Of a DNA stretch of 27,055 bases, positions 1-27,055 are shown in pieces. The stretch is from a virus. The notes beneath the pieces were generated by a model. It made no database searches and was not told the origin of the DNA. It saw only the letters and a list, made by a program, of their open reading frames with translations. The position numbers and the translations under genes are program-made. The stretch lies in IMG/VR virus record IMGVR_UViG_3300036766_000503, positions 1 to 27,055 of that record, one strand, 5' to 3'. Each line of letters starts with the position of its first letter. The first letter of the stretch is position 1.

Positions 1-1
1 G

Positions 2-1210
2 ACATACAATTGGGTGCAGTTCCGCAACCATGTCCGCGAATGGACCGGACAGGACCTGCGGGACGTGTTTGGCGGCAAGCGAGCCCTGGTGAACTACGTG
101 GCCGAGTCGGTGAATCCCATCACGGGCGATCAGCAGGGGTTTCACTGCGTGCGATACCAGGTCGATGATCGGCCTATCGGACGAGTCGATATGGCGCGCA
201 AGATGCGCTACCAGCGCCCGCGTCAGACGGTCTCGACGTTCATGATCATCGGCGGCCCCAAGGCGGACGAGTATCTTCACGGTTGCCTGCGATCAATCGC
301 GATGATCTCGGACGAATTGATCGTCGCTGATTGTGGTATGACGCCCGAGGCGCGCCGGATCGTGGGGCAGTACCCGGCGAAGATCATCCCAGGCAAGGAC
401 CCGAAGGTGTGTGGCTTCGACGAAGCGCGCAACATCGCGCTGGCGGAGACGACCTGCGACTGGTGCCTGTGGATCGACAGCGATGAGGCGCTGATCAATG
501 CCCAGGCGCTCGGCAAGTACCTCCGATGGAACATCTACGACGGCTACTCGATCCAACAGCATCACTTCGCGGTGGACACGAAGTTCAAGCCCGACATGCC
601 GGTGCGGCTGTTCCGCCGGGTGCGGCATGATGGCGCTCGGCTGCGCTTTTTCGGCGCCATCCACGAGCATCCGGAGACCGAGATCAACAAGGGGCCGGGC
701 GACGTGGTGGCACTGTCGGACGTCCACATCGGTCATCCGGGCTACTACCACGAGAGTCATCGGCGGGACAGGTTCTATCGGAACGAGCCGTTGATGGTGA
801 TGGACAAGCAGAAGAATCCGGATCGTCTCCTGCATCGGCACTTCACCTGTCGGGACAACGTGATCGCGGTATCGCACGCGGTGCAGCAGAACGGCGGAGT
901 CCTGACGCCGGACCTGACGAAGAAGCTGGAGGAGGTCGTCCGGATCGCGCAGGAGGACTTCATCGGCAAGGACACGTACTACGGGATCGACTTCCTCGAG
1001 TTCTACAGCCAGGCGAACATCATGCTGGGCCGGGGTTTCGACGCGCAGTTGAGCATGGTGGCCCAACGCGACCAGACCGTCGTGGCGCGGCACGAGAGCG
1101 CGTTCCGACCGGACGGCAACAAGTATCGCTTCGCGTGCAGCGCCGACTTCGAGGCCGAGTTGGCGAAGTTCGGCCGGCAGACGAAACAATTCGACCAGGA
1201 GTACTGGTAG
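2..1210 (+). CDS. Family 2-like glycosyltransferase in the phage structural operon (5' end outside window)
   Basis: Predicted GT-A fold glycosyltransferase that would move a sugar from a nucleotide-sugar to an unknown acceptor. Numbered from the first GTG at base 14 (398 residues), the GT-2 signature starts near residue 73. It runs through a segment like E-x-L-x-x-C-L-x-S-I, then DELIVADCG at 100-108, then FDEARNIAL, then the metal-binding WIDSDEA with D155 and D157. The first 70 residues are not recognised. The frame is open back to base 2 (Thr-Tyr-Asn-Trp before the GTG), so the true start probably lies upstream and the GTG is probably internal. The stop abuts the next ATG, so it is co-transcribed with head-tail genes. 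Modification of a virion protein is an inference from position; altering a host surface sugar is the alternative. The family call is firm, the acceptor unknown. Confidence 0.82.
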   Translation, partial: TYNWVQFRNHVREWTGQDLRDVFGGKRALVNYVAESVNPITGDQQGFHCVRYQVDDRPIGRVDMARKMRYQRPRQTVSTFMIIGGPKADEYLHGCLRSIAMISDELIVADCGMTPEARRIVGQYPAKIIPGKDPKVCGFDEARNIALAETTCDWCLWIDSDEALINAQALGKYLRWNIYDGYSIQQHHFAVDTKFKPDMPVRLFRRVRHDGARLRFFGAIHEHPETEINKGPGDVVALSDVHIGHPGYYHESHRRDRFYRNEPLMVMDKQKNPDRLLHRHFTCRDNVIAVSHAVQQNGGVLTPDLTKKLEEVVRIAQEDFIGKDTYYGIDFLEFYSQANIMLGRGFDAQLSMVAQRDQTVVARHESAFRPDGNKYRFACSADFEAELAKFGRQTKQFDQEYW

Positions 1211-1717
1211 ATGGCCTCGCCGCTCACGCTCCCTGTCAGCTACACCAACGTGGAGACGATCTATGAAACTCTCCCGCAACTCAAAAACCAAGCCACGAAC
1301 GTCACGTCGGCCGAAATCGCTCTCCAGGCGGGTCAAACCCAGGCATACGTCAACGCGCGCCTAGCGCGATTGTATGATCTGCCGTTCACGGTGGACGTGC
1401 CGGTCCTGACGGAGATCACGACCGACCTCGCGATCTACCGGCTTCTCGTGAAGCGCATCTTCACGGCCACGAACTTGGAGGACAGTCCTTGGCCGGATCG
1501 ATACAAGGAGGCGGTTGAGTTCCTGGATTCGATCGTGTCGGGCGAGACGCCGCTATTGACCGCATCCCTCTCCGTCTTGGCGGTCACGACTGGTCGGAAT
1601 GAGCCCTGGTCCAGTACCCAGGACTACAATCCGATCTATTTCGAGGGCGGGGCCGCGACGGACTTCACGGTGGACCCGGATCGCGCCGAGGACAACTTCG
1701 CGGACCGGAGCACGTAG
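1211..1717 (+). CDS. Head-tail connector protein, DUF1320 / Mu gp36-like
   Basis: 168 residues, the usual size for this family. The N-terminal half has the typical pattern: an acidic region, then a helix-rich stretch with A-x-x-x-V-N-A-R-L-A-R-L-Y and LPFTVDVP, then T-D-L-A-I-Y-R-L and a region with PWPDRYKEA. This fits proteins that sit at the head-tail interface of Mu-like and many siphophages. The ATG follows the preceding TAG directly, and the next gene starts one base after its own stop, so it belongs to the structural operon. The C-terminal 50 residues look disordered. The family call rests on pattern recognition, not a search. Confidence 0.72.
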   Translation: MASPLTLPVSYTNVETIYETLPQLKNQATNVTSAEIALQAGQTQAYVNARLARLYDLPFTVDVPVLTEITTDLAIYRLLVKRIFTATNLEDSPWPDRYKEAVEFLDSIVSGETPLLTASLSVLAVTTGRNEPWSSTQDYNPIYFEGGAATDFTVDPDRAEDNFADRST

Positions 1718-1718
1718 G

Positions 1719-2297
1719 ATGCCCGCGACGTTCAAGATCGAGATCGACGATCGCGACTTGCGACGCAAGACGGACACGATCCTGCGCTTCCTGCCGGTCA
1801 GCAAGCTGCTGTACGCGATCGGCGCGCGGCACCTGCGTTGGATCAACGAGAACTTCCGAACCGAGGGCGCCGCTCCCCGTTCCGGTACTTCCGGGTGGTT
1901 CCCCCTGTCGCCCAACACGATCGCGGCACGACGTGGGAGGGGGCGCGGCGCGAAGATCCTCCAGGATACCGGGCGACTCCGCATGTCGTTCGCGGTCGAT
2001 GCCCGCGCCTTGGCCGGCGAGGTCGAGGTCGGGACGTCCGACCAACGGGCGCCGTGGCATCACCTCGGGACTCGACCGTATGTGATCCGGCCGAAGAAGC
2101 CGGGTGGTATCCTGGCATTCAAGGGAGCGGGGCCATCCGGAAAGTCGGGCTTCTGGAGGTTCGCCAAGATGGTCCATCACCCGGGCCTGCGCGCGCGTCC
2201 GTTGATACCGCAAGAGCCGGTCGCTAGGGACATGGCGGTCGAAGAAATCAACGCGCTGTTCAACAAGGCGATGGAGATGGCGCGTGGCGGCGGTTGA
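1719..2297 (+). CDS. Phage virion morphogenesis / tail completion protein (Mu gpG-like)
   Basis: 192 residues. I chose the ATG one base after the upstream stop (TAGGATG) rather than the longer open frame, because the upstream extension lies antisense-like over the connector gene. The protein has a basic N-terminal helix region, then W-F-P-L-S-P-N-T, an R-G-R-G-R-G-A-K-I-L-Q-D-T-G-R-L stretch, WHHLGTRP, and RARPLIPQ near the C-terminus. The order 'LQDTGRL ... HxxG ... RP' is characteristic of tail completion proteins that fit on the head-proximal end of the tail. It overlaps the next gene by 14 bases, which fits translational coupling. Confidence 0.75.
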   Translation: MPATFKIEIDDRDLRRKTDTILRFLPVSKLLYAIGARHLRWINENFRTEGAAPRSGTSGWFPLSPNTIAARRGRGRGAKILQDTGRLRMSFAVDARALAGEVEVGTSDQRAPWHHLGTRPYVIRPKKPGGILAFKGAGPSGKSGFWRFAKMVHHPGLRARPLIPQEPVARDMAVEEINALFNKAMEMARGGG

Positions 2298-2727
2298 CTA
2301 CCACGGCATAGCCCAAGCCATCGCGGAGGTCCTGCGGAGCGACTCGCGACTCTACGGCGTGCCCGTGCTCGTGGAATCACGCGTACCCATGACCGATCTT
2401 CAAGCCGGATTCATCGGTGTCATGTTGCGGTCACGACGAGCGACGGACGGGCAGCCCATAGCGGCCGGTACTCGCATGCGACTGGAAGTGGCATACGAGG
2501 TCTGGTGCTACGGTTACAGTCTGAATGACCAGGCGGCGGGGTCTTACGAGCGACGAGACGAGCTGATCGGCCTGGTCGAGTTGATCCTGATGGCCAATCG
2601 CGACCTGCGGGGCAGCGTCAATGTCCTGTGGTTGAACGGCGGCGAGTTCGAGTCGTCCCAGACCGATCAGGGTTTCCTAGTCGGCGGGTCGATCTCGGTA
2701 ACGGTGGAGGTCTTGGCGACGATATGA
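2284..2727 (+). CDS. Probable tail terminator / minor tail protein
   Basis: 147 residues with a GTG start inside the end of the previous gene. The size, acidic character and position between the tail completion protein and the tail tube protein match tail terminator proteins, which cap the tail tube. I see no catalytic motif. The pattern of an N-terminal helix (GIAQAIAEVLRSD), mixed strands in the middle and a strand-rich end (GGSISVTVEVLATI) fits that fold. The assignment rests mainly on gene order, so a generic minor tail protein is the alternative. It ends in an ATGA overlap with the next gene. Confidence 0.55.
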   Translation: MAAVDYHGIAQAIAEVLRSDSRLYGVPVLVESRVPMTDLQAGFIGVMLRSRRATDGQPIAAGTRMRLEVAYEVWCYGYSLNDQAAGSYERRDELIGLVELILMANRDLRGSVNVLWLNGGEFESSQTDQGFLVGGSISVTVEVLATI

Positions 2728-3026
2728 CCCAATTGAAAACGACGATATCGCTCTCCCAGCCTGTCTCGGCCCCCTCCGAGGTAGCTCCTCGGGGTTCTCC
2801 GCCCCCGGAGACCGTCCGGGTCGTGGCTGTCCAGGCGGTCTACATTCCGGGACTCCTAGCGTTCGAGCCGGGAAAGACGTATAATCTCCCCGCTCTCTTG
2901 GCCTTCGAGCTTCTCGCCAGGGGGGTCGTCCAGCCATACGTAGACGTTCTAGACGGCGACCAGCCAACGGTCCACGTCGTCCGCGTGGAGGATAGTGTCG
3001 GCGTGGCCGACGCGGTAGGAGGGTAA
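2724..3026 (+). CDS. Small structural-module protein of unknown function
   Basis: 100 residues, starting in an ATGA overlap with the previous stop; a longer open frame upstream is discarded because it lies inside that gene. The first 35 residues are Pro/Ser-rich and probably flexible. The rest contains a compact segment (VYIPGLLAFEPGKTYNLPALLAF) that resembles short loop-strand-helix domains in small head or tail accessory proteins. It ends three bases before the tail tube gene. I do not recognise a family. Its location suggests a virion assembly role, which is inference. Confidence 0.6.
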   Translation: MTQLKTTISLSQPVSAPSEVAPRGSPPPETVRVVAVQAVYIPGLLAFEPGKTYNLPALLAFELLARGVVQPYVDVLDGDQPTVHVVRVEDSVGVADAVGG

Positions 3027-3029
3027 TCC

Positions 3030-3986
3030 ATGCCCGGTTACGGTATCGCTGGTCACTTCGGCATCGCCAAGGAAACCACTTGGGGCACGCCCGTCGTGGC
3101 GACGCATTACGCGCCGATCATGACGGAGAACTTCTCGCCCCAGCTTGATCGTTTCGATCTGGCCAATGTGGTCGGACGGTTCAGCGAGCCGGACGACATG
3201 GCGGGATTGTTCCGGTTGCAGGGCAGCATCTCCATGGCTGCCGAGCCAACCATGATCGGGCACCTGCTCCGCGCCGCGCTCGGTGTCGCGTCGATGGCGA
3301 CCACGTCGTCTCCGACCATGATCCACACGTTCACCCTCGGCAACTCGGACTTCTCGACGACGGCACCGTACCCCCCGTACACGATCGAACTCTATCGCGA
3401 CGTGGGGTCGTCGCAGCGGATGGAGGGTTGTGAACTCACGAACTTGGAGATGTCGGCGGCGCCGAACGAAGCGGTGATGTTCAACTCCGAGTGGTTGGCG
3501 GAGACGTATCTCAACATCGCTCGGACCACGCCGACGTTCCCCAGCTCGCCGGCCCAACCGTTCGCCTTCGATACGGCCTCGCTGTCGATCGGCGGAGCCC
3601 TCACCGCCGAATGGGAGCGGTTCTCCGTTCAGATCCAGAACCCCATGGAGGCCATCGGCACCCTGGCCAACACGACGGCCATCAGCAAGATCAGGCGGAC
3701 GAACGCCCAACTGGTCCGTTTCTCCGGACAACTCGGCTTCGAGAACATCACGGAGATGCTGAACTTCCAGAACCAAACCGAGCAGCGCGTCTTCATCAAC
3801 TTCACCCGCGCCGGTTCGTTCGCCCTGCTGCTAGACATGCCCAGGGTGGTCTACACGACGTATCCGCTCGGCATGAACGGGCGCGGCCGGCAGATCGTCG
3901 GCGTCGAGGGCATGGCGCGCTATCACGCGGGCTCGGCCAACGCCATCAAGGTAACGCTCACGAACATCCAGTCCGTCTACTCGTAG
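3030..3986 (+). CDS. Major tail tube protein
   Basis: 318 residues. The N-terminus (GIAGHFGIAKETTWGTPV) is the hallmark of a widespread siphophage tail tube family, in which an early 'G-x-x-x-E-x-T-x-G-T-P' segment is followed by beta-rich sequence. Later features are alternating hydrophobic strands, a central segment with MEGCELTNLEMSA, and a C-terminal strand ending in the stop. No helices of note are predicted, as expected for a tube subunit that stacks in hexameric rings. It lies directly before the chaperone pair and tape measure, the canonical order. The start ATG has GGAGGG upstream. Confidence in the role is high. Confidence 0.82.
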   Translation: MPGYGIAGHFGIAKETTWGTPVVATHYAPIMTENFSPQLDRFDLANVVGRFSEPDDMAGLFRLQGSISMAAEPTMIGHLLRAALGVASMATTSSPTMIHTFTLGNSDFSTTAPYPPYTIELYRDVGSSQRMEGCELTNLEMSAAPNEAVMFNSEWLAETYLNIARTTPTFPSSPAQPFAFDTASLSIGGALTAEWERFSVQIQNPMEAIGTLANTTAISKIRRTNAQLVRFSGQLGFENITEMLNFQNQTEQRVFINFTRAGSFALLLDMPRVVYTTYPLGMNGRGRQIVGVEGMARYHAGSANAIKVTLTNIQSVYS

Positions 3987-4002
3987 AGGAGATCATCCAG
4001 CC

Positions 4003-4299
4003 ATGATCCTGACCTTCGGCGACGGGAGGACGCTCGACGTGGCGTCCTCTTTCCCGTTCACCTTCGGCGACTGGCGCGCGCTGGAGAAGCGTGGCGTCAA
4101 GATCACCGAGATCGAACGCGGCAACGCCAATATGGAGACCTTTTTCCAGATCGTCTGGCGAGCCATCGAGAAGCAGAAGGGGGAGTTCACCGAGACCGAT
4201 GTCGAGACCATCCCCTTTTCCGGCACTCTCATGCAGACGTTGTTCGCCCGGCTCACCCAGGAGGATGCGCCCGGCCCAAACCCTATCTCGACTACCTGA
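4003..4299 (+). CDS. Tail assembly chaperone, short product (lambda gpG analogue)
   Basis: 98 residues, starting 17 bases after the tail tube stop with an AGAGGAG ribosome binding site. It is acidic and helical in its second half and has no enzyme motif. Its place between the tail tube and the tape measure is where siphophages encode the tail assembly chaperone that coats the tape measure before tube assembly. Its last codons overlap a canonical slippery heptamer (4275-4281), after which it ends at TGA 4297-4299. This short form is the product made without a frameshift. Confidence 0.78.
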   Translation: MILTFGDGRTLDVASSFPFTFGDWRALEKRGVKITEIERGNANMETFFQIVWRAIEKQKGEFTETDVETIPFSGTLMQTLFARLTQEDAPGPNPISTT

Positions 4300-4418
4300 T
4301 CTTCTTCGGGCGGGAGTTCGGGTGGGGGCCGGCTGAGCTCGACGCCATGACGCCAGGCGAGGCGGCCGAGCTGGTTCGTCGGATCGCCTGGCAGAGACGG
4401 AAGGAACGGCAGAAGTGA
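4003..4418 (+). CDS. Tail assembly chaperone, -1 frameshift fusion (lambda gpGT analogue)
   Basis: If ribosomes slip back one base on CCCAAAC at 4275-4281, translation leaves the short frame after 93 codons. It then continues for 45 codons to TGA 4416-4418, giving about 138 residues. The extension reads PYLDYLIFFGREFGW followed by GPAELDAMTPGEAAELVRR and a basic end. This is a compact helical T-domain-like tail of the kind that contacts the tape measure. The extension has no independent start with a good ribosome site, and it ends exactly where the tape measure GTG begins (GTGA overlap). Both points argue that it is translated by frameshifting. Confidence 0.75.
4275..4281 (+). promoter_or_regulatory. 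Programmed -1 ribosomal frameshift site (C CCA AAC)
   Basis: The heptamer fits X XXY YYZ in the zero frame of the short chaperone: codons CCA (4276-4278) and AAC (4279-4281), preceded by C. After the slip, the tRNAs would sit on CCC and AAA. The -1 frame beyond it is open to the tape measure start and the zero frame stops 16 bases later. I did not find an obvious strong downstream pseudoknot by eye. Confidence 0.75.
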
Positions 4419-7400
4419 CGACGGCTGTCGCGACGGTCGGCATTCTCACGAAGATCCAGGGCTTCGGCGAGGTCCAGAAGGTTTTTCAGGATCTATCGCG
4501 CGGCAACCTGAGCCTAACGAACTCGTTCCGTACCAGCGGGCTCGCCTCGACTCAGTTCGGCATTGGTATGACGCGCCTGGCCGGCGATGCGAGCCGTCTT
4601 CTCGGCATCCTCGGGACGTTCTCCCCTATCCTAGGCGCCCTGTCCGTGGTCGGCTTCGTTCATGCCGTGAAGTCGGCCGAGGAGTTCGGCGATCAACTCG
4701 CCATCACGGCGAACAAGCTGGGTGTCACCACGACGGTGCTCCAGGAGTTTCAGCACGTTGCGAAGCTGACCGGTGTGGAGCAGGGCGAGCTTACGACCGG
4801 GCTGCGGTTCCTGACCCGCAACATGGGCGAGGCTGCCCAGGGATCGAAGGCGGCGACCGAGAACTTCCGTCGCTTGGGTGTCAACGTCTTCGATGCGAGC
4901 GGCAAGGTGAAGTCCACCGAGGTGGTCTTCCAGGAACTCGCCGACGGCATCATGAAGATGGGCTCGGAGGCCGAGCGCAATGCGGCCCTGATGGAGATAT
5001 TCGGACGTTCCGGCGTGGCCCTGGCGCCGTTGTTCGAGCAGGGTGGCGAAGCCATCAAGAACATGCGCGAGGAGGCCCACCGGCTCGGGTTGATCCTGGA
5101 TGAAAATCTCATCCGGGGCGCTCAGGCGGCCAACGACACCTTTGATCGTCTGACCGCGACGATCGACATCGCGTACAAACGCATCTTCATCTCGTTGTCC
5201 CCGGCCGTGGCGCAACTCGACGCGACGATCCAGCGGTTGTCACCTCGGCTCCAGGAGTGGGCCGGCACAATGGGGACGACGGTCGGGAAGGCGTTGGTGG
5301 ATTTCTTCGAGGACACCGACAAGGCCCAGAAGAAACTGGAGGAGTTCCTCCGGATCGGCGAAGAGGGGGCGTTTGTCGCTCTCGCGACGCGCTTCGGCGT
5401 CATCGGCACGGCGATCGCATTGGTGGGGGTCGCGCTCAACGAATTGCGGACACTGTGGCTCGATATCCTCAAGGCCATGGGGGCGGAGAACGATAATTTC
5501 CTGGTTCAGCTCCAGAAATTCGGCGTCACGGCCATGGCGATTCTGAAAGACCTATCGCTGGCCTTCGACACCATGTTGCTCAAGGGCATTGCTGCTGGGT
5601 TCGAGGGCATCGGCGACGCCTTCGACAAGCTCTTTGTCGACGATACCAACATCACGAACACCGGCCGCGCGATGGTGGACCTGGAAGATGCGACCACCAA
5701 CTTGGTTGGCTCGTTCGCCGGGCTGGGGCAGGCGGCTGGACCGAGCGCCCGGCTCGCCGCGTGGCAGGCCAGCGCCAAAACGGCGGCCGACGCGGCGACA
5801 GCCTTACAGACCGAGACGAGTGCCGCCGCACGCGAGCTGGTCCGGCTGGAGCGCGGGCTCGGTCCGGTTGCCGCCGCCACGGCGGGCGCGGGCGCGGCGG
5901 TTGAAACCCTGAGCGTGTCGGTGCGCTCCAACACGACGACGTTCACCTCGGCCGAGGCGGTCCAGCATCAGGTCGCCGGGGCGCAACTCAAGATGGCGGC
6001 GGCGACCGCCGCTCAGGAGGAGGCGACCAAGCTCTCGACGAAGGCCGCCGAGGACGCTGTCAAGGTCGGGGAAACCCACAAGAAACTCCTGAAGGACATC
6101 ACCCACGAACTCTTGACCGGCGCCCGCGTGGATGCCGAAACGGCGTCGGAACGGCTCCGTACCACGGAGCGGCTCCGCAACGCCGAGGAACGATACGGAG
6201 TCGCCATCCGGATCGCCGGGGAGGACCGCGTCCACGCGTCCCAGATCGGACAGCGGGCCATCGCCGGCACGATCGCCGCGCAGGAGGCTCTCGGACGATC
6301 CTCCGGCATGGTGTTCGCCAAAATGAATACCGCGATGGTGGATTACTTCCGGGACCTGGGCGACAAGGCCAAGAACTCCGCCAAGGCCGTCACGGCCGTC
6401 ATGGACTCGATGGTGGACACGATCGCCCGGTTCTTGGAGACCGGCAAGCTATCGTTCAAGAGTTTCTTCGACAGCATCAAGCACGAGTTCGCCCAGCTCG
6501 CCGCGAAGAATCTAGTGTTCAGCATGTTCGGCGGCGGACCGGGCGCACCGGGTGGCGGCGGCACGGGGGGCAACATTCTGACATCGTTGTTGTCCGGTCT
6601 CGCCGGCCTGATCGGTGGCGGCGGGGCGGCCAACGCTGGCGGCAACACGAACGCTGGGACGGGCGGAGGGACGGGCGGCGGTGCCCCTACGGGCGGCGGA
6701 GGCGGGTTCCTCGGTGGGTTGGGGGACATCTTCCGGGGTGTCGGCAACATCTTCTCCAGCGGGGTCAGTGCTGGCGGCGGGACCGTTACCGGGAGCGGAC
6801 TGCCCGGCGGAACCTTCGGCGGGCCGGGCGCCGGGGGCGTCCCGTTCTCCGGCGGGTTCAACTCCGGATTCAACCCGATAACCGCGTTTCAGAACATCAG
6901 CAACTTCGGATTCGGCGGCAGCAGCGGCGGTCCCAATGTGGGCGGCTCCGGGGTCAGTAGCGGCAGCCCGTTCGGTGGCGGCGGTCTCATGGGTTTCGGC
7001 GGGCCAGGACTCCTAGATCCGGGGGGTTTCTCCATGGCGAACCTGGGCGCGGACTTTGGCGCCGGCATGACCGGCATGCTGATAGGCAACCTGCTGGGTA
7101 GCATGTTCGGCACGCCAGGAGCGGGCGGCATCGGCAGCACCATCGGCGGCGCGGTGGGGGGTATCGCCGGCTCGTTTTTCGGCCCGGTGGGTAGTTTCGT
7201 CGGGTCCACGTTGGGCTCTCTCGTTGGCGGGCTGTTCGGCGGCGAGGCGCGACCCCCGGCCGTCGAGGCTGGCGCCATCATCGACGCGTTGGGGGGTCGG
7301 GTCGGCGAGGTCGAGACCGGCTCCGGCGGATCGAAGGCGCAGGGCAAGGAACTGGCCCAGGGGTTCCTGGACGTCTTCAACCAGACGGTGGCGGCACTGG

Positions 7401-8779
7401 GCGGCAACGTCACGGGCAGCTACGTCGCGCCGTCCTTGGGCATCGTCGGCGGCAAGTTTTTCATTCAGCCCAGCGGCGACATTCACGCAGGCAACGAGGG
7501 CCGGCTCCAATTCGACACGGCCGAGGAAGCCATCGGCAAGGCCGTCCAGATCGCCATCGCGCGGGGTAAGTCCACTCACCGGCTCACGGGCATCAGCGGC
7601 AAGGTGCTCAGCACCTTCGGCGGGTCGCTGGATCGTGGGCTAGACCAGGCTCTCAGCGATGCGCTGTTCGCCAAGCAATTCTTCGCGCCCGAGGGCAACC
7701 CCATCACCGGGGATCTCCTGAAACAGATCAAGACGTTCGAGGAGGGTTTCGTCGATATGGGCGTCCGGGCGTTGTCGTTGAAACTGCCGGTCAACAAGGT
7801 GATCGATCAGTATCGCGACGCACGGATAGCCTTCGTCGAGAACGCCCAACGGGGGAAGGAACTCCAGAAAACGGACGACCTGGACGAGACGGAGAAAAAA
7901 CTCGTTGACACCAGCTTCGCCCAGGAGCTCAAGACCCTGGACACGGCCGGACAATTGTTGGCGCAGATCAAGATGCGATTCGCGCTGTTCGATACGCCTA
8001 AAGCCGATGCATCTTCGCCTTCGCCTCCGCCCGTGGTCCCCAAAAGAACCGGAACGGGGCACGCTCGCGAGTTAGCCACGGGCGGGTCGTTCATCGCGAA
8101 CCGACCGACCTCCGTCCTGGTCGGAGAGCACGGTGTCGAGAGGGTGGACGTGACCCCGCTACGGCGCAGGACCCCGCATCGAACCCAGCCGGACCCCAGG
8201 AAACCGCTGTCGGAGAACCTGACCGCCGCCCTCGGGGTAATGCGACCCATGATCGATGGGGGTTCGACGACCAGCATGAAGGGCGGCGGCACCTTCTTCG
8301 TGTCGCGTCCGACGACGTTCATGACCGGCGAGAGCGGATCGGAGAAGATCGAGGTGACTCCGCTGCGCGGCAAGCTGGCGACGGCGGCCGTGCTCGCCAT
8401 GAGGAGGGGAGCCCAGGAGGAGGGGACCGCGTCACGGCCGTTCGCGACCGGAGGGAAGATGCTGACCCAGAGGCCCACCCGCATCATGGCCGGGGAGCGG
8501 GGAGTCGAGCAGGTGGACGTGACGCCCATGCGCGCGGCGTTCCGACAATTCGCGACCGGAGGATCGTTCATCGCCCAGTCGCCGACCGTGATCCTCGCTG
8601 GGGAGAGCGGGTCCGAGCGGGTGGACGTGACGCCCATGCGGACTGGCGCCGCTCAGCGTGGTGGCGACGTGAATGTGACGTTCTCTGGACCGGCGGTGAT
8701 CGACGATCTGTCCATGAGCCGGTTCCTACGGCAGGTGGACCGTGGCCTCCGCGCACGGGAGAGGCGCCTGTATGGCTAA
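4415..8779 (+). CDS. Tail tape measure protein
   Basis: 1454 residues, by far the longest gene in the window, with a GTG start overlapping the chaperone fusion stop. It sets tail length and is threaded through the tail tube. Alternating helical and Ala/Gly-rich hydrophobic segments are visible throughout, for example around residues 300-345 (FGVIGTAIALVGVAL). A long Gly-rich low-complexity region lies near residues 700-940, where some segments could insert into membranes. The C-terminus carries four spaced copies of a Gly-Gly...PT...GE-x-G-x-E-x-V-D-V-T-P motif, annotated separately. The end overlaps the next gene's ATG by eight bases. At roughly 1.5 angstrom per residue, a tail near 200 nm would be expected (rule of thumb, inference). 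Confidence 0.9.
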   Translation: MTTAVATVGILTKIQGFGEVQKVFQDLSRGNLSLTNSFRTSGLASTQFGIGMTRLAGDASRLLGILGTFSPILGALSVVGFVHAVKSAEEFGDQLAITANKLGVTTTVLQEFQHVAKLTGVEQGELTTGLRFLTRNMGEAAQGSKAATENFRRLGVNVFDASGKVKSTEVVFQELADGIMKMGSEAERNAALMEIFGRSGVALAPLFEQGGEAIKNMREEAHRLGLILDENLIRGAQAANDTFDRLTATIDIAYKRIFISLSPAVAQLDATIQRLSPRLQEWAGTMGTTVGKALVDFFEDTDKAQKKLEEFLRIGEEGAFVALATRFGVIGTAIALVGVALNELRTLWLDILKAMGAENDNFLVQLQKFGVTAMAILKDLSLAFDTMLLKGIAAGFEGIGDAFDKLFVDDTNITNTGRAMVDLEDATTNLVGSFAGLGQAAGPSARLAAWQASAKTAADAATALQTETSAAARELVRLERGLGPVAAATAGAGAAVETLSVSVRSNTTTFTSAEAVQHQVAGAQLKMAAATAAQEEATKLSTKAAEDAVKVGETHKKLLKDITHELLTGARVDAETASERLRTTERLRNAEERYGVAIRIAGEDRVHASQIGQRAIAGTIAAQEALGRSSGMVFAKMNTAMVDYFRDLGDKAKNSAKAVTAVMDSMVDTIARFLETGKLSFKSFFDSIKHEFAQLAAKNLVFSMFGGGPGAPGGGGTGGNILTSLLSGLAGLIGGGGAANAGGNTNAGTGGGTGGGAPTGGGGGFLGGLGDIFRGVGNIFSSGVSAGGGTVTGSGLPGGTFGGPGAGGVPFSGGFNSGFNPITAFQNISNFGFGGSSGGPNVGGSGVSSGSPFGGGGLMGFGGPGLLDPGGFSMANLGADFGAGMTGMLIGNLLGSMFGTPGAGGIGSTIGGAVGGIAGSFFGPVGSFVGSTLGSLVGGLFGGEARPPAVEAGAIIDALGGRVGEVETGSGGSKAQGKELAQGFLDVFNQTVAALGGNVTGSYVAPSLGIVGGKFFIQPSGDIHAGNEGRLQFDTAEEAIGKAVQIAIARGKSTHRLTGISGKVLSTFGGSLDRGLDQALSDALFAKQFFAPEGNPITGDLLKQIKTFEEGFVDMGVRALSLKLPVNKVIDQYRDARIAFVENAQRGKELQKTDDLDETEKKLVDTSFAQELKTLDTAGQLLAQIKMRFALFDTPKADASSPSPPPVVPKRTGTGHARELATGGSFIANRPTSVLVGEHGVERVDVTPLRRRTPHRTQPDPRKPLSENLTAALGVMRPMIDGGSTTSMKGGGTFFVSRPTTFMTGESGSEKIEVTPLRGKLATAAVLAMRRGAQEEGTASRPFATGGKMLTQRPTRIMAGERGVEQVDVTPMRAAFRQFATGGSFIAQSPTVILAGESGSERVDVTPMRTGAAQRGGDVNVTFSGPAVIDDLSMSRFLRQVDRGLRARERRLYG
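8075..8643 (+). repeat. Four degenerate ~30-codon repeats at the tape measure C-terminus
   Basis: Copies begin near 8075, 8279, 8444 and 8552. Each reads approximately A-T-G-G-x-x-x-x-x-x-P-T-x-x-x-x-G-E-x-G-x-E-x-V/I-D/E-V-T-P-L/M-R. Copies 1, 3 and 4 start with ATGG and copy 2 with KGGG. Single copies of such a 'PT..GE.G.E' element are common near the ends of tape measure proteins; four in series is unusual. The linkers differ in length (about 110, 75 and 15 bases) and sequence, so this is not a simple recent tandem duplication. Confidence 0.8.
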
Positions 8780-10385
8780 CCCGGGCTTTCCAGGAACGAA
8801 CGTCGCGTACCACGTCGGGATCGAGTTCACGGCCAATTCCGGGTTCATGGAGGTTCGCGATCGAGTCCTGAGCGTCGTCATAGGGTCGCGGATGGGCTCG
8901 CCGAGCGAGCCGTGGAGCGCCCCGACGGCGGAGATCAAGCTCGACAATTCCGACGGCGCGTACTCGCCCTACACCTATTCGGTGGGGTCCTACGTCGGGC
9001 TCCGCCGTCCGGGCCTGAACGTCCGAGTCTGGGGTTTGTACCGGACGGACTCGACATACGTCGGCGGGATCAACGTGAGTTCGTGCAACGTCAACTCGCC
9101 TCCGGCCGGCGTCACGTTCTATCCCCTCTTCACGGGTGCTATCGACCAATGGGAGACACGGGGCGAGCAACCGACCGAGACCACGCTTCAGTGTCAAGAC
9201 AGCACGACGCGGCTGGCGCTCCAGAAATCCGTCAACATTCCCATCCAGACCAGCATCGATGCGCGGTCGCTCCTATCGATCGTGTTTTCCATGTCGGGGT
9301 TCACCAGCGCGCAGGCCACTACCAGGAATGGAGGGGGTCAAGGCTCTTTCGACTTCGCGCAGGCGTGGGATATCTTCCCCGTGGTGTATTTTGAACCCGA
9401 CATCACGACCGGGGACACGATCAATCGTATCGTCGAGGCCGGAGATTATCGTGTCTGGACCCTCGGCGACGGCACGATCACGGTTGGCTCGCGCTACGTC
9501 ATGGAATTTCTCGATCTGGGAGGAGACGCGCCTCTCCCCGACGCGTACACGGCCCTCGGCCCCTCGGTGGTTCTCAACGCCGATGGCGTCGTGAACAAAG
9601 CGCGCATCGTGTCGAACGCTCGCGAGGTCGGAACCAGCGTCGTGACGCTCGGGTTCCTCTCGTTCCCGGTCACGATCCAGGGATCGAAGTTCGCCAACTT
9701 TTTCCTCGACTACATCGAGCCCGAGACGGGAGAGCCCTGTCCGGCCACGTCGCTCCAGACCCTCGTGGCCTCCACCGACTACCAGGCGACAACAAACAGT
9801 TTTGGCACCGGCATAGATCGAACATCCACCCTGTCGGTGGCGGTCGCGTTTTTCGCCACGACGTTGGTCGCGACCATCTTCAACGGCCACTCCGATACCG
9901 TGTATCTCAACCGTTTCCAGGCACGCGGCGTCCCGCTCCGACGCCGATCAAGCATCGTGTCCGAGTACGTGGATAATTCCTCGCAGGCATTCTACGGGGT
10001 GCGCGAGCGCACGGTGGTCAATGATCTTCTCGGCACCCAGGCCCAGGCCGATGGCTTGGCCCAACAACTGGTTTTTCAGTACAAGGACCCGTTCGCGCGC
10101 TATTCCATGAGTGGCCGCAACATCTGGCCAAAAGTTCTCAACACGACGCTCGGGACAAGCATCACGTTCATAAGCACTCTCATGGGTCTCCCGGGATCGT
10201 ACAGCGGGCCAGTCCTCCACAGTACCAGGCAATTCGTCACTACCGCCGTCGAGCACGTCCTAGAAGGTGAGAGTGGGGTGATCCTCCATACCGTGAATTT
10301 CGAGGCGGAGGAGACGGTGGAGACCGGATTCCTGATCCTCGACGGGACATTCTTCCAAGACATCATAGAGCGTCGTCTCTCTTAG
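8772..10385 (+). CDS. Tail hub / distal minor tail protein
   Basis: 537 residues from the ATG inside the end of the tape measure gene (an open frame 10 codons longer lies within that gene). The first 90 residues have the hub-like pattern: a 'speRGR'-type region replaced here by MGSPSEPWSAPTAEI, followed by LDNSDGAYSPY and GSYVGLRRPG. That 'L-x-N-x-D-G-x-F/Y-S-P' motif is typical of the N-terminal barrel of tail hub proteins. Two further beta-rich regions follow, with a Cys-containing insertion near residues 100-115. It lies between the tape measure and the fibre-like protein, as expected for the adsorption tip. Confidence 0.68.
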   Translation: MANPGFPGTNVAYHVGIEFTANSGFMEVRDRVLSVVIGSRMGSPSEPWSAPTAEIKLDNSDGAYSPYTYSVGSYVGLRRPGLNVRVWGLYRTDSTYVGGINVSSCNVNSPPAGVTFYPLFTGAIDQWETRGEQPTETTLQCQDSTTRLALQKSVNIPIQTSIDARSLLSIVFSMSGFTSAQATTRNGGGQGSFDFAQAWDIFPVVYFEPDITTGDTINRIVEAGDYRVWTLGDGTITVGSRYVMEFLDLGGDAPLPDAYTALGPSVVLNADGVVNKARIVSNAREVGTSVVTLGFLSFPVTIQGSKFANFFLDYIEPETGEPCPATSLQTLVASTDYQATTNSFGTGIDRTSTLSVAVAFFATTLVATIFNGHSDTVYLNRFQARGVPLRRRSSIVSEYVDNSSQAFYGVRERTVVNDLLGTQAQADGLAQQLVFQYKDPFARYSMSGRNIWPKVLNTTLGTSITFISTLMGLPGSYSGPVLHSTRQFVTTAVEHVLEGESGVILHTVNFEAEETVETGFLILDGTFFQDIIERRLS

Positions 10386-10394
10386 GGAACCACC

Positions 10395-10994
10395 ATGGCA
10401 TTCTCCCCCCAGACCTTCACGATCGGCCAGGCGTACAGCGCCGCCATCGCGACCCAGATGGACGAGAACATCGATCAGGTTCGCGCCCACCACAAGGGTC
10501 CGTCCGCCCCGGCGTCGCCCACGGCCGGCACGTCATGGCTGGACGATACGACGGCGAACGGCTGGATCTTCAACTACTACGACGGGGCGGCCTGGATACC
10601 CTACGGCGTGCTCGACAGCACCGGCAACGATTTCGGCGTGCTGACGACGCAGGTCTCGACCATGGAGGGCATACGCCTCGTCAACGGGTCGCCGATCAAC
10701 AACTATACTTTCCAGGGTCTCTCCATCGCGGTCAGCGTCTCGGTCGTGATGATCCCGACGAGCGAATTCACGGCGACGGGCGATATGTTCGTCTACACGG
10801 CGGAGGACAGCACGGCCGACGGCGCCCACGCGTTCGGGATGGTGTCTTTTGTCGCGACCGGGACACCTGCGATCACCCAGATCCTCAGCAACGCTAATAT
10901 GTCGTTCGGGCACACGACGAACTCCGGGATATGGGTGCGGAAGCTCAGCAGCGGAACGACATCCATCCGCACCGCCGTGCTGCGGATTCACTAG
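10395..10994 (+). CDS. Tail fibre-like or tip protein
   Basis: 199 residues. The first 65 residues match a recurring fibre adapter pattern: a helical start (AYSAAIATQMDENI), then GPSAPASPTAGTSWLDDTT, then a Trp/Tyr-rich segment YYDGAAWIPYG. Fibres often use 'P-x-x-P-x-x-G-x-x-W-x-D' followed by 'Y-x-G-x-x-W' in this way. The remainder is strand-rich and without Cys, compatible with a trimeric beta structure. It is short for a whole fibre, so it may be a tip or decoration protein. It follows the hub gene by nine bases. Confidence 0.55.
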   Translation: MAFSPQTFTIGQAYSAAIATQMDENIDQVRAHHKGPSAPASPTAGTSWLDDTTANGWIFNYYDGAAWIPYGVLDSTGNDFGVLTTQVSTMEGIRLVNGSPINNYTFQGLSIAVSVSVVMIPTSEFTATGDMFVYTAEDSTADGAHAFGMVSFVATGTPAITQILSNANMSFGHTTNSGIWVRKLSSGTTSIRTAVLRIH

Positions 10995-10997
10995 GAC

Positions 10998-11336
10998 ATG
11001 GCCCGATGGCCCACCACGGCGGTCGCGGTCGGTCCGCACCGGATCGCTCTCCCCCGCGTGCGGGCGAACCTCCTGCGTGCCCTGGTGGCCCGCAGGGGCG
11101 CGGTCGTCCTGACCGGCGACCTAGTAGCGGCCACGTTCACCGTCTGGCCCCCAGCGGACCCCGTGGCCTGTCTGCGGGTCCACGTGGCGCGCCTGCGGCC
11201 GATCCTCGCGAGAATCGGGGTCGGGATATACTCGGATCACGGGAAAGGGTATACTCTGATGATGATTGGCCGAGCGGAGAGGCTTGGGAACGGCACGGTC
11301 CCGCTCGGGAGGGCTCGCCGATGCGTCCGCTCCTGA
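10998..11336 (+). CDS. Orphan OmpR/PhoB-type winged-helix DNA-binding protein
   Basis: 112 residues, three bases after the previous stop. Residues 10-88 follow the Trans_Reg_C winged-helix pattern: a short strand region (GPHRIALP), a helix RVRANLLRALVARRGAVV, 'LTGDLVAATF', then CLRVHVARLRPIL and the wing IYSDHGKGYTLM. The last pattern corresponds to the family's 'LR-x-K-L ... T-x-x-G-x-G-Y-x-L'. There is no receiver domain, so phosphorelay control is unlikely. A small regulator inside a late operon could act on late or early promoters; the target is unknown. The C-terminal 24 residues overlap the start of the next gene. Confidence 0.62.
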   Translation: MARWPTTAVAVGPHRIALPRVRANLLRALVARRGAVVLTGDLVAATFTVWPPADPVACLRVHVARLRPILARIGVGIYSDHGKGYTLMMIGRAERLGNGTVPLGRARRCVRS

Positions 11337-11686
11337 TTATTGATAGTCCGTTGGCGGAGGTTGATCTGACCCGCCGCGCCGTCCTCCACCACGATCACAG
11401 CCTGGATGACGAGATCGGCACTGTCCTGGCGCGCGAGCGGTTCCGGCGCCTCAAGGCCGCGCACGGCGAGGATGAGGCCGTCCATTGTCCGGGCAATCCG
11501 TGGACGCAGACGGCCATTGCGCGGCGACTCGGCGTGACCGGCTCGACCCTCAGTATGTGGGAATCCGGCCGCCATCCCCCGGCGACGCTCAAGTCCTGGC
11601 ACGATTGGGCGGCGGCCTACAAGCGCGACCTGGCCGACGTGATCGCCGAAGTCGAGAAGCAGCGGAGGGACCAGCATGGCCGATGA
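11321..11686 (+). CDS. XRE-type helix-turn-helix protein
   Basis: 121 residues from the ATG at 11321, preceded by GGGAGGG; a much longer open frame upstream is rejected because it covers the previous gene in another frame. The HTH is residues 61-95 (WTQTAIARRLGVTGSTLSMW, then ESGRHPP), matching the 'Q-x-x-L-A-x-x-L-G-V-x-x-x-x-I-S-x-W-E-x-G' pattern with the acidic ESG turn. An N-terminal 60-residue extension is not recognised. It overlaps the next gene by 11 bases. Together with the winged-helix gene before it, this makes two DNA-binding proteins between the tail and lysis genes. Confidence 0.7.
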   Translation: MRPLLIIDSPLAEVDLTRRAVLHHDHSLDDEIGTVLARERFRRLKAAHGEDEAVHCPGNPWTQTAIARRLGVTGSTLSMWESGRHPPATLKSWHDWAAAYKRDLADVIAEVEKQRRDQHGR

Positions 11687-12077
11687 CAACGGGACCGAGC
11701 GCCGACGCGGCACGGGCGATGTCCAGCGCGATCTCGGCCGCATGGAATCCGACATCAAGGGCCTCGCCAAGACCGTCACCGACAACGCCGCGACGGCGCA
11801 GCGCGAGCGCGACGCGCTGCACAAGATGGCGGCGGATCATGTCGAGATGGACCGCCATGACCATGCCGGGCTCGGTGCCAGGATCGACGGCGTGGCGGCC
11901 GCGCTCACGATCAAGATCGAGAACGTTCAGACGGTGCTCTCGGACAAGCTGGATGCTCTCGTGCTGGCCCAGGCGGAGCAGAAAGGCGGCTGGAAGATGC
12001 TCGGACTCGTGGGCCTCGGCGGCGGCACGATCGGCGGTGGCGTCGCCACCCTGCTTGGGCTGTTCAACGGCAAATGA
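11676..12077 (+). CDS. Coiled-coil protein with C-terminal membrane segment (XhlA-like architecture)
   Basis: 133 residues. Residues 15-100 are charged and helical with coiled-coil character (DVQRDLGRMESDIKGLAKTV and later ARIDGVAAALTIKIENVQTV). Residues 107-130 form a Gly-rich hydrophobic segment (MLGLVGLGGGTIGGGVATLL). This order is that of XhlA-type proteins and some holin partners, which attach to the inner face of the membrane. Its position just before the muramidase and holin supports a lysis role. The architecture is seen directly; the function is inference. Confidence 0.5.
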   Translation: MADDNGTERRRGTGDVQRDLGRMESDIKGLAKTVTDNAATAQRERDALHKMAADHVEMDRHDHAGLGARIDGVAAALTIKIENVQTVLSDKLDALVLAQAEQKGGWKMLGLVGLGGGTIGGGVATLLGLFNGK

Positions 12078-12331
12078 GCAACAACCACCTCCGCCGGCTC
12101 GGCGACTGGAAGGATGAACTCATGCGCCAGGTGGACGAAGCCTCCCACACGTTGATCGAGGTCGATCGACGGTGCCAGGCCACCGGCTCACACGCCTACA
12201 TCATCCACATGGTGGTGAAGCTCTTGAAGTACGTCATCAACCGCGACTACGGCAGCCGGCTGGCGCGGATCAAGGCGGGCGATCTCTCGGCCGTGCCCGG
12301 CTACGATTTCGGCCCGCCGGTGGGGGCATGA
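12074..12331 (+). CDS. Small lysis-region protein, unknown
   Basis: 85 residues, starting in an ATGA overlap with the previous gene and ending in an ATGA overlap with the muramidase-like gene. It is mostly helical (DWKDELMRQVDEASHTLIEV and AYIIHMVVKLLKYVIN), with one modestly hydrophobic stretch too polar for a confident membrane segment. No family is recognised. The tight overlaps on both sides make it very likely to be a real, co-translated gene. Confidence 0.62.
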   Translation: MSNNHLRRLGDWKDELMRQVDEASHTLIEVDRRCQATGSHAYIIHMVVKLLKYVINRDYGSRLARIKAGDLSAVPGYDFGPPVGA

Positions 12332-12753
12332 CCGAACCGCGCGGCATCCGCAACGCCAACCCGATGAACCTCCGCCATGGTGATGATTGGTGGGGCCTGT
12401 CGCCGACGCGATCCGATCCGGCATTCTGCACCTTCGTCGAGACCGACGGGCGCCCAGCCGAGGTCTGGGGCATCCGCGCCGGCGCGCGCATTCTGCTCCG
12501 CTACCAGCGGAAACATCGCCTCACCTGCATCCGCGACTTCATCACCCGCTGGGCGCCGCCGAACGAGAACGACACGGCGGCCTATGTCCGATCGGTGAGC
12601 GCCTCGACCAATCGAGCGCCGACCGAGTTCTACGACGTGACCGACCCGGCGGCCCTGGCCGCGCTGGTCACGGCCATCATCACTCACGAGAACGGCGTCC
12701 AGCCGTACAGCGACAAGACCATCCGCGAGGGTGTCGCGCTCGCGTTAGCGTAG
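12328..12753 (+). CDS. Endolysin / virion-type muramidase ('structural protein P5'-like)
   Basis: 141 residues from the ATG at 12328; an upstream in-frame extension is excluded because it overlaps the previous gene. The sequence follows a known phage lysozyme-like pattern: RGIRNANPMNLR at the start, a W-x-G-L/P-x-x-x-D-P-x-F segment, then FVETDG, G-I-R-A-G-A-R-I-L-L-R-Y and RWAPPNENDTAAYV. That 'GIRNxNPxNLR ... WAPPxENxTxxY' series is shared with PRD1 P5-like and virion-associated hydrolases that cut peptidoglycan. There is no signal peptide, so export would need the holin. It sits directly before the holin and spanins. Confidence 0.75.
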   Translation: MTEPRGIRNANPMNLRHGDDWWGLSPTRSDPAFCTFVETDGRPAEVWGIRAGARILLRYQRKHRLTCIRDFITRWAPPNENDTAAYVRSVSASTNRAPTEFYDVTDPAALAALVTAIITHENGVQPYSDKTIREGVALALA

Positions 12754-12763
12754 GAGGAAGTCG

Positions 12764-12970
12764 ATGAACGGATACAAGTCGTTTTTGGGCTCGACCACGA
12801 TCTGGGGCGCGGGCATCGCGATCGCGTCCGCCGTCCTGGCGGCGTTCGGCTATTCGATCGGGGCCGAGGACCAGGTCACCATCGTCGGCTGGGTCGCCAA
12901 CCTGGCCGGCATGGCCGGGGGCGTGCTGGCGATCTACGGCCGCGTCAAGGCGACCAAGAAGATCGGCTGA
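12764..12970 (+). CDS. Holin
   Basis: 68 residues with a strong AGGAGG site. Two hydrophobic segments are visible: residues 10-29 (TTIWGAGIAIASAVLAAFGY) and 39-58 (TIVGWVANLAGMAGGVLAIY). They are separated by a short polar turn, and the protein ends in a basic tail (RVKATKKIG). This is a small class II-like holin layout. It lies between the muramidase-like gene and the spanin pair, and its stop shares a base with the next start. It is expected to form inner-membrane holes that release the endolysin at lysis time. Confidence 0.75.
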   Translation: MNGYKSFLGSTTIWGAGIAIASAVLAAFGYSIGAEDQVTIVGWVANLAGMAGGVLAIYGRVKATKKIG

Positions 12971-13194
12971 TGCCCGGCATCGCCGACGCGCTTGGCGCCA
13001 TCGGCCAGGCGATCGCCGCGATCATCGCGGCCGTCCTGCCGCTGGCGCTCGCCTACCTGGCGGGCAAGCGCGGCCAGCGTGCCGCCGATCTCGAGGTCGC
13101 CGCGGACTCCCGCGAGGCCATGGGCGAGGCGGCGATCAAGGCGCCACGCGGCCGAGAGGAGTTGGTGGACAACCTGCGGAAGGAAGGGCTGTGA
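12970..13194 (+). CDS. Inner-membrane spanin subunit (Rz-like)
   Basis: 74 residues. An N-terminal hydrophobic anchor at residues 10-32 (AIGQAIAAIIAAVLPLALAY) is followed by a charged helical region ending in REELVDNLRKEGL, an ending common in small proteins after holins. It overlaps the lipoprotein gene by GTGA, as i-spanin/o-spanin pairs often do. It is short for an i-spanin, so its reach across the periplasm would have to be shared with the partner. The role is inferred mainly from architecture and the neighbour. Confidence 0.55.
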   Translation: MPGIADALGAIGQAIAAIIAAVLPLALAYLAGKRGQRAADLEVAADSREAMGEAAIKAPRGREELVDNLRKEGL

Positions 13195-13433
13195 CCCGCG
13201 CTAACCGTCTCTCATGGTTGTTCCGTCTCATGGGTGTCGGATGGGTCGTCGCAATTCTGATGGCATGTTCGGCGACTCCTGTTGTCACCTGTCCACCGCT
13301 GCGGATCTACACGTCCGTCTTCTCCGCCCGGCTTGCGGACGAGATCGTGGCGGCACCGGCCGACGTGGTGTGGCCGGTGGTGGTCGAGGACTACAAGGCG
13401 CTCCGGTCAATGATCAAGGCGGCGTGCCCGTAG
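13191..13433 (+). CDS. Outer-membrane spanin lipoprotein (Rz1-like)
   Basis: 80 residues with a GTG start in a GTGA overlap. A basic N-terminus and hydrophobic segment (LFRLMGVGWVVAILMAC) lead to a lipobox L-M-A-C with Cys26, followed by Ser, so an outer-membrane lipoprotein is expected. The mature part has the Rz1-like series CPPLRIYTS, a D-E-I-V-A-A-P-A segment and DYKALRSMIKAAC. It would fuse inner and outer membranes with its partner in the last lysis step. Two extra Cys, one near the N-terminus of the mature part and one near the end, might form a disulfide. It ends one base before a convergent gene. Confidence 0.75.
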   Translation: MTRANRLSWLFRLMGVGWVVAILMACSATPVVTCPPLRIYTSVFSARLADEIVAAPADVVWPVVVEDYKALRSMIKAACP

Positions 13434-13434
13434 C

Positions 13435-13923
13435 TCAGCCGATCCCGTCGGCGAGCCGGCCCATCGCCTCGGCCGCCGCCGCTAGCAACGTGCCGAGCTT
13501 CGCCTCGGCAGGCGGCGGGTCGATCCAGGCGATCTCGCAGAGGCGATCGCCGGCGGCCGTCGCGAACGTGATCCCGCCGATCGACGCGTGTTCCGGATCA
13601 CTGGCCCGATCCGTGTCGTCATCATCGATGACCCGCGCGATGAAGCGCGGCCGCCGCGCGTGGATCAAATACGTCCGCGCGATCCCGTCCCCGTCCGCCT
13701 CGCCCTCCCCCGCGATCCATTCGTCCCTCGGCCAGTCGGGCCGCACCGGCGTCGCGCCGAACGCCGCCATGATCTGGGTCGCCCGCCGCTCCGGAATCGG
13801 GACCTCGCCGGACGCCCAGCGGCGGACCAGACGGGGCGAGACGCCGAGCGCGCGGGCGAGCGGCGATTGCCACTCCGGCCCCCAGGCGGCGAGCCCGAGG
13901 GCGCGGAGCTCGGCGGAGGTCAT
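13435..13923 (-). CDS. HTH regulator-like protein with unknown C-terminal domain
   Basis: 162 residues. Residues 20-50 form a Cro/XRE-like HTH (SPLARALGVSPRLVRRWASG followed by EVPIPERR). The rest contains an acidic patch (DDDDTDRASDPE) and a hydrophobic strand region that I do not recognise. Its ATG is one base past the TAG of the upstream minus gene (TAGGATG), so both form a small operon from the promoter at 14238-14266. It converges on the lysis genes with one base between the two stops, leaving no room for a separate terminator. A regulatory role is likely; the target is unknown. Confidence 0.65.
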   Translation of the reverse strand: MTSAELRALGLAAWGPEWQSPLARALGVSPRLVRRWASGEVPIPERRATQIMAAFGATPVRPDWPRDEWIAGEGEADGDGIARTYLIHARRPRFIARVIDDDDTDRASDPEHASIGGITFATAAGDRLCEIAWIDPPPAEAKLGTLLAAAAEAMGRLADGIG

Positions 13924-13924
13924 C

Positions 13925-14176
13925 CTACTCTTTCCAGCGGGCGGACATCCGCTCGACGTCGCCGTAGAAGTCGCGATTCGAGAAATCGATCGGCTGGGCC
14001 GGCGCGAACTCGATCTCGGCGTCGAATTGGTCGGTTAGCACCACCCGACCGGAATCGAGGGTGGCGCGGTAAAGTGTCGTACCGCGACGTCCGGCGACGA
14101 TCTCGGTCACGGTGCCGGGCGCGGCGCTGAACCAGACGCGCTGGTTGATCTGGTAGGTTTTGGTGATCTTGGTCAT
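13925..14176 (-). CDS. Small unknown protein, first gene of the minus operon
   Basis: 83 residues from the ATG at 14176, chosen because AGGAGG lies at good spacing before it; an upstream in-frame start would add 16 basic residues without a ribosome site. The sequence reads as a small beta barrel-like domain (VWFSAAPGTVTEIVAGRRGT, then a strand pair) ending in a charged tail. This resembles short 'KOW/SH3-like' proteins found in phages and plasmids, but I cannot name the family. It is driven by a clear sigma-70 promoter with an inverted repeat over the -10. Confidence 0.65.
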   Translation of the reverse strand: MTKITKTYQINQRVWFSAAPGTVTEIVAGRRGTTLYRATLDSGRVVLTDQFDAEIEFAPAQPIDFSNRDFYGDVERMSARWKE

Positions 14177-14232
14177 TGTGGCGGGCCTCCTGGGCCTCTG
14201 CTGTCGGCGGGCCGGGATGGCCACTTCCGATA

Positions 14233-14250
14233 CACCCTATCTAGAGGGTG
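14233..14250. promoter_or_regulatory. Operator-like inverted repeat over the -10 box
   Basis: CACCCT at 14233-14238 and AGGGTG at 14245-14250 are perfect inverted arms around six bases, overlapping the -10 element. A dimeric repressor binding here would block the promoter. The HTH protein at 13435-13923 from the same operon is the obvious candidate (inference). Confidence 0.5.
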
Positions 14251-14266
14251 CCGACGGTCACGTCAA
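14238..14266 (-). promoter_or_regulatory. Sigma-70 promoter for the two-gene minus operon
   Basis: On the minus strand, -35 TTGACG (14261-14266) and -10 TAGATA (14238-14243) are separated by 17 bases. The predicted start lies about 55 bases before the ATG at 14176. Confidence 0.7.
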
Positions 14267-14271
14267 GCGAG

Positions 14272-14299
14272 AATCGACAGGCCCGTGTCGATTTTTCTT
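14272..14299 (+). terminator. Intrinsic terminator on the plus strand
   Basis: The 8-bp arms AATCGACA (14272-14279) and TGTCGATT (14286-14293) enclose the loop GGCCCG and lead into TTTCTT. The T-rich side is only on the plus strand, so this would stop late transcription that has read through the convergent minus genes before it reaches the attachment site. Confidence 0.55.
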
Positions 14300-14401
14300 G
14301 GGCGCATGCTGGGCGCGCGATTCCCGCTTCGTTCACGCATTTCAAGCCTCTTGCTGCACAGCGATAACCAATTAAATCAACTACTTGCTGGATGATCGCT
14401 T

Positions 14402-14448
14402 CTTTGACATCGTAGGGGTCACTGGTTCGATCCCAGTCGCGCCCACCA
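14402..14448 (+). other. tRNA-Val(GAC) 3' fragment: phage attachment core (attP or attR)
   Basis: The sequence folds as the 3' part of a tRNA. The anticodon loop is TTGACAT (14404-14410, anticodon GAC), followed by the 3' anticodon stem CGTAG and a five-base variable region. The T stem-loop is ACTGG-TTCGATC-CCAGT (14421-14437), then come the acceptor strand CGCGCCC, discriminator A and encoded CCA (14446-14448). Upstream there is no D arm or 5' acceptor strand, and the anticodon stem no longer pairs properly. So this is a tRNA fragment, as tyrosine-integrase phages carry to rebuild the tRNA gene they enter. It lies between the lysis genes and the integrase, as attP should. Confidence 0.75.
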
Positions 14449-14472
14449 TTCTCCCAACGAATTCCGGTAGTT

Positions 14473-14500
14473 GCGGAAGCGCCAAAATTGGGCGCTCCGC
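14473..14500. other. GC-rich hairpin after the tRNA fragment
   Basis: GCGGAAGCGCC (14473-14483) pairs with GGCGCTCCGC (14491-14500) with one bulged A and a seven-base loop. There is no T-run after it on either strand, so it is not a standard terminator. It may be part of the att arm or a leftover tRNA-operon structure. Confidence 0.4.
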
Positions 14501-14514
14501 TTGGGCGTAATTTG

Positions 14515-14539
14515 CGCGATTATGCACTTGACGACACCT
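14515..14539 (+). repeat. Left terminal inverted repeat of the 3.9-kb transposon
   Basis: This 25-base stretch begins CGCGATTATG and ends CGACACCT. It is the exact reverse complement of 18415-18439, and identity stops at both edges. It also holds TTGACG pointing inward, but no -10 follows at the right distance here. Confidence 0.85.
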
Positions 14540-14576
14540 CCACCCGCTGCGGTGTTAGGCCTGATCTCGCGTAGAC

Positions 14577-14735
14577 CTACCTTTGTGGTTTGGTTGGTCG
14601 TGGCTCGTTTCCCGGTTTGCCCTTCGCCGCTTTGTCCGGGGGAGGTGGCACACCGAGCGCGTTACCCATCACGGCGTCGAACTCGCTTTCGCTCATCCGT
14701 AGTTCATCGCTCGACTCTGATTTGGTCTTGGGCAT
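14577..14735 (-). CDS. Possible internal start giving a free antitoxin-like peptide
   Basis: The ATG at 14735 (residue 92 of the fusion) is preceded on the minus strand by GGAAGGA at about 10-11 bases. It could give a separate 52-residue peptide with the antitoxin-like motif. In related two-gene systems the antitoxin starts about here, overlapping the toxin end. If this start is used, the locus makes both the fusion and an excess of free antitoxin. This is inference from one ribosome-site-like sequence. Confidence 0.35.
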   Translation of the reverse strand: MPKTKSESSDELRMSESEFDAVMGNALGVPPPPDKAAKGKPGNEPRPTKPQR

Positions 14736-15008
14736 CTTGTACACATCCTTCCGGTTGTCGATGTCGAGTATCAGGATTTCTGCGGGGCTGGACCGAACGA
14801 CGTACAGAATCCTATAGTCCCCCGAGCGCTCGCGATAAATAGCTTCTCCCTGGTCCGTTAACACCCCGTGCAGCTTCTTCACGCCCGGCGGGAAAGAAGT
14901 GGTGTGCAGCGCTTTCGCCTTCTTGATGATCTGCCGCCGAATCTTGTGCGGGACCGTCCCAAGGAAATCGAGCGCGGCGGTGGTGAAGGCGAAGCCGACA
15001 AGCCGCAC
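14577..15008 (-). CDS. RelE/ParE-family toxin fused in frame to an antitoxin-like C-terminus
   Basis: 143 residues with a GTG start six bases after the R-M gene stop. Residues 1-91 are a complete RelE/ParE toxin pattern: an N-terminal helix region, a helical pair with RRQIIKKAKAL, GVKKLHG, then YRERSGDYRILYVV and LILDIDNRKDVYK, where native toxins usually stop. Residues 92-143 continue without a stop: MPKTKSESSDELRMSESEFD, then AVMGNALGVPPPP and a basic Lys/Pro tail. The 'SExEFDxxMxxAL-x-VxPPP' part resembles small antitoxins encoded directly after RelE-like toxins. So toxin and antitoxin appear as one polypeptide. The toxin call is firm; the antitoxin reading is a pattern-based inference. 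Confidence 0.72.
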   Translation of the reverse strand: MRLVGFAFTTAALDFLGTVPHKIRRQIIKKAKALHTTSFPPGVKKLHGVLTDQGEAIYRERSGDYRILYVVRSSPAEILILDIDNRKDVYKMPKTKSESSDELRMSESEFDAVMGNALGVPPPPDKAAKGKPGNEPRPTKPQR

Positions 15009-15014
15009 CGGATG

Positions 15015-17438
15015 CTACTCTGCATCCAACGCCGACAGCCTCGCGTCGAGATCGTCACCACGGACAAGCTGAATGTAGCCGGTCTTGACCTCTTGGAGCC
15101 GATCATGCGCGATGCGGCTGTCCAGCGCATCCTCTGCGTTCTCGAGAATTGTTGCCTCAACCTGTGCGGCCCGCGCTAGATAGTCGTTCACCTTCGCGAC
15201 CATAGCCTCGCTTACCGGGACCGGAAAATCGGCGATGCGGTCGGGGGTAGCCTTCCGTCCATAGCTGAACCGCCAAGCCTCGTTCCTGACAACGGCGGCG
15301 GCGATGTAGAGCACGGCGTGCGGCACGTCAGGCTTCGGCAATAGCACTAGGCAATCGTCCGTCACGCCGCACGCCAATTCCTGAACGTGCGCGATTGCGA
15401 TTGAGCCGGTGCTAGGAACCGTCACGAATGGAGGCGCAAGAGTCTGCTCGAAATCAAAGAAGCCGTAGCAGCCGTTTTCCATGCCGCTGGACGAAATGAC
15501 GAGGGTATGGCCGGGCAACAGCGCCTCTTTGTTGTGTAGCGTCTTTTGGCCGTAATAGATGTCGAAATAGGCCCCGACGGTGCCCGGCCTTGGCGGGCGG
15601 ACAGCGGGCGTTCTCCGCATAGCACGAAGCGATGTAGGGTTGTCCTGATTGAGCCGTACCACATCCGGTGCGTGATAGGCCATGAAGGCCGTCCGGCTAC
15701 GGACGATCCCAAGAACGCCCTCGTTGACCTCTTCATCGGCCAACGTCCGCGCGGGAATATAGGCACCCGGCGCGAAGCTGAAATCGTCATCCAGTGGCGA
15801 CCAGCCGCAGAAGCCAGCCTCAGTTTGCTTCGATTGATAGGCCGCCAGCGCCTTCGGCAACTCACTCCCTCCGCAAGAGATGCGGACGCCCTTCTTGAGC
15901 CGGTAGCCGTCGTTTTCGATGCGCGCGAAGAAGACGAATTTGCCCTTGGGGTGCGACACACCTTTGGTGAGATAGAGGACGACCGTGTAGGGCTGCGCGT
16001 AGGGCTGAAATAGCTCGTCGGGCAGCTTGATCGCGGCCTCAATGGTGTTCTTCGCGAGGATGGACTTCCGCCATGCCTTCTTGGTCCGCTTCACGAGAAG
16101 AGACAGGGGGATCACGACCGCTAAGCGCCCGCCCTGCGACAAGCCTTCCAGCGCTCGCTCAACGAATCGCTCGGAAGGCGCGTCGGTTTTCTTGTGAGGG
16201 TAAGGCGGGTTCATCAGGACGGCGCTCGCGCCGCCGACCGGATATTCCGGGGAGGTGAAGGCGTCGCCCCGGTGAACGCTGGACGAGCCATCGCCGCGCA
16301 GGATCATGTTGGCGACACAGAGGGCGGCCGTGATCGGCTCGTCATCGAAGCCGATCAGCTTTTTCTGGACGAGATGCACCATCTGCGCCCGCGACAGCTT
16401 ATGCTCGCGCGCGATCCGATTCATGGCGGCGATCAGGAATCCGCCCGTTCCACAGGCGGGGTCAAGCACGATGTCGGCTTGGGAAATGCCGATAAGATCG
16501 GCGCAGAAAGCGGCAATATGGCGGGGCGTGAAATACTGCCCGATGGTGTTGCCGCCCGCGTATTGGAAAAACGTCTCGTATAGCTGGCCGAGATAGTCAT
16601 GCTCCGCAGTGAGAACCGAAACGTTCAGCCGCTCTAGAATCGTGATGATGCGCCGGGCTTTGATCGCCAGCTTCTCGTTCGCCTCATCGACGTGAAGGCT
16701 CTTTGCGAGGTCCGGCTTCTGCGCCTTCCAGAACGCCTGTTCGCATGCGCGGTTGATGTCGGCCAGGATGTTGGCTGGATCTTTCCGAAGCTGGCCGCGC
16801 GACTGCCAAAGGGCCAGCATACAAGCGCCGACGACCGCTGGGCGGGAGCGGTCGTTGATGTTCGACTCGCGCAAGAGCCGGTTAATCTCGTCCGCACGAG
16901 CGGCGAGCACATCCGGGCCGGGGACGGAGGGTCGTAATTCGGACGCGGTATTCGGTAGTCGGATGCGGTCGGCGTCCGCACGGTTCGGAATCCACTCGAT
17001 AGGGTGGCCTTCGTAGGTGACAGGAATCCAAGCCGAGCCGTTCCACTTGGAGACGCGAACCTTGAACTCGTCTTCGCTGGTCCCCGCCACCGCGATAGCG
17101 AGCGGATTGAACCCGGCGTCGATGGCCGCTTGGCCGTAATCGAGCGTCACTTCGCGAACGGCTTTGTCGAGGCCGCTCATGCTCGCCTTCGCTTCGATGA
17201 TGATCAGCGGCTGTAGCGTTGCGCGATCGACGAGCACGGCTTCGGGCAGTCCATCGCCGCCCCCCGCGCCCTTGCTGCGCGCGCGGAATATCTCGCGAAG
17301 GTGAGCGTGATCCTTGTACTCGTGCTGGCGCAGCATTTCGCCGTTGGGCGGTCGCCGGCAATCCCATCCCTGTGCCGCCAGCAATTCGGTAAGCAGGTGC
17401 TCCGTCCGTACCTCTGAAACTCGGAGCGCGCGGGCCAC
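15015..17438 (-). CDS. Single-polypeptide restriction-modification enzyme (nuclease + N6-adenine methyltransferase + specificity region)
   Basis: 807 residues. Residues 1-140 look like a HsdR-N-type PD-(D/E)xK nuclease: D71 in AVLVD, then a hydrophobic strand and E82-A83-K84 (IIIEAKAS). A helical region at 190-300 resembles HsdM N-terminal bundles. The methyltransferase core has motif I DPACGTGGF (326-334) and motif IV NPPY (410-413), typical of N6-adenine (gamma-class) enzymes. The C-terminal 230 residues resemble a target recognition domain, ending with a G-R-K-A-T-P-D-R-I-A-D-F-P-V-P segment as in HsdS repeats. This is a Type IIG-like layout. The GTG start overlaps the transposase stop (TAGTG), so the two are probably translationally coupled. 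A methylase with an inactive nuclease domain is the alternative. Confidence 0.75.
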   Translation of the reverse strand: MARALRVSEVRTEHLLTELLAAQGWDCRRPPNGEMLRQHEYKDHAHLREIFRARSKGAGGGDGLPEAVLVDRATLQPLIIIEAKASMSGLDKAVREVTLDYGQAAIDAGFNPLAIAVAGTSEDEFKVRVSKWNGSAWIPVTYEGHPIEWIPNRADADRIRLPNTASELRPSVPGPDVLAARADEINRLLRESNINDRSRPAVVGACMLALWQSRGQLRKDPANILADINRACEQAFWKAQKPDLAKSLHVDEANEKLAIKARRIITILERLNVSVLTAEHDYLGQLYETFFQYAGGNTIGQYFTPRHIAAFCADLIGISQADIVLDPACGTGGFLIAAMNRIAREHKLSRAQMVHLVQKKLIGFDDEPITAALCVANMILRGDGSSSVHRGDAFTSPEYPVGGASAVLMNPPYPHKKTDAPSERFVERALEGLSQGGRLAVVIPLSLLVKRTKKAWRKSILAKNTIEAAIKLPDELFQPYAQPYTVVLYLTKGVSHPKGKFVFFARIENDGYRLKKGVRISCGGSELPKALAAYQSKQTEAGFCGWSPLDDDFSFAPGAYIPARTLADEEVNEGVLGIVRSRTAFMAYHAPDVVRLNQDNPTSLRAMRRTPAVRPPRPGTVGAYFDIYYGQKTLHNKEALLPGHTLVISSSGMENGCYGFFDFEQTLAPPFVTVPSTGSIAIAHVQELACGVTDDCLVLLPKPDVPHAVLYIAAAVVRNEAWRFSYGRKATPDRIADFPVPVSEAMVAKVNDYLARAAQVEATILENAEDALDSRIAHDRLQEVKTGYIQLVRGDDLDARLSALDAE

Positions 17439-18391
17439 TATTTTGCGGCCTTGGGCCGGTGCATCATTAGGCGCTTGCCTTCAATTCCGCGGATGCCTTG
17501 CGAGGTCCGCTCACCGTCGCTCCCCTTGCGGGTGTTATATTTGAAATCCAGCTCGGCGGCATAGAGGTGAAGGTGCTGGCGGCTCACTTGGTGGTGCGTC
17601 CCGTCCAAGCTCCGCTTGGCGTTTCCGAAGAAGCCTTCGACGGTGTTGGTGCTGACCGTGCGGCCCGTGCGGTAGTCGTACCAGGCATACTCGTCCGCAG
17701 CGTGATTGACCTTAGCGTGAGACGCGAAGCGCTTGCCCGCCTTCCGATACAGCGGAGACTCGTCAGTGTTCAGGTGTGCGTCTTCGGCGACGTGGCGGCG
17801 CAGGAGTAGGTCAATGGTTGCACCGCTGACGCGCTCGGCGACAGTGGACCGAACATCGCCATTTCGCTGCACGAGCGAAACGACGACAGCCTTGTTCTTG
17901 ACGTAGCCGCGCCCCTTGCCGCGCGCCTTACCGCCGATGTAGGTCTCATCGGCCTCAACCTCGCCGACGAGCTTCCCCGATGGGCTAGTGTCCTTCAGCG
18001 CGTAGCGGATACGGTGACAAAGGAAAAGGGCGCTGCGGTAGGAGCCGATTTCAAGCTGCCGCTGAAGCTGTAGCGCCGAGACCTGCGTCTTGCTGGCGCA
18101 CATCATGTAGAAGGCGATCAGCCACTTGTTCAGCGGAATCTTGGAGTCCTCCATGACGGTCCCAACCGTCACGGTGAAGGTGTCTTGGCATTCCCCACAC
18201 TTGTAGAGACCGGCCCTAATGCGGGCCTTGGCATTGGAGGTGCGGGCGTAGATGCGGCCCGAGTCAGCGTTGCCACAGTGCGGGCACGTCGGCCCGCTCG
18301 GCCACCGGATGCGCTCAAAAAAAGCGCGCGCCTCCTCCTCGGTCGAGAAGCGCCGCATAATCTCAAGAAGGGTCAGGTCATTGTTTGCCAT
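17438..18391 (-). CDS. IS1595-family transposase (element 1)
   Basis: 317 residues, apparently complete. An N-terminal zinc ribbon is visible (CPHCGN near residue 36 and Y-K-C-G-E-C near 66), then a helical linker with the NKWLIAFYMM stretch. The DDE core follows: first D in EVEADETYIGGK, second D in LNTDESPLYRK, and E in NTVEGFFGNAKR. That set is typical of IS1595-family enzymes. The ATG lies right after its promoter, so the mRNA may be leaderless. Its stop TAG shares a base with the GTG of the R-M gene, an arrangement that would make R-M expression depend on transposase translation. Confidence 0.88.
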   Translation of the reverse strand: MANNDLTLLEIMRRFSTEEEARAFFERIRWPSGPTCPHCGNADSGRIYARTSNAKARIRAGLYKCGECQDTFTVTVGTVMEDSKIPLNKWLIAFYMMCASKTQVSALQLQRQLEIGSYRSALFLCHRIRYALKDTSPSGKLVGEVEADETYIGGKARGKGRGYVKNKAVVVSLVQRNGDVRSTVAERVSGATIDLLLRRHVAEDAHLNTDESPLYRKAGKRFASHAKVNHAADEYAWYDYRTGRTVSTNTVEGFFGNAKRSLDGTHHQVSRQHLHLYAAELDFKYNTRKGSDGERTSQGIRGIEGKRLMMHRPKAAK

Positions 18392-18397
18392 GCCCCG

Positions 18398-18426
18398 AGA
18401 TTAGCAGAATCGACAGGTGTCGTCAA
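18398..18426 (-). promoter_or_regulatory. Transposase promoter with -35 inside the terminal repeat
   Basis: On the minus strand, TTGACG (18421-18426, inside the repeat) and TAATCT (18398-18403) are 17 bases apart. Transcription would start about seven bases after the -10, at or next to the ATG at 18391. The only likely promoter of the element is therefore tied to its end and would give a nearly leaderless message. Confidence 0.65.
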
Positions 18427-18544
18427 GTGCATAATCGCGGTTGGAATTGAACGGCGGATCGAGATAGATCAGGTCAACGCTTTCGTCCGCGATGTTGTCA
18501 CGCAGCACGGCGAGGTTGTCGCCGTAATAGAGCGCGTTGGCCAT
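18401..18544 (-). pseudogene. 5' fragment of a DNA methyltransferase, cut by transposon 1
   Basis: From the ATG at 18544 (GAGGA site five bases before) the first 38 residues read MANALYYGDNLAVL, then a D-E-S-V-D-L-I-Y-L segment, the catalytic DPPF motif (D-P-P-F-N-S-N) and RDY. This is the N-terminus of a Mod-like site-specific methyltransferase of several hundred residues. After RDY, translation runs into the terminal repeat of element 1 and stops at 18401, so only a stub remains. It lies directly downstream of the second transposase on the same strand, consistent with once having been that element's passenger. The rest of the gene is not seen on the other side of element 1. Confidence 0.78.
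18415..18439 (-). repeat. Right terminal inverted repeat of the 3.9-kb transposon
   Basis: Exact reverse complement of 14515-14539 over 25 bases. Its outer nine bases coincide with codons for Arg-Asp-Tyr of the interrupted methyltransferase gene. Either the target happened to match or the real repeat is a little shorter. Confidence 0.85.
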
Positions 18545-18588
18545 GCGATCCTCACCCCAAAGGTCGCCCATCTTTACCCCAGACGACC

Positions 18589-19551
18589 CTAAGCCGCGAC
18601 CCTTTGCCAATACCCCTTCCACTCCCGCGACACCGCATGAGCCAGCGCCGCGCCGGCAACCAACAGGTACTGCGATCCGTTGCTGACCCGACGGTGATCC
18701 TCGCGCCACGCCATTTCCCGCGCGTAGCTGGCGAGGTACTTTCCGCTGATATGATGGTGCGTCCCGACCTCGGCGCGACGGAGCCGCGAGAAGTAGCTTT
18801 CAGCCTGATTGGTGCAGGCGCCATCGTCCGCGAACGCGACCGAGTGATTGATCCGACGCATCAGGAACCGCGCGTGCAGGCTATCCCAGGATGATGCCTC
18901 GTCAGCGTTGATCGTGCTGCCCGGCAGGACGCGATCCAGGATCGTCGGGACCGCTTCGTCCTCGCCATCGAACACGAACGGTAGGGCACGACCACGGCGC
19001 TCGCGCATCACGACGACGACCTTGCGCTTGCCGGATTGGTTGATCGCCAGCCGCCGGTCCTTGCGATCCTCTTTCCGGTTCTCGGGCTTCACGTAGCCGC
19101 CGAAGTACGCGCCATCAACCTCAACCAAGCCCGAGAGCTTCCGGGTGCTCATCTCGGCGCCCATGGCTTCCCGGAGCTTGTGGGCCAGCACGAAGGCCGT
19201 CTTGTATTGACAGCCCAGGTCCCGGCTCAGTTGCAGCGCGCTGTAGCCCTTGGCGCCGTTCACGAAGATCGCGATAGCGGCCAACAGGTCACGGATCGCC
19301 ATCTTGCGGCTGGCGAAGATCGTGCCCGACGTGATGCTGAACTGCCCGTCGCAGCCCTTGCACTTGAAGATGCGCCGGGCCTTGAAGGTGTAGACGGCGT
19401 AGCAGCCGCAAGCCGGGCAGACGGGCTCGCCATCGTTGCCGGCCCAGCGGATCGCCCGGAACGTCTCGTACGCCTCGTCATCCGACAGGCGCATGACCTT
19501 GGCCAGGCTGAGGGTCCGGGCCTTGGCTGAGAGAAGGAAGTGTTGGGACAT
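18589..19551 (-). CDS. IS1595-family transposase (element 2)
   Basis: 320 residues, apparently complete and clearly different from the first transposase. Zinc ribbon cysteines appear as CPACG and FKCKGCDGQFS. The DDE residues are in LVEVDGAYFGGY (D), INADEASSWDS (D) and TNQAESYFSRLR (E), followed by a THHHIS segment typical of this subgroup. The N-terminus MSQHFLLSAKARTLSLAKV is also characteristic, which supports the ATG at 19551 even though no ribosome site is visible. Its start codon lies at the edge of a 40-bp palindrome. The enzyme looks intact, but its element lacks a recognisable second end. Confidence 0.87.
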   Translation of the reverse strand: MSQHFLLSAKARTLSLAKVMRLSDDEAYETFRAIRWAGNDGEPVCPACGCYAVYTFKARRIFKCKGCDGQFSITSGTIFASRKMAIRDLLAAIAIFVNGAKGYSALQLSRDLGCQYKTAFVLAHKLREAMGAEMSTRKLSGLVEVDGAYFGGYVKPENRKEDRKDRRLAINQSGKRKVVVVMRERRGRALPFVFDGEDEAVPTILDRVLPGSTINADEASSWDSLHARFLMRRINHSVAFADDGACTNQAESYFSRLRRAEVGTHHHISGKYLASYAREMAWREDHRRVSNGSQYLLVAGAALAHAVSREWKGYWQRVAA

Positions 19552-19590
19552 GTCATCAAATCCGGTGTTGATACACCGAATATGATGACA
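19551..19590. repeat. 40-bp imperfect palindrome between divergent genes
   Basis: The arms TGTCATCA (19551-19558) and TGATGACA (19583-19590) flank inner arms CGGTGT and ACACCG around TGAT; only two position pairs break the symmetry. It overlaps the start codon of transposase 2 and ends 23 bases before the DUF6471-like gene. It could be a terminal repeat, an operator for autoregulation, or both. Confidence 0.7.
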
Positions 19591-19613
19591 CTCGCGCTAG
19601 ATGCGAGGATACC

Positions 19614-19844
19614 ATGCCCGTCGATGCCGAGTGGCAAGCCCGCGTGAAGGGCCTACTGAAGGCCGAGCTAAAACGTCGGAACCTGGGCTATCGGGAGCTG
19701 GCCGAGCGGCTAGGGGCTCTCGGAATCCATGAGACGGAACGGAACATCGCCAATAAGATCAGCCGTGGCGGGTTCACAGCCGTGTTCTTCGTTCAATGTC
19801 TCATTGCGATAGATTGCGCTACATTGCGGCTAGAGGATGCCTAG
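19614..19844 (+). CDS. DUF6471-like small DNA-binding-type protein
   Basis: 76 residues with a GAGGAT ribosome site six bases before the ATG. The sequence WQARVKGLLKAELKRRNLGY followed by RELAERLGALGIHETERN and KISRGGF matches the DUF6471 pattern, which looks like an XRE-type helix-turn-helix with a longer recognition loop. It is transcribed away from transposase 2, with the palindrome between them. Its end overlaps the following membrane protein gene by 49 bases. A regulatory role is plausible from the fold only. Confidence 0.68.
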   Translation: MPVDAEWQARVKGLLKAELKRRNLGYRELAERLGALGIHETERNIANKISRGGFTAVFFVQCLIAIDCATLRLEDA

Positions 19845-20728
19845 CGGTCGTCTTTTCGCTTGGATTACAGCAAGCAGCCTGGGCTCTGCCCATAGAGACA
19901 GACTACCCGGTAGACACCCAACAGATCACCGGAAATAGCGTAACTCCAGATCAGCAGACAGAGACACCCACAGCCCAAGACGTAGCCGATCCCGATCAAA
20001 CGGCGACGGATGCCGGGGCCGTCGAAAACCAAGGGCAGGCCGAACCAACCTCCGGCGAGTGTTGCCAAACTGCCAATCAGCGCGAGAACGCCGATCTGGT
20101 AGCCCAGCAATCCATGGCTGATTCTGCCGATACCATCGTCGATCTGACTTGGGCTCAAGCCTTCATCGCCATCCTGGGCCTGAGTCTCTTGGGCTACACC
20201 CTCAAACTCAGCCGTGATGCAACCAACGCCGCTGTTGCCGCCGCTAAGGCTGCCGATAGACAAGCCGAGATTTCCGCCGATACGGCGAAACGCCAACTTA
20301 GGGCCTATCTCCATGTAATCAGTGTCAGAATACACCCCTTCGACAATGCCATAATTTCTACTGTTACGATAAAAAACGGCGGTCAAACCCCCGCTCATAA
20401 CGTTGTGACGTACATTACAATGGTCTCTGGGAAGATACCGGATTTTCATGATGTTGATACAATAAACGCAAACTTCCATTTGTCTAAGGTGTTGGTCGGC
20501 CCTGACGTATCCATAAATGCCGAGGCCAACCTTGCTATTTCCGGTGCCGTTGAATGGGATCTGATTGTCCAGAAACATAGAGAGTTTTTTGTTTGGGGTA
20601 AGGTTACGTATAATGACATTTTTGGAGAAATTCATTATGTCAATATGCGCTTCATGATTCCACCAGGGTTCGCCAACGTCAATAAACTTGAGTTGACAAC
20701 CTGCCGCGAAGGCAATGACGCTGACTAG
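19796..20728 (+). CDS. Membrane-anchored protein with a helical stalk and soluble C-terminal domain
   Basis: 310 residues. The N-terminus looks like a signal peptide (CLAVVFSLGLQQAAWA before LP). Residues 33-115 are polar and probably disordered with many Gln/Thr/Asp, and residues 119-137 form a membrane segment (WAQAFIAILGLSLLGYTLKL). A short stalk follows (Ala-rich, RDATNAAVAAAKAADRQAEI), then RQLRAYLHV and a beta-rich domain with TIKNGGQTPAHNV, a combination common in uncharacterised inner-membrane proteins. The last third is clearly AT-richer than its neighbours. The gene starts inside the DUF6471-like gene and may be co-translated. A minus-strand frame over the same DNA also looks membrane-like but was rejected. 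Function unknown. Confidence 0.62.
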   Translation: MSHCDRLRYIAARGCLAVVFSLGLQQAAWALPIETDYPVDTQQITGNSVTPDQQTETPTAQDVADPDQTATDAGAVENQGQAEPTSGECCQTANQRENADLVAQQSMADSADTIVDLTWAQAFIAILGLSLLGYTLKLSRDATNAAVAAAKAADRQAEISADTAKRQLRAYLHVISVRIHPFDNAIISTVTIKNGGQTPAHNVVTYITMVSGKIPDFHDVDTINANFHLSKVLVGPDVSINAEANLAISGAVEWDLIVQKHREFFVWGKVTYNDIFGEIHYVNMRFMIPPGFANVNKLELTTCREGNDAD

Positions 20729-20788
20729 AGCCAGGGCACTCCATCCCCACCGGCTACGCATCCGCGCCCCCGTAGGTGCGCTTGCTAC

Positions 20789-21190
20789 CTAATGCCGCAT
20801 CTTCGCCCCCCGTAGCCCGGCCATCATGACACCCCTGAGGTGGTCGGTCGCGAGCTTCGCGTACCGCGCCGTCGTCTGCGGCCGGCTGTGGCCCAGCATC
20901 TTCCCCACCTTGTATAGATCGTTGCCGTCTTGGGCTGCCCATGAGCCGAGGGTATGGCGCAGCGTCACCGGCGTCACGTCCGACGTCAGCCCCGCTGCTG
21001 CCCGTGCGGTGGCCCACGAACGCCGAAGGGTGATCTTGGCCATCGGCACCACCCGCTTGTCGCGGGCGCGCTTGGCGGCCCACCGGAGGTGTCGCAACAG
21101 GGCGCCGCCGATCGGCACCACGGCGCGGCGCTTGTTGGACTCGCCCCGGCCCGGCAATCGAAGATCGATGACGCACGCCGCGCCGGCCAT
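20789..21190 (-). pseudogene. C-terminal part of a tyrosine integrase (truncated)
   Basis: 133 residues from the first ATG; the frame is open a little further upstream, over the excisionase-like gene. The end of the catalytic domain is present: VIDLRLPGRGESNKRRAVVP with the catalytic-hairpin Lys, TLRHT with the second Arg, MLGHS, and TTARY with the nucleophile Tyr. The N-terminal arm and core-binding domains and the first catalytic Arg (Box I) are absent. The His normally three residues before the second Arg (H-x-x-R) is Val here. Full-length relatives have 350-400 residues. This looks like the residue of a deletion that fused xis to the 3' end of int. Activity is unlikely. Confidence 0.72.
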
Positions 21191-21308
21191 CCGATATGCG
21201 CGTGCAGCAGTCGGGATGCGCGGCGACGAGACCGTACAGCGTCCGGCGGCTGACGGCGAGCCGGGCGGCGGCGGCCTCGACGGTGAGGAGAAGGGGCGGA
21301 TCAGCCAC
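21191..21308 (-). pseudogene. Excisionase-like HTH, frame broken into the integrase remnant
   Basis: A GTG at 21308, overlapping the upstream stop, begins VADPPLLLTVEAAAARLAVS and continues with RRTLYGLVAAHPDCCTRIS. This is an excisionase/MerR-like winged helix (L-T-V-x-E-A-A-x-x-L-x-V-S-R-R-T-L-Y). After about 38 residues the recognisable pattern ends and integrase sequence follows in a different frame; the HTH frame itself runs on as low-information sequence. The usual basic C-terminal part is lost. It is the last gene of the early minus operon. Confidence 0.6.
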
Positions 21309-21516
21309 TGTCGAGCGCGGCGCGGCCGGCGGCGGTGACGTGGTCGCGAGCGATGCCATCATCGTCCTGATGGCGGCTCACCCACCCCCGGCGAATCAAC
21401 ACCCGCGACGTGGCCGTGCTCGGCGGCGTTCGCCAGGTTGGGCCAGCGTCGGCTAGGGCCTCCAGCCACCGCCGCTGCGCGGGGCTGACCGGCCGGCCGG
21501 CGTGGACCGTCGTCAT
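21301..21516 (-). CDS. Small winged-helix-like protein (copy 1 of a paralogous pair)
   Basis: 71 residues from the ATG at 21516 in an ATGA overlap; 17 more codons upstream belong to the overlapping membrane gene region. Pattern: SPAQRRWLEALAD, then R-V-L-I-R-R-G-W-V and a C-terminal TAAGRAALD. The same 'SPAQRR ... GWV ... TAAGRAALD' frame recurs in 22095-22370, so the two are distant paralogues. The layout fits a minimal winged helix such as phage DNA-binding accessory proteins. It overlaps the excisionase-like start. Confidence 0.6.
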   Translation of the reverse strand: MTTVHAGRPVSPAQRRWLEALADAGPTWRTPPSTATSRVLIRRGWVSRHQDDDGIARDHVTAAGRAALDSG

Positions 21517-21701
21517 AGTCGCCCGCCGTCGCGCGAGCCGTGGGCGGGCGGCACGGTTATCATGCAATGTTGCGTGCGTACATTCGCTATTGATATAGCG
21601 CAGGGGTGGGGCTGCCTATCATGCCCATCTGAAACAGCAGACCCAATGCCATACAGAATAAGAAGTATTAAAATGCCCCCATAGAGCGTCGCCGGATTCA
21701 T
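21513..21701 (-). CDS. Small membrane protein, 62 residues
   Basis: The ATG at 21701 has GGAGG seven bases upstream, the best ribosome site in this stretch, and overlaps the previous stop (TGATG). Residues 5-24 (TLYGGILILLILYGIGSAVS) form one membrane segment. The rest is polar with His and Cys and not recognised. The ATGA overlap with the following gene supports translation. Function unknown; single-span phage early membrane peptides often act on host membrane enzymes, but nothing here shows that. Confidence 0.55.
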   Translation of the reverse strand: MNPATLYGGILILLILYGIGSAVSDGHDRQPHPCAISIANVRTQHCMITVPPAHGSRDGGRL

Positions 21702-21826
21702 CACCCCTCCTCCGGCGGCTTATGCCACGGCATGATCTTTCGGCCTGTTACTTGGGCGTAGGCCACCTCCAATTCATCAACAACACACACGATTGGAAAA
21801 GTAATAACAATTAAAATAGAACTCAT
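21701..21826 (-). CDS. Tiny 41-residue membrane peptide
   Basis: Too short for standard gene finding. It starts in an ATGA overlap with the upstream gene stop and ends in a TGATG overlap with the next start, so it fits the chain of coupled genes exactly. The first 16 residues are strongly hydrophobic (MSSILIVITFPIVCVV), then a short polar tail with KPPEEG follows. The end of the gene contains the GGAGG site of the next one. Not recognised; translation is inferred from overlaps. Confidence 0.5.
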   Translation of the reverse strand: MSSILIVITFPIVCVVDELEVAYAQVTGRKIMPWHKPPEEG

Positions 21827-22098
21827 CGCTTCCTCGCTGGATACCACACTCGAATAGCACGAGCCTCACAGGGGCCATCCGGATGTGAGTCGCCACTAAG
21901 ACCAAGAGAGTCCCCGCGATTACACATATAACAGACGGCGCGGCAGCATCTCTCTCGCTCCGCCTCGACTGCGCCGGGCGGGGACCAGCCGAGGGCGATC
22001 AAGGCATCAATCGCTACCCTCGCATCGCTCCGGTGCATCCCGCGACTGGCCCGATCTAGTATCGCCCCTATGGCCTGCTCGCGCTGTTCGGGGGTCAT
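21823..22098 (-). CDS. Small Cys-rich early protein, unknown
   Basis: 91 residues, overlapping its neighbours by ATGA on both sides. The first half is helical (EQREQAIGAILDRASRGMHR, then a D-A-R-V-A-I-D-A-L-I-A-L-G-W-S-P-P segment). The second half has CCRAVCYMC and later a P-C-E-A-R-A-I-R segment, which could bind a metal. Similar short proteins with a 'hPdGPCEAxAIR' ending are common in phage early regions, but I cannot assign a role. Confidence 0.6.
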   Translation of the reverse strand: MTPEQREQAIGAILDRASRGMHRSDARVAIDALIALGWSPPGAVEAERERCCRAVCYMCNRGDSLGLSGDSHPDGPCEARAIRVWYPARKR

Positions 22099-22370
22099 GG
22101 CTTGCGCGTCCTATCCAGCGCTGCGCGGCCGGCGGCGGTGATCGTCCAGCTATGCGTCCAGGTTAGGCGGCGGGTCCCTTCCATCGGCACGATCGCACCG
22201 CCGACGCCCATGTACTCGACCGTCTCGGTGGTTTCGTGCCAGTGGCGGACCCACCCCTGGTGGAGCGCGGCACGGCGGGTGGACCACAGCGCCGGCGGGT
22301 CGGTGCGGAGATCGTTCAGGGCGGCGAGGAACCGCCGCTGCGCGGGTGATGGCTTCGGGCTACCCGGCAT
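22095..22370 (-). CDS. Small winged-helix-like protein (copy 2 of a paralogous pair)
   Basis: 91 residues. SPAQRRFLAALNDL at the start, AALHQGWVRHW in the middle and ITAAGRAALDRT at the end match the layout of the 21301-21516 protein, with an extra inserted beta region in between (GVGGAIVPMEGTRR). The shared ends suggest one ancestral small winged helix. It overlaps the next gene by ATGA and the previous one by 11 bases. Confidence 0.6.
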   Translation of the reverse strand: MPGSPKPSPAQRRFLAALNDLRTDPPALWSTRRAALHQGWVRHWHETTETVEYMGVGGAIVPMEGTRRLTWTHSWTITAAGRAALDRTRKP

Positions 22371-22641
22371 CGGCGGAACCCCGTTTCGCGCGCCCGAGCA
22401 ACGCGCGATAGGCTTTCAGCGGCTCGTACTCGCCCCACCACACGATGCTGTCGCCTGGCTCGAAGTCCTCCTCCATCTCGGGCGGGATGATGTCGCCATG
22501 GACGGCGGGGTCGTACACAACACGCCGCAAGATGCCGAGCTCGACAGCCTTGTCGAGCAAGCCCAGTTGATCCTCGGCCCAAAATATGTCGTCGCAGACT
22601 TCGTTCAGCGCCCACAGCGCAAGCTCTTCGAGCGGGGTCAT
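22360..22641 (-). CDS. Acidic early protein, unknown
   Basis: 93 residues, acidic, with a helical N-terminus (PLEELALWALNEVCDDIFWA) and a strand-rich middle with EDFEPGDSIVWW. No family recognised. It starts in an ATGA overlap with the upstream gene, so it is a normal member of the early operon. Confidence 0.6.
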   Translation of the reverse strand: MTPLEELALWALNEVCDDIFWAEDQLGLLDKAVELGILRRVVYDPAVHGDIIPPEMEEDFEPGDSIVWWGEYEPLKAYRALLGRAKRGSADAG

Positions 22642-22922
22642 CGGATCGTGCCGGTCAGGCTGAATTTTCTCCCGACTCGCCTAACACCTTTGCGGATGCT
22701 TTCGATGGTTTTTTCGACATTAGAGCGCACCTCCTTGCGGCGAGTTCGAGTTTCGGTACAATCTGCGGAAAGCTCCGCACCTGATGTTCCCGAGGCTGGT
22801 CGCTTCCTTCTAGGCGTCGGCGGGCCGCCACGGCATACGGCGTCGAGCAGCGCATGGAAGCGGCGCATTGCCCCAACCGAAGCATTGGTAATGACAGTAC
22901 CGTGCTTTTGCAATTTACTCAT
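22638..22922 (-). CDS. Basic early protein, unknown
   Basis: 94 residues, strongly basic, with many Arg/Lys and a few Cys. The start at 22922 overlaps the end of the AT-rich gene upstream by eight bases. There is no recognisable domain; the charge would suit nucleic-acid binding. Its last codons overlap the next gene. Confidence 0.5.
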   Translation of the reverse strand: MSKLQKHGTVITNASVGAMRRFHALLDAVCRGGPPTPRRKRPASGTSGAELSADCTETRTRRKEVRSNVEKTIESIRKGVRRVGRKFSLTGTIR

Positions 22923-23532
22923 ACATGGCCTCTATGGAGAAAAATGCATTACTTATTCCTGCGGGTGGAACGCGGATGATGTATATAATATCGCTTCGCC
23001 AGCGTTTCTTTCCGCGTCTAAGCTCTATCTTGAAATCAAATCGGCCCACAGGATGACTAACGGGAGGGAGCCGACCAGGCTCAAGAATCCATTTTCTATT
23101 AACTTGATTACTTAGTATTGAATCTTCATTAGTTATCCATGCAGTCCCATTGTGTTCAGCGCTATCGTCGCGCATAGCTATGGGTATACTATAATATTCT
23201 CCGTATCTAATAGTTATCTTTCGACGCCCATTCGGCTCGTCTGGCGTTCTCCAGCGCAAATTGATACCGTCTGCCCTTTCCCACCCTTCACCAAAGCGCC
23301 GCATCATGTATGGCTCTACATCCTCTATTTTATCTGACCACCAAAGTAGTCCGCGTTTTACTCCGACCGTAATATGTAACCATGACACGTGTGGATGTGT
23401 ACGGCAGTCAGTTCCTTGTGTACTCCACAGGAAGATGGGACTACGCACGGCCACTCTCCGCAATAGGCGCCAAGCAGCCTTGAAGATGAATACCGGGAAT
23501 GGGTAGGTAATATCGTCCAAGGCAAAAGGCAT
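22915..23532 (-). CDS. AT-rich orphan gene of unknown function
   Basis: 205 residues from the ATG at 23532, with GAGGGG before it; a longer upstream frame lies over another gene and is not chosen. The N-terminus (PFPVFIFKAAWRLLRRVAVR) is amphipathic and could touch a membrane. Then come a Trp/His-containing strand region (HVSWLHITVGVKRGLLWW) and a basic end. The DNA from about 22930 to 23450 is visibly AT-richer than the rest of the early region, pointing to recent acquisition. No family recognised. Confidence 0.6.
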   Translation of the reverse strand: MPFALDDITYPFPVFIFKAAWRLLRRVAVRSPIFLWSTQGTDCRTHPHVSWLHITVGVKRGLLWWSDKIEDVEPYMMRRFGEGWERADGINLRWRTPDEPNGRRKITIRYGEYYSIPIAMRDDSAEHNGTAWITNEDSILSNQVNRKWILEPGRLPPVSHPVGRFDFKIELRRGKKRWRSDIIYIIRVPPAGISNAFFSIEAMYE

Positions 23533-23707
23533 CACGGCCCCCTCGGGGATCGCCCCATCGCGACTCTGCCCCCGCCCGGCCCCGGGAATCACGCCCCGGC
23601 TCGCGGAGCCGACCGTTGGCGCGGTTGAAGTCGTCGAGGTTCTTGGGATCGAACGGGATCGCGCCTTCAATCTCGAAGCGGTAGGCGATGACAGATTCGC
23701 GTGGCAT
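23441..23707 (-). CDS. Short early protein with a possibly altered end
   Basis: 88 residues starting in a TGATG overlap with the DUF1367-like gene. The first 45 residues (MPRESVIAYRFEIEGAIPFD, then PKNLDDFNRANGRL) look like real coding sequence. The last 30 overlap the AT-rich gene in a different frame and read like a shadow of it. The original C-terminus may have been replaced when the AT-rich gene arrived. Confidence 0.45.
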   Translation of the reverse strand: MPRESVIAYRFEIEGAIPFDPKNLDDFNRANGRLREPGRDSRGRAGAESRWGDPRGGRDAFCLGRYYLPIPGIHLQGCLAPIAESGRA

Positions 23708-24135
23708 CAGTATCCTCCTCCGATCATCTCCAATACCTCGTTCCGCAACGCATCCTCGCCGACGCCGGGCAGCCATCGCTCGACGATGATCTTGATGCAG
23801 CGATCCACGAACACGTTGAATTCCTCGCCGCTCATGGACGCGAAGCTGATGCTGCGCGGCACGTAGTAGACCTTGCCCGTCGCGTCGATGATGGTCTCGA
23901 CGTGGCCCGTCGCGATCTTGAGCGCGGTCACGATCTGCTCGGGCGTGCGGCTCGGCTCGACGTTGTTCGATACAACGGTGGCGAGCGCCCAGAACCAGCG
24001 ATGGAATTTCACGTTGCGGGGTTTCTTCACCGTGGCCGCCACGATCTCACCATGCCCCAACGACGCCACCAGCGCCTCGCCCGCGTCATCGACGGGGCGG
24101 AGACTGCCGAGGGATTTGGCGAGCAGGACCATCAT
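23707..24135 (-). CDS. DUF1367-like phage protein
   Basis: 142 residues from the ATG at 24135, which overlaps the HNH gene stop (ATGA); upstream in-frame codons are inside that gene. Pattern: a short strand start, LRPVDDAGEALVASLGHGEI, then the hallmark RNVKFHRWFWAL and later a stretch with SFASMSGEEFNVF. DUF1367 proteins are frequent in phage replication/recombination regions (lambda NinB-like neighbourhoods), but their activity is not settled. The family call is by pattern and fairly secure. Confidence 0.7.
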   Translation of the reverse strand: MMVLLAKSLGSLRPVDDAGEALVASLGHGEIVAATVKKPRNVKFHRWFWALATVVSNNVEPSRTPEQIVTALKIATGHVETIIDATGKVYYVPRSISFASMSGEEFNVFVDRCIKIIVERWLPGVGEDALRNEVLEMIGGGY

Positions 24136-24701
24136 GCGGCTATGTGGGGGTGGTGAATCGTTGTGTGGTGTTTTTGACAGAGCCACGTCACCTCAAGCGG
24201 GCGCGAATAATCTTCGTGGTGAGCGTGCACCAGTAGATGTCCGCACACCGTACACGGCAGTTGTTTGATTTTCCCACATTTGATGGCACGATAGACGGCG
24301 TTTCGAGCCAGAATGGTCTGGCGCCCTTGCTTCGTTTTGTACTTTTCGCGTCTATGCTCTAAATCTTTCTGTTTGCGTGCTTGGCGTTGTCGCCGGTCCT
24401 GCGCCCGTGCTAGTTCTGGATTCGCCTCGCGCCGCAATCTGTGCTGTAGTTTAATGCTGCCCGCGTCTTTTTGATACTTGGCGATTGCTTTCGTCCGCGC
24501 CATCTCCGGGTTCTGCCAATACCGACGCTTGGCTGATTCGCGTTTCCATTTTCTGTGCAGTGGCAGGTCTCGTGCATACCATTCAAGTCTGTATTCGGCC
24601 ATGCAGGTCTTGCACCAAGGCGCCCGTCCATCTGCCGCCCGCGCACGACGATGGAAGTCGTCTGGTGCACGCTCCTGGTTACATCGCGTACAGCGCTTCA
24701 C
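24132..24701 (-). CDS. HNH endonuclease-like protein
   Basis: 189 residues. A four-Cys zinc motif is at the N-terminus (C-T-R-C-N ... W-C-K-T-C), followed by a long basic, Arg/Lys-rich helical region at 40-135. The C-terminus has CTVCGHLLVHAHHEDYSRPL then EVTWLCQKHHTTIHH, a His-rich HNH/zinc layout. This form is common in phage early regions as homing or recombination-associated nucleases. It overlaps the small gene upstream and the DUF1367-like gene downstream, so it is an integral operon member rather than a free-standing homing gene. Confidence 0.68.
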   Translation of the reverse strand: MKRCTRCNQERAPDDFHRRARAADGRAPWCKTCMAEYRLEWYARDLPLHRKWKRESAKRRYWQNPEMARTKAIAKYQKDAGSIKLQHRLRREANPELARAQDRRQRQARKQKDLEHRREKYKTKQGRQTILARNAVYRAIKCGKIKQLPCTVCGHLLVHAHHEDYSRPLEVTWLCQKHHTTIHHPHIAA

Positions 24702-24883
24702 CCCGCCACCTCCCGCACCCGAGCCGCGAGACGGCGAGACGGCGCGCGGTAATTGGGCGGCAACAGCGAGTCGGCCCCATATCGCTTAACCTGTCGCGCC
24801 AAGTCCGGCGGTGCTACAGCCGGCCCCGTCCGTATGCCGGCGCGGCGCCGCGACTTCGGTGGCGTGGGGGCGGAGCGGGGCAT
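24698..24883 (-). CDS. Small basic protein, unknown
   Basis: 61 residues from the ATG at 24883, two bases after the upstream gene end; longer starts lie inside that gene. It is Arg/Pro-rich, with a C-terminal helix region (YRAPSRRLAARVREVAG). It ends in an ATGA overlap with the HNH gene. Not recognised; likely real because of the overlap. Confidence 0.5.
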   Translation of the reverse strand: MPRSAPTPPKSRRRAGIRTGPAVAPPDLARQVKRYGADSLLPPNYRAPSRRLAARVREVAG

Positions 24884-24885
24884 GG

Positions 24886-25668
24886 CTACTTGCCGAGCGC
24901 GACCTTGCGCGCGTCCTTGACCAGGCTCACTCGCGCGTAAAGGTCCGGCCGGTTCGCCTTCAAGTCCTTGAGCGTCCCGGCCCACGGCCCCGTCCAGTTG
25001 TCCGCGATGGTCGCCGCGTCCTTCGCCTCGTTGATGAACGCCACCGCCTGATTGGTCCAGTCGGCGAGGTCGTCGGGCTGGTCCTCCGTCACCTCGCCCG
25101 TCTCGTCATCGACGAGTTCGCGGGCCGCCGGCTCCAACGATGGCTTCGGCTTCTCGAACATCGCGCGGGTCGGGCGCGGCGGCGGCGGGGCATGATCATC
25201 GCCACCGCCGATCTCGGTTTCGTCAAGCCACCCGAGGCCGCAGATCGACAACGTGACGCGCCGCTTCGACTTGGATTCGGTCTTCATCATGGCGTTCGCC
25301 AGCGCTTCGCCTTTGAGGCCGATGATCGACACCGCGCCGGTTGATTCGTCGGTGCGGCCATCGCGGGTGACCGCCTCGGCCCGCACGACACAGACGCCAT
25401 CGACGATCTTCGGCTCGCTCAGCTTTATCGACACCCCGTTGATCTTGCGGAGCTGGTCGGTCGCATCACGCTTGCAGTAGAGGATCAGCTTGCCATTCAG
25501 CGTCAGGTACTCGAACGGCTTCGTCAGAGGATTGAGCCCGAGGCTGGTACAGACCCGGTCGTAGTAACTGACCCGCTGCTCCGGGTCGAGGCGCGATAGA
25601 TCGCCACCGATCAGGACTTGCTCGATATCGGTCGCGGCGGGTCTGACGTTTAGAATGTTGCTGGCCAT
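24886..25668 (-). CDS. Candidate phage recombination protein (single-strand annealing protein-like)
   Basis: 260 residues with an AGGAG site. Residues 20-110 have the pattern VSYYDRVCTSLGLNPLTKPF, then EYLTLNGKLILYCKRDATDQ and LRKINGVSI. Residues 125-170 have a G-R-T-D segment, GLKGEALANAMMKTESKSKR and VTLSICGLGWLDETEI. The 'NPLTxPF ... YxxxxATDQLR ... TKxKRRxTLxxCGLG' layout is shared by a phage family that resembles RecT/Rad52-type annealing proteins. The C-terminal 90 residues are acidic and disordered with a helical end, as in many single-strand-DNA-handling proteins. It lies beside a coiled-coil gene often paired with it. The exact family is not certain. Confidence 0.55.
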   Translation of the reverse strand: MASNILNVRPAATDIEQVLIGGDLSRLDPEQRVSYYDRVCTSLGLNPLTKPFEYLTLNGKLILYCKRDATDQLRKINGVSIKLSEPKIVDGVCVVRAEAVTRDGRTDESTGAVSIIGLKGEALANAMMKTESKSKRRVTLSICGLGWLDETEIGGGDDHAPPPPRPTRAMFEKPKPSLEPAARELVDDETGEVTEDQPDDLADWTNQAVAFINEAKDAATIADNWTGPWAGTLKDLKANRPDLYARVSLVKDARKVALGK

Positions 25669-25676
25669 TGTGACTC

Positions 25677-26456
25677 CTATCGGACAACGGTGGATTCGTC
25701 GGCGAAGATGCGGAGCCCGGCGATGTCGCGGACTCCTTGCTTGATGGCGGCGTTCACGCGCGCCGGATCGAGCACTAGATACTGGCGCGGCACGGCGTCG
25801 AGGTTCAGCAGTTCATACCGCCAGGTCCGCCGCAGGCTCGACACGGCGCCGAGATCGCCGCGCGTGCGGGACAGCTCGGCCGGCTTCGCGGCGGCGAGCG
25901 TCGCGGCCTTCGCGGCTTCGTCGCGGGCCAGGTTGGCGGCGGCCTCGGCGTCGATGGCGCGCTGCACGTCGGCGTCGGTCTTGGCGGCGGCGATCTGGCG
26001 CTCGGCTTCCTCGCGTGCCTTGCGCTCTTCTTCGCGGCGCTGGCGCTCGATCTCCTCGGCCGCGCGTCGGGCTTCCTCGGCCTTGCGCCGCTGGTACACG
26101 GTGAGGCGGTCGAGCAGCGTCTTCTTGCCGCGATCGAGGCCGTCGGCGATCTTCTTGAAGTACCCGTCGATCGTGCGGCCGGCGTCCAAGTACGGTTGCT
26201 TCGCCGTCGTCCGGCGTTCGTCGGCGAGCTTGGCGCAGGCGGCGATCTGTCGCACGAAATCGGACACCTTGGCCGCGAGGTCTTCGTCGGCGATCTCCTC
26301 GGGCACCCGGGCGACGCCTTCGATCAGGCGGTCGGCGCGCTCGATCAAATCGGCGTTGGCGTCGGCCAGCTCGGCGCGGAGGAATTCCAGCGGATCGGGC
26401 GGCAGGTTGTGCGTTGAAGGTGGAAGGCCGAAGACATCGACGGCGGTTTCGTTCAT
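25677..26456 (-). CDS. Long coiled-coil early protein
   Basis: 259 residues. Residues 30-85 are acidic and helical. Residues 95-190 form a long Glu/Arg/Ala-rich coiled coil (ARRAAEEIERQRREEERKAR is representative), then a region with DLGAVSSLRRTWRYELLN and a globular end with VPRQYLVLDPARVNAAIKQG. Proteins of this layout commonly sit next to phage annealing/recombination genes and may act as partners. The recombination context is inference. Start is the ATG at 26456 with AGGAG about 10 bases before it. Confidence 0.65.
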   Translation of the reverse strand: MNETAVDVFGLPPSTHNLPPDPLEFLRAELADANADLIERADRLIEGVARVPEEIADEDLAAKVSDFVRQIAACAKLADERRTTAKQPYLDAGRTIDGYFKKIADGLDRGKKTLLDRLTVYQRRKAEEARRAAEEIERQRREEERKAREEAERQIAAAKTDADVQRAIDAEAAANLARDEAAKAATLAAAKPAELSRTRGDLGAVSSLRRTWRYELLNLDAVPRQYLVLDPARVNAAIKQGVRDIAGLRIFADESTVVR

Positions 26457-26469
26457 GGCGATGGGGCTC

Positions 26470-26832
26470 CTAGAAGAGGCTCGGGAGATCGTTCAACGAG
26501 ATCGCTTCGCGCGGGTTCGCGGCCGGGCTCGCGGGTGCATTGGCGCGATCCCAGGCGGCGGCATCGCGGAGGTAGTGGTACTCGGCTTCGCTGATCTCCC
26601 GGCCGCTCAACCACACGCGGTCTACGTCGCATGGCTGATCTCCGACTTCGGCCAACAGCACGGCGGGCCTTTCCAGCGCCTCGCCGGTCAACGGGTCGGC
26701 CGCGTCGGTCGCCAGCCAAATCCGGGCTGCGCACCAAACGCCGCCCTTCACGAGCCGAAGCCGGAACCATCCGGGACGCGGCCGTGAGACGACGCGCGGA
26801 GCACGCTCGACGGCGAGGGAGTCGGCGGTCAT
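26470..26832 (-). CDS. Early operon protein, unknown
   Basis: 120 residues with GGGAGGG before the ATG. The central part (WFRLRLVKGGVWCAARIWLA, then a T-G-E-A-L-E-R-P segment and VWLSGREISEAEYHYLRD) looks folded and similar to unknown proteins in other phage early regions. The C-terminal 25 residues are flexible. The start overlaps the previous gene's stop (ATGA). Confidence 0.6.
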   Translation of the reverse strand: MTADSLAVERAPRVVSRPRPGWFRLRLVKGGVWCAARIWLATDAADPLTGEALERPAVLLAEVGDQPCDVDRVWLSGREISEAEYHYLRDAAAWDRANAPASPAANPREAISLNDLPSLF

Positions 26833-27038
26833 GGCTTCCCTCCCACGGACGCGTCGTAGGCGGCGAGTACCTTGGCGAGCGACGCGGCATAATCCACGAA
26901 TCCAAGACGCTGCATATTGCGCTGCATTTGACGAGCCACCTTGATGACGGCACGGGCGGCGAGGAGTTCGTCGGCGAGCTCTCGAACGCGAACGCGCCGC
27001 GCTGGAATGTTGAATGGCCGATCAAGGTTGATCTTCAT
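26829..27038 (-). CDS. Early operon protein near the window edge
   Basis: 69 residues from the ATG at 27038; two GTG codons just upstream could extend it by three. It opens MKINLDRPFNIPARRVRVRE and continues helical (AARAVIKVARQMQRNMQRL). The first 20 residues resemble short repeats found in antirepressor-like proteins, but no family is clear. The stop overlaps the next gene. Confidence 0.55.
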   Translation of the reverse strand: MKINLDRPFNIPARRVRVRELADELLAARAVIKVARQMQRNMQRLGFVDYAASLAKVLAAYDASVGGKP

Positions 27039-27055
27039 CCCCACCACCTTCCCGG

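Follow-up and report, generated by a model that had tools for sequence, protein, structure and literature searches.

A single open reading frame near the middle of the window (here the whole 27,055-nt stretch analysed, an IMG/VR virus record, IMGVR_UViG_3300036766_000503) encodes a whole RelE toxin domain, residues 1–91, followed in frame by a tail that is a real, conserved accessory without recognizable antitoxin character. The gene is the last one of an IS1595-family transposon (Table 1), and the C-terminus of the restriction-methylation protein encoded just before it is better supported by sequence comparison as an antitoxin candidate than the fused tail. We lean slightly toward a reading in which the element is a mobile module pairing restriction with RelE: the C-terminus of the restriction protein would silence the toxin, and the tail would act as a conserved accessory.

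Table 1. Features of the transposon and its genes, in positions of the window.
Feature	Position	Strand	Basis or detail
Whole IS1595-family transposon (3,925 bp)	14515–18439	−	Inverted repeats, transposase Pfam matches, layout in relatives
Terminal inverted repeat, toxin end	14515–14539		CGCGATTATGCACTTGACGACACCT
RelE toxin ORF with tail	14577–15008	−	Intact single frame, 143 aa, GTG start
Tail of 52 residues and stop; a small accessory protein, here fused	14577–14735	−	Separate overlapping gene in eight relatives
RelE toxin domain, residues 1–91	14736–15008	−	PHROG, AlphaFold2, Foldseek, solved RelE chains
Possible Shine-Dalgarno GGAAGGA for internal start	14746–14752	−	10 nt before ATG
Type-IIG-like restriction-methylation protein (probable), 807 aa	15015–17438	−	N6_Mtase profile, PADLOC, motifs
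C-terminal RelB-like segment, proposed RelE neutralizer	15018–15146	−	Alignments, hhalign to antitoxin C-termini; NF048017 and TIGR02574 for homologues
IS1595 transposase, 317 aa	17438–18391	−	DDE_Tnp_IS1595 E = 4e-33, Zn_ribbon_IS1595 E = 7e-13 (Pfam)
Terminal inverted repeat, transposase end	18415–18439		AGGTGTCGTCAAGTGCATAATCGCG

The transposon and its restriction-methylation protein

The 25-bp inverted repeats are perfect and enclose the transposase, restriction-methylation and toxin genes; the transposase has both the zinc ribbon and the DDE domain of its family. The same layout was found between similar repeats at loci L004, L005, L008, L017/L127, and L121/L128, with 8-bp target duplications at L004, L008, L127, and L128. 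No 8-bp duplication was found around the window copy. Abutting the inverted repeat there is a second region (18401–19551, minus strand) with another IS1595 transposase (18589–19551) and a truncated further DNA methylase, of which the start is present (MANALYYGDNLAVLRDN...); this suggests nested or rearranged elements and would be consistent with the absent duplication. Next to the transposon, at 14424–14448, a tRNA gene is represented by its 3′ end alone (GGTTCGATCCCAGTCGCGCCCACCA), and ARAGORN reports no tRNA there; this sequence is likely a prophage attachment site. An ORF at 20789–21190 (minus strand), its translation judged by eye, looks like a tyrosine integrase C-terminus and is possibly truncated.

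The 807-aa protein matches the N6_Mtase profile (E = 3e-34) and, in PADLOC, MTase_I (4e-46) and REase_MTase_IIG (5e-44). It has an NPPY motif and an N-terminal PD-(D/E)XK-like motif (D71, E82xK84), and this D...ExK nuclease-like motif is kept in eight homologues. Judged from this motif, the protein is probably a type-IIG-like enzyme, with the nuclease assigned by motif, the methylase by profile, and a specificity region presumed. The bodies of the proteins encoded upstream of RelE differ among loci, some being of the window type, others of the L017 type with HSDR_N, and that in L057 HsdS-like. The gap between methylase and toxin genes is 6 nt in the window and 3–9 nt among the copies measured. 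At L109 and L110, another small ORF (...NRDAFAAMLRQAVPDE...) is found downstream of methylases without RelE.

The RelE toxin and its tail

When collections of genomes, viruses, plasmids, and phages were searched with a single sequence, no close relative was found; a search with a three-sequence alignment did find relatives. Several lines of evidence agree with the preliminary description of this frame, in which the toxin was complete by residue 91, where homologues usually stop. PHROG 1213 (“RelE-like toxin”) matches residues 7–91 in a profile search (E = 4e-11), residues 1–91 have RelE topology in the AlphaFold2 model (pLDDT ~90), placing them in the RelE/BECR fold, and the top Foldseek matches of the model are RelE chains from RelBE complexes (1wmi, 2khe, 3g5o, 9g12; E to 1e-6). 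There is also a sequence match to M. tuberculosis RelE-type toxins, whose solved chains stop at the equivalent of residue 91; Pfam ParE_toxin scores 20.6 bits, slightly under its cut-off of 23 bits. Residues R59, R61, R66, R86, K87, and Y90 are kept in nearly all toxin rows of the alignment, and we take these conserved basic residues and terminal Tyr to be the RelE active-site positions. The pN/pS of the toxin, 0.22, indicates purifying selection.

The 52-residue in-frame extension noted in the same description is likewise borne out. The frame is intact, and the same fusion occurs in four further intact copies, two on viral contigs (L004, L005), one in Erythrobacter cryptus (L006), and one in Alphaproteobacterium BAL199 (L007), and again in Acetobacter sacchari (L009), where the toxin is truncated. 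A sequencing error hiding a stop near residue 91 was ruled out by these recurrences. Two-gene homologues with a stop after residue 91, proposed there as a check, were found at eight loci (L008, L016–L018, L057, L115, L121, L122): the toxin ends right after this position, and a second gene, with its start codon overlapping the toxin stop (ATGA or GTGA), encodes the tail. One base separates the split junction, TATCGATGA, from the fused one, TATCGCATG. The fused toxins cluster together in the toxin tree, though weakly (58/77), and the canonical outgroup toxins stop at the residue-91 position without a tail, which suggests that the split arrangement is ancestral to the fusion. Toxins that look intact but have no tail are found at L011, L014, and L015. 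In the first of these (Variovorax, around 5001–5408) the place of the tail is taken by an unrelated C-terminal extension of ~57 residues on a RelE belonging to the same group.

The core of the tail (residues 92–123) is under purifying selection similar to that on the toxin (pN/pS 0.26), with residues 124–143 less conserved (0.66). No tail-like ORF was found near 20 other IS1595 transposases, so the tail does not characterize IS1595 elements in general. Two RelE-less methylases with the same body as that of the window (L118, 890–3460; L119, 3435–6008) end in DALRAFMQVDPAK and REEFFAALEKVTRP, faintly like the tail core; the likeness is suggestive by eye and not significant by profile comparison (score 11.3, P = 0.11).

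The tail may also be made alone. An internal ATG at 14735–14733 has GGAAGGA 10 nt upstream, and AAGGA precedes the tail start in all 14 of the tail-bearing copies. The start proposed earlier for a free antitoxin is plausible; that its product would be an antitoxin is not borne out, as it has no antitoxin similarity. Searches of Pfam, NCBIfam, PADLOC, and the PDB gave no antitoxin match for the tail, its single PHROG match is a weak one (E = 0.0045) to a PHROG of unknown function, and against a profile of antitoxin C-termini it scores 6.7, at noise level. Of the suggested likeness to separate small antitoxins, the separate small ORF is borne out in the eight relatives and the sequence similarity is not. 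Placement of the tail over the toxin active site finds no support from AlphaFold2, which, in a test limited by a shallow alignment, docks the tail without confidence because its single helix (107–118, pLDDT 66–69) follows a flexible linker (below 50).

We consider it unlikely that the tail is itself the antitoxin, covering RelE until cleavage, or until the internal start supplies additional tail. It does have a conserved core under purifying selection, it forms a separate overlapping gene directly after the toxin in eight relatives, AAGGA precedes its start throughout, and BECR-fold toxin-antitoxin fusions exist (PMC11980606); set against these are the lack of antitoxin similarity, the tailless copies, the unconfident docking, and the better-supported candidate just upstream. 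A fusion self-neutralized until cleaved, as the preliminary description had it, is for these reasons not the best reading. The findings also warn that a C-terminal extension of a RelE should not be called an antitoxin by default.

A RelB-like segment at the methylase C-terminus

In RelBE-type operons the antitoxin gene comes first and the toxin gene after it; in the window the methylase gene takes that first place. RelE-linked proteins with differing bodies have a common terminal segment, “ED..D..iA..RL.Ei....lv.G..L..RL”, and in hhalign comparisons the ~40-residue end of the methylase lines up, in register, with RelB/Phd-type antitoxin C-termini. This short segment was initially spotted by eye, and the antitoxins of the first profile test were picked with the motif in view; the test was redone without such choice, using the last 42 residues of 17 ORFs selected, whatever their motifs, for lying immediately before RelE relatives. 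Against these, a profile of 13 methylase C-termini scored 22.4 (P = 1.1e-4), with 38 columns in register. In the controls, 200 column shuffles gave a mean of 7.7 and a maximum of 15.5, the reversed profile gave 7.5, and 15 Phd/YefM antitoxins that have no RelE relative after them gave 7.8. A repeat with 15 methylase ends scored 21.2, where the highest of 300 shuffles reached 12.6 (shuffle means over both tests 7.4–7.7), RelE-less methylase C-termini scored 5.3, and the toxin’s own tail scored the 6.7 already given.

Searches of single families gave fainter signals. The NCBIfam RelB-like family NF048017 matches three of the 15 segments over its C-terminal half (profile positions 34–67 of 70), at best with E = 0.0076 and 16.5 bits against a curated cut-off of 50, and TIGR02574 (addiction module component) matches one of the 15, far under its curated cut-off. 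Among the NCBIfam matches listed for the 15 there was no other family, the window’s own segment alone matched none, and a profile search of the PDB with the segment found no RelB. A single-profile HMM of canonical antitoxins reaches the methylase C-termini only at E 0.8–4, so the case for the segment rests on the comparison of profile with profile.

In the AlphaFold2 model the methylase ends in a long helix, followed after a break by a short final helix of lower confidence. The N-terminal DNA-binding domain of RelB-type proteins (RHH or Phd/YefM) is absent, the body being an N6 methylase. The pN/pS of the segment, 0.43, indicates moderate purifying selection. Among the loci sampled, the segment is present at 19 of 19 with RelE or a remnant of it and at none of the seven methylase relatives without RelE (L108–L111, L118, L119, L123). 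Fisher tests of this co-occurrence give 1.5e-6 overall and 0.0012 within the same-body family, values that overstate the evidence because the loci are related, not independent.

The toxin gene is degraded at L010, L114, and L117, where the methylase C-terminal segment is still recognizable. These broken toxins, and library matches that are weak one by one, would fit a RelE that is ordinary cargo, either inactive or neutralized by host antitoxins; the segment would then be just a generic helical motif, and the extension formed by the tail would be inert. The shuffle, reversed, and RelE-less controls, the joint occurrence of segment and toxin, and the selection on toxin and tail core all argue otherwise, and we regard this explanation as very improbable. 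Neutralization in two parts, with methylase C-terminus and tail both needed or cooperating as in three-component toxin-antitoxin systems, is also rather improbable; segment and tail are both conserved, on either side of the toxin in most relatives, but some relatives have no tail and no direct sign of cooperation was seen.

Known systems and a possible mechanism

The nearest parallel is RelBE itself (M. tuberculosis RelBE2, 3g5o, and RelBE1, 9g12; P. horikoshii, 1wmi; E. coli, 4fxe), with which the present pair has in common the fold and length of RelE, a partner encoded directly upstream, and last ~40 residues of that partner that align with RelB-type C-termini. It differs in that the partner here is an 807-aa restriction-methylation protein without the RelB DNA-binding domain, and in the tail on the toxin. 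Single-chain toxin-antitoxins have already been described (PMC4826407), and 195 gene fusions of BECR-fold toxins with antitoxins are listed in Table 2 of PMC11980606; in these, as in the present ORF, one frame encodes a small RelE-like toxin and an additional C-terminal domain, but theirs are antitoxin domains (HTH, RHH, MqsA, Phd/YefM) and none is recognizable in the tail here. RelE toxins with a C-terminal domain that is not an antitoxin, and with relB upstream, are also known, in the form of the RelE/HicA “Shared Domain” (PMC10865869), likewise an addition to RelE with the antitoxin encoded upstream; it has three helices where the tail has one.

Toxin-antitoxin genes have been found inside a type I locus, the pneumococcal tvr locus with tvrAT (PMC6265443), which similarly sets toxin-antitoxin-like genes within a restriction-modification locus; tvrAT is of the phd-doc type, however, and has its own antitoxin gene. 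In the PrrC-EcoprrI restriction “guardian” (PMC12707154) an RNA-cutting toxin is silenced by a restriction-modification complex. The likeness is in proposed logic only: toxin and contacts are unrelated, and here the genes are borne by a transposon and guarding would be a presumed role. In the non-subscription literature searched, no paper was found that describes a methylase bearing a RelB-like segment, an IS1595 element that carries one, or this transposon.

The enzyme itself may silence the toxin, since the end of the restriction enzyme, unlike the toxin tail, looks antitoxin-like. In the mechanism proposed here, an IS1595-family transposon bears a compact restriction-methylation gene with the RelE gene close behind it, and the restriction-methylation protein would probably bind RelE through its final ~40 residues and hold it inactive. 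Were that protein lost, inactivated, or blocked, RelE would be freed to cut mRNA, and translation would stop; the outcome could be addiction to the transposon, a guard against anti-restriction, or both. The tail probably began as a small gene of its own, coupled in translation to the toxin gene and then fused to it by a one-base change, and might contribute accessory binding, stability, or partial antitoxin function. Whether the restriction-methylation enzyme doubles as the RelE antitoxin in this way, so that its loss, degradation, or inhibition by phage would lead to growth arrest, with the segment carried on several different bodies, we judge to be evenly balanced.

If the proposal is right, a compact mobile module would couple a restriction system to RelE through a physically attached antitoxin segment, serving as an addiction device for the transposon and possibly as an alarm against anti-restriction proteins, and the PrrC idea would be extended to the RelE family. 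The C-terminal signature of the methylase could then be used to find further such enzymes.
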